Shown one piece after another: positions 1 to 64,000 of a stretch of 64,000 bases of DNA (position 1 is its first letter; every line of letters starts with the position of its first letter). Location: positions 62,001-126,000 of the forward strand of contig CALXLH010000003.1 of NCBI GenBank assembly GCA_944389145.1, in the 5' to 3' direction. Below the pieces are notes generated by a model. The model was not told the DNA's origin and made no database searches. It saw only the letters and a program-made list of their open reading frames with translations. Origin of the DNA: an uncultured Spirochaetaceae bacterium. Its GTDB lineage: Bacteria > Spirochaetota > Spirochaetia > Sphaerochaetales > Sphaerochaetaceae. The position numbers and the translations under genes were made by a program.

Positions 1-266
1 CTCATATGAGCCGAAGCTACTACTCCGCGACATTCAAGCAACTCAATGGAGTCTCCGTTTGGGGGTATATAACCGCCCAGCGCATAGACAGGGCCCAGCA
101 TCTGCTCGAATCTACTTCGCTTCCCGTGATGGAGATCAGCGAGCATTGCGGCTTCAACAACATCGCGAATTTCAATCGTTCATTCAAGAAGATAACAGGC
201 AAGACGCCGCGAGGATACCGCAAGGATGTCCAAGGACGCCTCTCTAGCGATAGATTGCCTGATTAG
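1..266 (+). CDS. AraC-family regulator, C-terminal fragment (cut by window edge)
   Basis: This is the C-terminal DNA-binding part of an AraC/XylS transcription factor. The reading frame is open to the window edge, so the sensor domain and the true start lie outside. Visible are the second half of the first helix-turn-helix (SRSYYSATFKQLNG), the linking helix with YITAQRIDRAQHLL, and the second helix-turn-helix ending in FNRSFKKITGKTPRGYR, the AraC signature. The stop at 264-266 overlaps the AGGAGG ribosome site of the next gene, so the regulator and the dehydratase are probably co-transcribed, and it probably controls the sugar-acid genes that follow. The inducer cannot be seen. Confidence 0.9.
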   Translation, partial: HMSRSYYSATFKQLNGVSVWGYITAQRIDRAQHLLESTSLPVMEISEHCGFNNIANFNRSFKKITGKTPRGYRKDVQGRLSSDRLPD

Positions 267-276
267 GAGGAATTTG

Positions 277-1617
277 ATGAGGCAGGGTATCGATCCAAGT
301 ACGCTGAAGATAACGGACATCCGCTTTGCGGATATCGATGGAGCACCGAAACGGTGCACTCTTCTGAAGATATATACGAATCAGGGGCTTGTGGGCTTCG
401 GTGAGGTGAGGGATGCGTCGAGCAAGACGTATGCGCTTATGCTCAAGAGCAGGCTTCTCGGAGAGAATCCCTGTAATGTCGATAGACTCTTCCATAAGAT
501 CAAGCAGTTCGGCGGTCCTTCGAGGCAGGGTGGAGGCGTCTCAGGCATAGAGATCGCGCTCTGGGACCTTGCGGGAAAGGCCTGGGGCGTTCCTGCATAT
601 CAGCTTCTTGGCGGCAAGTTCCGCGACAGAATCCGCGTCTATTGCGATACGGACGCAGATGGCAAGGACAACAGCGGCCATGCCATGGGACTGGCTCTGA
701 AGAAGCGCATGGAGATGGGCTTCACATTCCTCAAGATGGATCTTGGGATTGGCCTTCTCATGGATGTTCCTGGAACGCTATGTGCCCCTCTTGGATTCAT
801 CGACGAGATGAAGCAGTATGCTCCGCATCTGCTGAATGTCCAGGGAGGATCCGTCACTGCGGATATGGTCAGGAGGCAGCATAGTTACGACATAGTGACG
901 ACAGCGCATCCATTTACGGGCATCCATATCACAGAGAAGGGGTTGGATATCCTCGAGCAGTATGTGCACGATGTAAGGGAGGTCATCGGATACGAGGTTC
1001 CCCTCGCCATCGATCACTTCGGGCATGTGTGCGTCGAGGATGGCATTCGCTTTGCGAAGAGGATGGAGAAGTACGGCATAGCCTGGATAGAGGATATGAT
1101 TCCATGGATTTACCCTGACCAGTACAGGAGGCTGCGCAATGCAACGACCGTTCCTGTATGCACTGGGGAGGATATCTATCTCAAGGAGGATTTCAGGAAG
1201 ATCATCGAGGGCGGCTGCGTCTCCATCATCCATCCGGATATCCTCACGTGCGGCGGTGCGTTGGAGCTGAAGAAGATTGCTGATATCGCGGACGAGAATG
1301 GCGTTGCGGTTGCAATCCATATGGCCGAGAGCCCTGTTGCATGCATGGCGGCGGTCCATGCAGCGGCGGCGATGCACAATATTCTGGCCATGGAGTTGCA
1401 CTCCGTGGATGTCCCATGGTGGCAGGATATCGCGAAGGGACTTGATAAGCCGCTGATCAAGGATGGCTACATCAGGGTTCCCGATGCTCCCGGACTTGGA
1501 ATCGAGTCGCTCGATGACAGCGTAATCGAGACGCATCTGAATAAAGACATCCCCGGCCTTTGGGAGCCTACGGATCAGTGGAATACGGAATTCGCCAACG
1601 ACAGGATTTGGAGCTGA
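277..1617 (+). CDS. Enolase-superfamily (mandelate racemase/muconate lactonizing) sugar acid dehydratase
   Basis: A 446-residue member of the mandelate racemase branch of the enolase superfamily. These enzymes abstract the proton alpha to a carboxylate, and many dehydrate aldonic acids. In order one sees the N-terminal capping domain, the lysine motif FLKMD, three acidic metal ligands spaced along the barrel (in AIDHFG, WIEDMI and TGEDIY), and a late histidine in AIHMAES. A longer frame opens at 226, but ATG 277 follows a perfect AGGAGG (265-270) at six bases, so I start there. It heads a three-gene run with an RraA-like protein and a short-chain dehydrogenase. The exact substrate (gluconate, galactonate or another acid) cannot be read from the sequence. 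Confidence 0.88.
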   Translation: MRQGIDPSTLKITDIRFADIDGAPKRCTLLKIYTNQGLVGFGEVRDASSKTYALMLKSRLLGENPCNVDRLFHKIKQFGGPSRQGGGVSGIEIALWDLAGKAWGVPAYQLLGGKFRDRIRVYCDTDADGKDNSGHAMGLALKKRMEMGFTFLKMDLGIGLLMDVPGTLCAPLGFIDEMKQYAPHLLNVQGGSVTADMVRRQHSYDIVTTAHPFTGIHITEKGLDILEQYVHDVREVIGYEVPLAIDHFGHVCVEDGIRFAKRMEKYGIAWIEDMIPWIYPDQYRRLRNATTVPVCTGEDIYLKEDFRKIIEGGCVSIIHPDILTCGGALELKKIADIADENGVAVAIHMAESPVACMAAVHAAAAMHNILAMELHSVDVPWWQDIAKGLDKPLIKDGYIRVPDAPGLGIESLDDSVIETHLNKDIPGLWEPTDQWNTEFANDRIWS

Positions 1618-1620
1618 TGT

Positions 1621-2553
1621 ATGAAATTCGATGATAGGGACAGCATTATGGCCATCACTCCGGAATGGAAGGGGGAGAGATTCCCCGATGGCAGGCCGAA
1701 GGTTGCGGACAAGTACCTCGATGCCCTCTACGGCATGACGCTTGAGGAGCTTTGGAAGCCTATCTTCACTAGGGGCTATGAGAATCAGTTCATAGCCATG
1801 GATTCGGTATTCCCCGAATTCAATGAGGATGGAGATGTGCTTCATAAGATGGTAGGACGTGCGGTCACTGCCGTGTATGCTCCTACGAGGCCGGACTACT
1901 ATGCCGCTTCATGCGCCATAGCAGCTTCGCAGGGATGGCATGGCACCCCTAACCAGTGGGTGCTGGACAGCCTTGTCGACAGGGATGTACTGGTCGTGGA
2001 CATGTACGACAAGATTTATAAGGGCACATTCATCGGAGGCAATTTGGCAACGGCGCTCGCTTCCAAGACGCATACTGGCGGTGCCGTCATCTGGGGTGGC
2101 ATCCGCGATGTCGAGCAGGTGAAGAAGGTTAAGGGTATCCAAATATACTATCGTGGCATAGATCCAACTCCGATCAGGGATTTCGTGATGACTGGATTCA
2201 ACACCCCTGCACGCATCGGAACGGGCCGGGAAGCGGCGATATGCCTTCCCGGGGATGTCGTATATGGCTGCAGCGGTGGGGTGCTGTTCATTCCGCCATC
2301 GCTTGTCGTCGATGTCGTTGAAGGCGGAGCGAAAACGAAGGTCAAAGATATGTTCGGCTTCAAGATGATCTCCGAGAACAGGTTCACCACCGCTCAGATT
2401 GACAAGAATACCTGGACTGAGGAGATGCTGGATCTCCTGATGGATTTCATCAGGACGGAACCCGAGGCGGAGGAGTTCAGGAATATAGACTGGAGCCATG
2501 AATACGATCTGGCTAGGAACGGCGATCCGAACGACACGCAGTCCGCGCTTTGA
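1621..2553 (+). CDS. RraA/dimethylmenaquinone methyltransferase-like family protein
   Basis: A 310-residue protein of the RraA-like fold, a family that includes 4-hydroxy-4-methyl-2-oxoglutarate/oxaloacetate aldolases as well as the RNase E inhibitor RraA. Diagnostic are FIGGNLATALASK, the substrate-loop motif GAVIWGGIRDVEQ with its conserved Arg-Asp pair, and LPGDVVYGCSGGVLFIPP. It is longer than classical RraA (about 160 residues), with extra N- and C-terminal segments. ATG 1621 lies three bases after the preceding stop with GGAG seven bases upstream. Between a sugar-acid dehydratase and an SDR, a catabolic aldolase or related role is far likelier than RNase control. Confidence 0.82.
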   Translation: MKFDDRDSIMAITPEWKGERFPDGRPKVADKYLDALYGMTLEELWKPIFTRGYENQFIAMDSVFPEFNEDGDVLHKMVGRAVTAVYAPTRPDYYAASCAIAASQGWHGTPNQWVLDSLVDRDVLVVDMYDKIYKGTFIGGNLATALASKTHTGGAVIWGGIRDVEQVKKVKGIQIYYRGIDPTPIRDFVMTGFNTPARIGTGREAAICLPGDVVYGCSGGVLFIPPSLVVDVVEGGAKTKVKDMFGFKMISENRFTTAQIDKNTWTEEMLDLLMDFIRTEPEAEEFRNIDWSHEYDLARNGDPNDTQSAL

Positions 2554-2569
2554 TCATGGAGGATATAGT

Positions 2570-3313
2570 ATGGATTTCGATTTGACTGGACATAGAGCAT
2601 TCGTGACCGGTTCAAGCATGGGAATCGGCAGTGCTATAGCACTTGAGCTTGCCCGAGGAGGTGCTGACGTCATCGTGCATGCTTCCCGCCCCAGCGAGAA
2701 GGCCGAGGCGATTTCGGAGGAGATCAGGAAGATTGGCAGGGAGAGTTCCGTAATAGCAGCTGATCTCTGCAGACCAGAGGCTGTGGAAGGGATGCTGGAG
2801 GCCTTGCCCGATGTGGATATAATCATACTCAATGCCTCCGTGCAGATCCGAAAGCCATGGACTGAGATAACGGTGGAGGAGTATGAGCGGCAGATGAACT
2901 GCAACTTCCTTGCCTCCATGATGATTGCGCAGCATTGCGTTGGCTATATGAAGGAGAATGGGTGGGGCAGGATCGTGACGATCGGCAGCGTTCAGGAACT
3001 GAAGCCGCATCCGGAGATGCTGGTCTATTCATCATCCAAGTGCGCTCAGAGAGGTATGGTGCGCTCACTGGCCGGACAGCTGGCGAAGTACAGGATTACA
3101 GTGAATAATGTGGCACCTGGCGTCATCTATACGGACAGGAACAAGGAAGCGCTTGCCGATGAGTCGTATGCTAAGAGTGTTATGGACAGCATCCCTCTTG
3201 GATATTATGGCGAGAAGGAGGATCTTGCCGGTATAGTGAGGCTCCTCTGCTCAGAGCAAGGACGATACATAACAGGCCAGAGCATCTTCGTTGATGGTGG
3301 AAAGAGCCTCTGA
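2570..3313 (+). CDS. Short-chain dehydrogenase/reductase (SDR)
   Basis: A 247-residue classical SDR that oxidises or reduces a hydroxyl or keto group with NAD(P). The Rossmann motif is VTGSSMGIG near residue 11, the structural LNAS motif follows, and the catalytic serine (TIGSV) and YSSSK (Tyr-x3-Lys) are present. The C-terminus ITGQSIFVDGGKS is standard. ATG 2570 follows GGAGGA at six bases; the longer frame from 2498 overlaps the previous gene and has no ribosome site. Its stop abuts the stop of the convergent lactonase so that TGATCA encodes both. The context suggests a sugar or sugar-acid dehydrogenase. Confidence 0.9.
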   Translation: MDFDLTGHRAFVTGSSMGIGSAIALELARGGADVIVHASRPSEKAEAISEEIRKIGRESSVIAADLCRPEAVEGMLEALPDVDIIILNASVQIRKPWTEITVEEYERQMNCNFLASMMIAQHCVGYMKENGWGRIVTIGSVQELKPHPEMLVYSSSKCAQRGMVRSLAGQLAKYRITVNNVAPGVIYTDRNKEALADESYAKSVMDSIPLGYYGEKEDLAGIVRLLCSEQGRYITGQSIFVDGGKSL

Positions 3314-4276
3314 TCAATCGGTCAGGGCAATAGGCGAAGGGCATTCGAGCTCGGAGGTCATCTCCGCGCAGATGCCGTTCTCCATTCTGAAAGCTACCAC
3401 ATTGCCGCTCCGCTCATTCGCCACGATGAGAAAGCCTCTGACCATGATGAAGTCGCGGGGCCAATGCCCGTTGCAGCTGGTGTTCGCGGCAAGCTCCAGC
3501 CTATTCCCCCTTATATGATAATGCGTTATGGTGTCATATCCGCGCTGGGAGACATATACCATATCCCCAGCAGTACGTATCGCTGCAGAGAGGTTCTCCC
3601 CCGCGAATGAGCTTGGTATGCCTCTATGCATGCTCTGGAGGTTGAAGTGGCCATTGCAATATCCGAGGACCGCGGTCTCGGATGAAAGCTCGCATGCTAG
3701 GAATGCATGTTCTCCATCTTGTGAGAATGCAATGTGGCGCGGCCCGCTTCCTGCAGGAAGCCTTGCTTCATCGCAGAGGACAAGATCCTTGCTATATGTG
3801 TAGATTGCATCGAGTCCTAGGTCGCATACAGCAAGGAATTCTCCATCTGGAGTTGGAATGATCTGGTGCGGATGTGGTGCGTCCTGCCTGGCAATGTCCT
3901 TTCCCTGCCCTTCATGCTCCACGACGATATCAGGAATGCGTGATATGCTTGAGGAGAGGTAATTCGCTGTATATATACGACCATCAAGCACTGATATGTA
4001 TGCAGAGACGAGGCCATGGGTGGACCTCTCTCCAGAGCAGGAACCAAGCGATCCATCATCACTTATGGCTATGCAGACCTCGGAGCTGCAGCTGCTATCA
4101 GCATATGGGCTTCTGAGGGTTGCATATATCTGCCTGCCATCCTTTGCCAGATACATAGGCCTGTCTAGATGGACCATCTCCCTTCTGCAGAGAACCCCAT
4201 TGTCATCGATCGTCGCATGGAGTATTCCGGCATCTTTGCTGCAGCATGCGATGTAGAGATCCGTGATTCCGTCCAT
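3314..4276 (-). CDS. Lactonase family (6-phosphogluconolactonase-like, seven-bladed propeller) protein
   Basis: A protein of about 320 residues resembling the YbhE/Pgl beta-propeller lactonases that hydrolyse sugar lactones. Typical repeats include DAPHPHQIIPTPDGEF, GSGPRHIAFSQDGEHAF and NGHWPRDFIMV, in which the family carries conserved His and Arg residues. I start at ATG 4276 because a consensus TATAAT (4283-4288, minus strand) ends exactly six bases before it; upstream ATG/TTG options have no ribosome site. It is convergent with the SDR. Together with the dehydratase and SDR it gives a plausible lactone-to-acid-to-ketoacid route. Confidence 0.83.
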   Translation of the reverse strand: MDGITDLYIACCSKDAGILHATIDDNGVLCRREMVHLDRPMYLAKDGRQIYATLRSPYADSSCSSEVCIAISDDGSLGSCSGERSTHGLVSAYISVLDGRIYTANYLSSSISRIPDIVVEHEGQGKDIARQDAPHPHQIIPTPDGEFLAVCDLGLDAIYTYSKDLVLCDEARLPAGSGPRHIAFSQDGEHAFLACELSSETAVLGYCNGHFNLQSMHRGIPSSFAGENLSAAIRTAGDMVYVSQRGYDTITHYHIRGNRLELAANTSCNGHWPRDFIMVRGFLIVANERSGNVVAFRMENGICAEMTSELECPSPIALTD

Positions 4277-4282
4277 GTTGGG

Positions 4283-4288
4283 ATTATA
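4283..4288 (-). promoter_or_regulatory. -10 box of leaderless lactonase transcript
   Basis: TATAAT on the minus strand followed by six bases (CCCAAC) and ATG 4276. At normal -10 to +1 spacing the transcript would begin at the start codon. No good -35 hexamer is seen at 16-18 bases. Confidence 0.55.
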
Positions 4289-4334
4289 CCATCGCATGCA
4301 ATGCAAACTCGGGTGCAATCATCCTTATTTCTTC

Positions 4335-4343
4335 TGATATAAT
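4335..4343 (+). promoter_or_regulatory. Extended -10 promoter before the 4351 fragment
   Basis: TGATATAAT (extended -10, TGn-TATAAT) ends seven bases before ATG 4351. It is divergent from the lactonase promoter with about 50 bases between the two -10 boxes, and no -35 element is clear. Confidence 0.5.
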
Positions 4344-4350
4344 CCTACCC

Positions 4351-4545
4351 ATGTTCGAACTCATTCAGGCTGTCGGAAGCAGCTATTTCATAGAGAGTCC
4401 TGCGAAAAGGACCGAGGAAATCATCAGTAGCGATATCACTAGAGACAATGCCTTCTTCATTTCTTACCTCCGTATGATTGTTTTTCACATTATCCGGTTA
4501 CACCACGGTGCTTCCGGCCTTGAATACTTCCTTGTTCTCGATTGA
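4351..4545 (+). pseudogene. Truncated metallo-beta-lactamase-fold gene start (remnant)
   Basis: The first 19 or so codons (MFELIQAVGSSYFIESPAK) look like the beginning of an MBL-fold metallohydrolase, whose N-termini typically read as a short strand followed by YYI-x-SPAK. After that the frame runs on for about 45 codons without family features and into the 3' end of the convergent FAD oxidoreductase. It keeps a good extended -10 promoter seven bases before the ATG. I read it as the 5' stump of a deleted gene. The family match rests on a short stretch and could be chance. Confidence 0.35.
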
Positions 4546-6267
4546 TTTCAGGAATGTGAGGAATTCATCGAGATGATCTGTATAGATATCCCTTGGCAGG
4601 CATCCATGCTTCATGCATAGCCTGGCCGCATATCCTACGACCTCGCCCATGATTCCGCAGGTTCTCATTACCCTGGCCGTCCCTGCCGCATCATGCGATA
4701 CGCTGACGTTCCGGCCTGCCATGAACATATTGCGGATATTCCTCGAATAAAGGATCCTGTACGGCAGGAAGTAGGGCCAGTCGACGATTTCCCTGCAATC
4801 CATCGTTAAGAACGCGTCCCCTTCGTGGAAGGCTGCGTAGTAGTTCTTATGGGGATAATGGACATCGAAGTTCCACGTAGTCGCAGCGCAGGCGTCGGGA
4901 AATCTATACTTGAAATCGGTCTTTGTCAGCACGATATCTCCGAAGAGCCTCCTGGATTCCCGCTTCCCGGCAATAGCCGCCGCAAACGTCAGTTCATATT
5001 CCTGATAGTCTTTGTCGACGTTCCTGAGCGTATCCCAGGCACCGTACATGGCACGGAAATTCAGATCCCTTGCATATTCCGCCTTGTCTATCGGGTCCTC
5101 GGTCATGCCGCTTTCCCAGAACCAGCATCCCAGGGATTCGATCCTCTTATGGCCATAGAAGTCAATGTGGTCGCCGCGGCCTGGAAAGACATCCCTTGAA
5201 AGATCCACTGCCCAGGGACAGCGTGGAAACGGCTTCGGGTCTGAAACCTTTTCGATATGCCACAGATTCGACAGTCCCATGTGGCCGTTTGTCGTGACTT
5301 CGAAATCCGCTCCGGCAAGGGCTCCGAGATTTCCGTCCCCTGTCGTGTCGGCAAAGAGCCCTGCCTTTATCGTGACAAGCCTTTCGTTCCTATAGTCCAG
5401 CAGGGTGACTGACCTGATCAGATCCCCGTCCATCTGGCAATCGATGAGGCAGTGTTCCATGAAGAGTGTCAGGTTCTCCTGCCTGCGCATGATTGCCATC
5501 TTCCTGTCATCCTCATATAGCTCAGCCTTGTTGACCGGGCCATAGTGCCCGATATTCTTCTGTTCGAATTCTCCGACGATGTTCCCCAGCCCCGGGAATG
5601 GCTCATAATTGGTGCCTCCGCCGAGCCATACGCGGATTTCAGAGCTGTTGTTGCCTCCGACAATCGGTCTGTCCTGGACGAGCGCAACCTTCACGCCACC
5701 CCGTGCCGCAGCGATGGAGGAGCACATGCCTGCGAAGCCTCCTCCCACGCATACCATGTCAAACTCATATACTGGTTTGTCTTTTATGACATTATCAATA
5801 TATGATCCAAGGACTTCACGGCCGTTCTCTGGAAGCGATACCTCATCCTTTGAGATGTAAATATAGGCTATCCTGCCCTCGAATCCCGTAAGATCATGTA
5901 TCGTGACCCTTGTGCTGCCTTTCCTGATGTGCAGCAGCCCACCGTATTCCCATCCCCACTGTTCGCATCTGGTTCCGAGAATGCAGGTCTTCTGATTCCC
6001 TATATGAATCTCATATTTCCCAGGGGCCATGTCCTTGTGCCATGGGGCCACCCAGTTAAATGTATATGCATAGATATGATAGTCGCCTTCTTCTTCGCAG
6101 GACAGAGCTGTTGATGCATCTTCTACAGGGGTGCCGAGCCCATGGGCAAGAAGATAAACGCCTCCCATATTGAGAATGAACTCGCTATCACGTACCCAGC
6201 CGCCGTTATCATCGAACGCTGCGCAGGAGAGCATCAGATTGTCCTTCAAGACCTTGTTCATTGCCAT
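4498..6267 (-). CDS. FAD-dependent oxidoreductase (FAD_oxidored family)
   Basis: A 589-residue flavoprotein. Residues 1-165 form an N-terminal domain of beta-rich character; then comes the dinucleotide-binding motif VCVGGGFAGMCSSIAAARGG, VGGNNSSEIRVWLGGGTN and a second FAD segment, LFADTTGDGNLGALAGADF. The C-terminal IRNMFMAGRNVSVSHDAAGTARV closes the FAD site. This layout matches the PF12831-type oxidoreductases found in polysaccharide and sugar-acid loci. GAGAGGA lies about six bases before ATG 6267. It is divergent from an AraC regulator at 6373, which is its likely controller. The substrate is unknown. Confidence 0.8.
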   Translation of the reverse strand: MAMNKVLKDNLMLSCAAFDDNGGWVRDSEFILNMGGVYLLAHGLGTPVEDASTALSCEEEGDYHIYAYTFNWVAPWHKDMAPGKYEIHIGNQKTCILGTRCEQWGWEYGGLLHIRKGSTRVTIHDLTGFEGRIAYIYISKDEVSLPENGREVLGSYIDNVIKDKPVYEFDMVCVGGGFAGMCSSIAAARGGVKVALVQDRPIVGGNNSSEIRVWLGGGTNYEPFPGLGNIVGEFEQKNIGHYGPVNKAELYEDDRKMAIMRRQENLTLFMEHCLIDCQMDGDLIRSVTLLDYRNERLVTIKAGLFADTTGDGNLGALAGADFEVTTNGHMGLSNLWHIEKVSDPKPFPRCPWAVDLSRDVFPGRGDHIDFYGHKRIESLGCWFWESGMTEDPIDKAEYARDLNFRAMYGAWDTLRNVDKDYQEYELTFAAAIAGKRESRRLFGDIVLTKTDFKYRFPDACAATTWNFDVHYPHKNYYAAFHEGDAFLTMDCREIVDWPYFLPYRILYSRNIRNMFMAGRNVSVSHDAAGTARVMRTCGIMGEVVGYAARLCMKHGCLPRDIYTDHLDEFLTFLKSIENKEVFKAGSTVV

Positions 6268-6338
6268 TCAACATCCTCTCTATATTGAGATTTTCAGATG
6301 ACTTTTGCCTGATGAGGATGTTCTATCCAACAGTTTAC

Positions 6339-6366
6339 TTGTCAAATATGATACAGATGTTATCAT
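6339..6366 (+). promoter_or_regulatory. Promoter of AraC gene (leaderless GTG)
   Basis: TTGTCA (6339-6344), a 16-base spacer and TATCAT (6361-6366), followed by six bases and GTG 6373. The -35 overlaps a minus-strand TTGACA facing the FAD oxidoreductase, so the two divergent promoters share this region. Confidence 0.6.
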
Positions 6367-6372
6367 ATATCC

Positions 6373-7182
6373 GTGGATTATGACTGGATAGACAGGCATT
6401 CAAACAAGTATGCCCAGACGTTAAATGGCAAGATATTCACCGGAGTCAGCTGCAATACCGAGAGCATCAGGCGTACGAATAGAAGCGAATGCGGAATGGT
6501 GATAACCTTGGTGGTTTCCGGATATGGTTCCTTGGTGGCGGGAGAGAAGACCTATGCCATAAAGCCTGGAAGCGTCATGTTTCGGCATCCACGGATGGAC
6601 TACCGGTTCGTGCTGTCGAGCCAGTGCTTTCATCGAAGATGCTATCTGGTGCTTCCCAATGAGATTTTTTCCCTCCTGAGTGAGATCCACCCTAATCTCG
6701 TCAATGTTCCTCCTGTATTTACGGTTGAGGATATACGGAGGTTCTTCGACGATTTCCTCCTCGTGTATGAAAGCGTTGAGATGGCTACCGACGAGAACTT
6801 CTTTTCCCTTCTTCCCGTTGTCGAACGCTACATGCTTCATGTCCTGTCATCATATCTGATGGAGGGGAAGTCCGCCCAGCTCCGGCGGGCAAAGGCCCAG
6901 CTGGAAATGGACTTCACATCCTCTTTGGAGGATATAGCCCGGGAGTACTCCATGAGCTATAACACCTTCCGCAAGAATTTTGCCCAGGCATATAAGATCG
7001 CGCCGCAGCGATACAGGCTGAAATGCAAGGTGGAGAAGGCTAAGCAGCTTCTGTCCATGGGATATCAATGCTCAGAGGTAGCCGATATGCTTAGCTATCC
7101 GGATCTCTATACCTTCTCCCACCAGTTCAAGGCGCTCGTCGGAGAGACGCCGAGAGAGTACCGGAAGGTACATATCCTGTGA
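6373..7182 (+). CDS. AraC-family transcriptional regulator
   Basis: A 269-residue activator with an N-terminal cupin-like sensing domain (roughly residues 20-110, including GEKTYAIKPGSVMFRHP) and a C-terminal double helix-turn-helix (residues 175-268: MSYNTFRKNFAQAYKIAPQRYR, then SHQFKALVGETPREYRKV). The start is GTG 6373, six bases after TATCAT; no Shine-Dalgarno sequence exists. It is divergent from the FAD oxidoreductase, so it probably controls that gene and perhaps the neighbouring sugar-acid cluster. The ligand is unknown. Confidence 0.9.
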   Translation: MDYDWIDRHSNKYAQTLNGKIFTGVSCNTESIRRTNRSECGMVITLVVSGYGSLVAGEKTYAIKPGSVMFRHPRMDYRFVLSSQCFHRRCYLVLPNEIFSLLSEIHPNLVNVPPVFTVEDIRRFFDDFLLVYESVEMATDENFFSLLPVVERYMLHVLSSYLMEGKSAQLRRAKAQLEMDFTSSLEDIAREYSMSYNTFRKNFAQAYKIAPQRYRLKCKVEKAKQLLSMGYQCSEVADMLSYPDLYTFSHQFKALVGETPREYRKVHIL

Positions 7183-7269
7183 TTATGGCGCTGATCCTGA
7201 GAGAAGCGTTCAGTGGGAGAAAGACCGTATTTCCCTGATTATATGATAGCTGCCAGTTCGTATTGAGAA

Positions 7270-7298
7270 AGGGCTACCGCTTCGCCTGCGGCAGCCCT
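7270..7298 (-). terminator. Rho-independent terminator of proS
   Basis: AGGGCT-A-CCGC, a loop, then GCGG-C-AGCCCT forms a strong stem. On the minus strand it is followed by TTTCTC. It lies 20 bases past the proS stop and also serves the end of the AraC gene. Confidence 0.75.
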
Positions 7299-7317
7299 CT
7301 AGTCATCCTGCAGTGGA

Positions 7318-9075
7318 TCAGTCAAGCGTCTTGTCGACGATGTTCCTGTCGATCTCGGCCTGCTCCCTCGCGATCTCGGCCTTGATCTCCTCCGCGATAT
7401 CCTCCAGGAGGAAGGATGTGGTCTCTCCCGTCTCCCGGATCTTCACCTCCACCTTTCCTTCCTTGAGGCTCCTGTTGCCGAGGGTTATCCTCAGCGGTAT
7501 GCCGATGAGGTCCGCATCCGCGAACTTTACTCCGGCTGTCTCCTTGCGGTCGTCGTAGAGTACCTCGATACCGGCTTTCTGCAGGTCCTCATAGATCTTG
7601 TCTGCGATCTCCGTCTCCTTCACCAGAGATACCAGATGTACCTGGTATGGCGCTACGGATACGGGGAGCTTGAGGCCGCCTTCGTCATTGTATTCCTCCG
7701 CGAGGCAGGCGAGGAGACGTCCGACTCCGATTCCATATGAGCCCATCACGACAGGGACCTGCTTGCCGTTCTCGTCCTGGTACGTGCAGCTCATCGCCTC
7801 TGAGTAGCGGGTCCCAAGCTGGAAGATGTTGCCTATCTCTACGCCCTTTGATGCCTTGAGCGGCTTGCCGCAGACGGGGCAGGCGAAGCCGTCGCGTGCC
7901 GATGCGATATCCGCTACTGTACCGTCATAGTCGCGTCCGAAGTTGGTGTTGAGGTAGTGGTAGCCTGCCTCATTCGCTCCCGCGACAAGGTTATTCGAGC
8001 TTGCAACCGTCTCATCCACGACACAGATGAAGTCTCCCTTCGCCCCGATAGGAGAGGCATAGCCCGGAACCATGCCGCAGGCCTCGATCTCCTCCTCATG
8101 CGCAGGACGCAGGGCGTTGGCCCTTACCGCGTTGGAGAGCTTCGATTCCTCGACCTCAAGGTCGCCGCGCACGAGCGCGACGATGAGCTTGTCCTCCTCC
8201 TCTCCGTTCTTGTCGTTGATGAAGGATCCGACCATGAAGACGCACTTCGCGGTCTTCCTTGGGTCGATCCCGAGGTACTCCGCAAGCGCTTCGATCGTCT
8301 TTGCCTCAGGCGTGGCCTTCTTCTCGATCGCCTTCATCTCCTCAGGAAGATACTCCTTCCTGAACTTCGCTATCTGCCTGTTTGCAGTGTATCCGCACTC
8401 CGGGCAATAGATGATCGTATCCTCTCCGATAGGGGAAAGGTACATGTATTCATGGGAGATCTTCCCGCCCATCATGCCTGAGTCAGCCCCGACTGCTATC
8501 GAAGGAAGGCCGCAGCGTGAGAAGATGCGGAAGTATGCCCTGTAATGGTCCTTGTAGACCTTGTCGAGGCCCGCTGCATCCTTATCGAAGGAGTAGGAGT
8601 CGAGCATCGTGAACTCACGGACCCTTATCAGTCCTGCCCTCGGCCTGGGGTCATCGCGCCACTTCGTCTGTATCTGATATACCAGCCGGGGCAGCCTCTT
8701 GTACGAATCCACCTCTCCGCGGGCAATGTCCGTGACGGCCTCCTCATGCGTCATCGCCAGCACCATGTCGCGGTTATTGCGATCCTTGAAGCGGCTCATC
8801 TCCTTATCGATGGAGTAATATCTTCCAGTCTCCTTCCAGATATCGGCGGGATTGACGACCGGCATTTCCATCTCCTCGGCTCCGATAGCCTCCATCTCCG
8901 AGCGGATGATGGCCTTGATCTTCTCTGTCGCCCTGTATCCAAGCGGAAGGAGTGAGAATATCCCCGCTCCCATCTGCCTTATATATCCAGCCCTCAGAAG
9001 GTACTCATATCCTTTCGTATCTGCTCCGTTCGGGGCTTCCCTGAGGGTCTTCGAAAACATCCTGGACATTCTCAT
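7318..9075 (-). CDS. proS: Prolyl-tRNA synthetase
   Basis: A cytoplasmic enzyme of about 585 residues charging tRNA-Pro. Class II motif 1 is around YIRQMGAGIFSLLPLGYRATEK, motif 2 around FRDDPRPRAGLIRVREFTM, and the C-terminal anticodon-binding domain around LPVSVAPYQVHLV with a late DRKETAGVKFADADLIG. A bacterial-type editing (INS) domain occupies roughly residues 230-390, placing it in the long bacterial ProS class. The frame stays open upstream to 9408, but ATG 9075 (MRMSRMFSKTL) fits the family start and follows AGGAG; a TTGCTT-N17-TATAAT promoter sits just upstream. Confidence 0.97.
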   Translation of the reverse strand: MRMSRMFSKTLREAPNGADTKGYEYLLRAGYIRQMGAGIFSLLPLGYRATEKIKAIIRSEMEAIGAEEMEMPVVNPADIWKETGRYYSIDKEMSRFKDRNNRDMVLAMTHEEAVTDIARGEVDSYKRLPRLVYQIQTKWRDDPRPRAGLIRVREFTMLDSYSFDKDAAGLDKVYKDHYRAYFRIFSRCGLPSIAVGADSGMMGGKISHEYMYLSPIGEDTIIYCPECGYTANRQIAKFRKEYLPEEMKAIEKKATPEAKTIEALAEYLGIDPRKTAKCVFMVGSFINDKNGEEEDKLIVALVRGDLEVEESKLSNAVRANALRPAHEEEIEACGMVPGYASPIGAKGDFICVVDETVASSNNLVAGANEAGYHYLNTNFGRDYDGTVADIASARDGFACPVCGKPLKASKGVEIGNIFQLGTRYSEAMSCTYQDENGKQVPVVMGSYGIGVGRLLACLAEEYNDEGGLKLPVSVAPYQVHLVSLVKETEIADKIYEDLQKAGIEVLYDDRKETAGVKFADADLIGIPLRITLGNRSLKEGKVEVKIRETGETTSFLLEDIAEEIKAEIAREQAEIDRNIVDKTLD

Positions 9076-9100
9076 AAAGCTAAATCTCCTAACTCCGGTC

Positions 9101-9129
9101 ATTATATTGTTCACATCATTCGTAAGCAA
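9101..9129 (-). promoter_or_regulatory. proS promoter
   Basis: Minus-strand TTGCTT (9124-9129), a 17-base spacer and TATAAT (9101-9106). The expected transcript has a short leader of about 20 bases carrying AGGAG before ATG 9075. Confidence 0.65.
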
Positions 9130-9171
9130 CCTCCGTACCGCGCAGAGATGGATGCCTAAACCGCCGCACTG

Positions 9172-9180
9172 TGCTAGACT
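9172..9180 (+). promoter_or_regulatory. Extended -10 promoter of the aldolase operon (leaderless)
   Basis: TGC-TAGACT (9172-9180) ends seven bases before ATG 9188. There is no convincing -35 element and no ribosome site, consistent with an extended -10 promoter and a leaderless transcript. Confidence 0.55.
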
Positions 9181-9187
9181 CTCGTAT

Positions 9188-9808
9188 ATGGAGATGGAAG
9201 AAAGGAAGGCTGAGGTCGCATCCTTCATGGGAAGGATATATGACAGAGGGCTTACTACGGCTACGGGCGGTAACCTTAGCGTCCGTGCCGGGGCTCTGAT
9301 GCTCATAACGCCGTCTGGCAAGGATAAGGCTTCCTTGAGCGCCGATGATATCGCGGAGGTCGACATATCGACAGGAGAGAACCTTACGCCGGGAAAGAAG
9401 CTCAGCATAGAGACGGAGATGCATCGCCTGATCTATCTCCGTCGTCCTGATATCGGAGCGGTTGCCCATTCCCATCCTCTCTTCTCCTGCCTGTTCTCCG
9501 CCTCGACAGTCCCGCTTCGCAGCGCGATCATCGCGGAGGATTACTATCTTCTGGGCGATGTCCCGGTCGTGCCGTACCGGCAGATGGGGTCGAAGGCGCT
9601 TGCCGAGGCAGTGGCGGAACATATCGTGCATCATGATGCGCTCCTGCTCCGCAACCATGGCGCCCTCGCTGTCGGAAAGGATCTCCTGTCGGCATTCGAC
9701 AGGCTTGAATGCCTTGAGCAATGTGCGCACCTTACGTTCCTATCGAGAGTCATCGACGTTGATGATATAAATGAGAAAGACAGGGCAGCGATTGCCCTTA
9801 TGAGATGA
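9188..9808 (+). CDS. Class II aldolase/adducin family protein (fuculose-phosphate aldolase-like)
   Basis: A 206-residue zinc aldolase-type protein. TTATGGNLSVR is the family N-terminal motif, ITPSGKDK follows, HSHP gives two zinc histidines, and LLRNHGALAVG the third. Such enzymes cleave ketose phosphates to dihydroxyacetone phosphate plus an aldehyde, or act as epimerases or decarboxylases. The start is ATG 9188; a longer frame lies antisense to proS. It is the first gene of a run with both transketolase halves and a DUF6062 gene, suggesting that its product feeds a pentose-phosphate-type rearrangement. The substrate is not determined. Confidence 0.88.
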   Translation: MEMEERKAEVASFMGRIYDRGLTTATGGNLSVRAGALMLITPSGKDKASLSADDIAEVDISTGENLTPGKKLSIETEMHRLIYLRRPDIGAVAHSHPLFSCLFSASTVPLRSAIIAEDYYLLGDVPVVPYRQMGSKALAEAVAEHIVHHDALLLRNHGALAVGKDLLSAFDRLECLEQCAHLTFLSRVIDVDDINEKDRAAIALMR

Positions 9809-9823
9809 GGAGTATTGAGGTCT

Positions 9824-10660
9824 ATGAACAGTGAGCTTCTTCAGCGTCTGAAGGATGCTGCCTTCGAGATCAGATGCCGTACGATCCGGGAGATCGCTTC
9901 CTTCGGCTCTGGCCATATAGGCGGCAGCATGTCTATCGTCGAACTTCTTTCGTATCTTTATTTCCATGAGATGAATGTCGATCCGGCCGACCCGAAGAAG
10001 GAGGACAGGGATCGCCTTGTCGTCTCTAAGGGGCATTCCGGTCCTGCTGTGTATGCCACGCTCGCGTACAGGGGTTTCTTCCCAGACTCGCTTCTGGAGA
10101 CGCTCAATCAGGGCGGCACGATGCTGCCTTCCCATTGTGACATGCTCAAGACTCCCGGCATAGATTTCACCGCAGGCTCCCTTGGGCAGGGCTTCTCCGC
10201 AGCGCTCGGGATAGCCACCGCGCAGAGGCTGAAGGGAATGGATGCCCGCACGTTCACCATCATCGGTGACGGAGAGTCGCAGGAAGGGCAGGTGTATGAG
10301 GTCGCGGAGGCTGCAGGCGCATGGGGTACCGATAACCTGTTCGCCTTCCTTGATAAGAACGGGAAGCAGCTTGATGGCTGTGTCGAGGATATAATACCTG
10401 CCTTCGATACTTTCGGCAGATGGGAGAGCTTCGGCTGGGACGTTCAGGAGATAGATGGCCATGATTTCGCTCAGATCGAGAGTGCGGTCGAGAAGGCGAA
10501 GCAGCACCATGGCAAGCCTCATATGATCATCATGAATACCATCAAGAGCTATGGATACATCCCTGGGGAGACCGAGAAGAACAATCATTCCATGTCTATC
10601 TCGAAGGAGGGCGCAGAAGCGGCCATCAAGGCTCTCAGGGAAAGGGAGGGCAGAGCATGA
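9824..10660 (+). CDS. Transketolase, N-terminal (thiamine diphosphate) subunit
   Basis: A 278-residue transketolase half carrying the thiamine diphosphate pyrophosphate-binding region. GHIGGSMSIVELLSYLYF and SKGHSGPAVYATLA are typical, and GDGESQEGQ followed by AFLDKN is the GDG-to-N motif. It matches the TktA-like N-terminal subunit of split transketolases, which transfer two-carbon units between sugars. A TTG lies in frame at 9815, but ATG 9824 has GAGG just before it. The next gene begins inside its stop (ATGA, 10657-10660), so the halves are translationally coupled. Confidence 0.95.
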   Translation: MNSELLQRLKDAAFEIRCRTIREIASFGSGHIGGSMSIVELLSYLYFHEMNVDPADPKKEDRDRLVVSKGHSGPAVYATLAYRGFFPDSLLETLNQGGTMLPSHCDMLKTPGIDFTAGSLGQGFSAALGIATAQRLKGMDARTFTIIGDGESQEGQVYEVAEAAGAWGTDNLFAFLDKNGKQLDGCVEDIIPAFDTFGRWESFGWDVQEIDGHDFAQIESAVEKAKQHHGKPHMIIMNTIKSYGYIPGETEKNNHSMSISKEGAEAAIKALREREGRA

Positions 10661-11598
10661 GAGACGTTCGTGAGCTACCGAATTACCGTGATGCATTAAT
10701 GGCAGCCGTCCTCGATCTCGCGGCAGAGCATCAGGAGGTCGTGTTCCTTGATGCTGATGTCTCGTCATGCATCGGATCGACTGCGTTCAGCAAGGCATAT
10801 CCCGACAGGGCATTCAATATCGGCATAGCGGAGGCCAACATGGCAGGCGTGGCAGCTGGCATGGCAAGCATGGGGCTTAGGCCCTTCATCCATACCTTCG
10901 GATGCTTCGTGACCCGCCGTGCGTATGACCAGCTCTTCATCTCGGTCGGCTATACCAGGCAGTGCGTGCATGTCATCGGCTCTGATCCGGGCATCGTCGC
11001 GCAGTACAACGGCGGAACCCACATGCCGTTCGAGGATATCGCGCTGATGAGGCAGATCCCTGGATTCGCCATCGTTGAGCCATCGGACGCACAGTCGCTT
11101 TACGATCTTACGATCCAGCTCTACCAGAACGGGACCTCCTCGTATATGAGGGTCCCTAGGAAGGGTACATCCGTCCGCTATGCGCCGGGTGAGGTCGTCC
11201 TTGGAAAGGGTGTGGAGCTTGCCGATGGAAAGGACGTGGCCCTTATCGCCACAGGTGCCGTGATGGTCGATGCCGCGCTCAGAGCCAGGGATATCCTAAA
11301 GGCAAAGGGCATAGACGCTACTGTCATCGACCTTCATACGATCCGTCCTCTCGATACCGATATCATCGATAAGGTTGCCAGCCGCTGCGGTCATGTCCTT
11401 GTGATGGAGAACGGGCGTTATGCTGGCGGTATCGGGGAGATGATCGCGGCCTATCTTGCCAGGACCAATCCCGTCAGGATGGATTTCCTCTCCGTCGGCG
11501 AGCGGTTCGGAGAGGTCGGAAATCTGAGATATCTGGCCTCTGCGTTCGGATTCACCGCAGAGAATGCGGCTGCTAAGGCTGAGGGACTTATCAGGTGA
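10657..11598 (+). CDS. Transketolase, C-terminal (pyrimidine-binding) subunit
   Basis: A 313-residue partner of the preceding gene. It holds the pyrimidine-binding domain (FNIGIAEANMAGVAAGMASMG, with the catalytic-type Glu) and the C-terminal transketolase domain (ALIATGAVMVDAALRARDIL, VIDLHTIRPLD). ATGA overlaps the stop of the N-terminal half. Split transketolases act as alpha2beta2 assemblies and in accessory operons often serve a dedicated sugar pathway rather than the housekeeping pentose cycle. The upstream aldolase supports that here. Confidence 0.95.
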   Translation: MRDVRELPNYRDALMAAVLDLAAEHQEVVFLDADVSSCIGSTAFSKAYPDRAFNIGIAEANMAGVAAGMASMGLRPFIHTFGCFVTRRAYDQLFISVGYTRQCVHVIGSDPGIVAQYNGGTHMPFEDIALMRQIPGFAIVEPSDAQSLYDLTIQLYQNGTSSYMRVPRKGTSVRYAPGEVVLGKGVELADGKDVALIATGAVMVDAALRARDILKAKGIDATVIDLHTIRPLDTDIIDKVASRCGHVLVMENGRYAGGIGEMIAAYLARTNPVRMDFLSVGERFGEVGNLRYLASAFGFTAENAAAKAEGLIR

Positions 11599-12329
11599 AG
11601 ATACAGCTTGAGACGATTCCCGTATGGGACGGCGTGAAGGAGGGAAGCGAGTGTTTCATCTGCACGCTGATGAAGAAGGCGGAGGAGGATGGAGTGAGAT
11701 ACTATCTCTCCTCTGCCGTCATGACGCCTGAGATCCGTGTCGAGACGAATCGTGACGGCTTCTGCCCCCATCACTTCCAGCTGCTGGCTGAAGGGGGCAA
11801 GCCACAGTCCCTTGCGCTGGTGATGGATACCTACTATGAGGAGAGCAAGAGGATATTCCAGCATGACCTTGACCGCATCCAGGATGCGGGAAGTCCCCGC
11901 CGCCTCGATAAGGCTGTCTCATCGTTCTTCGATAGCGTGGATGAGCGCGAGAAAGGCTGCCTTATCTGCTCAAGGATGGAGGAGCGCCTGGTGCGCTACT
12001 GCTATACCGTAGCTGCCCTGTGGAAGGAGGATGCGGAGTTCCGTAAGGCACTTGAGGAGTCAAAGGGCTTCTGCCTTCATCATACCAGGGATCTTTACCG
12101 GATGGCGAAGGAGGCCCTTTCGGGAGATGACCTGGTGGAATACGGGCATCTTCTGTTCTCCCTTCTCCGAAGGAACCTCGACCGTGTCCAGCATGATGAC
12201 TGGTGGATGACCCAGAAGTATAAGAGCGAGAATAAGGACAAGCCCTGGAATGGCTGCGAGGATGCCCAGAAGAGGGCAGTCTATAAGCTCATCGGCGAGG
12301 GACGCGTCATAGATCCGCTGAAGCGCTGA
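11595..12329 (+). CDS. DUF6062 family protein (double CxxC...CxxH)
   Basis: A 244-residue cytoplasmic protein starting at GTG 11595, inside the stop of the transketolase subunit (GTGA). I recognise the DUF6062 pattern: LETIPVWDGVKEGSECFIC at the N-terminus, PEIRVETNRDGFCPHHF, and a second repeat with CLICSRMEERLVRYCY and GFCLHHTRDLY. Each half thus has a CxxC then a CxHH group that looks able to bind a metal. No enzymatic role is known to me. Operon membership suggests a link to the aldolase/transketolase pathway. Its 3' end overlaps the convergent gene by 23 bases. Confidence 0.75.
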   Translation: MKIQLETIPVWDGVKEGSECFICTLMKKAEEDGVRYYLSSAVMTPEIRVETNRDGFCPHHFQLLAEGGKPQSLALVMDTYYEESKRIFQHDLDRIQDAGSPRRLDKAVSSFFDSVDEREKGCLICSRMEERLVRYCYTVAALWKEDAEFRKALEESKGFCLHHTRDLYRMAKEALSGDDLVEYGHLLFSLLRRNLDRVQHDDWWMTQKYKSENKDKPWNGCEDAQKRAVYKLIGEGRVIDPLKR

Positions 12330-12822
12330 CCTTCCTCATCCGCTTCTTTCGCAGCGATAGCTTGAGCTGTCCGTCATCTGCATCATCGATGAAGCACTGC
12401 TTCAGCACCTCGTCGGAGAAGCTCTCCTTGTCTATGTGCAGGTATTCGACGTAATCAGTCTCGAACCTGTATACAAGCAGCCATGCCCTGTCAGGAAGGA
12501 GGGTGAAGCCCAGCGTGAGCCCGGGCTGGCGCACCCTGTGGAATTCCATCGCCCTCTGCCTCTCCTTGCCATTGAGGTACATCTCGCCCCAGAAGAGCGC
12601 AAGGAGTATCTCTCCATCGCGCCAGACGATGATATCCGCTCCATCCGTGTCTATATCCACATGATAGCCGGGGAACTGCCTTGCGATGCATGAGGCTATG
12701 CGGTGCGCTATGCTGCTCTTGCGCCTCCTCATAGCTGCCGGAATCTGCTCGGATGAGAGGAAGGCGTTCATTCCCTTCCTGAAACCGTCGAATATATCTA
12801 TCCTTTCTTCCTGCGTTATCAT
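12307..12822 (-). CDS. Conserved protein of unknown function
   Basis: A 171-residue soluble protein I do not recognise. The N-terminal 50 residues are helical and basic (RKGMNAFLSSEQIPAAMRRR), followed by DIDTDGADIIVWRDGEILLA and MYLNGKERQRA. That arrangement resembles a small alpha/beta nuclease-like fold, but no catalytic set is certain. The C-terminus is very basic (SLRKKRMRK). ATG 12822 overlaps the stop of the OsmC gene (ATGA), which fixes the start and makes a two-gene operon. It overlaps the DUF6062 gene tail-to-tail. Confidence 0.65.
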   Translation of the reverse strand: MITQEERIDIFDGFRKGMNAFLSSEQIPAAMRRRKSSIAHRIASCIARQFPGYHVDIDTDGADIIVWRDGEILLALFWGEMYLNGKERQRAMEFHRVRQPGLTLGFTLLPDRAWLLVYRFETDYVEYLHIDKESFSDEVLKQCFIDDADDGQLKLSLRKKRMRKVSASADL

Positions 12823-13202
12823 GATCTGAATGCCGTATTTACTTCCATCCTGCTTACCTTGCTGATGGTTGCGAAGATCGAACACTCCTCAGAGGCCTTC
12901 CTTATGAGAGCCTTGACCTCTTCCTCATCCTCCGCGCCGTATACCGTTATATCCAGCACGGTGCTGCAGAGCGTGGTTGGGATCTCATCCCTCTTATGTC
13001 CAGTGACCTTTATCTCCATGCCCTTCCATTCCGATTTCCTGGGAAAGGAAGCTAGCGTGCTGTAGAAGCAGCCGGAGAGTGCCCCTAGGAGGTATTCGTA
13101 AGGACCGGTCGTCGACGTGAAGTCGAATTCCCTGCCCAGGCTGTTCTCGAAGTATCTTCTCTCTGCGGAGAAGCGGGCTGTGATCGTACGTTCCCTTGCC
13201 AT
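12819..13202 (-). CDS. OsmC family protein
   Basis: A 127-residue OsmC/Ohr-fold protein. These homodimers reduce organic hydroperoxides or act in related thiol chemistry. The features are TGPYEYLLGALSGCFYSTL, with one conserved cysteine, and a late ASEECSIFATISK with the second cysteine (a C-x-I variant of the usual C-P-V/I). Both candidate thiols are therefore present. ATG 13202 lies six bases after TATACT with no ribosome site, so the transcript is predicted leaderless. The unknown gene 12307-12822 is coupled downstream. Confidence 0.85.
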   Translation of the reverse strand: MARERTITARFSAERRYFENSLGREFDFTSTTGPYEYLLGALSGCFYSTLASFPRKSEWKGMEIKVTGHKRDEIPTTLCSTVLDITVYGAEDEEEVKALIRKASEECSIFATISKVSRMEVNTAFRS

Positions 13203-13208
13203 GGCTGG

Positions 13209-13217
13209 AGTATAGCA
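13209..13217 (-). promoter_or_regulatory. Extended -10 promoter of OsmC gene (leaderless)
   Basis: Minus-strand TGC-TATACT ends six bases before ATG 13202. No Shine-Dalgarno sequence lies between. Confidence 0.6.
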
Positions 13218-13241
13218 TGAAAGGGAGGGACGTTGCACTTC

Positions 13242-13762
13242 TTAGATCTTCTTCTGCAGCGGCTGCGGAAAGCTTCCCGTCCTCCATTTCATGATCATGG
13301 TATCGCTGAGGGCGATCCCAAGCTGCTTGAATGACGGTGCGACGGTCTCTATCGGGTTCTTGAGTCCCTTGAAGCGGAAGAGCTCATCCTCGGAATCATA
13401 GGCAAGCACGTTTTCCGGAAAGCATCCTTCGGTGATGCAGATCGATGCGAACATGTATTCTGCCGCGAAGTCCGTGATGAAGAAGCCGAACTGGCTCGTA
13501 TCTCCGTGGATCGTGTCTGCAAGCAATCCTATCGTGCTGGGATATGAGAGGCAGAGGTATGATACGTCCGTTCCCCGCTTGCCCAGGGCATCGCTGATGC
13601 CGCGGAAGCGCGGATTATCCTTCTGGTAGTTGCCAAGGACGAATATGTGCCGGCATTCCCTTGCCGCGAACTTCAGGCCGGCCTCGTAGGAGTGCTGATA
13701 GTTCGCTGTCTGCACGCAGGGCAGCGTCGGGAGGTTATCGAGGATCGTATCAGATATGATAT
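13242..13762 (-). pseudogene. LacI-family regulator, C-terminal fragment
   Basis: About 170 codons match the C-terminal half of a LacI/PBP1-like sugar-binding domain: YQHSYEAGLKFAARECRHIFVLGNY, PRFRGISDALGKRG, and a late TVAPSFKQLGIALSDTMI. The helix-turn-helix and the N-terminal lobe are missing. The frame runs upstream past the GTG at 13715 with family-like residues (ILDNLPTLPCVQTANY) and then stops matching near 13760, where an alpha-mannosidase fragment begins on the other strand. It is therefore a 5'-deleted remnant of a sugar-responsive repressor. Confidence 0.75.
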
Positions 13763-13856
13763 CGCGGCCTTCCCCGTGGATATCAACCCATCACGCGCAA
13801 GCTATGAGATCCAGTTGATCCAGTTCGGCTCGGTCGAGAGGAATATCCACTTCAAC
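13752..13856 (+). pseudogene. GH38 alpha-mannosidase fragment, left part
   Basis: The frame reads RYDIAAFPVDINPSRASYEI then QFGSVERNIHFN, a conserved stretch of the C-terminal part of GH38 alpha-mannosidases (family pattern: FPVD...RATYEIQFG-x-VERPTHxNTSWD). It stops exactly at HFN, and the missing TSWDVAKFE resumes at 15349 after the TnpB element. The motif is disturbed by an in-frame 9-base tandem duplication (13808-13825) giving EIQLIQFG. The N-terminal catalytic domain is absent. Confidence 0.75.
13808..13825 (+). repeat. 9-base tandem duplication (GATCCAGTT x2)
   Basis: GATCCAGTT occurs twice head to tail inside the mannosidase fragment, inserting three residues (LIQ) into an otherwise conserved EIQFG motif. 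It is consistent with replication slippage after loss of selection. Confidence 0.85.
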
Positions 13857-14076
13857 CTATACCTCCAGGAGTCTCCATCTTCTAAGCGGAACGAATGGAG
13901 GAGAGGAATGTAGGAGATCCGATATGAAAAAGCTCTGCAATATGAAGAAACGGTTGGACGAGGAGTACGGATTCAAGGCATTCCGTTGACCAGCGGCAGA
14001 AAGTCAATCCGGTCATATCAGGGAAATAGTCATGAAATCCGTGCTATCTTCCTTTCAGATGGGCAGGGAGAAGATC

Positions 14077-15309
14077 ATGATGGAAGGAAGGGCTGAGGGA
14101 GAGAAGGCATCTGCCGTCATCATCTCCAAGTGCATGGAGTTCCGTATAAACCCCACGATGGAGCAGAAGGTTCTTATCTGGAAGACATTCGGGTGCAACA
14201 GGTTCGTCTGGAACTATCTCTTATCGGAGAGGATCGAATATGAGAAGCTGAACAGAGGCAGGCTTCTCAACACTACTCCTGCCCATCTCAAGAATGACAA
14301 CCCCTTCCTCTGTGAAGTCGATTCGATGGCCCTGATAAACACGCAGCTGAATCTGAACCAGGCATGCAGGAAGCTCTTCCCAAAGGGAAAGGCACCGAAA
14401 TTCAGGAAGAAGGGGAAAGATAAGAGGTCATATACGACGAACTGCATTAACAACAATATAGAGATCGTACATATAAGCGATAGAGAAAACTATATAAAGC
14501 TACCGAAGCTTGGTTTAGTGCGAATAATTCTTCACCGGGACATACCGACCGAGTGGAAATTAAAGCATGCGACGATAAAGGAGACTGCGAGCGGGAAGTT
14601 CTTCGTATCCATTGTATTCGATGCAGAGATAGAGCCTGTTGAGAGAATGAAGGAATTCGAGAGGATCGAGGCCTTCGATTACTCCATGTCCTCCCTTGTC
14701 ATCTCCGCCTCCTGGAAGAATGACATCACAGGGAATGACATCCGCTGGTATCGCAATCTTGAGGGGAGGATTGCGAAGGAGCAGAGGAAGCTCTCACGGA
14801 TGCAGTACGGCTCTGCCAACTATTGGGAGCAGAAGCACAGGATCGGGAAGCTCCATGAGAAGGCGAGGAATAGAAGAAAAGACTTCTTGCACAAGCTGTC
14901 TCATAAGGTAGCCAATGATTTTGATACTGTTATTGTGGAGGACATAAACCTCCAGCACATGTCCCAGTCCCTGAACTTCGGGAAGGCCGTATACGACAAC
15001 GGCTATGGAATGCTTAGGACCATGCTTGCCTACAAGCTGAATGATCGGGGAAAGGTGCTGGTGAAGGTCGACAGGCTCTTCCCCTCATCAAAGCGGTGCA
15101 GCATCTGCCATGATGTGAACCATGGCCTAAGGCTCTCAGACAGGGAGTGGACCTGCAAATCCTGTGGTACACATCATGACCGGGACAAGAATGCGACAAG
15201 GAACCTGCAGGATGAGGGGAAAGACATCCTGAACCGCTGGGCTAGCGGGGATAGCTCATTGATACTGACACCATACGGTGTCTTGAGTGAGAAGAAGCTC
15301 CATCCTTAG
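14077..15309 (+). CDS. tnpB: TnpB RNA-guided nuclease (IS605 OrfB)
   Basis: A protein of about 410 residues. The TnpB N-terminus begins at MEFRINPTMEQKVLIWKTFG. The RuvC-like residues are all visible: Asp in IEAFDYSMSS (the usual GIDxG glycine is changed), Glu in VIVEDINLQHM, and Asp in HHDRDKNATRN. Between the last two sits the zinc ribbon CSIC...CKSC. ATG 14077 follows GGGAG at six bases, giving about 19 extra residues before the canonical start; ATG 14134 is the alternative. TnpB cuts DNA using an RNA made from its own 3' end. The reading frame is intact, so it may be active. Confidence 0.9.
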   Translation: MMEGRAEGEKASAVIISKCMEFRINPTMEQKVLIWKTFGCNRFVWNYLLSERIEYEKLNRGRLLNTTPAHLKNDNPFLCEVDSMALINTQLNLNQACRKLFPKGKAPKFRKKGKDKRSYTTNCINNNIEIVHISDRENYIKLPKLGLVRIILHRDIPTEWKLKHATIKETASGKFFVSIVFDAEIEPVERMKEFERIEAFDYSMSSLVISASWKNDITGNDIRWYRNLEGRIAKEQRKLSRMQYGSANYWEQKHRIGKLHEKARNRRKDFLHKLSHKVANDFDTVIVEDINLQHMSQSLNFGKAVYDNGYGMLRTMLAYKLNDRGKVLVKVDRLFPSSKRCSICHDVNHGLRLSDREWTCKSCGTHHDRDKNATRNLQDEGKDILNRWASGDSSLILTPYGVLSEKKLHP

Positions 15310-15348
15310 GCTCACAGCAATGTGAGACAGGCTGGAGAGTAAGTCACT
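15200..15348 (+). ncRNA. Candidate omega/reRNA scaffold at the tnpB 3' end
   Basis: In TnpB systems the guide RNA covers the tnpB tail and the element right end and then runs into flanking DNA. Here the right end contains a perfect CTCACA-GCAA-TGTGAG hairpin (15311-15326) enclosed by CTCCA/TGGAG (15298-15302 with 15333-15337). The 5' limit of the RNA is only a guess. The guide would begin at about 15349 and copy the mannosidase sequence ACAAGCTGGGATGTAG. Confidence 0.5.
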
Positions 15349-15618
15349 ACAAGCTGGGATGTAGCCAAGTTCGAGACCTGTGCCCACAAGTGGGCCGACC
15401 TCTCTGAGACAGGCTACGGCATCTCTCCGATGAATGACTGCAAGTATGGCTATGATATCCATAACGGCGAGATGCACATCACGCTCCTCAAGAGCGGCGT
15501 CTATCCTAATGAGAATGCCGATAAGGGCCATCACCGCTTCGTATACAGCATCTATCCCCATGAAGGCAGCTGGGCTGAAGGCAAGACGGTCAACGCAGCC
15601 TATGCGCTCAACAATCCG
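15349..15618 (+). pseudogene. GH38 alpha-mannosidase fragment, right part
   Basis: The frame resumes with TSWDVAKFETCAHKWADLSE, then NDCKYGYDIHNGEMHITLLK, ADKGHHRFVYSIYPH and AAYALNNPM, all strongly conserved in GH38 C-terminal regions. It continues the fragment at 13752-13856. At about 15619 the sequence changes, still in frame, into an alcohol dehydrogenase tail, so the mannosidase C-terminus is also missing. Confidence 0.8.
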
Positions 15619-15936
15619 ATGGAGGCCTCCGGCTCGAATGCGGCGATAAGGAGCGCGTTCGATGCGGTGTGCAACGCGGGGCGCATCATCCTCACCGGGT
15701 GGCCGAAGAACGACACGTCGATAGCTACCGGGACGATAACGAAGAAGGAGCTCGACGTGCGCGGCGCGAGGACGAGCGCCGGGGAGTTCGAGGAGGCCTT
15801 GGATCTCATCGCGAGCGGCAGGATAGACATGCCTAGGATCCTGACGAAGGTGATCGGGATAGATGATGCCCCTGAGACGATCAGGGACATAGAGAAGAAT
15901 CCAGGCAGCTACATGAAGGTTGTCGTCAATATGTAA
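15619..15936 (+). pseudogene. Zinc-type alcohol/polyol dehydrogenase, C-terminal fragment
   Basis: About 105 codons match the C-terminal third of medium-chain zinc dehydrogenases (sorbitol/threonine dehydrogenase type): EASGSNAAIRSAFDAV, GRIILTGWP, and a late EALDLIASGRID. The zinc and main NAD-binding segments are missing. It is fused in phase to the mannosidase fragment, so the open frame from ATG 15430 is an accidental chimera rather than a working enzyme. A strong terminator follows. Confidence 0.75.
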
Positions 15937-15955
15937 GGCTGTCGCCTGGCTATCG

Positions 15956-15990
15956 GGCTATGGCAACCGTAAGGAAGCCATAGCCTTTCC
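15956..15990 (+). terminator. Rho-independent terminator after the chimeric remnant
   Basis: A perfect GGCTATGGC / GCCATAGCC stem with a 12-base loop, followed by TTTCCTATTT on the plus strand. It probably ended the original dehydrogenase transcript. Confidence 0.7.
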
Positions 15991-17114
15991 TATTTCCTTA
16001 GGGAAAGGCCCCTTGCCGCGCACCATGCCGTCGCGAATGCCCATGTAAGGCTGAATCCGCCCGTGGGTCCGTCGACATCAATCATGTCACCTATGATATA
16101 GAGGCCTTGCACGATCCTCGATTCCATCGTCCGTGGATCGATCTCTGACGAGGGAACTCCTCCCCTGGTATTCATCGCCCCTTCCTTGATGGCCTTGCCC
16201 TTTGCCTTGAAATGCGTCAGCTGCCGCTCTATCGTATCGAGATCTGCGCGGGAGAGATTGCCGCATTTCCTGTCCGCTATGGCTCCCAGCAGGGCTTCTG
16301 ACAGCCTGGGTGGAATATCCAGGGCGTTCTTCACCGTCCTGCTGCCGCTTTCCATCCTTAGCTTGTCCCTGTCGATGGAGGCAAAGCTTATCCCGATCTC
16401 CGGATCATCCTGCAGGAACCTTGAGATATTCAGCGCTGCCGGCCCTGATATCCCCCTTCTCGTGATGATGATCTCTCCTTCTTCCTTCCTCTTACCTGCC
16501 GAGAGCGTCACATGCCATGAGATTCCCTCGGCCCGCGCGAGCGATGGCGTGAGCGCTATAGGTGCCAGCGCAGGATAAGGGGCCGTCAGCGAATGGCCGA
16601 GCTTCCTCGCAAGTTCATAGCCGCTTCCGTCTGATCCAGTCTGAGGATAGCTCATTCCCCCTGTGGCAAGCACTACGCGCCGGGCCTCTATGCTCTCTGT
16701 ACCGGTCCTTACGATGAATGAGCCGCCATGCTTCTCAATGCTGCCGGCACAGCCTTTGATGATACGTGGACGCGAGGAGAGAAGGGCGGAAAGCACGGTC
16801 TCCGCATTGCCGTTCCTGGGAAGGATCCTTCCCTGATCCTCTTCCGCAGGCTCTATCCCGAGGGATCTCATGTGGGAGATTATCTCCTCGGAGCTATGGG
16901 AATAAAGGACGCGTCTGATAAATGCCTTATTGCCGTTCATCCTTCCCGACATCTCCTCGGGGGATGCCACGTTTGTGTAGTTGCATCTTCCTCCTCCTGT
17001 AAGAAGGAGCTTGCGTCCGCATATGCCATCCCGTTCGAGTATCACAGGCTTAGGAAGGAAAGAGGCGAGGTACAGCCCTGCTGCCCCGCCTCCTATGATC
17101 AGTGTGTCTATCAC
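15990..17114 (-). CDS. HI0933-like NAD(P)/FAD-dependent oxidoreductase (BaiN/YhiN type)
   Basis: A 374-residue flavoprotein. Residues 1-30 contain the FAD motif IIGGGAAGLYLA, followed by the family signature GRKLLLTGGGRCNYTN; later come VVLATGGMSYPQTGSDGSGY and the C-terminal GDMIDVDGPTGGFSLTWAFAT. The family is widespread and mostly uncharacterised; members have been called aminoacetone oxidase-like or BaiN. GTG 17114 overlaps the aspS stop (GTGA), so it is coupled to aspS. There is no evidence for a particular substrate. Confidence 0.85.
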   Translation of the reverse strand: MIDTLIIGGGAAGLYLASFLPKPVILERDGICGRKLLLTGGGRCNYTNVASPEEMSGRMNGNKAFIRRVLYSHSSEEIISHMRSLGIEPAEEDQGRILPRNGNAETVLSALLSSRPRIIKGCAGSIEKHGGSFIVRTGTESIEARRVVLATGGMSYPQTGSDGSGYELARKLGHSLTAPYPALAPIALTPSLARAEGISWHVTLSAGKRKEEGEIIITRRGISGPAALNISRFLQDDPEIGISFASIDRDKLRMESGSRTVKNALDIPPRLSEALLGAIADRKCGNLSRADLDTIERQLTHFKAKGKAIKEGAMNTRGGVPSSEIDPRTMESRIVQGLYIIGDMIDVDGPTGGFSLTWAFATAWCAARGLSLRK

Positions 17115-18886
17115 TCCTTTATCGCCAGATGAAGCTCATCGAGCTGCTTCTGCTCCACGGGTGACGGAGAATCATCCATCGGGGAGAGCGCCGCAGTGTT
17201 CTTCGGGAATGCTATGACTTCCTTGATCGACTCCTTATTGGCGATGATCATGCAGAGCCTGTCGATTCCCGGCGCGATGCCCCCGTGCGGAGGTGGTGAG
17301 AAGCGGAATGCATCCAGGAGGAATCCGAATCTCTCCTTCGATACCTCATCCGGTATATTGCATATGCGGAAGATCCTCTTCTGCAGCTCGACGTCATGGA
17401 TTCTTATCGAGCCGGAGGCAAGCTCATAGCCGTTGAGCACAAGGTCGTACAGATCGCCCTTGACCGACCCTGGATCAGACTCCAGCGTATCCAGATATTC
17501 CACCTGAGGCATCGAGAACATATGATGTGCCGCTTCCCAGTGCCCTTCGTCCTCGTTGTACTCGAAGAGAGGGAAGTCGATGATCCAGCAGAACTCATAT
17601 CCATCCTTGATCAGCCCGAGATCCGCTCCAAGGCGTGAGCGCACCGCACCGAGCGATGTGCAGCACTTCTTCCAGTCGGAATGGGCAACAAGGAGGATCA
17701 CGTCGCCATCCTTTGCACCGGTTGCCTCAATAACTTCCTTCTCCATGCCGGCAAAGAACTTCGATACGCCTCCGCTTATCGTGCCGTTCTCAACCTTCAT
17801 CCATGCCATGCCATGAGCGCCATAGATCTTAGCCGCGCTCTCAAGCTCTCCCAGGTACTTCCTGGTGTAGTCATGGCCTTCGGTCTTCGGTGCTACGATA
17901 TACTTCACGGCACCGCCGGCCGCGAGGGTCTCCGTGAATGCATTGAAGGTCGACCTGGCAGCGAAGGAAGAGGCATCGTGCATCTCGAGGCCGAATCTGA
18001 GATCCGGCTTATCAGAGCCATAGGTGTTCATCGCATCGTGATATGAGAGCCTCCTGAAATGAGCTGGAAGCGTCACGTTCAGCACCTTCCTGAACACATC
18101 GTTGAAGAGATCTTCCATAAGCTCAAGCACATCATCGCGCCTGACATAGCTCATCTCGACGTCGAGCTGGGTGAATTCAAGCTGCCTGTCTCCCCTTGGA
18201 TCCTCATCACGATAGCATCTCGCGATCTGGAAGTACTTGTCGAATCCTGAGACCATCAGGAGCTGCTTGTAGAGCTGCGGTGACTGCGGCAGCGCGAAGA
18301 ATTTACCCGGATATATCCTGGATGGAACGAGGAAATCCCTTGCGCCCTCCGGAGTGCTCCTGATCAGTGTCGGCGTCTCTATCTCCAGGAAATCGGTCTT
18401 ATAGAAGTATTCCCTTATCGCCTTGATGATCTCATGGCGCAGGGCTATTCGCTTCTGCATGCCGCCGGAGCGCAGATCCAGGTATCTGTATCTGAGCCTC
18501 AGATCCTCCCTGGCGTTATTCTCTTCCTCTATCATGAATGGGAGCACGTCGCACTTCGACAGCACGTCGATCCTCTCGGCCTTCACCTCGATCTCACCTG
18601 TGGCCATGTCTGGATTCACCATGTCATCCGGGCGGCGCCTGACGATTCCCTTCACGGCGATGCAGTATTCGAGCTTCAGCTCTCCTGCCACTTTCTGCAG
18701 AGCCTCGGATGCATCATCGTCGACGACTACCTGCGTCATACCATAGCGATCGCGCAGGTTGATGAAATGCAGGGCTCCATGGTTCCTGTCCCTATGTACC
18801 CATCCGTTGAGTACTACCGTCTTGCCTTCATCTGCCGCCCTGAGGCTGCCGCAGGTTGCAGTACGCTGCATGAATGCTTCTTCCAT
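17111..18886 (-). CDS. aspS: Aspartyl-tRNA synthetase
   Basis: A class II synthetase of about 591 residues of the long bacterial type. An N-terminal OB-fold anticodon domain (LNGWVHRDRNHGALHFINLRD) is followed by motif 2 (ARCYRDEDPRGDRQLEFTQLD), the bacterial GAD insertion (about residues 280-420) and motif 3 (HGGIAPGIDRLCMI). ATG 18886 follows GGAGG at six bases and fits the family start; the frame is open to 18937. A TAGAAT -10 box lies upstream, and a hairpin with a tiny open reading frame lies further upstream. Confidence 0.97.
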   Translation of the reverse strand: MEEAFMQRTATCGSLRAADEGKTVVLNGWVHRDRNHGALHFINLRDRYGMTQVVVDDDASEALQKVAGELKLEYCIAVKGIVRRRPDDMVNPDMATGEIEVKAERIDVLSKCDVLPFMIEEENNAREDLRLRYRYLDLRSGGMQKRIALRHEIIKAIREYFYKTDFLEIETPTLIRSTPEGARDFLVPSRIYPGKFFALPQSPQLYKQLLMVSGFDKYFQIARCYRDEDPRGDRQLEFTQLDVEMSYVRRDDVLELMEDLFNDVFRKVLNVTLPAHFRRLSYHDAMNTYGSDKPDLRFGLEMHDASSFAARSTFNAFTETLAAGGAVKYIVAPKTEGHDYTRKYLGELESAAKIYGAHGMAWMKVENGTISGGVSKFFAGMEKEVIEATGAKDGDVILLVAHSDWKKCCTSLGAVRSRLGADLGLIKDGYEFCWIIDFPLFEYNEDEGHWEAAHHMFSMPQVEYLDTLESDPGSVKGDLYDLVLNGYELASGSIRIHDVELQKRIFRICNIPDEVSKERFGFLLDAFRFSPPPHGGIAPGIDRLCMIIANKESIKEVIAFPKNTAALSPMDDSPSPVEQKQLDELHLAIKE

Positions 18887-18903
18887 TGCATTCCTCCGGC
18901 CAG

Positions 18904-18909
18904 ATTCTA
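18904..18909 (-). promoter_or_regulatory. -10 box of aspS
   Basis: Minus-strand TAGAAT, 17 bases before ATG 18886 and just upstream of the GGAGG ribosome site. The -35 is weak (TTTTCT-like at a 16-base spacing), and it lies just past the T-run of the hairpin at 18933-18993. Confidence 0.4.
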
Positions 18910-18932
18910 TCACCGGGCGTAAAAATAGAAAA

Positions 18933-18993
18933 GGCAAGGCGAGGCTATTTGAACTTGTCCGTGGGGGGATCTGAGGAAAGCCTCGCGCATGCC
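18933..18993 (-). terminator. Long-loop terminator/attenuator-like hairpin upstream of aspS
   Basis: The minus strand reads GGCA-TGC-GCGAGGCT, about 32 bases of loop, then AGCCTCGC-CT-TGCC, giving an 8-pair perfect stem plus a flanking 4-pair stem. It is followed by TTTTCTATTTTT, so it looks like an intrinsic terminator. The end of a 21-codon open reading frame lies within the loop. Confidence 0.6.
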
Positions 18994-19010
18994 ATAAAGA
19001 TGATATTCAT
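18945..19010 (-). CDS. Possible 21-residue leader peptide upstream of aspS
   Basis: ATG 19010 is preceded by GGGAG at six bases and encodes a 21-residue peptide ending SSDPPTDKFK, with two aspartates in the segment that lies in the terminator loop. The stop is at 18945-18947. The combination of a good ribosome site, a short peptide containing Asp codons, a terminator and then aspS resembles leader-peptide attenuation. Two non-adjacent Asp codons are few for that mechanism. Expression is unproven, and it could be a chance frame. Confidence 0.35.
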   Translation of the reverse strand: MNIIFMACARLSSDPPTDKFK

Positions 19011-19128
19011 AATATACTCCCGATAATGGAAAATTGTGTACAGGAAAAGTTAATATTTTGGAAAAATGGCAATAAATTCCTGATCAATCAAGGAATTTCT
19101 GAGCAATTTGTCCTGCAATGCAAATGAG

Positions 19129-19151
19129 AAGGCAGCCCTTTCGGGCGCCTT
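19129..19151 (-). terminator. Rho-independent terminator of carB
   Basis: Minus-strand AAGGC-GCCC-GAAA-GGGC-TGCCTT begins two bases past the carB stop and is followed by a T-rich run (TTCTCATTT). Confidence 0.75.
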
Positions 19152-19152
19152 T

Positions 19153-22100
19153 TCACCTAGGAAGCTCCCTCACGATGAACCTGTCTTCCTGCAGGTATCT
19201 TATCGCTTCGACCGCAGCCTTTGCCGCACTTGTCGTCGTCGTATAGGGAACATGGTTGCGTACCGCCTCCGTCCTTATGTCGTCATCGCTCTTCCGCGAA
19301 TGGAAGCCCATGGGGGTGTTTATGACGAGATCTGCCTTATGCTCACGGATATAATCCACGATGTTAGGATGCCCATCCTGCGTCTTCAGCACGACATCGC
19401 AGAGTATGCCCTCGGCATAGAGGTCCCTTGCGGTGCCCTTTGTCGCAAGCACATGGAATCCCATCTCCTGCAGGGCCTTCGCTATCGGGGCGATTGTCTT
19501 CCTGTCCTTGTTGTTGACGCTTATTATCACACGGCCGGATGTCGGCAGCCTGTTCGACGCAGCAGCCTGGCTCTTCGCATATGCCTCTCCGAACGTGCGT
19601 CCATAGCCGACGACCTCTCCTGTGCTGCGCATCTCCGGACCAAGGGCAGGATCGACGTGCTGGAAGCGGTCGAAGGAGAACACGGCCTCCTTGATGGCCC
19701 ATCCCATGATGCAGCGGCCTTCTCCGATCCCGCCTTCCTCCTTCACGAGTCCCTGCTTCACGAGGTTCTCCCCGAGCCACACTCGGACAGCGGCTTCAAC
19801 AAGGTCCACCCCGCTTGATTTCGATATGAACGGAACCGTCCGGCTTCCGCGTGGATTGACCTCGATGATATAAAGCCTTCCATCCTTCTCTGCGAACTGT
19901 ATGTTCATCAGGCCGCGCACATCGAGATGCCTTGCCAGCTTCAGCGTCCATGAGCGCATCTCCTCGAGTATCTCCGGCTTGCTCTTGTATGGCGGAAAGA
20001 CAGCCGCGCTGTCGCCAGAGTGTATGCCTGCTGCCTCGATATGCTGGAGTATCCCTCCTATATAGACGCTCTTTCCGTCCGATACGGCATCGAGATCGTA
20101 CTCGAATGCGTCCTCAAGGAACTGGTCTACCAGCACTGGAGCATCCGGGGATATCGTGACCTCCGGCTTTCTTAGGAACTCCTCAAGGCCTGCATCATCG
20201 TAGGCGATGAACATTGCTCGTCCGCCTAGTACGAACGATGGCCTGAGAAGCACAGGGAATCCTATCTCATGAGCCTTTTCGCGTATTTCAGATACTGAAT
20301 CAGCGCTCCTGTTCTCTGGCTGCCTGAGCCCTAGCTCCTTCACTACCTCTGAGAACAGTCCCCTGTCCTCCGTACGGTCTATGCTTTCAAGCGACGTGCC
20401 TACGATATGTGCGCCGTTCCTCTCCAGCTCTGCCGCCATGTTGAGCGGTGTCTGGCCTCCAAGCTGCACGACGATATCTCTCGTGCCTTCCTTCCTCATG
20501 ATCGCAAGCACCGCTTCCGGTGTCAGCGGCTCGATATAGAGCCTGTCTGATGTGTTGTAGTCAGTGGATACCGTCTCAGGGTTGCTGTTGATCATTATGG
20601 TCTTCTTCCCGTGCTTGCGGAATGCGCGTGATGAGAGCGTGCAGCATGTGTCGAACTCCAGCCCCTGACCGATCCTGTTAGGCCCAGATGCCAGGATTAT
20701 GACGGCATCCTTGCCAAGGCCCTCTCCCTCATCCTCCTCGCCGAAGGATGTGTAGCAGTACGGTGTCAGCGCCTCGAACTCTCCGGCGCAGGTATCCACA
20801 TAATGCCTTGCCGGAAGCAGCGGCGATGGCAGCTCATCCTTTGAAAGCGACCTTATGTACCTGTCGGAGAGCCCGGCTCTCTTTGCCTTCAGGTAGAGCT
20901 CATCGGTCAGCCTGCCTTCCTCCAGCTCCCTTTCGATGTCTCTCTGCTCTGTCAGAAGCGAGAGGAAGTAGATATCGAATCCTGTGATCCTCGAAAGCTT
21001 CTCCAGATCTTCCTCTCCCTCCTTTATGACGGTATATGCCGCAAGATAGCGGAGCGGATGCGCTGAGCGCAGGAGCAGGTCGACATCATGCTTCTTCCTG
21101 TCTAGCGCGCATATTCCCTCTAGCTTCTGCTCAGAGGATCTGAATGCCTTGTTTATGGCCTCAAGCGCGGTCCTTCCAAGCGCAAGGGCCTCTCCGACGG
21201 ATCTCATCTGCGTTCCTAGCGCGGCGGCCTCAAGGGGAAACTTCTCAAGCTCGAAGCGCGGGACCTTGACTGCGATGTAGTCGAGGGCAGGTTCGAAGCA
21301 GGAGACAGACGCACCTGTTATTTCGTTCTGCACCTCATCGAGCGTGTATCCTACCGCAAGCTTCGCGCTGATGCGCGCGATCGGGAATCCCGTAGCCTTG
21401 CTCGCCAGCGCGGATGAGCGTGATACGCGTGGATTCATCTCTATGACGACCATGCGCTTATGGTCCGGGGAGAGGGCGAACTGCACGTTCGATCCTCCGC
21501 AGTCCACTCCTACGGCCCTGAGTATCTCGATAGAGGCCGTCCTCATCTTCTGATACTCCTCATCGTTGAGCGACTGTATAGGGGCGATCGTTATGCTGTC
21601 TCCCGTATGGACTCCCATCGGGTCTATGTTCTCTATCGAGCAGACGATGATGGCATTGTCCTTGCTGTCACGCATTACCTCCATCTCGAATTCCCTCCAG
21701 CCTATGAGGGATTCCTCGATAAGCACCTCATGCACGGGGCTTACGCTCAGCGCGTTCTCGACGAGGGGTATGAAATCCTCCTCCCTCTCCGCGATCGAGC
21801 CTCCCATGCCTCCTAGGGTGAATGAAGGCCTGATGATCAGGGGAAGCGGAATCTCATCCTTTATCCTGAGCGCATCCTCCACCGAGTGCGCGATGCCGCT
21901 TCTGGCGCTCTCATAGCCCAAGGATGTCATTATGTCCTTGAACCTGCCTCTGTCCTCAGCTTTCTCGATGGCCTCTGCCGAGGCTCCTATGACCTTTACT
22001 CCATATTTTTCTAGGATGCCTTCCCTTTCCAGCTCCATCGTCAGGTTCAGTGCCGTCTGGCCTCCCATGGTGGAGAGTATCGCATCGGGTCCCACCTGGT

Positions 22101-22332
22101 CGAAGATGCGCTCTATGTACTCCTTCTTCAGCGGTTCCAGGAAGATATGGTCGGCAAGCCCCGGAGTTGTCATCACCGTGGCCGGATTCGGATTTATGAG
22201 CGAGACCTCGTAACCTTCTTCCTTCAGCGCACGTACCGCCTGGTTGCCGGAGTAGTCGAATTCGCAGGCCTGTCCGATGACTATCGGTCCTGAGCCTATC
22301 ACGAGTATATGGTGTATATCATTCCTTCTCAT
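19153..22332 (-). CDS. carB: Carbamoyl-phosphate synthase, large subunit
   Basis: A full-length subunit of about 1059 residues. Two homologous ATP-grasp halves are visible: the first starts with LVIGSGPIVIGQACEFDYSG, the second with IILASGPNRIGQGLEFDTC. Each has its biotin-carboxylase-like ATP site (IIRPSFTLGGMGGSIA; VLLRPSFVLGGRAMFIAYDD), and a C-terminal MGS-like allosteric domain follows (VISVNNKDRKTIAPIAKAL). It makes carbamoyl phosphate for pyrimidines and arginine using ammonia from CarA. ATG 22332 overlaps the carA stop (ATGA); the nine upstream bases in frame are not needed. Confidence 0.98.
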   Translation of the reverse strand: MRRNDIHHILVIGSGPIVIGQACEFDYSGNQAVRALKEEGYEVSLINPNPATVMTTPGLADHIFLEPLKKEYIERIFDQVGPDAILSTMGGQTALNLTMELEREGILEKYGVKVIGASAEAIEKAEDRGRFKDIMTSLGYESARSGIAHSVEDALRIKDEIPLPLIIRPSFTLGGMGGSIAEREEDFIPLVENALSVSPVHEVLIEESLIGWREFEMEVMRDSKDNAIIVCSIENIDPMGVHTGDSITIAPIQSLNDEEYQKMRTASIEILRAVGVDCGGSNVQFALSPDHKRMVVIEMNPRVSRSSALASKATGFPIARISAKLAVGYTLDEVQNEITGASVSCFEPALDYIAVKVPRFELEKFPLEAAALGTQMRSVGEALALGRTALEAINKAFRSSEQKLEGICALDRKKHDVDLLLRSAHPLRYLAAYTVIKEGEEDLEKLSRITGFDIYFLSLLTEQRDIERELEEGRLTDELYLKAKRAGLSDRYIRSLSKDELPSPLLPARHYVDTCAGEFEALTPYCYTSFGEEDEGEGLGKDAVIILASGPNRIGQGLEFDTCCTLSSRAFRKHGKKTIMINSNPETVSTDYNTSDRLYIEPLTPEAVLAIMRKEGTRDIVVQLGGQTPLNMAAELERNGAHIVGTSLESIDRTEDRGLFSEVVKELGLRQPENRSADSVSEIREKAHEIGFPVLLRPSFVLGGRAMFIAYDDAGLEEFLRKPEVTISPDAPVLVDQFLEDAFEYDLDAVSDGKSVYIGGILQHIEAAGIHSGDSAAVFPPYKSKPEILEEMRSWTLKLARHLDVRGLMNIQFAEKDGRLYIIEVNPRGSRTVPFISKSSGVDLVEAAVRVWLGENLVKQGLVKEEGGIGEGRCIMGWAIKEAVFSFDRFQHVDPALGPEMRSTGEVVGYGRTFGEAYAKSQAAASNRLPTSGRVIISVNNKDRKTIAPIAKALQEMGFHVLATKGTARDLYAEGILCDVVLKTQDGHPNIVDYIREHKADLVINTPMGFHSRKSDDDIRTEAVRNHVPYTTTTSAAKAAVEAIRYLQEDRFIVRELPR

Positions 22333-23426
22333 CTGGCACACTCCATGAAGATATCGAAGATCGCCTCAGCCTCTTCCGGCCCCGGCGCAGCCTCTGGGTG
22401 GAACTGGACCGAGCGTACGTCCTCTTCCGTCGAGTATAGGCCTTCGACAGAGCCATCGTTGGCATTTTCCAGCCAGATGCGCACCGATGCGGGAAGGGAT
22501 GCCCGGTCTGACATGAAGCCATGATTCTGTGCCGTGACGAACGTGCGGCCTGTGTCGTTGTCCCGTACCGGATGGTTCGATCCATGATGGCCGAACTTCA
22601 TCTTCACAGTCCTTCCGCCGAGGGCCATGGTTATGATCTGATGCCCAAGGCAGATGCCTTCCACGGGGAGCTTGCCTATGAGCGCGCGGGTCATCTCGAC
22701 GGCTCCTGTCAGAAGCGCTGGATCTCCAGGCCCGTTTGAGAGGAACAGTGCGTCAGGCGATAGCGAAAGAACCGTCCTGGCGTCTGTTTCCGGCGGAAGC
22801 AGCGTGACTGATGCGCCTCTCTTGTAGAGGCAGGAGATGATCGATCTCTTGATGCCATAATCAACGAGGGCGAAGCGCTTCACGGGATGCGCCGGAGCCT
22901 TCTCGAATCCCGGTCCAAGATCAGGATCCTGCACAGCTTCCTTCACGCTTACGCCATCGATGAGATCGCGCTCGGTTATCAGGGGAAAGGCCTCAAGAGC
23001 CTTCTCTGCCTCACTGCGGTCCTCCGGATAGAAGAGTATCGCGTTCTGCGATCCATGGCTGCGCAGATGCAGCGTCAGTGCCCTGGTATCGAGATCCTCG
23101 ATTCCGGGAACCCCCTGTTCCCTCATGAAGGCATCGAGGGAGATGCGGCCTTCAAGGACCGGGCCTCTATAAAGCCTTCTTATTATAAGGGCCGTGGCCT
23201 TTATGCCGCCGCTTTCATTCCTGTCTGCGGAGATGCCGTAGTTCCCGATCATCGGACTAGTGAGCGTAACGATCTGACCATTGTATGATGGATCGGTGAG
23301 TATCTCCTGATACCCCGGTATGCCTGTATTGAATACCGCCTCTCCAGCCTGGAACGAGATATCCGCCCCGAACTGGATGCCTGTGAATTCCTTGCCGTCT
23401 CTGAGCCTGAGTATTGCCTTTCTCAT
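22329..23426 (-). CDS. carA: Carbamoyl-phosphate synthase, small (glutamine amidotransferase) subunit
   Basis: A subunit of about 365 residues. The N-terminal CPSase domain contains FNTGIPGYQEILTDPSY, and the C-terminal class I amidotransferase domain has the nucleophile Cys in PVEGICLGHQIITMALGG and the His-Glu pair in VQFHPEAAPGPEE. It releases ammonia from glutamine for CarB. ATG 23426 (MRKAILRLRDG) matches the family start, with GGGA four bases upstream. A TTGCAA-N18-TATAAT promoter drives the carAB pair. Confidence 0.97.
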   Translation of the reverse strand: MRKAILRLRDGKEFTGIQFGADISFQAGEAVFNTGIPGYQEILTDPSYNGQIVTLTSPMIGNYGISADRNESGGIKATALIIRRLYRGPVLEGRISLDAFMREQGVPGIEDLDTRALTLHLRSHGSQNAILFYPEDRSEAEKALEAFPLITERDLIDGVSVKEAVQDPDLGPGFEKAPAHPVKRFALVDYGIKRSIISCLYKRGASVTLLPPETDARTVLSLSPDALFLSNGPGDPALLTGAVEMTRALIGKLPVEGICLGHQIITMALGGRTVKMKFGHHGSNHPVRDNDTGRTFVTAQNHGFMSDRASLPASVRIWLENANDGSVEGLYSTEEDVRSVQFHPEAAPGPEEAEAIFDIFMECAR

Positions 23427-23447
23427 AATTCCCGCCAAATTGTGGGG

Positions 23448-23477
23448 ATTATACCTGTCATTGATGCGGTGTTGCAA
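23448..23477 (-). promoter_or_regulatory. carAB promoter
   Basis: Minus-strand TTGCAA (23472-23477), an 18-base spacer and TATAAT (23448-23453), then a leader of about 21 bases to ATG 23426. I see no pyrimidine attenuator or PyrR-type structure in this short leader. Confidence 0.6.
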
Positions 23478-23531
23478 CGACTATTGCCGTGTGCAACAAA
23501 AATACAACAATGTTTAGGGCAGGGAATTCGT

Positions 23532-23873
23532 TCATCCCTTCCTGAACCTCTCGTCCCAGTCCTTCTCCTTCTCATCCATCCTCGATCTTGAGTCGCTATC
23601 TTTAAACTTAGCATCCATTATCGGATCATCATATCTCTTATTATGCTTATTTCGGTAGCTTCCCTCATCGATGATATCATCCTCGGTCTGCGGCGGAAGT
23701 GCCAGCGCCAGCAGCAGATATATGAAGAGCCCGGGGAATATGCCGGTGAATATCACGATAAGCAGCACGATGAAGCGTGTTGCCGATGGAGGCAGATCCC
23801 TCCATTCTGCCAATCCTGTCACGACTCCGAATATCTCTCCCCTTGGAGACCTTGTCCATCGCCTGGTCCTCAT
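23532..23873 (-). CDS. pspC: PspC domain membrane protein
   Basis: A 113-residue protein. The N-terminal half is a PspC domain: RSPRGEIFGVVTGLAEWRDLPPSATRF followed by one hydrophobic hairpin-like stretch, IVLLIVIFTGIFPGLFIYLLL, ending in the conserved LALALPP. The C-terminal 50 residues are highly charged and probably cytoplasmic. ATG 23873 overlaps the pspA stop (ATGA). PspC domain proteins sense envelope stress and recruit PspA to the membrane, fitting the pspA-pspF neighbourhood. Confidence 0.88.
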   Translation of the reverse strand: MRTRRWTRSPRGEIFGVVTGLAEWRDLPPSATRFIVLLIVIFTGIFPGLFIYLLLALALPPQTEDDIIDEGSYRNKHNKRYDDPIMDAKFKDSDSRSRMDEKEKDWDERFRKG

Positions 23874-24475
23874 CTTCCGGCCTCGCTTTTCAGGGCTTCG
23901 AGTTCCTTCTCTATCTCCTCGTCATCGAATCCGCCGTGATTGGCCTTCCTCTCATGCCTGTCGATCTTCCTTTCCATCTCCTCGAAGCGCATCTCCCGCT
24001 CTCTCCTTGCGCGTTCCCTGCTCATCCTTTCGCTCTTTTCCCTCTCGGCCTTCTCCTCCATCGTCCTGAGGCGATCCTTTGACTCTTCGAGCTTGTCATC
24101 CAGGCGGGCTATCTCCTCCTTGGCCTGCTCTACGCCATCCTTCAGCTCCTTTATGAGGGACGTAAGGCGTTCAGCCTCCCTTGCTGCTTCCCTTCTTTCG
24201 GAGAGGGCTTCCCTTGCCATGTCATCCTTGCCCCTCTCGACAGCCATCCTCGCCCTCTCTGCCCAGCGCTTCTCGCTTTCGGAGGTACTCTTCAGCTCTC
24301 TCTCCAGCGTCGAGATGTGCGCCATGTCAGAGGCACAGGAGCTTTTAAGCTCTATCTGCGTGTCTTCCATTTCCTGGATCATGAGCCGCAGCATCTTCTC
24401 CGGATCCTCTGCCTTGTCCAGCATCGCGTTTATATTCGCGTTTATGATGTCGATGAATCTTGAAAATACGTTCAT
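23870..24475 (-). CDS. pspA: PspA/IM30 family protein, copy 1
   Basis: A coiled-coil protein of about 201 residues. It starts with the amphipathic PspA helix (MNVFSRFIDIINANINAMLDKAEDPEKML) and continues as near-continuous heptad coiled coil rich in Glu, Arg and Lys to residue 200. PspA proteins polymerise on damaged inner membrane and can restrain PspF. ATG 24475 has AAGGAG upstream. A sigma-54 site sits immediately before it, and pspF is transcribed away on the other side. A second, diverged PspA lies at 25484-26140. Confidence 0.9.
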   Translation of the reverse strand: MNVFSRFIDIINANINAMLDKAEDPEKMLRLMIQEMEDTQIELKSSCASDMAHISTLERELKSTSESEKRWAERARMAVERGKDDMAREALSERREAAREAERLTSLIKELKDGVEQAKEEIARLDDKLEESKDRLRTMEEKAEREKSERMSRERARREREMRFEEMERKIDRHERKANHGGFDDEEIEKELEALKSEAGR

Positions 24476-24496
24476 ATCCTCTCCTTGCCTATCATA

Positions 24497-24513
24497 TGCA
24501 GAAAGCATGCCAA
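24497..24513 (-). promoter_or_regulatory. Sigma-54 promoter of pspA copy 1
   Basis: The minus strand reads TTGGCATGCTTTCTGCA, with GG and GC separated by exactly ten bases as in the sigma-54 consensus TGGCACG-N4-TTGCA. The predicted start of transcription lies about 12 bases downstream, just before the AAGGAG ribosome site. Confidence 0.8.
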
Positions 24514-24517
24514 TACA

Positions 24518-24546
24518 TTGGAGATATGGCTATGTAATGGTATGAT
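24518..24546 (+). promoter_or_regulatory. pspF promoter (leaderless)
   Basis: TTGGAG (24518-24523), a 17-base spacer and TATGAT (24541-24546), then six bases and ATG 24553. It abuts the divergent sigma-54 promoter, so PspF or sigma-54 complexes could interfere with it. Confidence 0.7.
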
Positions 24547-24552
24547 ACGCCT

Positions 24553-25527
24553 ATGGATAAGGAACCGTATAGGGAAGGGATAGGGGAGAGTGACGTCTAT
24601 CTCGACTTCCAGCAGCGCGTGGCGAGGGCGGCCAAGGTCGATCGCCCGGTCATCATCGTAGGAGAGCGTGGAACGGGAAAGGAGCTGGCTGCAAGGCGCC
24701 TGCACTTCCTGTCGGGACGCTGGCAGGGACCGCTCGTTACCGTCAATCTCGCCGCTCTTCCCCCGACGCTCATCGAGTCCGAGCTATTCGGATATGAGAC
24801 GGGAGCATTCACAGGGGCCTCGAAGGCCAGGAAGGGAAGATTCGAGGAAGCCGAGGGCGGTACGCTCTTCCTGGATGAGATAGGGCTTGTGCCGCTGGAG
24901 GTGCAGGAGAAGATACTCCGCACCGTCGAGTACGGGACTTTTGAGCGCATAGGCTCTTCAATCACCCGGAAGGCGGATGTCAGGATCATAGCCGCAACCA
25001 ACGCAGATCTCCCTGCGCTTGCCCGGGAAGGGAGGTTCAAGGAGGACCTTCTTGACAGGCTGTCATTCGAGGTGATTTTCGTTCCTCCTCTAAGGTGCAG
25101 AGGAAACGATGTGATATTGCTGGCGAACCATTTTGCCGCGCGCATGGCTACCGAGTGCGGCCTGCCATATGTGCCGTATTTCTCTCCTGAGGCCGAGGCG
25201 CTTATCAAAGGATATGCCTGGCCAGGCAATATAAGGGAGCTTAAGAATGCAGTAGAGCGGGCTGTGTATCGCTCGGAGGGGCCAGAGGTCAGCAGCCTGG
25301 ATCCCGATCCCTTCAGAAATCCATTCGTAAGTCGTACTGATGAATGTACTGCCACGCATGATCTTTCTGATTATCCTCATATACATGAAGAAATTGATTT
25401 GGATTTTCTGAAAAGAGCCCTGAGTGAGGCAGGTGGGAGCCAGAAGCGGGCTGCTGAGTTATTGAGGATCACTTACGATCAGTTCAGAGGGCTCTATCGG
25501 AAGTATCATGAGAGACTTCTTCCTTGA
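24553..25527 (+). CDS. pspF: PspF-like sigma-54-dependent transcriptional activator
   Basis: A 324-residue enhancer-binding protein made of an AAA+ domain and a Fis-type helix-turn-helix, with no N-terminal sensor domain, as in PspF. Walker A is GERGTGKE, the sigma-54 contact loop is GAFTGA, Walker B is GGTLFLDEIG, and the arginine-finger region is followed by YAWPGNIRELKNAVERAVY. The C-terminal ALSEAGGSQKRAAELL is the DNA-binding helix pair. It lies between two pspA genes that both carry sigma-54 promoters. Its last 44 bases overlap the end of the second pspA. Confidence 0.93.
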   Translation: MDKEPYREGIGESDVYLDFQQRVARAAKVDRPVIIVGERGTGKELAARRLHFLSGRWQGPLVTVNLAALPPTLIESELFGYETGAFTGASKARKGRFEEAEGGTLFLDEIGLVPLEVQEKILRTVEYGTFERIGSSITRKADVRIIAATNADLPALAREGRFKEDLLDRLSFEVIFVPPLRCRGNDVILLANHFAARMATECGLPYVPYFSPEAEALIKGYAWPGNIRELKNAVERAVYRSEGPEVSSLDPDPFRNPFVSRTDECTATHDLSDYPHIHEEIDLDFLKRALSEAGGSQKRAAELLRITYDQFRGLYRKYHERLLP

Positions 25528-26140
25528 GCCTCTCCAGCTCGTTCTCGATCTCCTCGTCCCTTTCCATATCCTCGAACGACCTGCCTGATTCCTTTCTGCC
25601 TGAGCCTGACATGGCCTCCCATGCCTTGATCCGGTCCTCCGCCTCGGCGATCTTCCTCTCCCAGTCCATGCGCTCTGCCTTGGTGGCCTTTGCCCTGGCC
25701 TTCGCTCCCTCGGACCTTGCCTTCAGCCCATCGGCCTTGCCGATCAGTTCGGCAAGCTTCTTCTCCGTCCTCTCCAGCGTGGCCTGGAGCGATTCGCTCA
25801 CATCGGCGAGCGTGATGCAGAGCTGCTCATCCTTCTCTTCCCTGCGCTCAAGCTCCAGCCGTTCCGCTATCGCCTCGCGAGCAAGGTCATCCCTTCCTTT
25901 CTTTGCAGCCAGCCATGCCCTTGCCTTCCATCTTTCGATGGCTTCCCTTGCCTCTGCGATCCTCTGTTCGGCCTGCCTTCTTTCCTCATTCCTTTCATTG
26001 ATCGCGGCCCTTATCGATGCCTCTGCATCTTCCAGCTTCCTTATCGAGAGGTCTATCATCTTTCCCGGATCCTCTGCCTTGTCGAGGAGCGCGTGGATGT
26101 TCGAGGCGATTATGTCTCTGATTCTTGCAAATGTGTTCAT
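25484..26140 (-). CDS. PspA/IM30 family protein, copy 2
   Basis: A 218-residue paralogue of the PspA at 23870-24475. The N-terminal helix is similar (IRDIIASNIHALLDKAEDPGKMI), and a long charged coiled coil runs to the end. It has different surface residues and a Gly-Ser break near residue 180 (MSGSGRKESGRS). AAGGAG precedes ATG 26140, and a near-perfect sigma-54 site lies 24 bases upstream. It is probably induced by the neighbouring PspF under membrane stress and may co-assemble with copy 1. Confidence 0.9.
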   Translation of the reverse strand: MNTFARIRDIIASNIHALLDKAEDPGKMIDLSIRKLEDAEASIRAAINERNEERRQAEQRIAEAREAIERWKARAWLAAKKGRDDLAREAIAERLELERREEKDEQLCITLADVSESLQATLERTEKKLAELIGKADGLKARSEGAKARAKATKAERMDWERKIAEAEDRIKAWEAMSGSGRKESGRSFEDMERDEEIENELERLKEEVSHDTSDRAL

Positions 26141-26163
26141 AAGAATTCTCCTTGCCTATGATG

Positions 26164-26180
26164 AGCATTTATCGTGCCAA
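26164..26180 (-). promoter_or_regulatory. Sigma-54 promoter of pspA copy 2
   Basis: The minus strand reads TTGGCACGATAAATGCT. TGGCACG matches the -24 consensus exactly, and the -12 GC is ten bases after GG. The transcript would start about 12 bases on, upstream of AAGGAG. Confidence 0.85.
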
Positions 26181-26210
26181 GCGGGATATCGGGCCCCATG
26201 AGGATGAAGA

Positions 26211-26244
26211 TAGGTTAGATTCGCCAGATATCTAGGTTAATTCG
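26211..26244. promoter_or_regulatory. Direct repeat upstream of the pspA2 sigma-54 promoter (candidate PspF enhancer)
   Basis: TAGGTTAGATTCG (26211-26223) and TAGGTTAATTCG (26233-26244) repeat with a 22-base period, that is two helical turns. They lie about 60-80 bases upstream of the expected pspA2 start, roughly where enhancer-binding proteins sit. No copy is seen near pspA1, which weakens the assignment. Confidence 0.4.
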
Positions 26245-26302
26245 ACCATATTGATTCATCATCCAGGAGCTATGCACGGATCATGATCTGCCTGATGATC
26301 AT

Positions 26303-26335
26303 AGGGGGCTGCCGCATTCATGCATACGGCCCCCT
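26303..26335 (+). terminator. Orphan terminator-like hairpin between pspA2 and rsmI
   Basis: AGGGGGC / GCCCCCT stem followed by TTCTGG on the plus strand. A GATCAT / ATGATC hairpin lies just before it (26279-26300). No gene ends here, since both neighbours start outward, so it may end a small RNA beginning after about 26245. Confidence 0.45.
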
Positions 26336-26386
26336 TCTGGGGAGGTGCGTGGATGACTGTATTCCGGAATGGCTGCCATCCACTCA

Positions 26387-26415
26387 TTGAGAAAGCCTCG
26401 GCTCTCCTGTAGAAT
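26387..26415 (+). promoter_or_regulatory. rsmI promoter (leaderless)
   Basis: TTGAGA (26387-26392), a 17-base spacer and TAGAAT (26410-26415). ATG 26424 follows after eight bases; an in-frame ATG at 26418 is too close to be translated from this start. Confidence 0.65.
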
Positions 26416-26423
26416 CCATGCAT

Positions 26424-27098
26424 ATGGATCTTTACATGGTAGCGACTCCTATCGGGAATCTAGAGGATATCACATACAGGGCCGTGCGCATCCTCGGCGA
26501 GGTCGATGTGATTGCCTGTGAGGATACGAGGCATACCGCGCTGCTTCTTTCCCGGTATCAGATACATAAGAGGCTCATCGCCTGTCATGCTCATAATGAG
26601 GAAGAAAGCGCCAAGGGTATACTCGCGCTTCTCGATTCCGGGCTGAACGTTGCCTATTGCTCTGATGCGGGAACCCCCGGCGTATCCGATCCGGGAGCCC
26701 GGCTTGTGGAGCATATAAGGCAGGATGGAAAGCATCGCATCATTCCTATTCCTGGTGCCTCCGCATCCGTATCCCTTGTCTCGGCTGCCGGCAACATCGG
26801 CAAGGCCTTCACGTTCGAGGGCTTCCTGTCACCGAAGCCGGGACGGCGCAAGGAGAGGCTTTCGGAGCTATTCTCAAGGGGAGATGCGTTCATCATCTAT
26901 GAATCCCCGTTCCGCGTGGTCAAGACGCTGGGAGATATCGCCGCGACAGGACCTGCGAGGCTTGTGATCGGACGTGAGCTTACCAAGGCCCATGAGGAGA
27001 TCATCGCAGGAAGCGTGGAAGATGTCCTCTCTGATCTCTCATCCAGAGAGTCCATAAAGGGCGAGTTCGCGATACTTGTCGTGCCGGAGGAAAGATGA
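26424..27098 (+). CDS. rsmI: 16S rRNA (cytidine-1402-2'-O)-methyltransferase
   Basis: A SAM-dependent methyltransferase of about 224 residues with the tetrapyrrole-methylase fold. It reads LYMVATPIGNLEDITYRAVR, then CEDTRHTALLL, SDAGTPGVSDPGARLV and IPGASASVSLVSAAG, all RsmI signatures. It modifies C1402 at the ribosomal decoding site. The start is chosen from the promoter spacing (ATG 26424; ATG 26418 in frame). It is coupled to the next gene by an ATGA overlap at 27095. Confidence 0.95.
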   Translation: MDLYMVATPIGNLEDITYRAVRILGEVDVIACEDTRHTALLLSRYQIHKRLIACHAHNEEESAKGILALLDSGLNVAYCSDAGTPGVSDPGARLVEHIRQDGKHRIIPIPGASASVSLVSAAGNIGKAFTFEGFLSPKPGRRKERLSELFSRGDAFIIYESPFRVVKTLGDIAATGPARLVIGRELTKAHEEIIAGSVEDVLSDLSSRESIKGEFAILVVPEER

Positions 27099-27850
27099 TA
27101 ACCCCGAAGAAGATCAGGACGCTCAAGCCGCGCGTGCAGCTCAGGCGTTCCGCGGATGTATTCCATGAAGCCGCGGCCGCGGATCCAGGCAGGGAATACC
27201 TTGATGAGGTGATGGCGATAGTGCTTGCGTCAGATATCCTCAGCTCTGAAGATAAGGACAGGATCAGGCTTTTCTATGATAAGGGCGACAGCCTGTCCTA
27301 TGAGGATATCCACTACCATCTGCTATCAGTGCTGGGAGATGTGCCGACTGAATGGGATGCTGCCGATGAGTCAGGAAGCATAGACTGGAGCCGCCGGTCG
27401 ATCCTTCCTCATTATCTCTTCCTGGATCATCTGCGCTCCCCATATAATGTCGGTTCCATATTCCGTTCCGCAGAGGCTTTCCAGGTGGCAGGGATATACA
27501 TTGCTCCTGGGACGGCATCCCCTGAGCATCCTAGGGCCCGGCGCACGAGCAGGGGAACCGTGGATGGGGTAGACTGGAAGGAGTGCGAGCTGTCAGCGGT
27601 TCCATCGTCGATTCCTGTCTTTGCCCTGGAGACAGGGGGTGAGGATATCTCCTCGTTCCGTTTCCCTGAGCATGGCATCTGCATCATCGGAAGCGAGGAG
27701 GATGGGATATCCCCGCAGGCACGGAGCATGGCTGAGGCCTCATATGGCATCGTGACGATCCCCCAGCATGGGGCCAAGGGATCGATCAACGTGTCTTCCG
27801 CCTCTGCGATTCTCCTTTATAAGTGGCAGGAAGCCTTCAGGACTGAGTAG
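27095..27850 (+). CDS. TrmH/SpoU-family RNA 2'-O-methyltransferase
   Basis: A 251-residue protein. About 105 N-terminal residues form a family-specific extension; the SPOUT domain follows with motif 1 (LRSPYNVGSIFRSAEAF), motif 2 (IIGSEEDGIS) and motif 3 (IPQHGAKGSINVSSASAILLYKW), which form the trefoil-knot SAM site. It probably methylates a tRNA or rRNA ribose, but the target is unknown. The start ATGA overlaps rsmI. It overlaps the convergent CDF gene by 14 bases. Confidence 0.88.
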   Translation: MITPKKIRTLKPRVQLRRSADVFHEAAAADPGREYLDEVMAIVLASDILSSEDKDRIRLFYDKGDSLSYEDIHYHLLSVLGDVPTEWDAADESGSIDWSRRSILPHYLFLDHLRSPYNVGSIFRSAEAFQVAGIYIAPGTASPEHPRARRTSRGTVDGVDWKECELSAVPSSIPVFALETGGEDISSFRFPEHGICIIGSEEDGISPQARSMAEASYGIVTIPQHGAKGSINVSSASAILLYKWQEAFRTE

Positions 27851-28772
27851 CTTCCTCCGGTGCGGCAGGGATGGCATATCTCATCCAGCTTGAGTCGAGG
27901 CAGAATACGATATCCGTATCGCTCCATGACCATGATTCATGTATGGCCTTGAGCATCGCCGTGCGTAAGGCGTCTACCTGATGAAGCATCGTGTCATGCG
28001 CAAGCACCACGTATATCATCGAGGAGATCACGCGGCCATGCTTGGATGAATAGATGCTCCAGTCCTTGAAGTCATGTTCCTTGCTGAATCCGCTCACGAT
28101 GGATTCAAGCCTTTCCTGCACCTCTGCCGGCGGAGCGGCATCCAGAAGGTCCTTGACTGCCTGCCAGAGCTGCTGGACGACACCAGGGACGAGGAAAATC
28201 ACGAATAGAAGCGTGACTACTGGATCGATGTATCTCATCACTCCGTCGATCCCCAGCCGCTCCAGCACGGCCATCACCGAGAAGGATGCAAGCACAGCCA
28301 CGCTCAGGAGCGTGTCGTTCAGCCAGCTGCGGGCCTCTGTCCGCAGAAGGGGTGAGTTCAGCTCCTTTGCCTTCTTGTACAGGAAGGCGCATACGAATGA
28401 GCATACGACAGCTGAGAACGCCGTGAAGAACAGCACTATGCTAGCCTTTACCAGATATCCTCCGGTGAGGATGCTCCTGAGCGCATTGTATCCGAGCGCT
28501 GCGTTCATGGCGAATAGCGATATCGTCCTCAGCATGATGTAGAATGGCTCGAATGCTGAGTATCCAAAGTGGAAATATTCATCATCCTTCCGTCCAAGAA
28601 GGCGGACGACGAATCCCGAAAGAAGGATGAATATACTCTGGATGAATGAGTACATCCCGTCGAAGAGCATCGACGAGGAGTCTGCGATGAGTGCAAGCAC
28701 TATGCCAAGCACGCCGAACAGGAAGCAGATCAGGTTGACTGCCTTGATGTAGATTAGTTCCTTTGACTTCAT
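27837..28772 (-). CDS. Cation diffusion facilitator (CDF)-like membrane protein, atypical metal site
   Basis: A 311-residue protein with about six transmembrane segments and a C-terminal cytoplasmic domain (residues about 215-290), as in CDF metal exporters. FDGMYSFIQS in TM2 and HFGYSAFEP match the family. However, the metal-binding pairs DxxxD (TM2) and HxxxD (TM5) appear as D-GMY-S and S-WLN-D, so half of the classical tetrahedral site is missing. It may carry a different ion or have another role. No clear ribosome site or promoter precedes ATG 28772. It is convergent with and overlaps the methyltransferase gene. Confidence 0.78.
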   Translation of the reverse strand: MKSKELIYIKAVNLICFLFGVLGIVLALIADSSSMLFDGMYSFIQSIFILLSGFVVRLLGRKDDEYFHFGYSAFEPFYIMLRTISLFAMNAALGYNALRSILTGGYLVKASIVLFFTAFSAVVCSFVCAFLYKKAKELNSPLLRTEARSWLNDTLLSVAVLASFSVMAVLERLGIDGVMRYIDPVVTLLFVIFLVPGVVQQLWQAVKDLLDAAPPAEVQERLESIVSGFSKEHDFKDWSIYSSKHGRVISSMIYVVLAHDTMLHQVDALRTAMLKAIHESWSWSDTDIVFCLDSSWMRYAIPAAPEEATQS

Positions 28773-28919
28773 AAGATCATCGAACGGCCGTAGCCGTAGC
28801 CTCCGTGGGCTGTCCTCTCAAGAGGCAATGCCCATATTTAGTGTAACAAAGGCAATAGTCATCGACAAGTGGGTGTATCTAGCGTCACGAATTTTGCTAC
28901 GACACGATTAGTGGGGCCT

Positions 28920-30806
28920 TCAGCCCTTTTCCTGGCTGTATCGGCAGAGGTTCCTCAGCCCATCCTCGACACGGCGGTTGAGGCTCCCAGGAGGGAACGC
29001 TGAGCGTCTGTCGCGTGTGCCGCGGCGCATTCCTGACAGCAGTTCCATCCCTTCGTCAAGCTCTGATATCGCATAGATGTGGAAGCGCCTTTCCGCCACG
29101 GCCTTCTCCACATCCTCATCGAGTATGAGCGATGAGACATTCTGTTCCGGTATGATCACTCCCTGCGTTCCCGTAAGTCCCACCGCCGAGCAGGCGTGGA
29201 AGAATCCCTCTATCTTCTCGTTGATGCCTCCGACAGGCTGAAGCGCTCCCATCTGGCTTACCGATCCGGTCACTGCGATATCCTGCCTGATGGGGATATC
29301 TCCGATCGCTGATAGAAGCGCGTAAAGCTCTGCAAGCGAGGCGCTGTCCCCATCGACTTCCGCGTAGCTCTGCTCGAAGCAGATGCCGGCATAGAGCGAC
29401 AGGGGAAAGGTCTTCGCATAGCGGTGGCGGAGATAGCCCTCGAGTATCAGCAGGCCCTTATCGTGTATTCCTCCGGAGAGTCCTGCCTCATGCTCTATGT
29501 TGACAATCCCCTCGCTGCCGGGAGCTACCGCTACGGATATGACTGCAGGGGTGCCGAACGATGAGGTTCCTCTGTCCATCACCGCAAGTCCGTTGACGAT
29601 TCCGATCTTCATTCCCTCTAGGGCGATGACCATCTCTCCCGACCGGATCTCGCTGTTTATCTTCTCCTCAGAGAGTGAAGCATACCAGTCCCGCCGGGCC
29701 AGTGCAGCCTTCACATCGTCGCCATCGATCCTGTTATGGCCGCTGCTTTCCGCTTCATCGTTAGATTCCTCAAGGAGATCTCCGAGGAGCGAAAGCTCGG
29801 TGGAGAGCTTCGACCTGTCCTCCGCGATCCATGATGAGTGGCGGAGTATCTCTGAGAACGCTGAGTCCTCGATAGGCAGGAATCCGCGTCCGACGGCCTT
29901 GAGGTATCCTACGGTGCCTTCGATGTTCCGCCTGTCCGCATCCATCGTGGAGTCGAACTCCGGCGCGATGCGGAAATAGCGTATGAACTTCCCATCCTTC
30001 TCCATCAGCTTGTCGTATGTGTTCTCGTTGCCGATGAGTATGACCTTCGTCATGAGCGGTATCGGCTGCGGCCTGATCGATCCTATCATCTCTCCCTGCA
30101 CGTCGGGTGAGGTGAGTGCGCGATGCGTCATCTCGATGTATCGCTTGAGCGTCTTCCATAGCTCCCCATCCTCTGCGACTTCCTCAGCCGTGAGGATAAG
30201 GAATCCCCCTGCCGCCGCCTGATATGATCCGATCCTTATCGAGAGATGGGAGGAGCTTTCCTTGTCAGCGAGGCCGAAGAGCGACTTATGGGAGGGATGG
30301 GCCTCGATGATCGTAGGCCTCTTGGAGGTCTTCCCGCTGTCTATGACGATATTAAGGCGGTAGGCGTCCTCATCTTCCTGATAGGCAGGAAGCGTCCGCA
30401 GGAATGCCTTGATGCGCTCATCGTTCCATCTGCTCTCTATCGCTCCATGGCTCATGCGTCCCTGCCCGAGGGCTATGAGATCATCCTGGAAATCCCGGGC
30501 CTTGCCTTTCTGGAAGAGCAGGACCGCAGGGCGCGACCTGTCTCCGGAGTAGGCATATGCCACATCCATGAGCCCTGATGTGTCCTTGTCTATCTTGCCG
30601 ATCTCCTCCATCACTGCCGTAAGGCGTCCGGAGCCGTCATCTCCTGAAAGGAAGATATTGTATCCTATCCTGTCTGTCCTCAGCCCGAGGGATAGGAGCC
30701 CTATGGCCTTTTCCTGTCCTATGATAGCCGTTCCTGGAGGAACATCACTGAATGAGTATGAGGAGTATGAAAGCCTCAGCTCCTCTGGACCAAGTTCCCG
30801 CATCAT
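28920..30806 (-). CDS. Lon-like ATP-dependent protease (AAA_32 + Lon proteolytic domain)
   Basis: A 628-residue protein. The N-terminal ATPase part has a degenerate P-loop (FLSGDDGSGRLTAV, Arg where Lys is usual, as is common in this family) and GGFLILTAEEV, followed by a helical lid. The C-terminal part is a Lon protease domain with the catalytic Ser in DGDSASLAELYALL and Lys in GGINEKIEGFF. There is no LAN domain, unlike classical Lon. It may degrade or process unfolded proteins. A TTGACA-N17-TACACT promoter ends eight bases before ATG 30806, with no ribosome site. Confidence 0.87.
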   Translation of the reverse strand: MMRELGPEELRLSYSSYSFSDVPPGTAIIGQEKAIGLLSLGLRTDRIGYNIFLSGDDGSGRLTAVMEEIGKIDKDTSGLMDVAYAYSGDRSRPAVLLFQKGKARDFQDDLIALGQGRMSHGAIESRWNDERIKAFLRTLPAYQEDEDAYRLNIVIDSGKTSKRPTIIEAHPSHKSLFGLADKESSSHLSIRIGSYQAAAGGFLILTAEEVAEDGELWKTLKRYIEMTHRALTSPDVQGEMIGSIRPQPIPLMTKVILIGNENTYDKLMEKDGKFIRYFRIAPEFDSTMDADRRNIEGTVGYLKAVGRGFLPIEDSAFSEILRHSSWIAEDRSKLSTELSLLGDLLEESNDEAESSGHNRIDGDDVKAALARRDWYASLSEEKINSEIRSGEMVIALEGMKIGIVNGLAVMDRGTSSFGTPAVISVAVAPGSEGIVNIEHEAGLSGGIHDKGLLILEGYLRHRYAKTFPLSLYAGICFEQSYAEVDGDSASLAELYALLSAIGDIPIRQDIAVTGSVSQMGALQPVGGINEKIEGFFHACSAVGLTGTQGVIIPEQNVSSLILDEDVEKAVAERRFHIYAISELDEGMELLSGMRRGTRDRRSAFPPGSLNRRVEDGLRNLCRYSQEKG

Positions 30807-30814
30807 CGCGGAAA

Positions 30815-30843
30815 AGTGTAAAGAGTGGAATATTTCATGTCAA
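30815..30843 (-). promoter_or_regulatory. Promoter of Lon-like protease (leaderless)
   Basis: Minus-strand consensus TTGACA (30838-30843), a 17-base spacer and TACACT (30815-30820), then eight bases to ATG 30806. It overlaps the region of the divergent nif3-like gene start. Confidence 0.75.
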
Positions 30844-30848
30844 CGAAT

Positions 30849-30854
30849 TATACT
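30849..30854 (+). promoter_or_regulatory. -10 box of nif3-like operon (leaderless)
   Basis: TATACT ends six bases before ATG 30861. The -35 position holds only a weak TGGAAT. It lies back to back with the protease promoter. Confidence 0.5.
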
Positions 30855-30860
30855 CTGCAT

Positions 30861-31619
30861 ATGTTCGTCAGCGAGTATGGAAAGGAGCTTTGGACAAGGC
30901 TCGATATATCCTCATTCCCGTTCGATAAGTCCCTCAACGGCTTTCAGATCGAGACTCCCGACAGGGAGCTGGGCAAGGCCGCATTCGCGGTCGATGCCTC
31001 ATTCGAGACGATAGACAGGGCCATAGATGAAGGCGCTGATGTCCTGGTAGTGCATCATGGGCTCTTCTGGGGTGAGCCGATAGCGATAAGAGGCGCTCAT
31101 TACCGAAGGGTGAAGAGAGCTATCGATGGGGGCTTGTCTCTCTTCGCGGTCCATCTTCCTCTCGACGCGCATCCTCTTCTGGGAAACAATGCGCAGATCG
31201 CGCTGCGCCTTGGCATGACCGCATTCGATCCGTTTGCCCAGTTCCATGGCCGGAACATAGGATATAAGGGATCGCTCCCATTCCCGATGACCGTCCCGGA
31301 GATAGCAAGGCTTCTTTCGTTCACTCCCGAAAGCGGGACGGAGGTGCTGAAGTTCGGTCCAGACATGGTGTCCTCTGTCGGAATCGTCAGCGGCGAGGGC
31401 GGTGATGATATATATGAGGCGATAGATGAAGGGCTCGATCTCCTGATAACGGGAGTCGCTCCCCATGAGATCTACCATGCGGCCAAGGAGAACGGCATCA
31501 ACGTCCTTGCCGGCGGGCATTACCAGAGCGAGGTGTTCGGAGTGAAGGCCCTGGAAAGGCTTACGAAGGCCGAATGGGGTATCGATACTGTTTTCATCGA
31601 GGCAGGTACCGGGCTTTGA
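30861..31619 (+). CDS. Nif3-like dinuclear metal centre protein
   Basis: A protein of about 252 residues of the NIF3/YbgI (GTP cyclohydrolase I type 2-like) family, a toroidal hexamer with two metal ions per subunit. Ligand motifs are FDKSLNGFQIE, VVHHGLFWGEP (two His), VHLPLDAHPLLGNN and the late GGHYQSEVFGVKAL. The function of the family is still uncertain. The frame opens at 30825, but ATG 30861 is six bases after TATACT and fits the family N-terminus. Its stop overlaps the TTG start of lspA. Confidence 0.88.
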   Translation: MFVSEYGKELWTRLDISSFPFDKSLNGFQIETPDRELGKAAFAVDASFETIDRAIDEGADVLVVHHGLFWGEPIAIRGAHYRRVKRAIDGGLSLFAVHLPLDAHPLLGNNAQIALRLGMTAFDPFAQFHGRNIGYKGSLPFPMTVPEIARLLSFTPESGTEVLKFGPDMVSSVGIVSGEGGDDIYEAIDEGLDLLITGVAPHEIYHAAKENGINVLAGGHYQSEVFGVKALERLTKAEWGIDTVFIEAGTGL

Positions 31620-32134
31620 GGAGATACAGGCCTTTCATATTGACGCTTATGATCATAGCGCTTGACCAGGTTTCGAAGGCCTTGGTCGTCCGCTATATTC
31701 CCGAAGGGACGGTCGCTGCATCGTTCTTTTCCGATTTTCTCTGGATATGCCATGTACGCAATGATGCCGTGGCGTTCTCGTTCGGCGCGTCGCTGCCTGA
31801 GCCTGTCAAGTACATCGTGTTCGTACTGCTTCCTATCGCCATCCTCGCACTCATCGCAGCCGCGATCGTGTCGCGCCGCTTCGAGAAGGAGACGACGCCT
31901 TTCCAGAGATGGTGCCTCGCAGGAATCCTGGGAGGGGGAATCGGCAATATGATCGACCGCCTCTTCCGCTCGCTCCGGGTCGTGGACTGGATCTCTACGA
32001 ATAACTATGGATGGTTCGGGATGGAACGATTCCCGACTTATAATATCGCTGATGCTGCTGTAGTCCTCTCCGTGATAGCCTTGCTTGTCTCGCTTGCGGT
32101 AGGGGAGTCAAGGAGGAAGGATAACGGTGTCTAA
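31616..32134 (+). CDS. lspA: Lipoprotein signal peptidase II
   Basis: An inner membrane aspartyl protease of about 172 residues that cleaves prolipoprotein signal peptides. Four transmembrane segments are visible; ALDQVSKALV is the first conserved block, RNDAVAFSFG the second, GNMIDRLFR carries one catalytic Asp and YNIADAAVVLSV the other. The start is TTG 31616, overlapping the stop of the previous gene (TTGA); the longer frame from 31574 lies inside that gene. It fits the lipoprotein at 54323-55921 as a substrate. Confidence 0.93.
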   Translation: MRRYRPFILTLMIIALDQVSKALVVRYIPEGTVAASFFSDFLWICHVRNDAVAFSFGASLPEPVKYIVFVLLPIAILALIAAAIVSRRFEKETTPFQRWCLAGILGGGIGNMIDRLFRSLRVVDWISTNNYGWFGMERFPTYNIADAAVVLSVIALLVSLAVGESRRKDNGV

Positions 32135-32423
32135 GAAGACTAATTCCCTGCTGTTCATGCTTGTCGCAACGCTGGTTAACCTGGTGCTGCTCCTGCTTTT
32201 CCTGATAATAGGCTTCGTTGCCATGGGCCTTATAGTTTCGTACGTACCCTCATCTGAGAGCCTCATGCCTCTCATGCTCATACTCGTATTCGGCCTTTCG
32301 ATCTTCGGATCGTTCTTCATATATTCACGGCTTATCAGATGGGCGACCGTCAGGTTCAGCCTGGAAGATAAGCTCGATCCGCTGTTCACATCAAAGAGAA
32401 ACGTAAGACGAAGGGATGACTGA
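32127..32423 (+). CDS. Small two-transmembrane-segment protein
   Basis: A 98-residue protein starting at GTG 32127 inside the end of lspA, with AAGG seven bases upstream. Two strong hydrophobic segments (about residues 8-37 and 46-67) flank the loop VPSSESLMP, and a basic cytoplasmic tail ends in KRNVRRRDD. I recognise no family. Position in a tightly packed operon with lspA suggests a membrane or envelope role. Confidence 0.7.
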   Translation: MSKKTNSLLFMLVATLVNLVLLLLFLIIGFVAMGLIVSYVPSSESLMPLMLILVFGLSIFGSFFIYSRLIRWATVRFSLEDKLDPLFTSKRNVRRRDD

Positions 32424-33389
32424 GTGCGTGCCGTTCCGCTTGCGAGGCTAGAGGATACATACTGGTACTCATTCAACGATGAGCCGATTGCCACCGTGAG
32501 CGCCTATCCTTATCCTCGGCTGGGCTCTCCGGCGTTCCTGCTTCCCGATGAGTCCCCTGACTCGCTCTGGCATCTCTTCGCTGAGACCGTGGCAGGAATA
32601 GATCACTTTACATCGACATCCGGGCTGGAATGGAAGCGTGAGGATTCTGTTGTCCTCTTCGGCCGCTCTCCTTCGATATACCGGGAAGGAAGCGTCTATT
32701 ACCTTCTGTATGAGACGGAGAGGAAAGGCCGCCATATACGCTCATGTCCATCTTCCATAATGCTCTCAAGCTCTACCGATCTTGCATCCTGGTCCGATCC
32801 GATAGCCCTCCTTGAGGCCTCCGATGTGCATTATTCATCGTACAGAGGGGGGAAAGGTCGGCTTTACAGGCCGCAGCTGGTTCAGTGGCAGGGCCGCTAC
32901 AGGCTGTATTTCGGTGCGGGGGAGTCCAGGCTCTATGAAGCCATGCCGTCCTCGATCGCCTACCTTGCCTATGCAGATGGCCATGATATAGAAGGGCCAT
33001 ATGAGCCGCTTCCCCTGCCTGTTCTGGAGCCTGATCCGGCCTCGATGTATCGCAGCCTCGCCATGGGCAGCGTAAGGATCGTGCCATGCTCGGATGGCCT
33101 TGGCGCTGTCTGCTGTCCATTGTTCTATGATGATGAGAATGATGCAGTACGTTCCGCGATGATCCTGATGAGGAGCCTCGATGGAAATGACTGGGAGGAT
33201 GTCATGACGATGCAGCTCTCTCCTCTTGACGGATGGGCATCTCATGTCATCTCCTCCTGCGATATCAGATACAAGGAGAACGAAGGTACCTGGTACTGCT
33301 ACTATGCTGCTTCAGGGCCCGTACCAGGGCTTCCTGTTGCTATCTATAGGGAGTCTCTCGGTCTCCTTCTTGGCAAGGAAAGAAGATGA
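32424..33389 (+). CDS. Five-bladed beta-propeller glycosidase-like protein (GH43/32/68-like)
   Basis: A 321-residue protein without a signal peptide. Repeated blade motifs such as GRSPSIYREGSVYYLLYET, LYRPQLVQWQGRYRLYFGAGE and DIRYKENEGTWYCYYAASG resemble the five-bladed propellers of GH43/GH32 and related glycoside phosphorylases. I cannot assign the catalytic acids with confidence, so substrate and activity are open. GTG 32424 directly follows the previous stop, and the 3' end overlaps the dipeptidase start (ATGA). Confidence 0.6.
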   Translation: MRAVPLARLEDTYWYSFNDEPIATVSAYPYPRLGSPAFLLPDESPDSLWHLFAETVAGIDHFTSTSGLEWKREDSVVLFGRSPSIYREGSVYYLLYETERKGRHIRSCPSSIMLSSSTDLASWSDPIALLEASDVHYSSYRGGKGRLYRPQLVQWQGRYRLYFGAGESRLYEAMPSSIAYLAYADGHDIEGPYEPLPLPVLEPDPASMYRSLAMGSVRIVPCSDGLGAVCCPLFYDDENDAVRSAMILMRSLDGNDWEDVMTMQLSPLDGWASHVISSCDIRYKENEGTWYCYYAASGPVPGLPVAIYRESLGLLLGKERR

Positions 33390-34330
33390 TAGACCTACAT
33401 TCAGATACGATTTCCCGCCTTCTGCGTGAGAAGCCTGAGGCGAATCTTATCGATAATCCCTTCAGCATAAGCCGCGATAGGATGGAGAAGGGCGGAGTTG
33501 GCGCCCAATGCCTGGCTCTCTTCGTCCATAACGATGGCAGCATCAGGCCCTGGGAGACGCTTAACGCCCTTCATGACCGCTTCCTTTCGGAGCTGTCCCT
33601 CTCAGGCATTCCGCAGATCAGGGACATAGGCGAGTATGATGGCTCTCCCAAGGCAATCCTCACCACGGAGGAGGGCGCCTCTATCGAGGGCCGTCTGGAA
33701 AGGCTGGAGACGCTTAGGGAGTGGGGTGTCCTGATCTTCGGCCTCGTATGGAACTTCGAGAATGAGCTCTGCTATCCCAACTCACTCGACAGGGATATCA
33801 TGGGACGCGGCCTGAAGGCAAAGGGATTCGATGCGATAGCCGAGTGCGAGAGGCTAGGCATCGCGATAGATGTATCGCATCTTAGCGATGGTGGCTTCTG
33901 GGATGTCGTCAGGGCCTCGCATAAGCCTTTCATGGCGACTCATTCCAATGCCCGTGCCGTGACAGATGTTCCTCGCAACCTTTCCGATGAGATGATCCGT
34001 GCCCTTGCCGATAAGGGCGGGGTAATGGGACTCAATCTCTGTCCGGCATTCCTTTATGATATCCCGGAAGGGACTAGGGAGGAGGATGCCGAGAGCCGTA
34101 TCGCCGACATGGTACGCCATGTGGAGCATATCTATAAGGTCGGTGGAGAGGATGTCCTTGCCATCGGCTCTGATTTCGATGGTATCGGCGGCCGGCTTGA
34201 GATACCTTCTCCTGATTATTTCCACCTTCTCTTCGAAGCGCTTGAGAGGAGAGGGATGGCGCTATCGGTCATAGATAAGATGAAGGAGAAGAATGCTCTC
34301 AGAGTGCTTCACGATACATCAGCCGATTGA
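33386..34330 (+). CDS. Membrane dipeptidase-type (M19) metallopeptidase
   Basis: A 314-residue renal-dipeptidase-family enzyme with a binuclear zinc site. Ligands are visible in order: IDLHSDT (H-x-D), LTTEEGAS (bridging Glu), DVSHLSD and ATHSNARAV (His), and IGSDFDGIGG (Asp). It hydrolyses dipeptides, often with a D-residue, and may recycle peptidoglycan or dietary peptides. There is no signal peptide, so it is probably cytoplasmic. It is the last gene of the nif3-lspA operon. Confidence 0.93.
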   Translation: MIDLHSDTISRLLREKPEANLIDNPFSISRDRMEKGGVGAQCLALFVHNDGSIRPWETLNALHDRFLSELSLSGIPQIRDIGEYDGSPKAILTTEEGASIEGRLERLETLREWGVLIFGLVWNFENELCYPNSLDRDIMGRGLKAKGFDAIAECERLGIAIDVSHLSDGGFWDVVRASHKPFMATHSNARAVTDVPRNLSDEMIRALADKGGVMGLNLCPAFLYDIPEGTREEDAESRIADMVRHVEHIYKVGGEDVLAIGSDFDGIGGRLEIPSPDYFHLLFEALERRGMALSVIDKMKEKNALRVLHDTSAD

Positions 34331-34380
34331 ATATTCTCCGTGTTTGGAGGATTATCAGGGAAGATACATAGGAGGTTCCC

Positions 34381-34905
34381 ATGAAAAGAAAGCTCATGGT
34401 CCTGGCAGCTATGCTGCTTATCGTGTCCACCGCCCTCTTCGCCGTGGATTTCAAGGCTGTGATAGGACAGGATACATCTGCGGGACTGCAGTTCAGCAAG
34501 ACAGCTCCTAAGGGAGACGTACAGACAAAGTTCCTCTTCAACATTGATGCTGAGCTCGATATGGATTTCAATAACGGCCATGGAATGCTTGTGGAGGTCA
34601 ATCCGTTCAGCGAGGGGTCTTCGGTAGAGTTCGGCCTCGGTGTCGGCTATGCCTATCAGGATTGGCTCAGCAGCAGCACGAGCATGATCCTTGGCGTCGG
34701 TCCTAAGTTCACGTTCGGAAGCGGCGGCGTCGGCTTCGAGATCTTCGCGACTATCGATTTCGACTTCCATGTCTCTTCCTCGATGTTCGTCCGTGTCGGA
34801 ACGGGACTGCGCTTCGATATGGGTGAGTTCGGAGATAACAACTTCGGCAAGACCTTTGAGATCGACATACCGCTTCCACACCTTGGAATCGGCTGGGAGT
34901 TCTAA
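34381..34905 (+). CDS. Secreted small beta-barrel outer-membrane-type protein
   Basis: A 174-residue protein with a clear signal peptide (KRKLMVLAAMLLIVSTALFA, cleavage probably just after), then alternating hydrophobic and polar strands rich in Gly, Phe and Asp. It ends GIGWEF, an aromatic C-terminus typical of outer membrane barrels. I recognise no named family. AGGAGG lies before ATG 34381, and a strong terminator follows, so it is a separate unit. It supports a diderm host. Confidence 0.72.
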   Translation: MKRKLMVLAAMLLIVSTALFAVDFKAVIGQDTSAGLQFSKTAPKGDVQTKFLFNIDAELDMDFNNGHGMLVEVNPFSEGSSVEFGLGVGYAYQDWLSSSTSMILGVGPKFTFGSGGVGFEIFATIDFDFHVSSSMFVRVGTGLRFDMGEFGDNNFGKTFEIDIPLPHLGIGWEF

Positions 34906-34917
34906 GCTCATCCACAG

Positions 34918-34946
34918 GGCCTTATCCGAACGGGTAAGGCCTTCTT
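34918..34946 (+). terminator. Rho-independent terminator of the beta-barrel gene
   Basis: GGCCTTA / TAAGGCC stem with an inner CC-GAAC-GG, followed by TTCTTG on the plus strand. Confidence 0.75.
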
Positions 34947-34953
34947 GATGATT

Positions 34954-35103
34954 ATGAAAGATCTGCGATACTCGGAATCAGACATGGAATATGAGGAGGA
35001 AAGGGATAAGGAAGCTGATGGCTTTCCAAAGGTGGTACAGCACCTGTTCCTTGCTTTCATCGCCGTTGCCGCCCTCCTGATCATATTGCTGATTATCGGG
35101 TAA
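34954..35103 (+). CDS. Possible small tail-anchored membrane protein
   Basis: An open frame of 49 codons (start uncertain: ATG 34948, 34954 or 34984). The first part is acidic and charged (MEYEEERDKEADGFPKVVQ); the last 20 residues form one hydrophobic helix (HLFLAFIAVAALLIILLIIG) at the very C-terminus, the layout of a tail-anchored protein. There is no strong ribosome site. A TTGATG-N16-GATACT promoter-like pair (34945-34972) would favour ATG 34984. Its stop immediately abuts that of the next gene on the other strand. Confidence 0.4.
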   Translation: MKDLRYSESDMEYEEERDKEADGFPKVVQHLFLAFIAVAALLIILLIIG

Positions 35104-35250
35104 TCAGAAAATCCTGTTATCCGATAGAAGCCACTTCCATAGAGGGATTACCTCTATCATCGTTCCATCCTCTTCTATCGTCCTTTCCTCATCATGGTGG
35201 AGTATCACCAGCCTCCTTATCCTGTCAATGAGGCCAGCGTCCTTCTTCAT
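35104..35250 (-). CDS. Small 48-residue protein of unknown function
   Basis: A short gene with a near-perfect AAGGAGG ribosome site six bases before ATG 35250 (an in-frame ATG lies at 35256) and a TATACA -10-like box just upstream. The peptide begins MKKDAGLIDRIRRLVILHHD, is charged and helical, and ends LWKWLLSDNRIF. No family is recognised. The good ribosome site and compact position between the fatty acid operon terminator and the tail-anchored frame argue that it is real. Confidence 0.55.
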   Translation of the reverse strand: MKKDAGLIDRIRRLVILHHDEERTIEEDGTMIEVIPLWKWLLSDNRIF

Positions 35251-35333
35251 GAGCATCCTCCTTGTCGTGTATAAGGAAATGTTACATGGAAATCCTTGGA
35301 CGGAAAAGGAAAAGCTGCCTTATCCCTTGAAGA

Positions 35334-35355
35334 GAAAAGCAGGCCGTAGCCTGCT
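35334..35355 (-). terminator. Rho-independent terminator of the fatty acid operon
   Basis: Minus-strand AGCAGGC-TACG-GCCTGCT followed by TTTTCTCTT, just past the acyl-CoA synthetase stop. Confidence 0.8.
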
Positions 35356-35360
35356 CCTTC

Positions 35361-36995
35361 TCAGCCCTGCTTCCTCAGCTCTGACTTGCGTATCTTGCCG
35401 CTGATGGTCTTTGGCATCTCTGATACGAATTCAATCGTACGTATCCATTTGTATTCGGCCATGCGTGAGTTGCAGTATTCCTTGATCTCCTTATCGAGCT
35501 CCTTCGAGGGTTCGTATCCCTTGGAGGGAACGACGAAAGCCTTTATTGCCTGACCGCGCAGGGGATCGGGAATGCCTACTACCGAGCATTCGAACACTGC
35601 AGGATGCTCTACGAGGATGTTCTCTATCTCATATGGTCCGATGCGGTATCCGCCGCTCTTGATGATGTCATCGAAGCGGCCATGGAACCAGATAGCGCCA
35701 TCCTCATCCTGCCATGCGGCATCTCCCGTGTGGTAGACACCGCCTCTCCATGCCTTCTTATATAGCTCCTCGTTATCGAGATAGGTGACGAATACTCCCA
35801 GCGGCTTCTTCCCGTCCTTCGGTACGAGCACGATCTCTCCGACCTCTCCGCATGGAGTGGGGGAACCGTCGCGGTTTACGATCCTCACGTCATACAGAGG
35901 CGATGGCCTTCCCATCGAGCCGTCCACTGCCTTCTGGCCGCGGAAGTTTGCTGCTATCAAGGCAGTCTCTGTCTGTCCGTACCCTTCGTGGAGGACGAGC
36001 CCTGTCCTCTCTGTGAATCTGTTGAAGATGTCGGGAGAGAGGAACTCTCCGGCTGTCGAGGCATGTCGAAGCGTCGGCGTATCAGGCGTTCCCTTCCTCA
36101 CGAGGTATCTGTATATCGTGGGCGGCGCGCAGAAGGATGTTACTCCATAGCGGTTGATGATCGTCACCAGCTGCTTGGGATCGAAGTTGTCGAAGTCGAA
36201 TACCATCACGGCGCATTCGACAAGCCATTGCCCGTAGAGCTTTCCCCATGAGGCCTTTGCCCATCCTGTCTCAGCGACGGTGAAGTGCAGGCCGCCATCA
36301 TAGGCCTCCTGCCAGTATCTTGCCGTGACGATATGTGCCAGCGGGTAGGTATAGTCGTGTATGACACCCTTTGGATACCCGGTGGTTCCTGACGTGAAGT
36401 ATAGGAGCATAGGATCGGTATCCCTGGTCTCTATACGCTCAAGCTGATCGCTTTTGGCTGCTGTCTCCGCCGTGAGGTTGCGCCATCCTGCCATGTCCTT
36501 CTGCACGGTCCACAGGATAGGGGACTGTCCGCTTCCCTCAAGTGCCTTCTCGACATTTTCTGCCACGCCATTCTGCGGCGTGACGATGATTGCCTTTACT
36601 GCCGCGCATGAGAAGCGGTAGCGGAAATCAGGAACGGTGAGCATGTGCGTTACCGGGATCATCACCGCTCCGATCTTGCAGAGCGCCATCGCCACGAACC
36701 AGTATTCGTAATGCCTCTTAAGCGCGACCATTACCTTGTCGCCCTTCCTTATCCCTGCCTTGAGGAATACGTTTGCAGTCTTGTTGCTCTCTCTCCTGAT
36801 ATCCTCGAATGTGAATATATGCTCCTCGTTCTCCGTGTTGCACCACACGAGGGCACGCTTGCCAGGAGTGCGGGCTGCGATCCTGTCCAGTACATCATAG
36901 CCGAAGTTGAAGTTCTCCGGCCAGCTGATGTTTATATCTACAAGAGAACCGTTCTCATCTATCGTTTCCTTGCAGTATTCGCTGTATATGCTCAT
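35361..36995 (-). CDS. AMP-forming acyl-CoA synthetase (medium-chain/acetyl type)
   Basis: A 544-residue member of the ANL superfamily that activates a carboxylic acid with ATP and CoA. The P-loop is [15 protein letters not shown], followed by [21 protein letters not shown], the hinge [15 protein letters not shown] and the catalytic Lys in [13 protein letters not shown]. Overall it resembles medium-chain/propionyl acyl-CoA synthetases. ATG 36995 overlaps the accA stop (ATGA). Its place at the end of the fatty acid operon suggests recycling or import of fatty acids, or supply of acyl-CoA primer; no FabH is encoded here. Confidence 0.9.
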
Positions 36996-37780
36996 CTTCT
37001 CTCCGTGTATTTCCTGCCGAATGACCTGAAGCGCTCATATCTTGCCTGACGCAGGTCCTTCTGCTCCGCAAGCTCCCTGAGCTCTCTCTCTATCTTCTCT
37101 CCCAGCCTTGCGTAGAACGCCTTTCCTCCAAGTCCGTCCTCGCTGATCACTTCCTCGGCAATGCCGAATGAGAGCGCGTCATCGGCTGTAAGCCTGAGCC
37201 CGTCTGCTGCGTCTGCCGCCTTCGCCGCATCCTTCCAGAGAATGCTCGCGCATCCTTCCGGGGATATCACTGAATAGACGGCGTTCTCCATCATCCAGAC
37301 CCTGTCAGCCGCTCCGAGCGCGAGGGCCCCTCCGCTTCCACCCTCTCCGATGAGGATAGCTATCGTCGGCGTGTCGAGATCGATCATCTCCATGATGCTC
37401 TCGGCGATGGCCTCGCCCTGTCCCCGCTCTTCCGCATCTACCCCGCAGTATGCGCCTGAGGTGTCGATGAACGTTACGATGGGGCGGTGGAACTTCTCTG
37501 CCTGCTTCATCAGCCGAAGCGCCTTCCTGTAGCCTTCAGGTTCCGGTGCCCCGAAATGCCTCCGGGTCCGTTCCTCGGTATCGTGTCCCTTATCTATCGC
37601 GATGACGGTGACTGCCTGTCCTCCGAGTATCCCGATTCCTGCGAATATCGCGGGATCATCGGCAAAGCGCCTGTCTCCATGAAGCTCGATGAATGGAGAG
37701 AATATCCCTCGTATGTAATCTGCTCCGGTCGGACGGCTGCCTGAGCGTGCGATGCGGACGATATCATAAGCCCTTCCCAT
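36992..37780 (-). CDS. accA: Acetyl-CoA carboxylase, carboxyltransferase alpha subunit
   Basis: A subunit of about 262 residues. The region [25 protein letters not shown] is the AccA hallmark; [18 protein letters not shown] and [13 protein letters not shown] (oxyanion holes of the crotonase-like fold) follow. It is shorter than E. coli AccA, lacking part of the N-terminal helices. ATG 37780 has GGAGGG upstream and lies 17 bases inside accD; the longer frame to 37942 is out-of-frame accD sequence. With AccD it transfers carboxyl from biotin to acetyl-CoA. Confidence 0.94.
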
Positions 37781-38624
37781 GATCCCTCCTGTGCAGCGCC
37801 AGCAGCAGGCGTATCGCTTCCTTCTCATCCTTACGGGGTACGATCGTGTCGATGAACCCATGTTCCAGCATGGACTCTGCTGTCTGGAACCCCTTTGGAA
37901 GAGGCTGCCTTGTCGTCTGTTCCACGACACGGGCCCCGGCAAATCCGACAGTCGCTCCGGGCTCTGCCATTATGATGTCTCCTTCCATGGCGAAGCTGGC
38001 GGTAACTCCTCCTGTCGTCGGATCCGTTAGGACCGTCAGATAGAAGAGTCCCTTGCTGCCATGGCGCCTTACGGCGGCGCTGGTTGCCGCCATCTGCATC
38101 AGCGACAGCATCCCTTCCTGCATCCTGGCTCCTCCTGAGACGGTGAAGCCCACTACCGGAAGATCATTGCCTGTCGCATATTCGAAGAGGCGGGTGATCT
38201 TCTCCCCGGTCGCGGCTCCCATGCTTCCCATCATGAACAATGGGTCCATGATGAAGAGCGCGCATTTCTCTCCCCCTATGGTGCAGGTTCCAGTCACGAC
38301 GGATTCCTTGCTTCCTGAGGCATTCTCTGCCTTCCTCAGCTTCTCCTGATATCCAGGAAAGGAGAGGGGATCGGAGCTCGCTATGTCAGCGAACAGCTCA
38401 TAGAAGGAATCCTTATCCGCGATGAAGTCCAGCCTTTCCCTTGCCCCCATCCTGAAATGGTAGCCGCATGAGCAGACTCCCGTTGTCTTCTCCAGCGTGC
38501 TTATCGTCAGCGTACGATGGCAGTTAGGACAGGTCTTTTCCGGCTCTCCGTAAAGCGGTGCGGTCTTCCTGCCTCTCTTCTCCAGCTCGTTCTGCGGCTT
38601 GAAGAGGAACTTCAGACTTGGCAT
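37764..38624 (-). CDS. accD: Acetyl-CoA carboxylase, carboxyltransferase beta subunit
   Basis: A 286-residue protein. The N-terminal zinc ribbon is present (CPNC, then CSCG, residues about 33-54), followed by a crotonase-type carboxyltransferase domain with [18 protein letters not shown] and [15 protein letters not shown]. It pairs with AccA, encoded immediately downstream with a 17-base overlap. One base separates it from the end of accC upstream. Confidence 0.96.
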
Positions 38625-38625
38625 A

Positions 38626-39933
38626 TCATCTGCTCTCCATGAAATCCGTATCGTAATGGCCGGATGTGAATCTCGGATCGCTCAGTATGGAGAGCTGTTC
38701 CTCTAGATTCGTATCGATGCCATCAACCACGAGCTCGCAGAGATATGCCCTGATCTTCCTTATTGCGCCTTCGCGATTACGGGAGTAGACGATCAGCTTT
38801 CCCAGAAGCGAATCGTAGTATGGGGTTATGTCCGTACCGTTTTCCATGAAGGTATCGAAGCGCACGAACGGACCTCCTGGGATATGGACAAGATCGATAT
38901 GTCCCGTGTTAAGGGCATTGATCCTGCATTCGATGGCCGATCCGGACAATCTCACGTCATCATGGGTGAAGTCGATGGGAACGCCTGCCGCGATCCTTAT
39001 CTGCCACTTCACGAGGTCTATTCCTGTGAGTATCTCAGTGACTCCATGCTCGACCTGCAGCCTTACGTTCATCTCCATGAACCAGAAGTTGCCATCGTTA
39101 TCCATAAGGAACTCAAGCGTTCCGGCTCCGGTGTAGCCTATCTTCCTGATCGCTATCTCGACTGTCTCGAGGAGCTTGCGCCTCTTTTCCCTTGATACTG
39201 CAGGGGAGGGCGTTTCCTCGATCAGCTTCTGATGATGGCGCTGGATCGAGCAGTCGCGTTCGCCGAGAGCAATGACATTGCCGCCCTCATCGGCTAGTAT
39301 CTGCACCTCGATATGATGGGCCGGCTTGATGCATTTCTCAAGGTATACGGCTCCATCGCCGAATGCGGCCTCTGCCTCTGCGACGGCTCCCTGGAACATG
39401 CTCCTGATATCCTCCGGACTCTCTGCAAGCCTGATACCTCTTCCGCCTCCGCCGGATCTGGCCTTGAGCATCACTGGGTATCCTATCCTCTCCGCTGCTT
39501 CCAAGGCCTCTTCGATATCGGCAAGAGGCGCTGTTCCGGGAATGGTCTGCAATCCGGCCTTTGCCGCCAGCCTCTTCATCCCTGTCTTATCTGAAAGCCT
39601 GTTCATCTCCTCGGCCGTCGGTCCGATGAATGCTATGCCGTTATCGCGGCAGAGCGTCGCGAAGTGGGGGTTCTCCGACAGGAATCCATATCCGGGATGG
39701 ATAGCGTTCGCCTTCGTGGCCAGTGCCGCGCTTATGATCCTCTCCTCATTAAGGTAGCTGTCCTTTGCCGGAGCGGGGCCTATGCATATGTTCTCATCGG
39801 CGAGAGCCACGTGCAGCGCATTCCTGTCTGCCTCAGAGTAGATGGCAACCGTGGAGATTCCCATCTCCTTGCAGGCACGGATGATCCTGACGGCTATCTC
39901 TCCTCTGTTTGCGATAAGGATCTTCGAGAACAT
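38626..39933 (-). CDS. accC: Acetyl-CoA carboxylase, biotin carboxylase subunit
   Basis: An ATP-grasp enzyme of about 435 residues. ILIANRGEIAVRIIRACKE is the biotin carboxylase N-terminus; HPGYGFLSENPHFA, the Gly-rich loop KARSGGGGRGIRL, and MEMNVRLQVEHGVTE follow. It carboxylates the biotin on AccB. ATG 39933 follows AGGAGGG and shares one base with the fabZ stop (TGATG); the frame to 40053 is not used. Confidence 0.96.
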   Translation of the reverse strand: MFSKILIANRGEIAVRIIRACKEMGISTVAIYSEADRNALHVALADENICIGPAPAKDSYLNEERIISAALATKANAIHPGYGFLSENPHFATLCRDNGIAFIGPTAEEMNRLSDKTGMKRLAAKAGLQTIPGTAPLADIEEALEAAERIGYPVMLKARSGGGGRGIRLAESPEDIRSMFQGAVAEAEAAFGDGAVYLEKCIKPAHHIEVQILADEGGNVIALGERDCSIQRHHQKLIEETPSPAVSREKRRKLLETVEIAIRKIGYTGAGTLEFLMDNDGNFWFMEMNVRLQVEHGVTEILTGIDLVKWQIRIAAGVPIDFTHDDVRLSGSAIECRINALNTGHIDLVHIPGGPFVRFDTFMENGTDITPYYDSLLGKLIVYSRNREGAIRKIRAYLCELVVDGIDTNLEEQLSILSDPRFTSGHYDTDFMESR

Positions 39934-40358
39934 CAGCCCTCCTTCTTCTCTGTTATCGCAAATGAGAACTCGGCAGAGACGCATAGCCTGTCGCCGACGT
40001 ATCCTTTTCCCTCTCCGAAATAGAACGGATGGCGTGCCTTCGTTATGCGGCATTCGGTCCTGAACTCATCCCCGGGAAGGACAGGAGAGCGGAAGCGTAC
40101 CTTATCAAGGCCTGCATATACGGGAATGGCATTCTCTGTCATCTTGTCCGTAAGAAGCACGCACGCTGACTGGGCGAGTATCTCGCAGAGTATCACTCCC
40201 GGGACGATTGGAGAGCCGGGGAAGTGGCCACGGAGGAAGAACTCGTCTCCCTTCACCCTGTACATGCCATGAGCCGTATCTTCAATCCTCTCCACCTCAT
40301 CCAGCAGGAGCATGCTGTCGCGATGCGGCAGTATCTTCATGATCTCTTCCCTGTTCAT
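39933..40358 (-). CDS. fabZ: 3-hydroxyacyl-[ACP] dehydratase
   Basis: A 141-residue hot-dog-fold enzyme. ILPHRDSMLLLDEVERIE is the FabZ N-terminus; the catalytic His lies in GHFPGSPIVPGVILCE and the Glu in CEILAQSA. It removes water from 3-hydroxyacyl-ACP. Start and stop interlock with the neighbouring genes by single-base overlaps (TGATG). Confidence 0.95.
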   Translation of the reverse strand: MNREEIMKILPHRDSMLLLDEVERIEDTAHGMYRVKGDEFFLRGHFPGSPIVPGVILCEILAQSACVLLTDKMTENAIPVYAGLDKVRFRSPVLPGDEFRTECRITKARHPFYFGEGKGYVGDRLCVSAEFSFAITEKKEG

Positions 40359-40786
40359 CAGCTTCTCCTGATGCGGAACAGCTCCGTTCCGAAGCCTACC
40401 ACCTGTCCGTTCTTCGCGGAGATCGCTTCGACGATGCCGTCGAATTCTGCCTTGATCTCATTCATGAGCTTCATGGCTTCGATGATGCAGATCGTCTCAC
40501 CCTTCCTGACTTTCGTCCCTACCTTGACAAATGGTTCGGAGTTCTCCGCCGGTGCGGAGTAGAACACGCCGACCATCGGGCTTGTAACAGGTTCTCCTGC
40601 AGCTTCTTCCTCGTCGGCCTTATCTGCCTTAGGAGCCTCTGCTGCCACCTGATAGGCTACCTGGGGAGAGGCAATTCCCGAGGATCTCTCCATCCTGACC
40701 TTGCCGCCATCCATCTCTATCTCAAGCCCGGTCAGTTCCAGTTCCTTCATAAGGGACGCGTACTTGCGGATATCCTCTTCCTTCAT
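40358..40786 (-). CDS. accB: Acetyl-CoA carboxylase, biotin carboxyl carrier protein
   Basis: A 142-residue protein. The N-terminal 30 residues are helical, an Ala/Glu-rich linker covers about residues 45-65, and the C-terminal biotinyl domain contains IIEAMKLMNEI with the biotinylated Lys in EAMKLM and SPMVGVFYSAPAENSEPF. It carries carboxyl groups between AccC and AccA/AccD. Confidence 0.96.
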   Translation of the reverse strand: MKEEDIRKYASLMKELELTGLEIEMDGGKVRMERSSGIASPQVAYQVAAEAPKADKADEEEAAGEPVTSPMVGVFYSAPAENSEPFVKVGTKVRKGETICIIEAMKLMNEIKAEFDGIVEAISAKNGQVVGFGTELFRIRRS

Positions 40787-42027
40787 CAGATCCTCCTGAA
40801 TGCTAGGCAGGCATTATGCCCGCCGAATCCGAGCGAGTTGGAAAGCGCCAGTGTGATATCTGCCTTGACTGCCGTGTTCGGGCAGTAGTTGAGGTCACAG
40901 TCAGGATCGCTCTCGAGGAGGTTGATCGTCGGCGCGATGATGCCTGTCTCAAGCGTCTTGATGCAGGCGATGGCCTCGATGGCTCCGGCTGCGCCAAGCA
41001 TATGCCCTGTCATCGACTTAGTGCTGCTGATGTATGCCCTTCTTGCGGCTTCCTCGCCGAGGGCTGTCTTGATCGCGAGGGTCTCTGCCTTATCATTGAG
41101 CGGCGTGCCTGTCCCATGGGCATTGATGTATACGGTATCTGAATCCTTGTATCCGGACTCATCCATAGCCTCTACCATCGCACGGCGGCCTCCGTCTGCA
41201 TCCGGCCTTGGTGCTGTGATATGATAAGCGTCGCATGTCGAGCCGTATCCTGTGATCTCCGCATATATCCTCGCGCCTCTTGCCTTCGCATGCTCATACT
41301 CTTCCAGCACCAATGCTCCTGCGCCTTCTCCGATCACGAAGCCAGCGCGCCTCTTGTCGAAGGGAAGGGATGCGGCATTTGGATCGGTTGCGGTGGAAAG
41401 GGCCTGCATGTTCACGAAGCCAGCGACTCCGCTCTCTGTTATGGCAGCCTCCGCTCCGCCTGTGATTACCGCATCGGCATAGCCATGCCTGATGACCCTC
41501 AGCGCCTCTCCGATCGCATTCGAGCCGGAGGCACATGCCGTTACCGAAGGCATTGCCGCACCTTGGCAGTTATAGCGTATCGCGATCATTCCGGAGGCCA
41601 TATTGGCAATCATCATGGGAACGAAGAAAGGGGAGACGCGGCTAGGCCCTCTATCCAGGAGCTTCTTCGTCTCTGTCTGGAAGGTCTGGATACCTCCTAT
41701 GCCTGTACCGAAGTATACTGCGATGCGCTCCGGCGGGAGCGTTCCGATCACTCCGCTTTCCTCGACTGCCTGCGTGGCTGCCGCGATTGCATACTGTGCA
41801 TAGCGGTCAGAACGAAGCGTCTCAGCCTTCTCCATGTAATCGCGAGGATTGAAGTCCTTGACTTCAGCATCCAGCTTCGCCTTGAAATCGGCAGTGTCGA
41901 AAAGGGTTATCGGCCCGATACCGCATCTGCCTTCTGTGAGCGATGCCCATGCCTCGCTCACGCTGTTCCCTACTGGTGTTATGGCCCCAAGTCCGGTGAC
42001 TACGACTCTTCTTATCTCTCCGTTCAT
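40786..42027 (-). CDS. fabF: 3-oxoacyl-[ACP] synthase II
   Basis: A 413-residue thiolase-fold condensing enzyme. It begins RRVVVTGLGAITPVGNSV. The nucleophile Cys is in SVTACASGSNAIGEA, the two catalytic His are in NAHGTGTPLNDKAE and TKSMTGHMLGAAG, and the Gly-rich LSNSLGFGGHNACL closes the site. It elongates acyl-ACP with malonyl-ACP. GGAGAG precedes ATG 42027. Confidence 0.97.
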   Translation of the reverse strand: MNGEIRRVVVTGLGAITPVGNSVSEAWASLTEGRCGIGPITLFDTADFKAKLDAEVKDFNPRDYMEKAETLRSDRYAQYAIAAATQAVEESGVIGTLPPERIAVYFGTGIGGIQTFQTETKKLLDRGPSRVSPFFVPMMIANMASGMIAIRYNCQGAAMPSVTACASGSNAIGEALRVIRHGYADAVITGGAEAAITESGVAGFVNMQALSTATDPNAASLPFDKRRAGFVIGEGAGALVLEEYEHAKARGARIYAEITGYGSTCDAYHITAPRPDADGGRRAMVEAMDESGYKDSDTVYINAHGTGTPLNDKAETLAIKTALGEEAARRAYISSTKSMTGHMLGAAGAIEAIACIKTLETGIIAPTINLLESDPDCDLNYCPNTAVKADITLALSNSLGFGGHNACLAFRRI

Positions 42028-42036
42028 ATTCTCTCC

Positions 42037-42774
42037 TTACATCGCGATGCCGCCATCGACCTTGAGTATCTCGCCTGTTATGTAGTCAGATGAGACAAGG
42101 AAGGCTACTGCATCTGCCACATCCTCTGCCTTTCCCATATGCCCGAGCGGGATGGAGGAGAGGAGGGGATTATCTTCTGCCGGGATGTCCCGGGTCATAT
42201 CTGTCTCTATGAAGCCAGGGGCGACTGCGTTGCATGTTATGCCCTTGGATGCGAGTTCCCTCGCTACGGACTTCGTGAGTCCGATCACTCCTGCCTTTGA
42301 AGCGGAGTAGTTTGCCTGTCCTGCATTGCCCATGATGCCTGAGACAGAGCTTATGTTGACGATCCTGCCGCACTTCGAGCGCAGCATGAGGGCCGCGGTG
42401 CTGCGGATCATGTTGAAGGCTCCTTTGAGGTTCACGTCTATCACCCTGTCGAAGTCTTCTTCCTTCATGAAGGCAATCAGCCCATCCTTCGTGATTCCTG
42501 CATTATTCACCAGTATCTCGACGCTGCCGAAGTCCTTGCGGATCTCCTGCACCACGTTCCTGGTTTCCTCTGCAGAGGAGACGTCGCATCTGTATGCCTT
42601 CGCGCTTACGCCAAGCCCGATGCACTTTCCGACCGTCTCTGCCGCTGCGGCCTCGTTGCCGCTATAGATGACGGCAATATTCGCGCCAAGGGAGGCAAGG
42701 CGGAGGGCCGTAGCCCTTCCTATGCCTCTTGATGCGCCAGTCACTATCGCGTTCTTTCCTGAGATCTGCATCAT
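42037..42774 (-). CDS. fabG: 3-oxoacyl-[ACP] reductase
   Basis: A 245-residue SDR. VTGASRGIGRATA binds NADPH, LVNNAGITKDGL is the family motif, and the active site Ser-Tyr-Lys lies in NISSVSGIMGNAGQANYSASK. It ends ILKVDGGIAM. ATG 42774 overlaps the fabD stop. It reduces 3-oxoacyl-ACP in the elongation cycle, and its operon position distinguishes it from the SDR at 2570. Confidence 0.96.
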   Translation of the reverse strand: MMQISGKNAIVTGASRGIGRATALRLASLGANIAVIYSGNEAAAAETVGKCIGLGVSAKAYRCDVSSAEETRNVVQEIRKDFGSVEILVNNAGITKDGLIAFMKEEDFDRVIDVNLKGAFNMIRSTAALMLRSKCGRIVNISSVSGIMGNAGQANYSASKAGVIGLTKSVARELASKGITCNAVAPGFIETDMTRDIPAEDNPLLSSIPLGHMGKAEDVADAVAFLVSSDYITGEILKVDGGIAM

Positions 42775-43679
42775 ATCTCCGCCTTGATCTTCTCAAGCCC
42801 GGCCCTGTCTGCTGCGTTGAAGCATCTTACCGAGCTGTCTATCTTCCTGATCAGTCCTGTAAGCGTTGAGCCTGGCCCGATCTCGATGAATGTGGCTATG
42901 CCGCTTCCGATCATTCCTCTGACGATCGCTTCCCATCTGACGGGAGATGAGATCTGCCTGGAAAGAAGCTCCTTGATGCTTCCCTCATAGGCCTTGCCTG
43001 TCGCGTTTGAATAAATCGTGATAGACGGGGTATTGAATCCATAGCCTTCGAGCGTGGAAGCGAACTTCCTGGCTGCCTCCGCCATGAACGGCGAGTGAAA
43101 GCCTCCGCCGACACTGAGCCTCATGGCTCTTCCGCCTTCTTCCTTTACCTGTTCCTCGAATGCGGGAAGGGCCTCGATAGTTCCGGAAACTACGGTCTGC
43201 CCCGGGCTGTTGTAATTGACCGGATATACGCCTTCGAACCGGGATGCGATCTCCTCGACCTTCTCTGGAGACAGCTTCAGCACCGCGCTCATCGCAGCCT
43301 TGTGCTTTCCGGCTTCCTCCTGCATCAGGCGGCCTCTTTCGCGGACAAGGGCAAAGCCGTCCTCGAGCGAGACCACTCCTGCATATACCAGCGCGGCCAT
43401 CTCTCCAAGGGAGAAGCCTGCGGCGGCATCTGCCTTGATGCCGATCTCTGAAAGGGCTGCGGCTGTCGCTGTCTCTACGGCGAACATCGCAGGCTGGGTA
43501 TTGCTTGTCTCCAGCAGCTCATCCTTCGTTGATTCGAAGCAGAGGGCCTTTATGCCGGGCATTGCTGCCTCAAGCCTGTCGAATACTGCCGCTGCGGCAG
43601 GGGAGGCTTCCATTATCTCCTTTCCCATGCCAGGATACTGTGCCCCCTGGCCTGAGAATACGAATGCTATCTTATCCAT
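42771..43679 (-). CDS. fabD: Malonyl-CoA:ACP transacylase
   Basis: A 302-residue acyltransferase. IAFVFSGQGAQYPGMGKEI starts the protein, the nucleophile Ser lies in AAGFSLGEMAALVYAG, the malonyl-binding Arg in VRERGRLMQEEA, and the catalytic His in GGFHSPFM. It loads malonyl groups onto ACP. It overlaps fabK by 13 bases. Confidence 0.96.
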   Translation of the reverse strand: MDKIAFVFSGQGAQYPGMGKEIMEASPAAAAVFDRLEAAMPGIKALCFESTKDELLETSNTQPAMFAVETATAAALSEIGIKADAAAGFSLGEMAALVYAGVVSLEDGFALVRERGRLMQEEAGKHKAAMSAVLKLSPEKVEEIASRFEGVYPVNYNSPGQTVVSGTIEALPAFEEQVKEEGGRAMRLSVGGGFHSPFMAEAARKFASTLEGYGFNTPSITIYSNATGKAYEGSIKELLSRQISSPVRWEAIVRGMIGSGIATFIEIGPGSTLTGLIRKIDSSVRCFNAADRAGLEKIKAEI

Positions 43680-44611
43680 CTGGCTGCTCCCTTCAGTACC
43701 GGCTCTGCCTCTTCGATGACCGAGCGTACGATATCCGCGGCGCTTTCGACCTTATTGACTACGGAGGCGATCTGTCCTGCCAGGAAGCAGCCATTCTCGC
43801 TGTCTCCGTCCTTGACGGCTTTCCTGAGCGCTCCGACTCCCATCTTCTCAAGCTCCTCGTCGCTGATGTCGCTGTATTCAGCCTTCGCATAATTGCGTGC
43901 AAATGGAGTCCTGAGGCTTCTTACCGGATGTCCCAGCCTCTTGCCTGTGACCATCGTACAGAGGTCCCCTGCCTTGAGGATCTTCTCTCTATAGGTGTCG
44001 CTGATGGAGCATTCCCTTGCAGAGAGGAAGCGGGTTCCCATCTGTACCCCGACTGCGCCGAGCATGAATGCCGCTGCGACACCACGGCCATCCGCGATGC
44101 CGCCTGCCGCGATTACCGGAAGATCAGTCGAGTCGCATACCTGCGGTACCAGTACCATCGTGGTAAGCTCTCCGACATGGCCTCCGCTCTCTCCGCCCTC
44201 AGCGATCAGTGCGCTTGCCCCGAGCCTCGTCATGAGCTTTGCCATTGCAGTGGACGCCACTACGGGAATCACCTTTATTCCCGCATCCTTCCATGAGGCC
44301 ATGTATTTCGAAGGATTTCCGGCCCCGGTGGTCACTACTGCAACCTTCTCGTCTGCCGCGACTGCGGCGACTTCATCGGCATACGGACTCATCAGCATGA
44401 TATTCACGCCGAAAGGCTTGTCTGTCAGCGAGCGGGCTGTCCTGATTTCATTGCGGACATAGTCGGCAGGTGCATTTCCTGCCGCTATGATTCCAAGTCC
44501 CCCTCCGTTCGATACCGCGGCAGCCAAGGTGCCATCGGCTATCCAGGCCATGCCGCCCTGGAAGACAGGGTACTTGATTCCTAGCATCTCCGTGATAGGG
44601 GTGACGATCAT
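43667..44611 (-). CDS. fabK: Enoyl-[ACP] reductase II (FMN-dependent)
   Basis: A 314-residue TIM-barrel flavoenzyme. ITEMLGIKYPVFQGGMAWIAD, GGLGIIAAGNAPADYVR, ALIAEGGESGGHVGELTT and VIAAGGIADGRGVAAAFMLGA are FabK/nitronate monooxygenase family blocks, and operon context decides for FabK. It is the only enoyl reductase in the operon, implying triclosan-insensitive reduction. AAGGAG lies before ATG 44611. Confidence 0.94.
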   Translation of the reverse strand: MIVTPITEMLGIKYPVFQGGMAWIADGTLAAAVSNGGGLGIIAAGNAPADYVRNEIRTARSLTDKPFGVNIMLMSPYADEVAAVAADEKVAVVTTGAGNPSKYMASWKDAGIKVIPVVASTAMAKLMTRLGASALIAEGGESGGHVGELTTMVLVPQVCDSTDLPVIAAGGIADGRGVAAAFMLGAVGVQMGTRFLSARECSISDTYREKILKAGDLCTMVTGKRLGHPVRSLRTPFARNYAKAEYSDISDEELEKMGVGALRKAVKDGDSENGCFLAGQIASVVNKVESAADIVRSVIEEAEPVLKGAARWIR

Positions 44612-44620
44612 CTTCGCTCC

Positions 44621-44848
44621 TTACTTAGAGACGATGAATGATACGAGATCACCTACGGTCTCGATCTTCTGATCAAGCTCGATGGTGGTGTTCAGCTTAT
44701 CCTCGAGACCCATCATCAGCTCTACGGTGTCAAGGGAGTCGATCCCAAGATCCTTGAATGTGCTTTCGTTCTTGATGTCTGCAGGATTGCAGTCAGTGCG
44801 CTCTGCGATAAGTTCCACGATTGCATCGAATACTTCTTTCTCTGTCAT
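44621..44848 (-). CDS. acpP: Acyl carrier protein
   Basis: A 75-residue acidic four-helix protein. The phosphopantetheine serine is in LGIDSLDTVELMMGLED. It is the first gene of the operon acpP-fabK-fabD-fabG-fabF-accB-fabZ-accC-accD-accA-acyl-CoA synthetase. GGAG is eight bases before ATG 44848. Operator-like TTGACA repeats lie 33-73 bases upstream. Confidence 0.97.
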   Translation of the reverse strand: MTEKEVFDAIVELIAERTDCNPADIKNESTFKDLGIDSLDTVELMMGLEDKLNTTIELDQKIETVGDLVSFIVSK

Positions 44849-44881
44849 TTCATGACTCCTATGGTGTTTGATGCGAATATT

Positions 44882-44921
44882 TTGACAGTTCTATGAAAAA
44901 TGTCAATAAACACTATGTCAA
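44882..44921 (-). promoter_or_regulatory. acpP promoter region with TTGACA direct and inverted repeats
   Basis: The minus strand carries TTGACA at 44916-44921 and again at 44901-44906, and the inverse TGTCAA at 44882-44887. The last two form an inverted repeat across 13 bases. One copy may be the -35 of the operon; the repetition looks like a binding site for a fatty-acid-responsive regulator, which I cannot identify. Confidence 0.45.
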
Positions 44922-45155
44922 AACAGTATGAAGTAACGGTGGGGGATATGATTACTACCTACATGATAGCTACCATAGATAAGTCTCACTATTCCGCTAT
45001 CTGCAGGGTGGAGGAGAGATGGCATGTCTGCAGCCTTTATCAGGGATGACGCCATCACTGCCTATCGTAGGATTGTTTTTGCTTGTTGCTGCATTCCTGG
45101 TTCAGGTTGACTCCATTGCGTATAAAAGATTTGAGGCAGATTTACTGATGCTTGA
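44922..45155. other. Intergenic stretch between acpP promoter and tRNA-Ala
   Basis: No convincing gene is seen. One 33-codon frame (44948-45049) has a G-rich run before its ATG but no family features or neighbour-like codon use. The rest is AT-richer sequence without clear repeats. Confidence 0.5.
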
Positions 45156-45184
45156 TTGACAGAGATGCCCAAAGCGTGTTGAAT
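45156..45184 (+). promoter_or_regulatory. tRNA-Ala promoter
   Basis: Consensus TTGACA (45156-45161), a 17-base spacer and TTGAAT (45179-45184), ten bases before the tRNA 5' end. Confidence 0.6.
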
Positions 45185-45194
45185 ATAGCGGTAC

Positions 45195-45267
45195 GGGGCT
45201 GTAGCTCATCTGGTAGAGCGTCAGGTTCGCAATCTGAAAGTGGTGGGTTCGAGTCCCATCAGCTCCA
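45195..45267 (+). tRNA. tRNA-Ala (anticodon CGC)
   Basis: The 73-base sequence folds fully: acceptor GGGGCTG/CAGCTCC, D-stem GCTC/GAGC, anticodon stem TCAGG/TCTGA with loop TTCGCAA, a 5-base variable loop, and T-arm GTGGG-TTCGAGT-CCCAT. The anticodon CGC reads GCG (alanine), and the acceptor has the G3:U70 pair that defines alanine identity. The discriminator is A, and the 3' CCA is not encoded. A promoter lies before it and a terminator after it. Confidence 0.97.
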
Positions 45268-45318
45268 AGTTATACGGGATTGCCGGTCGATGATATTTCC
45301 TTTGAACTGGTATTGATG

Positions 45319-45342
45319 GGAGCCTTTTGATCAGGCTCCTTT
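45319..45342 (+). terminator. Terminator of tRNA-Ala transcript
   Basis: GGAGCC / GGCTCC stem with a 9-base loop (TTTTGATCA) followed by TTTG, about 50 bases after the tRNA. Confidence 0.65.
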
Positions 45343-45512
45343 GTTATCCGGCCGCTTGTGCCATCATGTCCGATCTTCGATGCCATCCAGCCGCAGCTCC
45401 CTGATAGCATCGCCTTCTCTGCGATGATGCGCCGGCGGCGTTGTATTTCTAATGCTGATTCAGATTGCCTCTGCCGATTCTTCTTCGATACTCCCATGGA
45501 AAATAAAGAAAA

Positions 45513-45531
45513 GAGCAGGGAAGCCCTGCTC
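45513..45531 (-). terminator. Rho-independent terminator of the c-di-AMP receptor gene
   Basis: Minus-strand GAGCAGGG-CTT-CCCTGCTC, a perfect 8-pair stem, followed by TTTTCTTTATTTT, just past the stop at 45550. Confidence 0.9.
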
Positions 45532-45549
45532 GCTTTCCGTGATGGCAGC

Positions 45550-45879
45550 TCAGAACTTCTCAGCCTTATCTATATCCAGTACGAATACGACACAGCCTCC
45601 TGCCGGTACCTCTACCATGTTTGAGCCTGTGTGGGAGAATATGCGCATATCAGCACCTGTGACCGGGCTGAGCTGCATCCTGTGCCCTGCAAACTTCTTG
45701 AGGGTATCGATAACAGAATCAACCTTGTCATCTTCCGTTCCGATGAGAAGCGTGGTGTTCTTTGCCTTCAGGAAGCCTCCCGTAGTCGATAGCTTGGTCA
45801 CGAAGAACCCCTGGCTGTTAAGCTCCTGTACCGTATCGGTCTCATCTGCCGACTGTATTATTGCTAGGATAAGCTTCAT
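45550..45879 (-). CDS. PII-like cyclic di-AMP receptor (DarA/PstA family)
   Basis: A protein of about 109 residues. MKLILAIIQSADETDTVQEL, then FFVTKLSTTGGFLKAKNTTLLIGTEDDKVD are nearly diagnostic of the DarA/PstA (DUF970) family, trimeric PII-like proteins that bind c-di-AMP with the TGGFL and nearby residues; the end is GGCVVFVLDIDKAEKF. ATG 45879 has GGAG five bases upstream (GTG 45885 is also in frame). It stands alone with its own terminator. It implies c-di-AMP signalling, though no cyclase is in the window. Confidence 0.92.
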   Translation of the reverse strand: MKLILAIIQSADETDTVQELNSQGFFVTKLSTTGGFLKAKNTTLLIGTEDDKVDSVIDTLKKFAGHRMQLSPVTGADMRIFSHTGSNMVEVPAGGCVVFVLDIDKAEKF

Positions 45880-46012
45880 CTTCACTCCTTTATTCCAATT
45901 ATTTTATCATAGCGATGACCCAGAGGCAAATATAACAGGATTTATATCTACAATATTTTCCAATACAAATAATTATATTCAATGTATTCCACTCGTTGGC
46001 ATTAATTCATGC

Positions 46013-46040
46013 TTGACTTGGGGAATATGGGAGCCATCAT
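46013..46040 (+). promoter_or_regulatory. Promoter of the 46047 membrane protein gene (leaderless)
   Basis: TTGACT (46013-46018), a 16-base spacer and CATCAT (46035-46040, a weak -10), then six bases and ATG 46047. No Shine-Dalgarno sequence is present. Confidence 0.45.
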
Positions 46041-46046
46041 CATTCC

Positions 46047-46571
46047 ATGAATGGATCTGGAATAGAGGATGTGCTTAAGGGCCTTAGGGATTCTATCAAT
46101 GGCATAGCCCTGAAGGGAAAGGATAAGGGAACTCTTACATCTTCCTTCCCGGTCCGTCGCATGATAGCCGCATTCTCAATCATCATCGTACTGATCGGCA
46201 GCCTGATCCTAGGCTTTCTTTTCCTGTCCCCTTACGGAGAGCCGCCATGCCTTGATGCAGATAGCCTTGAAGCGGTTTCCAGCGTGATGGATGGACAGGT
46301 CTGGCGGGTAATCGATTCCGATAGGGATGAGATATCCCGGATGCTTTCATCTCCGTCCTTCACGATACGCACGGAGCGGGGGAAAGGAGCGGAGCTTCTA
46401 TTCTCCATGGGTGAGGTCGTGCTTTCCTTCATTCCTTCAGACGGTACGATGGAATGCCTTTATGGAAAGAAGAGGCTGCGCCTTTACCCCTATCCTGATG
46501 ACAGGGGAGGCGTAGCCTCGTTCTATCTGACTGACGGAGAGCTGTCAGCAGCCTTCGTTCCTCTTGAGTGA
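46047..46571 (+). CDS. Single-pass membrane protein of unknown function
   Basis: A 174-residue protein: about 37 cytoplasmic N-terminal residues, one transmembrane helix (residues about 38-62, [21 protein letters not shown]) and an extracytoplasmic domain of about 110 residues with mixed strand-like pattern. No family is recognised. Its last 27 bases overlap the 3' end of convergent pyrG. The start is supported by promoter spacing only. Confidence 0.65.
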
Positions 46572-48140
46572 GGCCTCCATGAATGCGAGGAATGCTGGAT
46601 GCGGCCTGTTCGGACGGGATTTGAATTCCGGATGGAACTGGACACCTAGGTAGAATGGATGTTCCGGTATCTCGACAGCCTCCACAAGATGATCATCGGG
46701 ACTTGTTCCTGCCATCTTCATGCCGTTCTCCTCGAAAACATTGCGGTACTCATTATTGAACTCATATCTGTGCCTGTGGCGTTCGGATATCGAATCGGTA
46801 CCGTATATGCCTTCCATCATCGATCCATGGCGTATGGTGCATGGGTAGGCCCCCAGCCTCATCGTTCCGCCCTTCGGAATCTCTCCCCGCTGATCCGGCA
46901 TCAAGGCTATCACCGGGTGTTCCGTGTCTGGAGAGAACTCTGTCGAGTCTGCATCCGTCCAGCCGAGAACAGAGCGGGCAAAGGCTATGACTGCTATCTG
47001 CATGCCAAGGCAGATCCCGAGGTAGGGGACTCCGTTCTCCCTGGCGTAGGTAGCGGCCTTTATCATTCCCTCGATGCCCCTGGAGCCGAATCCTCCGGGA
47101 ATGAGAATGCCATCGACATCCTTTACCTCTTCTTCCCTGAATGTCTCCGAATCGACCCATCGTATATCAACAGAGGCCTGATGGGCCCATCCGGCATGCT
47201 TCAGCGCCTCGTTTACGGACAGGTAGGCATCATGGAGCTCCGTATACTTGCCGACCATGGCGATCCTGACGCCTCTCGTGCAGTGCTCTGCCCTATAGAG
47301 CATTGCCTTCCACTCCCTCATGTCTGATTCATGTCCGCCAAGCCTCATCATCCTTACGACGATGTCGTCGATGCCCTCTTCCTGCAGCATCATAGGAGCC
47401 TCGTACAGGATCGGTACGGTGCTGTTCTCTATCACGCATTCCCGCCTGACGTTGCAGAATAGCGCGATCTTCGCCTTAACTGATTCCTCGATCGGCTCAT
47501 CTGACCTGCATACGATGATATCAGGGAAGATGCCTGCGCCCATCAGTTCCTTTACCGAGTGCTGCGTGGGCTTTGACTTATGCTCTCCTGATGACTTGAT
47601 ATATGGAACCAGCGTCACATGTATGAATAGGCAATCCTCCCTCTCTGTCTCATGGCTTATCTGCCGTATGGCTTCCAGGAACGGCTGTGATTCGATATCG
47701 CCGATCGTACCTCCTATCTCGGTGATCACCACATCGGCTCCGGTCTTATCGCCAAGGGCATATATGAATGACTTTATCTCATTCGTGACATGCGGAATGA
47801 TCTGTACAGTCGAACCCAGATACTCGCCGTTCCTTTCCTTCTGCAGGACGTTCCAGAACGTGCGTCCGGATGTGAGATTGGAGAACTTGTTGAGATCCTC
47901 GTCTATGAAGCGCTCGTAATGGCCAAGGTCAAGATCGGTCTCCGCACCATCGTCAGTGACATATACCTCACCATGCTGCAGGGGACTCATCGTACCGGGA
48001 TCCACGTTCATATATGGATCCAGCTTCTGTGCCGCGACCTTTATCCCGCGGCTCTTGAGAAGCCTGCCAAGGCTTGCCGCTGTTATGCCCTTTCCCAGTC
48101 CGGATACCACTCCTCCTGTCACGAATATGTGCTTAGACAT
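46545..48140 (-). CDS. pyrG: CTP synthase
   Basis: A 531-residue enzyme. The synthetase domain starts [20 protein letters not shown] (P-loop) with [16 protein letters not shown]; the C-terminal amidotransferase domain has Cys in [12 protein letters not shown] and the His-Glu pair in VQFHPEF. It makes CTP from UTP, ATP and glutamine. It lies in an operon behind a glutamine synthetase-family gene and an ANTAR regulator, overlapping the latter by 8 bases, which ties it to glutamine supply. Confidence 0.97.
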
Positions 48141-48699
48141 CGCTTTCCTCCCTGAGTATCATTGCTGCGGCCTGACGCAGCGTAATCCTGTTATCCATGG
48201 CCATCTTCTCTATCTCCCTGTGTCCCTGGTCCTCGCTCATGCCGCGCCTGAGCGATAGAAGGCACTTCGCCTTGCTCTCTATCTTCATATCCTCTATGCG
48301 CCTTTCGAGCCTTGCGATCCTGGCATCGGCAAGCATCAGCCTCTTTCTTATCGATAGCGCCAGATGCAGGGCCTGGATGAATACCGGCCTTATGATTGGC
48401 TTCTCGACCGTTATGACGCCTGCCTTCTGCAGCTCATCCCCGATCATGATCATATCTTCGGACCGTATGAGCATCACTACCTGTATCGATGTCTCATCTT
48501 GTATCATCCTTGCCAGCTCAAGCCCCGATTCGTCGGAAAGGGGGTAGTTTATGATCACCTCATCCCACTCTTCATCAAGCACGCGCTGCCTTGCCTGCGA
48601 CCCTGAGAGAGCGGGAGAAGGGATGCCCCCGGCTTCCTTTATCAATGACTCTATGCTGGCGAGGCTTCTTTCTCCGCCAGATACGGCAAGTATCCTCAT
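48133..48699 (-). CDS. ANTAR-domain response regulator (RNA-binding antiterminator)
   Basis: A 188-residue protein. Residues 1-120 form a receiver-like domain, and residues about 130-185 form an ANTAR three-helix domain ([36 protein letters not shown]), which binds paired RNA hairpins to prevent termination. At the position of the phospho-acceptor Asp the sequence is [12 protein letters not shown], with Asn, so it is a pseudo-receiver. It sits directly behind a glutamine synthetase-family gene whose leader contains a terminator, the likely target. Confidence 0.88.
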
Positions 48700-48700
48700 C

Positions 48701-49966
48701 TTACGTCACCAGGAATTCCATATCCCTTGCCGTTACCTTCGGATAGCCAGAGGAGGAGGCGCTCTCCCAATCGGCTCTCTTGGCGGATATGAAGCATGAT
48801 ACTAGATGCTCAGGCAGGAGCATCCGGATGAAATCTGAATCCTGTGCCTTTCCGATGGCCTCATGCAGGTTCTCTGGGAGCCTTTCTCCTTCCTTTATCC
48901 CTGAAAGCCTCAGCTTCCTCTCTATTCCTTCCTCCGCAGCTGCCGAGAGCAGCAGGAGCGCAAGGTATGGATTGCATGAGGGATCTGCTGATCGTACCTC
49001 TATGCGCTTGGCACTTTCCGCCTTTACCTCCGGCATCCTCAGCAGCAGCCCCCTGTTGCCTGTTCCCCAGCTGATCGAGCAGGGAGCCTCGAAGAGACCG
49101 AATCTGTCATATGAGTTGGCTACCGGGTTCAGGAACAGCGTAATCTCCTGTATGTGGGAGAGTATTCCTGCTGCCATATGCTCCCTAAGCTCGTCGAATG
49201 AGCTGCCAGGCCTGCGGCATGAGAGGCTTATATGCAATCCTGAGCCTGACTGATCGAACAGCGGCTTCGGCAGGAACGATGCGTAGAGCCCGGATCGGGC
49301 GGCAAGCATCTTCGTGGCAGACTTGAACGTTATGAGCTGGTCTGCCGCGCTCAGGAGAGGCTCTGGCCTGAATGCGATCTCATTCTGCCCAGGTCCCTTC
49401 TCGTGATGGCTGGTGTCGATGAAGATGCCCATCTCCTCCAGCATCAGCGATATCTCCCGCCTGATATTCTCTCCTTTATCCATTGGGGCGACATCGAGGT
49501 ATCCCGCCTTATCCATCGGCTCAAGCGTAGGCTCGCCGCTGTCATTGCTGCGGAAGAGGTAGAACTCGCACTCTGTTCCCGCGAGCATTGGAAGGCCTCT
49601 CTTCCGCAGCCTGGCATCCTCTTTCCGCAGGAGGTATCTTGCATCTCCTTCGAACGGTGTCAGATCCGGATGGTGGATGGAGCAGTAGAGCCTTATCACG
49701 CTCCCGTGGTCAACAGGCCTCCATGGAAGGGGCATAAGCGTTTCAGGGTCGGGAAAGAGCAGCAGGTCCGAGTCCTCGATATTCAGGAAGCCCCGTATCG
49801 CAGAGGCATCGAATCTCACTCCTTCCTCAAAGGCCTTCTCCAGCGTCGCCGCCGATATCGAGACATTCTTCAGCTGCCCGAATATATCGCAGAAGGCGAG
49901 GCGGACGAATCTTACGCCGTTATCCTTCACATATTCGAGTACATCTTTCTTATCATAGCCTTCCAT
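48701..49966 (-). CDS. glnA: Glutamine synthetase family protein (type I-like)
   Basis: A protein of about 421 residues. It begins DVLEYVKDNGVRFVRLAFCDIFGQLKNVSI. The catalytic part contains GTECEFYLF (metal Glu), HHEKGPGQNEIAF, SGSGLHISLS (His) and NRGLLLRMP. It belongs to the GS I family but diverges at several otherwise fixed positions, so gamma-glutamyl ligation of another amine is possible. ATG 49966 follows AGGAGGA; the upstream frame is the leader terminator. The leader carries a terminator hairpin, and the operon encodes an ANTAR antiterminator. Confidence 0.85.
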   Translation of the reverse strand: MEGYDKKDVLEYVKDNGVRFVRLAFCDIFGQLKNVSISAATLEKAFEEGVRFDASAIRGFLNIEDSDLLLFPDPETLMPLPWRPVDHGSVIRLYCSIHHPDLTPFEGDARYLLRKEDARLRKRGLPMLAGTECEFYLFRSNDSGEPTLEPMDKAGYLDVAPMDKGENIRREISLMLEEMGIFIDTSHHEKGPGQNEIAFRPEPLLSAADQLITFKSATKMLAARSGLYASFLPKPLFDQSGSGLHISLSCRRPGSSFDELREHMAAGILSHIQEITLFLNPVANSYDRFGLFEAPCSISWGTGNRGLLLRMPEVKAESAKRIEVRSADPSCNPYLALLLLSAAAEEGIERKLRLSGIKEGERLPENLHEAIGKAQDSDFIRMLLPEHLVSCFISAKRADWESASSSGYPKVTARDMEFLVT

Positions 49967-49989
49967 GATTCCTCCTGTGAAAAGAGAAA

Positions 49990-50012
49990 AAGGCGCCATA
50001 TCCTGACGCCTT
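49990..50012 (-). terminator. Attenuator-type terminator in the glnA-like leader
   Basis: Minus-strand AAGGCGTC, loop AGGATAT, GGCGCCTT (8 pairs with one G-U), followed by TTTCTCTTTT and then the AGGAGGA ribosome site. It lies between the promoter region and the coding region of the same gene, so it must be read through. A second hairpin (TGTCCTGA...TCAG...GACA, about 50013-50043) precedes it. Confidence 0.7.
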
Positions 50013-50068
50013 TGTCACACTGAGGATACTCCGTATCAGGACATGTTTTCAAGAATCGGGAAGCGATG

Positions 50069-50097
50069 TTGACTATATTCGGCATCTTTGCTAATCC
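50069..50097 (+). promoter_or_regulatory. Promoter of GS III gene
   Basis: TTGACT (50069-50074), a 17-base spacer and TAATCC (50092-50097, weak). The transcript would start near 50104, immediately before a 14-pair hairpin. Confidence 0.45.
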
Positions 50098-50109
50098 TGA
50101 AGTCGCAAC

Positions 50110-50146
50110 AAGGGTGTTGTAGCTGACAGGATGCTATAGCACCCTT
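50110..50146 (+). promoter_or_regulatory. 14-pair hairpin in the GS III leader
   Basis: AAGGGTGTTGTAGC pairs along its whole length (two G-U) with GCTATAGCACCCTT around the loop TGACAGGAT. It sits just before the GGAGGAG ribosome site. It is not followed by a clear T-run, so it may be a binding structure or a mild attenuator. Confidence 0.55.
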
Positions 50147-50167
50147 AATTGCTTTCCGGAGGAGATA

Positions 50168-52258
50168 ATGGAGACTGTATCAGATTACTTCGGCTCGATG
50201 GTTTTCAACGATGACGTGATGAAGGAGCGTCTGCCAAAGGATGTCTATAAGGCACTCAGGCGTACCGTCGATGAAGGCAAGGACCTTGATATAAACGTAG
50301 CGAACTCCGTTGCGAACGCCATGAAGAACTGGGCGCTTGAGAAGGGATGCACGCACTATACGCACTGGTTCCAGCCAATGACCGGGATAACCGCAGAGAA
50401 GCATGAAGCCTTCATCTCTCCTGCTCCCGGAGGCAAGGTCCTCCTTGAATTCTCCGGGAAGGAGCTGATCAAGGGCGAGCCTGATGCTTCGTCATTCCCG
50501 TCAGGCGGCCTCAGGGCTACGTTCGAGGCCAGGGGATACACAGCCTGGGATCCGACCAGCTACGCCTTCATAAAGGATGAGACATTATGCATTCCTACCG
50601 CCTTCTGCTCATACTCCGGAGAGGTCCTGGATAAGAAGACTCCGCTCCTGAGAAGCATGGAAGCTATATCAGAAGAGGCTGTGAAGGTCCTTCATCTCTT
50701 TGGCAAGACCGATGTGAAGAAGGTGAATACGACGGTAGGACCCGAGCAGGAGTATTTCCTGATAGACAAGAAGGACTTTGCCAGGCGTAAGGATCTCATA
50801 TATACGGGCCGTACCCTCCTAGGCGCCCGTGCTCCGAAGGGACAGGAGATGGAGGATCATTATTTCGGAGCCCTCAAGACCCGTGTCTCCGAGTATATGC
50901 AGGATCTGGATAAGGAGCTTTGGAAGCTTGGGATATACGCGAAGACCTCGCATAACGAGGTCGCTCCATCGCAGCATGAGCTTGCCCCGGTCTTCACGAC
51001 TGCTAATATAGCGGTGGACAACAACCAGCTTACGATGGAGATCATGAAGAAGGTCGCTGAGCGCCATGGCTTCGTATGCCTGCTTCATGAGAAGCCATTT
51101 GCCGGCGTCAATGGCTCTGGAAAGCATAACAACTGGGCACTCTCGACCGACAAGGGACAGAATCTGCTAGATCCAGGTGACAATCCTAAGGACAACGCAT
51201 TGTTCCTTCTCTTCGTAGCTGCCGTCATCAAGGCTGTGGATGAGTATCAGGACCTGATACGCATGAGTGCCGCATCTGCGGGAAATGATCATAGGCTCGG
51301 CGGCAATGAAGCACCGCCAGCCATCGTTTCCATGTTCCTCGGAGATGAGCTCACGGAGATCTTCGATTCGATTGCCGAAGGTAAGTCCTCCAGCGGAAAG
51401 AGCAAGGAGGATATGAAGCTTGGGGTCCACGTGCTTCCTGTATTCCCGAAGGACACGACTGATCGCAATAGGACGAGTCCCTTCGCGTTCACCGGCAATA
51501 AGTTCGAGTTCAGGATGCTTGGCTCATCCTTCTCCGTGGCCGGGCCGAACACCGTCATCAACACCGCCGTTGCCAAGGCTCTTAGAGAATTCCATGCGGT
51601 CCTCTCTGCAGCAGATGATTTCGATGCGGCTGTTGCCGACCTTATCCGGGATATCTATATCGCGCACAGGAGGATCGTGTTCAACGGCAACAACTACTCC
51701 CCCGAGTGGGTGGCTGAGGCTAAGAGAAGGGGATTGCTGAATCTCGTCTCGGCTCCGGATGCCTATGACACCTTGATAGCTCCGAAGAATATCTCCCTTT
51801 TCGAGGAGTTCGGCATCTATTCCTCGATCGAGCTTTACTCACGATATGAGATACTCAACGAGGAGTACTCCAAGACGATACATATCGAGGCTCTTACCCT
51901 GATCGATATGATCAACCGACAGGTGCTGCCTGCCGTCATGGAGTTCGCCACTGGCATAGCCCTCGGCCTTGAGGCTAAGAAGAAGGTCCTTCCTGAGATG
52001 GCCTTCGATGCCGAGACGGACAGGCTGGCGAAGGTTGAGGCACTCGCAAGCGATCTTCACAGGGCCGTAAGGGAGCTTGAGAAGTCCGTTGCCGTCGCCT
52101 CTGAGTATGAAGGCTCCTCGCTTGCCCATTTCTCACGCAATGAGATCCTTCCCGCGATGGAGGAGGTGAGGAGAAGCGCTGATGAGCTTGAGCTTATAGT
52201 AGGGCAGAAGAGCTGGCCGTATCCGACATACGGTGAGATGCTGTTCTATATCGACTGA
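50168..52258 (+). CDS. glnN: Glutamine synthetase type III
   Basis: A 696-residue GS III, the large dodecameric form common in anaerobic gut bacteria. It begins SDYFGSMVFNDDVMKERLPK; family blocks include HYTHWFQPMTGITAEKHEAF, VGPEQEYFLIDKKDF, SQHELAPVF, CLLHEKPFAGVNGSGKHNNW and KFEFRMLGSS. It makes glutamine from glutamate, ammonia and ATP. GGAGGAG precedes ATG 50168. It is divergent from the GS I-like/ANTAR/pyrG operon, so two glutamine synthetase-family genes share one intergenic region. Confidence 0.97.
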   Translation: METVSDYFGSMVFNDDVMKERLPKDVYKALRRTVDEGKDLDINVANSVANAMKNWALEKGCTHYTHWFQPMTGITAEKHEAFISPAPGGKVLLEFSGKELIKGEPDASSFPSGGLRATFEARGYTAWDPTSYAFIKDETLCIPTAFCSYSGEVLDKKTPLLRSMEAISEEAVKVLHLFGKTDVKKVNTTVGPEQEYFLIDKKDFARRKDLIYTGRTLLGARAPKGQEMEDHYFGALKTRVSEYMQDLDKELWKLGIYAKTSHNEVAPSQHELAPVFTTANIAVDNNQLTMEIMKKVAERHGFVCLLHEKPFAGVNGSGKHNNWALSTDKGQNLLDPGDNPKDNALFLLFVAAVIKAVDEYQDLIRMSAASAGNDHRLGGNEAPPAIVSMFLGDELTEIFDSIAEGKSSSGKSKEDMKLGVHVLPVFPKDTTDRNRTSPFAFTGNKFEFRMLGSSFSVAGPNTVINTAVAKALREFHAVLSAADDFDAAVADLIRDIYIAHRRIVFNGNNYSPEWVAEAKRRGLLNLVSAPDAYDTLIAPKNISLFEEFGIYSSIELYSRYEILNEEYSKTIHIEALTLIDMINRQVLPAVMEFATGIALGLEAKKKVLPEMAFDAETDRLAKVEALASDLHRAVRELEKSVAVASEYEGSSLAHFSRNEILPAMEEVRRSADELELIVGQKSWPYPTYGEMLFYID

Positions 52259-52262
52259 ATCC

Positions 52263-52287
52263 AAGGTCGCCGTAAGGCGGCCTTCTT
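52263..52287 (+). terminator. Rho-independent terminator of glnN
   Basis: AAGG-T-CGCC-GTAA-GGCG-G-CCTT followed by CTTC, directly after the stop. It lies only a few bases before the -10 box of the next gene. Confidence 0.7.
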
Positions 52288-52292
52288 CATGA

Positions 52293-52298
52293 TATAAT
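52293..52298 (+). promoter_or_regulatory. -10 box of the mutarotase operon (leaderless)
   Basis: Consensus TATAAT ends six bases before ATG 52305. The -35 position falls in the preceding terminator and is not consensus. Confidence 0.5.
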
Positions 52299-52304
52299 CG
52301 ATCC

Positions 52305-53138
52305 ATGATCACGATACATGATGACAGGATTTCGCTTACGGCAGATGAGAATGACGGGCTTACCGTCGTATCCTTGAGATATAACGGCATAGAGACGATC
52401 GAGGCCGACGAGGAGCGGATCAGGAAGGGCGTTACATACGGCATCCCCATACTCTTTCCGACCCCTAACCGCATAAGCGGCGGCTGCTACACATTCAATG
52501 GCCGTACGATCGAAGGAGAGATGCACGGTACTCTCCGCCATGCCAGATTCGGCATCATCTCCCATGCCGATGATTCCATAGAGGCTGAGATACCGTTCTC
52601 AGCCCTTGGTAGCCTCTTCCCCTATGATGGTCATTTCCATCTCCACCTCCATCTATCGGGAGGAGCCGTGATCTGGGACTTCTCCATCCGGAATGAAGGT
52701 GAGGAACCCCTTGCCTTCGGCCTTGCCCTCCATCCGTTCTTCTGCAAGCAGGATGGCATGAGATTCTCCTCGACGCTTGAGTATGAGATGGAGGCCAGCG
52801 ATGAGAAACTCCCTTCAGGGCGATGGACAAGGACCGATTATGGCAGCGAGAAGGATGTGGCAGGAATGGATATCGATACCGTGTTCTTCTCCGACAGCAC
52901 CATCAGAAGCAGCCTTGTATCGAAAGCATACTCGATAGAAATAACAGGAAGCGATGACTTCGATCATGTCGTCGTATTCACCTCTCCTGACAGATCCTTC
53001 ATCTGCGTGGAGCCCCAGACCTGTTCCACCGATGCTCACAATATGTACGCCAAGGGCCTGAAGAAGGAATCAGGGCTCATCATCGTCCCAGGAGAATCTA
53101 GGCATGAGCTATCAGTGAGGATGGCATTCAGCGGCTAG
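52305..53138 (+). CDS. Aldose 1-epimerase (mutarotase) family protein
   Basis: A 277-residue beta-sandwich protein. GIPILFPTPNRISGGCYTFNG, MHGTLRHARFGI and the late FICVEPQTCSTDAHN (catalytic Glu in VEPQ) follow the YeaD/galM-like family. It interconverts anomers of free or phosphorylated hexoses. There is no signal peptide. It is followed one base later by the chromate transporter pair and is probably co-transcribed with it, though the link is not functional in an obvious way. Confidence 0.88.
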   Translation: MITIHDDRISLTADENDGLTVVSLRYNGIETIEADEERIRKGVTYGIPILFPTPNRISGGCYTFNGRTIEGEMHGTLRHARFGIISHADDSIEAEIPFSALGSLFPYDGHFHLHLHLSGGAVIWDFSIRNEGEEPLAFGLALHPFFCKQDGMRFSSTLEYEMEASDEKLPSGRWTRTDYGSEKDVAGMDIDTVFFSDSTIRSSLVSKAYSIEITGSDDFDHVVVFTSPDRSFICVEPQTCSTDAHNMYAKGLKKESGLIIVPGESRHELSVRMAFSG

Positions 53139-53139
53139 G

Positions 53140-53727
53140 ATGAGGGTGAGCAACAGGAGAGGACAGATACTTGCAGAGCTGCTGCTGACATTCATGAAGA
53201 TTGGATTCTTCACCTTCGGTGGCGGCTATGCGATGATTGCTGTGCTTGAGGACAGCTGCGTTGAGAAGAGGGGATGGATAACCCATGACGAGATGATGGA
53301 CGTGACCGTCATCGCGGAGTCTACTCCCGGTCCGATAGCGATCAACTGCGCGACCTATGTAGGCTATCGTCAGGCAGGGCTGATCGGTGCGATAGTGGCG
53401 ACGCTTGGAATCATCATCCCTTCATTCCTCGTGATATATATCATCTCGATGTTCCTCGATGACTTCCTTGAGATCGAGGTGATCGCCAACGCGTTCAATG
53501 GGATAAGGCTTGCTGTCGGTATACTGATACTCGACGCGGCCTTCAATATGATCCGGAAGATGAAGCAAAGGGTCTTTCCCCGGATAGTGATGGTCTCATC
53601 CTTCGTGGCTATGCTTCTGATAGATATCCTCGCCTGGAATTTCTCTTCCATCAGCCTGATGCTCATAGCCGCAGCCATCAGCCTTGCTCTCTTCGTCATA
53701 GACGAAGGAAGGATGGCGAGAAGATGA
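53140..53727 (+). CDS. Chromate transporter (ChrA) half, N-type
   Basis: A 195-residue protein with about five or six membrane segments. FMKIGFFTFGGGYAMIAVLEDSCVEKRGW and ESTPGPIAINCATYVGYRQAGLIGA are the ChrA domain motifs (FxFGGG and PGP). Two-gene ChrA systems need both halves. It overlaps the next gene by four bases. In anaerobes the natural substrate may be another anion such as sulfate, so chromate is only the family label. Confidence 0.92.
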   Translation: MRVSNRRGQILAELLLTFMKIGFFTFGGGYAMIAVLEDSCVEKRGWITHDEMMDVTVIAESTPGPIAINCATYVGYRQAGLIGAIVATLGIIIPSFLVIYIISMFLDDFLEIEVIANAFNGIRLAVGILILDAAFNMIRKMKQRVFPRIVMVSSFVAMLLIDILAWNFSSISLMLIAAAISLALFVIDEGRMARR

Positions 53728-54272
53728 TCTACCTCGATCTGCTCCTGGGATTCCTTCGCGTAGGCTGCTTCGCCTTCGGAGGCGCGTATGGTGCCATCCC
53801 CCTCATACGGGATGTGGTGTTATCATACGGCTGGCTTGATGATGAGGCGCTTGCATATATGATCGCTGTCAGTGAAAGTACCCCTGGGCCTATAATGGTG
53901 AATCTTGCGACGTATATAGGCAGCAGCCAGGCAGGACTCCTAGGCGCGATACTTGCCACCACTGCTGTGGTTCTTCCATCATTCATCGTGATCCTGCTAA
54001 TAACCTCCGCTCTGAGGACTGTATTGAAAAACAGTTACGTTCAGGCCGTTCTGAGAGGCTTGAAGCCCTGCATCATCGGCATAATCCTTGCAACAGGACT
54101 CTATATGACAGCAAGCAGCTGCATATCTGAAAACATGCTCGATATGAAGGCCGCCATCATCACCCTTATCCTTGCACTCATAATGTGGGGAACTCGTCCG
54201 ATTCTAAGGAAGAAGATCTCCCCGATAACACTGATCCTTATAGCCGCGATCCTAGGAGTGATAGCCTATTAA
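53724..54272 (+). CDS. Chromate transporter (ChrA) half, C-type
   Basis: A 182-residue partner of the previous gene, with the same motifs: FLRVGCFAFGGAYGAIPLI and ESTPGPIMVNLATYIGSSQAG. There are about five membrane segments. ATGA couples it to the first half. It is followed by a strong GC hairpin and is convergent with the lipoprotein gene. Confidence 0.92.
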   Translation: MIYLDLLLGFLRVGCFAFGGAYGAIPLIRDVVLSYGWLDDEALAYMIAVSESTPGPIMVNLATYIGSSQAGLLGAILATTAVVLPSFIVILLITSALRTVLKNSYVQAVLRGLKPCIIGIILATGLYMTASSCISENMLDMKAAIITLILALIMWGTRPILRKKISPITLILIAAILGVIAY

Positions 54273-54278
54273 CGATAA

Positions 54279-54302
54279 TGCCCCAGCGGGGAGGCTGGGG
54301 CA
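54279..54302. terminator. Strong hairpin between chrA and lipoprotein genes
   Basis: TGCCCCAGC / GCTGGGGCA, 9 perfect pairs with a 6-base loop. There is no T-run on the plus side; it probably serves both convergent units. Confidence 0.5.
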
Positions 54303-54322
54303 AGGAATGAAGATAACTGATC

Positions 54323-55921
54323 TCATTCTGTTTGATCAGGAGGGGTTACCTCTGGATATAAACTGTCATCTGCAAGGATTTCCGCGAGGTTCCAGTTTTC
54401 ATAGATAGGTTTTTTCTCTATAGCGGTAAGAAGGTCTGCCTTCGACCAGTTATTACTAAAATCAGTTCCGAAGGTTCCATTTTCCTTATTATAGTAAACA
54501 GATTGATACATTGGCTCTAGTCTGGCCGCAAGATAAGAAAGCTCTTGGATTATAGTTTCTATGTTATTGATATCTATTGTAGCTACGTATTCTTCATATT
54601 TTACTTTTTCGATTTGTTCTGGTTTTATGGCTTTGTATGAGATGTAGCCTATTATATTCGTATCCGAATGGAACAGGGCTTGCATATGTGAGCAGGTCGT
54701 CTGGTCTTCGGTACCTCCCAATGCAGCATTATTACTTGAAGTAAAAAGTACATATGTGGATGTCTCGCCATCGAGAACATTATCCTGATTTTTTATTTTC
54801 GAACCTTTTGTAATGGCATAATAATCCATGTAGACTTCATTCCCGAGTCCATCATCCCCGACATGGAAATTTTTGAATCTGATAATCTGGTTGTAATCAA
54901 ACGTTTGATTATCTATGTCATATATGATTTCTACAGCAAGATCATTAGCTGTTCCTTTATATATGATTTTGCCATCTTCATTCTTGGATATTGTCAGGTT
55001 GATTTCTTGCCCGAATATAGTTTTATCAATTGATGATTCTGAAGTATTGCCAGAAAAACCTGTGATTGCAGGAAGGACCATATTATACATTAGCATAATA
55101 CCTTCCTGAGGGGCTTCTTCAGGGCCTTCTGCAGTGGATTTACTAAGCATATTTCTAGCAGTTGTTCCATCAAGAGAGGCTTCTATGAATGTCGGAATCG
55201 GGACTCCGGATGTTTCATCAGGATTTTCTTCGTCAGGAGGCGTTACCGGATCATCTCCACCTTCACCAGTTCCTGGGTTCTCTTCTTCCCCCGGAGGTGT
55301 AACAGTACCACCGCCACCACCGCCTGATGCACCACCACCTGCTTCATTACCTGATCCTGTCACAGCTGTTGCTTCTTCATCAGCTATCGTGATGGTTGCT
55401 GTAGAGGACTCTGGGAGGTTGTTGATCGTTACCTGTACGCTTGTCGTTGAGAGTACTCCATCGGTGATCGTTGCCTTGACTTCCGCTGTTGCGTTGGCAC
55501 TCTCTGGGATATCTATCGATACTGGTACAGGATTGCCGTTTCCTGATGATACCTCAAGCCTTGCCGTGGTTTTTGCGGAGTAGGTGGTTGCGGAGAATGA
55601 GGTTCCGTCCGTGGTTCCTGTGAATTCGAACTCAATGCTTCCTGCAGTTATCTTCAGGGAGCCGGAGGTGTAGCCATTGAATGTGGCTATGGCCTTAATG
55701 GATGCTTCCTCTGCGGCCTTTGCCTGAGGGTATTCGTACTTTACGTCGATACCATCCTTGCCGGAGAAGGCATCCTTAAGGATCGTCTCTACGTTGATTC
55801 CGTTCTTCACGGCATCGATATCTTCCTGAGATGGCGCAGGTGTTCCTGTGCTGTTGCTGCATGAGGAGAATGCAAACAGAATCAGCGCGATTGAAAGCAA
55901 TACGAGCGGTAGCTTCTTCAT
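54323..55921 (-). CDS. Large lipoprotein with Gly/Pro/Glu linker
   Basis: A 532-residue secreted lipoprotein. The type II signal peptide is followed by Cys21 in the lipobox FSSC. An N-terminal domain (about 25-190) reads like repeated Ig-like strands rich in Ser/Thr; a low-complexity linker (about 190-245: Gly runs, then TPPGEEENPGTGEGG) leads to a C-terminal domain of about 285 residues I do not recognise. The C-terminal half is AT-richer than the rest of the window. AAGGAG precedes ATG 55921. Its promoter contains a nine-G run, so expression is probably phase variable. Surface exposure is likely. Confidence 0.85.
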   Translation of the reverse strand: MKKLPLVLLSIALILFAFSSCSNSTGTPAPSQEDIDAVKNGINVETILKDAFSGKDGIDVKYEYPQAKAAEEASIKAIATFNGYTSGSLKITAGSIEFEFTGTTDGTSFSATTYSAKTTARLEVSSGNGNPVPVSIDIPESANATAEVKATITDGVLSTTSVQVTINNLPESSTATITIADEEATAVTGSGNEAGGGASGGGGGGTVTPPGEEENPGTGEGGDDPVTPPDEENPDETSGVPIPTFIEASLDGTTARNMLSKSTAEGPEEAPQEGIMLMYNMVLPAITGFSGNTSESSIDKTIFGQEINLTISKNEDGKIIYKGTANDLAVEIIYDIDNQTFDYNQIIRFKNFHVGDDGLGNEVYMDYYAITKGSKIKNQDNVLDGETSTYVLFTSSNNAALGGTEDQTTCSHMQALFHSDTNIIGYISYKAIKPEQIEKVKYEEYVATIDINNIETIIQELSYLAARLEPMYQSVYYNKENGTFGTDFSNNWSKADLLTAIEKKPIYENWNLAEILADDSLYPEVTPPDQTE

Positions 55922-55948
55922 ATGATGGATAACTCCTTGTTGGCAAAG

Positions 55949-55977
55949 AGTATACCCCCCCCCGTTGATATAATCAA
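55949..55977 (-). promoter_or_regulatory. Lipoprotein promoter with poly-G spacer (phase-variable)
   Basis: Minus-strand TTGATT (55972-55977), a spacer of exactly 17 bases ending in nine consecutive G (plus-strand C run 55955-55963), then TATACT (55949-55954). Gain or loss of a G would change the spacer from the optimal 17. Confidence 0.8.
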
Positions 55978-56023
55978 TATCGCAATGGATGAAATAGGGC
56001 CACCTTCCGATGGCCCCGATGGA

Positions 56024-56182
56024 TCAGCCCTCCTGGGAGAACTCTTCCTTTCCTGCTCCGCAAAGCGGGCATACCCAGTCCTCTGGTACGTCTTCCCACT
56101 TCGTTCCCGGTGCGATTCCGTTATCAGGATCGCCTGCTGCCTCGTCATAGACATAACCGCAGAGGTTGCATACATACTTCAT
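56024..56182 (-). CDS. Rubredoxin
   Basis: A 52-residue iron protein. The four iron ligands are Cys5/Cys8 (VCNLCGY) and Cys38/Cys41 (VCPLCGAGK), with the typical [12 protein letters not shown] between. It carries electrons in the cytoplasm, often to oxygen- or peroxide-detoxifying enzymes of anaerobes. ATG 56182 follows GGAGG; the frame open to 56245 is promoter sequence. An operator-like GATAA/TTATC array lies between the -10 box and the ribosome site. Confidence 0.97.
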
Positions 56183-56194
56183 GATAAAGCCTCC

Positions 56195-56213
56195 ATTATC
56201 GATAATCGTTATC
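56195..56213. promoter_or_regulatory. GATAA/TTATC operator array before rubredoxin (Fur/PerR-like)
   Basis: ATTATCGATAATCGTTATC contains a perfect 12-base palindrome (ATTATCGATAAT) overlapping GATAA-TCG-TTATC, giving three alternating half-sites. It covers the region just after the expected transcription start, where a repressor would block. The pattern resembles iron or peroxide regulator boxes. Confidence 0.5.
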
Positions 56214-56216
56214 AAT

Positions 56217-56245
56217 AAGATAGCCCCTATATAGCCATTAGTCAA
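56217..56245 (-). promoter_or_regulatory. Rubredoxin promoter
   Basis: Minus-strand TTGACT (56240-56245), a 17-base spacer and TATCTT (56217-56222). Confidence 0.6.
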
Positions 56246-56331
56246 TGATATCTTATCCTTTCATGGGGTGGCTCCTGTATGCTTGAAGGGGAAGGATATT
56301 GTAAGGATCCTCGGATTTAATTCAGTATAAT

Positions 56332-56373
56332 ATTATTAATCATAATGAATTGTTAACGGAATATTATGAATAA
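56332..56373. repeat. AT-rich imperfect inverted repeat upstream of the sodium symporter
   Basis: ATTATTAATCATAAT (56332-56346) and ATTATGAATAAT (56362-56373) are inverted copies apart from a three-base insertion. They lie about 80-120 bases before the gene and just after a TATAAT (56326-56331). This is a possible operator. Confidence 0.35.
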
Positions 56374-56451
56374 TTACTTGTCTTTGCCTCTTTTTGTTGC
56401 AAGTCCGTCCGTTATAGGTGAGACTTTATGTATCAATGCAAAGGAGGTCAT

Positions 56452-57918
56452 ATGGACCTTAATATTGGAGCATTAATCATAGTCGCCGGCTATCTGATCG
56501 GTATGCTGGTCATCGGATTCGTCGTTGGTAAGATCAACATAAAGACCAGCAAGGATTATATGATCGCAGGTCGCAGGATGGGGCTTTTCATGGTCGCCTT
56601 CTCGCTCTCTGCAAACAACATCGGAGGAGGCTCTACCACCGGACTGGCGGATAAGGCCTTCGGTTCATGGGGCATGAGCGCCATATGGTACGTCCTTGCC
56701 GCGTCGATCGCCATGATTCCCCTGGCATATTTTGCTCCCCGCATCCGCAAGACGATGGCAGTGACTATCCCTGAGGTCATAGGAAGGAGATTCGGAAAGG
56801 GTAGTTCCGTGTTCTCCGCCGTCCTTAACATCCTTGCCCTGTTCTGCCTTACCTCTAGTCAGGTAGCGGCTTCGGGCTCAGTCGTCGCAACCCTTACCGG
56901 TATCCCGATGAATGTCTGCCTCATCATCGCAGGTATCATAATCATCCTCTATACCACGCTCGGAGGAATGATCGCTGACCAGATCTCCGACCTCGTGCAG
57001 TTCCTTATCATCCTCGTAGGCCTTGCGATAGCGACGCCTATCGTCATAAGCGGCTGCGGTGGATGGGATGCGATCTCCGCCCAGCTTCCGGGAGAGAAGC
57101 TTGATTTCGATAGCATCGGCTGGGTCGTGATCATCGGCTACATCTTCAATTACTTCTGCACCTTCCTCTCCGGTCCTGAGATGATCAGCCGCTTCGAGAG
57201 CGCGAAGGATGAGAAGACGGCTTTCCGCGCGTCCCTGCTATCTGGTGTCCTGATGGCTGCCATGGCGGTATTCCCGACTCTTCTCGGCCTTGCTGCTTAC
57301 GCCATGAAGGACAGTATCCCAGGCCTCACCGGAGCCACTGCCATGATGAGCGTCACCGAGCATTTCGCTCCTACTATCGTCACCGGAATCGTATCCGCGG
57401 CCATCATCTCTGCCACGATGAGCAGCGCTGACTCGAATCTCCTGTGCATGTCCACTATGTTCATGAACGATATCATGCTGCAGTACAGCGATAAGGCAAG
57501 GATGTTTGATGATAAGCAGACGATATTCTGGACAAGATTCTGCAATGTCGTGTTCTGCATCATCGCGATGTTCATATCGCTGTTTGGAATCAATATCGTC
57601 ATGATGAATACCTTTGCCTTTGCGATAAGGTGCGCAGGTCCGTTTGCCGCATATGGCCTTGGCATGGTGGTCCCCCGCGCGACAAGGCACTCCGGAAGCA
57701 TCTCGATCATCACCGGTACGATCGGTGTCGTGTTCTGGCAGATCCTTTCTGGCGGAGATTTCTATCTGGGAGTGCTCCCTGTCGTGTTCGGCTGCGCGGT
57801 TGGAGCGCTGACGTTCCTCATCGTGAACCTCATCGAGTGGAAGATGGGCGTGGAGCCGGCTCCATCGGCCTTCCTTACGCCAGAGCAGGTGAGGAAGATA
57901 GAGGCTGAGGAGAGATAA
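56452..57918 (+). CDS. Sodium:solute symporter family transporter
   Basis: A permease of about 488 residues with about 13 membrane segments, of the SSS family. SKDYMIAGRRMGLFMVAFSLSANNIGGG is the conserved TM1-TM2 region with the sodium-site residues, followed by IWYVLAAS, PEVIGRRFGKGSS and AAIISATMSSADSNLL in TM8, the usual sodium-binding segment. The substrate is unknown. ATG 56452 is preceded by AAGGAGGT, a perfect anti-16S match, favouring it over ATG 56428. A terminator follows. Confidence 0.93.
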   Translation: MDLNIGALIIVAGYLIGMLVIGFVVGKINIKTSKDYMIAGRRMGLFMVAFSLSANNIGGGSTTGLADKAFGSWGMSAIWYVLAASIAMIPLAYFAPRIRKTMAVTIPEVIGRRFGKGSSVFSAVLNILALFCLTSSQVAASGSVVATLTGIPMNVCLIIAGIIIILYTTLGGMIADQISDLVQFLIILVGLAIATPIVISGCGGWDAISAQLPGEKLDFDSIGWVVIIGYIFNYFCTFLSGPEMISRFESAKDEKTAFRASLLSGVLMAAMAVFPTLLGLAAYAMKDSIPGLTGATAMMSVTEHFAPTIVTGIVSAAIISATMSSADSNLLCMSTMFMNDIMLQYSDKARMFDDKQTIFWTRFCNVVFCIIAMFISLFGINIVMMNTFAFAIRCAGPFAAYGLGMVVPRATRHSGSISIITGTIGVVFWQILSGGDFYLGVLPVVFGCAVGALTFLIVNLIEWKMGVEPAPSAFLTPEQVRKIEAEER

Positions 57919-57938
57919 TCACATTGTCCACGATACTG

Positions 57939-57964
57939 GGGGCTGGGCTGATCCCGGCCCCTTT
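57939..57964 (+). terminator. Rho-independent terminator of the symporter gene
   Basis: GGGGC-T-GGG, loop CTGAT, CCC-G-GCCCC, followed by TTTG. Confidence 0.75.
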
Positions 57965-57990
57965 GCTATCATCAGGCTAGGAGATTCGAT

Positions 57991-59643
57991 ATGCAGAAGA
58001 GAAAGCAGGATTGGTTCAAGGACCTCGTTATCTATCAGATATACCCTCGTAGCTTCATGGACTCCAATGGTGATGGCATAGGAGATCTGAAGGGAATAAT
58101 CAGCAGGCTAGATTACATAGCCTCTCTTGGAGTGAACGCCATCTGGCTCTCTCCGATCTATTCCTCCCCCTGCTTCGATAACGGCTATGATATTTCGGAT
58201 TATCAGGGAATCAATCCGGATTACGGTACGTTCGAGGACTTCGAGCTCCTTCGCGATGGATGCCACGAGCGTGGTATCGCCCTGATAATGGATCTTGTCG
58301 TCAATCATACCTCCCATCTTCATCCATGGTTCATTGCATCTAAGGCTTCCCGGGAAGGGAAGTACAGCGATTACTATATCTGGCATGATCCCGTGGATGG
58401 GCATGAGCCCAATAACTGGGCTGGTTCGTTCGGCGGCAGCGCCTGGGAATGGGTAGAGGAAAGAGGGCAGTACTACCTTCACCTCTTCTCAAAGGAGCAG
58501 CCTGATCTGAACTGGAAGTGCGATGCGCTGAAGGAAGATATCATAGCGATGATCAGATGGTGGGGAGACAGAGGCGTCGATGGCTTCCGCGTTGATGCGA
58601 TAAGCTATCTGGAAAAGGCGCCAGGCTTCCCTGATTCTCCGCTTCCTCCTTTCTCGACCGGATTTTCGCTTGCCATGGATATCTGCAGCAACCTGCCTGG
58701 CACGCATAAGATCATCAATGAGCTGAGCAGCCGCGTATTCCAGCCTTATTCGATGATGACGGTTGGCGAGGTGATCTGCCGGACGCCTCAGGATTACCAT
58801 GACTATGCCAGCTGCTCGCGGCATGAGTTCGATATGTGCATACCGTTCGTGCCGCCTGTAGTGGAGATAGCGACCTGGTCGCCGCTTGCCATGAAGAAGA
58901 AGATCATCGAGACGTATGAGGTGCTGAGGGAGGATGGCTGGTGGGCCAGGTTCCTCAGCAATCATGATAAGCCGAGGCAGGTCTCCCTATATGGTGATGA
59001 CACGAGGTTCCGCACGCGCTCTGCGAAGATGCTTTGTGCCATCATGCATATGCTTCCTGGTACGCCATATGTCTATCAGGGAGAGGAGCTCGGCATGGCT
59101 GATGTCTCATATGATTCCATCGATGACTATGATGATATCGATACGCGCAATTTCTACGCTGAGAAGATCGCGACCGGATCATCTCCGGAGGAGGCTCTTG
59201 CAGAGGCCCGGCTCATCAGCCGAGATAACGCCCGCAGCCCTATGCAGTGGGATGACTCTGCCAACGCCGGCTTCTCGTCCGGGCGTCCATGGCTTGGCGT
59301 GAATCCGGATTATGCTGAATGGAACGTGAAGAAGGAAGAAGGAGATGCTTCCTCTGTCCTCTCTTTCTATAAGGCCATGATAGCCCTCAGGCGTGGCAGC
59401 GAGGCCATCCGGCGCGGATCCCTTGCTTTCGATCTGCCTGATGATCCCGTGCTTTATGCCTTCGAGAGGACGCTTGATGATGAATCCTATTATCTCGTGG
59501 CGAACTTCTCCGGCAAGGATACGGCCCTTCCTCTTGATCTTTCCGGCTATGGAGATATCGTACTCTGCAATACAGAAAGGACCTTTCTGGCCAAGGATAC
59601 GGTCCTCGCACCGTACGAGGCCATCATATTGAAGAGGCAGTGA
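57991..59643 (+). CDS. GH13 alpha-glucosidase / oligo-1,6-glucosidase-like
   Basis: A 550-residue enzyme. An (beta/alpha)8 barrel contains all GH13 regions: IMDLVVNHTS, GVDGFRVDAISY (nucleophile Asp), MTVGEVICR (acid/base Glu) and FLSNHDKPR. A calcium-site-like DSNGDGIGDLKG lies near the N-terminus, and the C-terminal beta domain ends EAIILKRQ. Without a signal peptide it acts in the cytoplasm on imported maltose, isomaltose or sucrose-like oligosaccharides. AGGAG precedes ATG 57991, with an extended -10 TGCTATCAT upstream. Confidence 0.93.
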   Translation: MQKRKQDWFKDLVIYQIYPRSFMDSNGDGIGDLKGIISRLDYIASLGVNAIWLSPIYSSPCFDNGYDISDYQGINPDYGTFEDFELLRDGCHERGIALIMDLVVNHTSHLHPWFIASKASREGKYSDYYIWHDPVDGHEPNNWAGSFGGSAWEWVEERGQYYLHLFSKEQPDLNWKCDALKEDIIAMIRWWGDRGVDGFRVDAISYLEKAPGFPDSPLPPFSTGFSLAMDICSNLPGTHKIINELSSRVFQPYSMMTVGEVICRTPQDYHDYASCSRHEFDMCIPFVPPVVEIATWSPLAMKKKIIETYEVLREDGWWARFLSNHDKPRQVSLYGDDTRFRTRSAKMLCAIMHMLPGTPYVYQGEELGMADVSYDSIDDYDDIDTRNFYAEKIATGSSPEEALAEARLISRDNARSPMQWDDSANAGFSSGRPWLGVNPDYAEWNVKKEEGDASSVLSFYKAMIALRRGSEAIRRGSLAFDLPDDPVLYAFERTLDDESYYLVANFSGKDTALPLDLSGYGDIVLCNTERTFLAKDTVLAPYEAIILKRQ

Positions 59644-59670
59644 TGCCGCTCGTGCATCATATGGAAAGAT

Positions 59671-59698
59671 AAGGCCGTCGCCAGAACGCGACGGCCTT
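59671..59698. terminator. Bidirectional terminator between GH13 and cstA
   Basis: AAGGCCGTCGC / GCGACGGCCTT, 11 perfect pairs with a 6-base loop (CAGAAC), T-rich after it on the plus strand (GCTCTTT). Confidence 0.8.
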
Positions 59699-59718
59699 GC
59701 TCTTTCACATATGATTTT

Positions 59719-61401
59719 TCAGGCCTTAGCCTCTTCATCCTTTCCGAAGAGCTTCCTGCAGCACGCGATGACGACTACGATCGCCAGTGCCACCAGGAGG
59801 ACAGCAAGGATGATCTGCATAGACTGTCCGACCACGGACACGGCCGCGCTGGCTCCGAATGTCCTGATGTTGTTCAGGATGAGCTGTATGAGCGCGGCTA
59901 CGGTTGCCGCAAGCATGAAGAACATAGGGATGAACATCATCTTGTTGTCCTTCTTGACCTTCTTGAGGTATACGGCGACAGCTGCGAGGGCAAGCACGGA
60001 GAGAAGCTGGTTCGCTGATCCGAAGAGAGCCCAGATCTCGGCATATCCGACCTGTGCAAGCACATAGGATGGGATGAGGACGATGATCGTAGCGACCCAT
60101 CTGTTGGTAAGGACCTTCTTCCATCCCGGAAGGTTATTCTCGTCATCGTCGTTATCGAGGAAGAGCTCCTGGAACGAGAGACGTCCTACCCTGGCTACGG
60201 AGTCAAGGGATGTGAGAGCGAACGCGGAGACTGCGAGCGAGATGAGCGTGTAGGAGATGTCCGCAGGGATGTGAAGCACCGAGAGGAAGCCTGATATCGC
60301 CTGCGAGAATATCATCTGGGGCGTTCCAGAAGGAATCGCTCCGCCGGCAGAGACAGCGCCAACCGCTACAAGGGCGATGACTCCGAGAAGGGACTCGACA
60401 AGCATGGCTCCATATGAGATGGGAAGCATGCTTGACTCATTCTCGACCTGCTTTGATGCGGTCTCTGAGGATACGAGCGAATGGAAGCCTGACACGGCTC
60501 CGCACGCTACCGTTACGAAGAGGATCGGGAACAGGGAACCGGCTGATGTGACGAATCCCGTGAATGCAGGAAGCTCCATCGGCGGGTTGGATGCGAAGAT
60601 TCCGACAACGGCAGCGAGTATCATGGCAATCAGGAGATAGCTGTTCAGGTAGTCCCTAGGCTGAAGCAGCGCCCATACAGGCGTTACCGATGCGATAAGG
60701 ATGTATATGAACACGAGGACCATCCATGCATTGACTCCGATCGAGAATGGGAAAAGGCATCCGAGCGTGACGCAGGCAATCAGAAGGATGATGGAAAGGG
60801 CCGTATTGAGGGCCGTTCCTGGCTGCTTGTACTTGATGAAGAAGCCGAATGCGACCGCGACGAAGATGAAGAGCGTCGATGTGCATGCCACCTGCGAGTT
60901 GGAGTAGTTGACTGTCTCGGTGAATGCTTCGGATACGCCAAAGCTCTTTGCGACGATATCTGAGAAAGCCGCAACTACGAGGATGGAGAAGAAGTATACG
61001 AAGAGCAGGAAGAGCCTCTTGCCTGTCTTTCCTACATAGTTCTCTATGATGATTCCGATCGATCTGCCCTTGTTCCTGACGGAGGCGAACATCGAGGAGA
61101 AGTCCTGTACCGCTCCGATGAAGATGCCGCCGATAAGGCACCAGAGAAGGACCGGTACCCAGCCGAACACCGCCGCCTGGATAGGCCCGTTGATAGGACC
61201 GGCTCCCGCGATCGATGCGAACTGATGGCCGAAGACCACCTGAGGCTTGGTCGGTACATAGTCGATGCCGTCGTTGATTTCAACCGCCGGTGTTTTCCTG
61301 CTATCGTCGACGCCCCATTTCCTTGCAAGCCACCTTCCATAGAAGATGTAGCCTGCTCCGAGGGCGACGATAGCTATTACGATTATCGCAATGCCATTCA
61401 T
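59719..61401 (-). CDS. cstA: Carbon starvation protein CstA (pyruvate/peptide transporter family)
   Basis: A 560-residue inner membrane protein with about 14-16 hydrophobic segments. VVFGHQFASIAGAGPINGPIQAAVFGW and IGGIFIGAVQDFSSMFASVRNKGRSIG are the CstA signature blocks; LTSLDSVARVGRLSFQEL lies in the C-terminal third. Family members import pyruvate or peptides during carbon shortage. ATG 61401 has only a weak G-rich site. A TTGAAT-N17-TAGAAT promoter lies about 30 bases upstream. The C-terminus carries a short charged tail (GKDEEAKA). Confidence 0.95.
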   Translation of the reverse strand: MNGIAIIVIAIVALGAGYIFYGRWLARKWGVDDSRKTPAVEINDGIDYVPTKPQVVFGHQFASIAGAGPINGPIQAAVFGWVPVLLWCLIGGIFIGAVQDFSSMFASVRNKGRSIGIIIENYVGKTGKRLFLLFVYFFSILVVAAFSDIVAKSFGVSEAFTETVNYSNSQVACTSTLFIFVAVAFGFFIKYKQPGTALNTALSIILLIACVTLGCLFPFSIGVNAWMVLVFIYILIASVTPVWALLQPRDYLNSYLLIAMILAAVVGIFASNPPMELPAFTGFVTSAGSLFPILFVTVACGAVSGFHSLVSSETASKQVENESSMLPISYGAMLVESLLGVIALVAVGAVSAGGAIPSGTPQMIFSQAISGFLSVLHIPADISYTLISLAVSAFALTSLDSVARVGRLSFQELFLDNDDDENNLPGWKKVLTNRWVATIIVLIPSYVLAQVGYAEIWALFGSANQLLSVLALAAVAVYLKKVKKDNKMMFIPMFFMLAATVAALIQLILNNIRTFGASAAVSVVGQSMQIILAVLLVALAIVVVIACCRKLFGKDEEAKA

Positions 61402-61431
61402 ATGATTACCCCATTAAGCGAATTTGAGGAA

Positions 61432-61460
61432 ATTCTAGTAACATGGAAATCGCTATTCAA
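61432..61460 (-). promoter_or_regulatory. cstA promoter
   Basis: Minus-strand TTGAAT (61455-61460), a 17-base spacer and TAGAAT (61432-61437), with a leader of about 25 bases. Confidence 0.6.
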
Positions 61461-61512
61461 GATTTTACAAGGGGTTGTTCAGATAAAAAATGAGGTTTTC
61501 ATGAAAAGTCGG

Positions 61513-61541
61513 GCTTGCCCGCGGGTAACCCCGCGGGAAGC
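61513..61541 (-). terminator. Rho-independent terminator of the M18 aminopeptidase gene
   Basis: Minus-strand GCTT-CCCGCGGG-GTTA-CCCGCGGG-CAAGC followed by CCGACTTTTC, just past the stop at 61547. The stem is very GC-rich. Confidence 0.7.
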
Positions 61542-61546
61542 TTCCG

Positions 61547-62860
61547 TCACTCGATGGTCAGGAATGCCCTATAGCATGCCTCTGCGCTCTCTATGTCCTT
61601 GATCGCGGTTATCTCCCAGGGGGAGTGCATGCTCATGACAGCTACTCCGCAGTCTATGACATTCATGCCGTAGTATGCGGCATGCTTCGCGATCGTGCCG
61701 CCTCCGCCTACATCCACCTTTGCCATCTCAGCCATCTGGAACCTTACATTGTTCTCATCCATCTTTGCCCTGAGCTTCGCAATGAACTCGGCATTGGCAT
61801 CGGATGCCCCGCTCTTGCCCCTTGAGCCTGTATACTTGTTGAATACCACTCCGCCGGAGAGGAATGAGGAGTTCTTCTTGTCGAAGAGCGAGGCATTGAG
61901 TGGGTCATATGCCGAGTTCACGTCGCTTGAGAGCATGTATGACCGGCTCATCATGTGCCTGAGCTTCAGTCCGTCATAGCCTGAGAGCCTTGAAAGCACC
62001 TCAGCCGCGGCATTCTCGAAGAACACGCTGTCCATGCCCGTGCTTCCGACCGATCCGATCTCTTCCTTATCCACGAGAAGGCAGCAGGATGTCCGCTTAA
62101 CCTCCCCCTGCGATAGCATCGCCGAGAGCGAGGTATATGCGCATACCCTGTCATCCTGGCCATACGCCAGCACCATCGACCTGTCCAGGCCCATCAGCTT
62201 TGCCTTGCCTGCTGGGACTGCCTCTATCTCGGCCGAGAGGAAGTCGTCTTCCTCTATTCCGTAGCGCTCGGAGAGCAGGTTGAGTATCGCCTTCTTTCCC
62301 TTTTCCTTTTCTTCTCCCTCATCATCGGCAAGGCCTATCATGATATCCAGATCCTCGCCGGGAATCAGCTCTGACGCAGTCTTCTTCATCTGCTCCTGAG
62401 CCATATGAGGCAGCAGGTCCGATATGCAGAACGCAAGATCATCATCCTCGCCAAGCTCGATCCGGACCTCCGTGCCATCCTTCCTTATGACCACGCCGTG
62501 GAGAGCAAGGGGTAGCGTTACCCACTGGTACTTCTTTATTCCTCCATAGTAATGCGTATCCAGATAGACTATCCCATCGCTCTCGTATACCGGCTTCATC
62601 TTTATATCGAGCCGGGGAGAGTCTATGTGGGCCCCGAGTATGTTCATCCCATCCTCTATGGGATCGGTCCCGATATTGAACAGCGCGATCGATTTGCCAT
62701 GCTTGACGACATACGCCTTATCTCCGCTCCTGAGCCTGTCCACAGATTCTATGTTCCTGTATCCGGCTGTCTCTGCCTGACGGATTATCTCCCTGACGCA
62801 TTCCCTCTCTGTCTTTCCCGCATCGAGAAATGCCCTGTATCCTGAAATAAGATCGTTCAT
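61547..62860 (-). CDS. M18 family aminopeptidase (aspartyl aminopeptidase)
   Basis: A 437-residue zinc peptidase. Metal ligands are visible in ILGAHIDSPR (His-x-Asp), VDKEEIGSVGSTG (Glu-Glu, catalytic base and ligand), SSDVNSAYDPL (Asp) and the late VMSMHSPWEI (His). The conserved HYYGGIKKYQWV block is present. It removes N-terminal residues, classically Asp or Glu, as a cytoplasmic dodecamer. AAGGAG precedes ATG 62860. It is divergent from the membrane protein at 62938. Confidence 0.94.
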   Translation of the reverse strand: MNDLISGYRAFLDAGKTERECVREIIRQAETAGYRNIESVDRLRSGDKAYVVKHGKSIALFNIGTDPIEDGMNILGAHIDSPRLDIKMKPVYESDGIVYLDTHYYGGIKKYQWVTLPLALHGVVIRKDGTEVRIELGEDDDLAFCISDLLPHMAQEQMKKTASELIPGEDLDIMIGLADDEGEEKEKGKKAILNLLSERYGIEEDDFLSAEIEAVPAGKAKLMGLDRSMVLAYGQDDRVCAYTSLSAMLSQGEVKRTSCCLLVDKEEIGSVGSTGMDSVFFENAAAEVLSRLSGYDGLKLRHMMSRSYMLSSDVNSAYDPLNASLFDKKNSSFLSGGVVFNKYTGSRGKSGASDANAEFIAKLRAKMDENNVRFQMAEMAKVDVGGGGTIAKHAAYYGMNVIDCGVAVMSMHSPWEITAIKDIESAEACYRAFLTIE

Positions 62861-62925
62861 CTCTTTGTCTCCTTATCAGAAGATAGCGAGAAAAGGGCAG
62901 GGTGGGAACACTTCATGAAATGCTG

Positions 62926-62931
62926 TACACT
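62926..62931 (+). promoter_or_regulatory. -10 box of the 62938 gene (leaderless)
   Basis: TACACT ends six bases before ATG 62938. There is no ribosome site and no clear -35. Confidence 0.4.
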
Positions 62932-62937
62932 GTGCGC

Positions 62938-63777
62938 ATGACGCAGAAGGGTAGAAGGAGACGGTTCCACAATGTCTCGCTCAAGGATCAGATCAGGCGG
63001 CATCCGAAGATGTTCGCACTCTATGTCCTTCTAAGGACCTCCATCATCCTCGTGATGATTGCCCAGATACTTAACCGGGACTGGAAGAACGTCATGCTCT
63101 GCGCCCTTGTCCTCTTCCTCTATACGATACCATCGTTCATAGAGAATAACTGGCATATAGATATTCCTGATACGCTTGAAGTCATTGTCTATATATTCAT
63201 CTATGCCGCTGAGATACTCGGAGAGATCAGGGCGTACTACGTAAGCGTTCCCGGCTGGGATACGGCGCTGCATACCGTTACCGGCTTCCTAGCTGCCGCT
63301 GTCGGCTTCTCCCTTGTCGATATAATCAACCGCAATGAGAACACCAAGCTGAATCTTGCCCCCTTATATGTAGCTGTCGGCGCATTCACGTTCTCAATGA
63401 CCATCGGCGTGATCTGGGAGTTCTTCGAATTCTTCATGGATATGTTCTTCCATCTTGATATGCAGAAGGATACGGTCATCAATGCCATCTATTCCGTTAC
63501 CCTCGATCCTATGCGCTCGAATAACGTGGTGGCCATAAGGGGAATAACCGATACGGCCGTCAATGGAGAGAGCCTTGGCATCGGCGGCTATCTGGATATC
63601 GGGCTGATAGACACGATGAAGGATCTATTCGTCACATTCATAGGAGCGACCGTATTCTCGATCATCGGCTTCATCTATCTGAAGAACAGAGGGTCTGGAA
63701 AGTTCGCAAGGCGCTTCATCCCTACGATGATAAGCAAGGCCGGATCCGAAGACCCGGCCGATGATTCAGATAAGTGA
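62938..63777 (+). CDS. Polytopic membrane protein of unknown function
   Basis: A protein of about 279 residues. A basic N-terminus (QKGRRRRFHNVSLKDQIRRH) precedes about six membrane segments; GWDTALHTVTGFLAAAVGFSL with a conserved-looking Asp and His, and TIGVIWEFFEFFMDMFF, recall the YjdF/DUF2238-like membrane proteins, but the match is loose. A soluble loop (about 185-225) and a charged tail follow. The start is ATG 62938, six bases after TACACT. It overlaps metK tail-to-tail by 12 bases. Confidence 0.72.
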   Translation: MTQKGRRRRFHNVSLKDQIRRHPKMFALYVLLRTSIILVMIAQILNRDWKNVMLCALVLFLYTIPSFIENNWHIDIPDTLEVIVYIFIYAAEILGEIRAYYVSVPGWDTALHTVTGFLAAAVGFSLVDIINRNENTKLNLAPLYVAVGAFTFSMTIGVIWEFFEFFMDMFFHLDMQKDTVINAIYSVTLDPMRSNNVVAIRGITDTAVNGESLGIGGYLDIGLIDTMKDLFVTFIGATVFSIIGFIYLKNRGSGKFARRFIPTMISKAGSEDPADDSDK

Positions 63778-64000
63778 CTTCAGGTCAGAGAGTGCCTTCT
63801 GATCGATCATCTCCCAGGGGAAGGTGACATCCGGCCTCCCGAATGATCCCTGGCCTGCAGCCTTGTAGTAGATAGGCTTCCTGAGATCGAATCTCTCTAT
63901 CATCGCGGCAGGCCGCAGATCATAGTGCCTTCCTATCCACTCGATGATCCTATCATCATCCAGCTTTCCTGTTCCGAATGTGTTTACCTCAAGCGACACT
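63766..64000 (-). CDS. metK: S-adenosylmethionine synthetase, C-terminal part (cut by window edge)
   Basis: The last 77 residues of MetK: VNTFGTGKLDDDRIIEWIG, then HYDLRPAAMIERFDLRKPIY and the terminal GSFGRPDVTFPWE, standard for the C-terminal domain. The gene continues beyond the window, so its start and promoter are not seen. The enzyme makes SAM from methionine and ATP; the SAM-using RsmI and RNA methyltransferase are elsewhere in the window. Confidence 0.93.
   Translation of the reverse strand, partial: VSLEVNTFGTGKLDDDRIIEWIGRHYDLRPAAMIERFDLRKPIYYKAAGQGSFGRPDVTFPWEMIDQKALSDLKSLI

Follow-up and report, generated by a model that had tools for sequence, protein, structure and literature searches.

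The locus lies in a 64 kb stretch of DNA (the window) from a genome of the Candidatus Ornithospirochaeta group, G000, which is assembled in 42 contigs. It consists of a lipoprotein gene with its promoter and, upstream on the same strand, a rubredoxin-like gene. The features, in the order in which they are read, are:

56024..56182, minus strand: rubredoxin-like gene of 52 aa with two CxxC pairs (from the sequence)
55996..56017, minus strand: terminator-like hairpin past the rubredoxin gene (-17.5 kcal/mol, z -2.4; weak U tail; missed by the consensus scan)
55972..55977, minus strand: -35 hexamer TTGATT (direct reading and promoter scan), aligning with the TTGACA, TTGACC or TTGACT of the homologous promoters L038, L040, L042-L044 and L048
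55955..55971, minus strand: 17-base spacer, composed of ATATCAAC and G9 (GGGGGGGGG) (direct reading and promoter scan)
55955..55963, minus strand: G9 tract (C9 on the plus strand), the proposed slippage site (run count; tract variation known class-wide)
55949..55954, minus strand: -10 hexamer TATACT (direct reading and promoter scan)
55933..55938, minus strand: ribosome binding site AAGGAG, with the ATG 11 nt downstream (from the sequence)
54323..55921, minus strand: lipoprotein gene of 532 aa, with a signal peptide and lipobox FSSC (Cys21), an N-terminal domain rich in beta structure that extends to about residue 185, a low-complexity Gly/Pro/Glu linker and a divergent C-terminal part

On the minus strand the sequence runs TTGATT ATATCAAC GGGGGGGGG TATACT CTTTGCCAAC AAGGAG TTATCCATCAT ATG, the nine G forming the end of the spacer and adjoining the -10, and 27 bases lie between the promoter and the start of the lipoprotein gene at 55921. 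The first-pass annotation had described TTGATT and TATACT at 17 bases with nine G beside the -10, which is exact; an independent promoter scan returned the same pair, with 9 of 12 consensus matches. It had also noticed no other nine-base homopolymer in a promoter of the window, and the G9 is in fact the sole homopolymer longer than six, of any base, within the 64 kb. The TTGATT of the window is a weaker -35 than the TTGACA typical of the promoter class described below. Because the hairpin 3' of the rubredoxin gene makes read-through less likely, the lipoprotein gene plausibly depends on the G9 promoter. Two ORFs of 85 and 98 aa that cross the tract were rejected as spurious frames, the rubredoxin-like and lipoprotein frames accounting for the region.

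The protein begins with MKKLPLVLLSIALILFAFSSC, a textbook lipoprotein signal, and the lipobox cysteine Cys21 is invariant across 10 aligned homologues. The protein is presumably exposed at the cell surface. Alignment shows that the homologues have in common the signal, an N-terminal domain of about 160 residues and a Pro/Glu-rich linker, beyond which they diverge. No Pfam family was found for the 532-aa lipoprotein. Its structural model had a mean pLDDT of 57, which is weak, and no Foldseek hit reached an E-value under 0.02, so that no fold is claimed; the sequences of solved structures gave no family either. A Pfam search of ten other tract-driven lipoproteins likewise gave nothing above the family cut-off. 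Two Pfam results hint at C-terminal parts of a surface type, namely a right-handed beta-helix match that is weak and falls short of the cut-off, and a GLUG repeat present in two of the homologues; function is claimed for none of them.

Besides the window copy, six homologues have poly-G promoters, with spacers of 16 (L048), 18 (L038), 19 (L040, L042 and L044) and 21 bases (L043, in which the tract is interrupted). In L032, the nearest homologue with 43% over the N-terminal part, the promoter is TTGACA-17-TATAGT and lacks a G tract, and in another, L034, only five G lie upstream. The tract is therefore not universal within the lipoprotein family and switching would not be conserved in every member; a fixed 17-base promoter and slippery ones stand side by side in one family.

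Pattern searches of the source genome were used to count G/C runs by exact length, giving 106 runs of six, 8 of seven, 4 of eight, 5 of nine and 5 of ten. This distribution is bimodal, the long runs forming a separate population. Ten runs of at least nine were seen, against 0.05 expected from the six-to-seven decay or 0.4 from a generous, conservative decay, and the 14 G tracts of 8-10 bases compare with about one expected from the run statistics. On the sense strand all 14 read as G. Ten occupy promoter positions, and lipoprotein genes, or copies of a lipoprotein promoter, account for nine of the ten: seven directly precede a lipoprotein start (the window locus, C4, C10, C13 twice, C14 and C22, with the spacers on C10 and C22 interrupted or over-long), and two lie at the ends of contigs C26 and C27, where the promoter is the same as on C13 and the genes are cut off just after it. 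The tenth, on C25, belongs to a promoter without a lipoprotein start. Three further tracts are situated in the 5' part of lipoprotein coding sequences (L006, G000:C5:34817; L019, G000:C25:23445; L029, G000:C37:28384). As assembled, the reading frame is out at those on C5 and C25, both G8, and maintained at that on C37, a G9; these coding tracts probably give the genome phase variation at the level of translation as well. A G9 tract (L014, G000:C22:16993) lies ahead of an ORF whose product has an export signal and no lipobox, and is the only one in G000 tied to neither a lipoprotein gene nor a lipoprotein-type promoter.

The same design, TTGACA, about 10 nt, G8-12 and TAG..T, recurs across the genus. 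The pattern TTGA-N8-13-G8-N0-4-TAnnnT gave 258 matches, a few counted twice owing to the variable gap, in 39 of 48 genomes, and a backward-read control gave 3. When a stricter pattern was searched against 84,980 species, 75 of 80 among the matches listed were Spirochaetaceae, Spirochaetales or Ca. Ornithospirochaeta, including Ca. Ornithospirochaeta stercoravium and O. stercoripullorum. Sixty loci from six genomes were checked downstream, and 55 had enough DNA 3' of the promoter; by inspection, 53 of these 55 have a lipoprotein start behind the promoter, mostly 20-40 nt past the start of the -10 (an automatic count of 54 holds one false positive, L242, and L277 is without a lipoprotein). The baseline in the window is one convincing lipoprotein among 59 gene-sized ORFs, or at most 5 of 59 by a loose test. 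A single genome may carry up to about a dozen loci with the common promoter design. Contigs often stop less than 100 nt after class promoters (G064, G004 and G019), and the lipoprotein repertoire is therefore probably under-counted in short-read assemblies.

Tract length was compared between copies. Of 16 within-genome pairs whose 66-80 flanking bases differ at no more than three positions, 9 differ in the tract, the largest gap being four G; in a partly overlapping set limited to two flank differences the figure is 7 of 10 pairs. Tract length also differs in 9 of 11 pairs with at least 60% protein identity. The pairs are non-independent and may include single-base assembly errors, since homopolymers in metagenomes can be off by one. 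L118 and L143, for example, have identical prefixes followed by G11 and G9, and L224 and L276, whose proteins are 89% identical, have G8 and G9. A change of length is among the commonest differences between copies, and the tract changes faster than its flanks, as measured between paralogues and related genes in collections that hold one genome per species and one allele of the window locus.

We consider it very likely that the G9 is a slippage-prone tract in the spacer of a lipoprotein promoter and drives phase variation of the porA and TP0126 type. Within the spacer of a promoter of apparent sigma-70 type the tract would be liable to slip in replication, a loss or gain of G would bring -35 and -10 closer together or further apart, and the lipoprotein gene would be transcribed more or less strongly from one cell to another. 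The window promoter would be one of a dispersed set of the same design, serving related lipoproteins that resemble one another in signal peptide or N-terminus and diverge in the rest, and a population would show varying combinations of coat lipoproteins. Slippage is the presumed cause of the length differences; it would affect transcription and would be of benefit to the cell. The prediction of a phase-variable lipoprotein promoter made in the first-pass annotation is supported by the near-exclusive association of the class with lipoprotein genes, by a tract that outpaces its flanks and by a design proven by experiment in porA and TP0126. There is no warrant for calling the lipoprotein a pathogen antigen, the relatives being bins from gut metagenomes, with chickens as the source of the named ones.

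Alternatively, the G tract could be a fixed structural element of the lipoprotein promoter class, whether for spacer geometry or as a regulator site, serving regulated expression without switching. The regularity of the spacer speaks for this. From TTGACA to TA, among 121 tracts of at least eight, 62 spacers are of 19 bases, 23 of 18, 10 of 20, 7 of 17 and 8 of 16. Prefix and tract compensate, a 10-nt prefix going with G9 and a 9-nt prefix with G10, interrupted tracts likewise cluster near 19, and a short motif, AAC/TAC(C), stands ahead of the tract in class promoters. Against a fixed element, however, tracts of anything between 8 and 12 bases occur where the flanks are the same or almost so, lengths differ between copies of nearly the same gene, and pure G8-10 is the most slippage-prone filler a spacer could have. 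Tracts of the same length also occur inside the coding part of lipoprotein genes, two of which are out of frame; promoter geometry would make no sense there. This alternative is held to be unlikely.

With a slippage-controlled promoter preferred, the spacer lengths bear on which state is common. In the same DNA, promoter-like pairs that lack G runs show a weak peak at 17. The spacer is mostly 15-16 in another spirochaete family, f24, and 17 at the window locus, against a class mode of 19. Either the optimum is shifted by poly-G DNA or most assembled copies are one or two slips off the optimum, and which of the two holds determines whether ON or OFF is the usual state. By analogy with the 17-nt optimum of TP0126, the window allele as assembled would be ON. 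Interrupted tracts such as GGGGTGGGGG are found at the same promoter position (L290-L300), four of them in genome G012, and are possibly locked promoters.

It is highly improbable that the tract mainly promotes recombination of lipoprotein 5' ends, by cassette exchange or gene conversion, with the effect on the promoter secondary. Class copies do have promoter, leader and signal peptide in common and differ in their bodies, and contig ends less than 100 nt past promoters are what near-identical repeats would be expected to produce. A duplicated promoter-leader family is nevertheless sufficient to explain such sharing and gives the G tracts no necessary role, and the window copy is without a close repeat in its own genome (one match only). 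Chance or an assembly artefact, whether as an unremarkable G-rich stretch or through a sequencing error in an assembly of 42 contigs where homopolymers are error-prone, is barely credible for this tract and is refuted for the class by the run-length excess, the recurrence in 39 of 48 genome assemblies, the near-exclusive lipoprotein link and the nearly empty reversed control.

Promoter poly-G switches in Neisseria and poly-G tracts at Treponema tpr genes, both invoked in the earlier annotation, are documented. In N. meningitidis porA a poly-G tract lies between -35 and -10, with 11G, 10G and 9G giving stepwise expression of the surface protein, and 10G was selected over 11G under antibody pressure (PMC3639595). 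In T. pallidum, tprE/G/J are transcribed only with at most 8 G, the tprL tract ranges from 7 to 11 G with 9 the usual length, and of 17 tracts examined 76% showed clear length variation (PMC7864442). For TP0126, an OmpW homologue, the same report places the poly-G between -35 and -10 and finds transcription best at a spacer of 17 (PMC7864442). Long G/C tracts have also been counted in several cultured treponemes (PMC8049484). TP0126 resembles the present case in being spirochaetal and in having a poly-G tract between -35 and -10 that sets the spacer, with an outer-membrane protein behind it. Unlike TP0126 and the tpr genes, the promoters described here have lipoprotein targets, a common design repeated up to about a dozen times in one genome and a modal spacer of 19, and belong to a different family and to uncultured gut bacteria. 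The porA promoter has the same placement of its poly-G, but porA is a single gene, and both organism and protein are unrelated.

As summarised in PMC10502178, the Vlp proteins of Mycoplasma hyorhinis form a surface lipoprotein family in which each gene has its own switching poly-A promoter (Citti and Wise 1995). The likeness is in having many lipoprotein genes, each with a homopolymer promoter, the Vlp coat being combinatorial; homology is not claimed. In contrast to the present set, the Vlp genes are clustered and have poly-A instead of a G tract, the proteins carry size-variable repeats and the organism is not a spirochaete.

Because the G runs form a set, nearly all in front of lipoprotein genes, an uncultured genus of gut spirochaetes probably uses DNA slippage to turn many of its coat proteins on and off. 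Rather more doubtful, though possible, is the full picture of a dispersed, genus-wide lipoprotein set under one slippage-controlled design, together with translational G tracts, that would give gut commensals a combinatorial random coat and, since poly-G alters spacer geometry, would work best near a 19-base spacer instead of the textbook 17. The open-access literature searched on Ornithospirochaeta, or on lipoprotein phase variation in Sphaerochaeta, does not describe the set, an absence that does not itself prove novelty, and the genus-wide lipoprotein promoter class appears to be a new instance of an already known mechanism. Homopolymer phase variation has mostly been studied in pathogens, and here a genus-wide set of coat lipoprotein promoters is found in uncultured gut spirochaetes. 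Its hundreds of natural promoters are a ready panel for measuring the effects of spacer length and poly-G on transcription. In metagenome strain analyses of these spirochaetes, tract lengths should be called and not dismissed as noise.

Of 112 spirochaete genera sampled, 16 have similar promoters, with most copies in the Ornithospirochaeta genus and in family f24. One f24 genome, consisting of a single contig (G220 C1, L281-L289), holds about nine such promoters, six of the nine ahead of lipoproteins. A phage-borne cassette was considered and rejected, the promoter pattern being without any match in 2.9 million viral contigs. L182 and L193 are related lipoprotein genes with similar promoters containing G11 and G10. 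At L134, which is from Streptococcus acidominimus, and at L161, genes for Streptococcus-type YSIRK surface proteins lie 120-200 nt behind a similar TTGACA-N10-G9/G10-TAGAAT.
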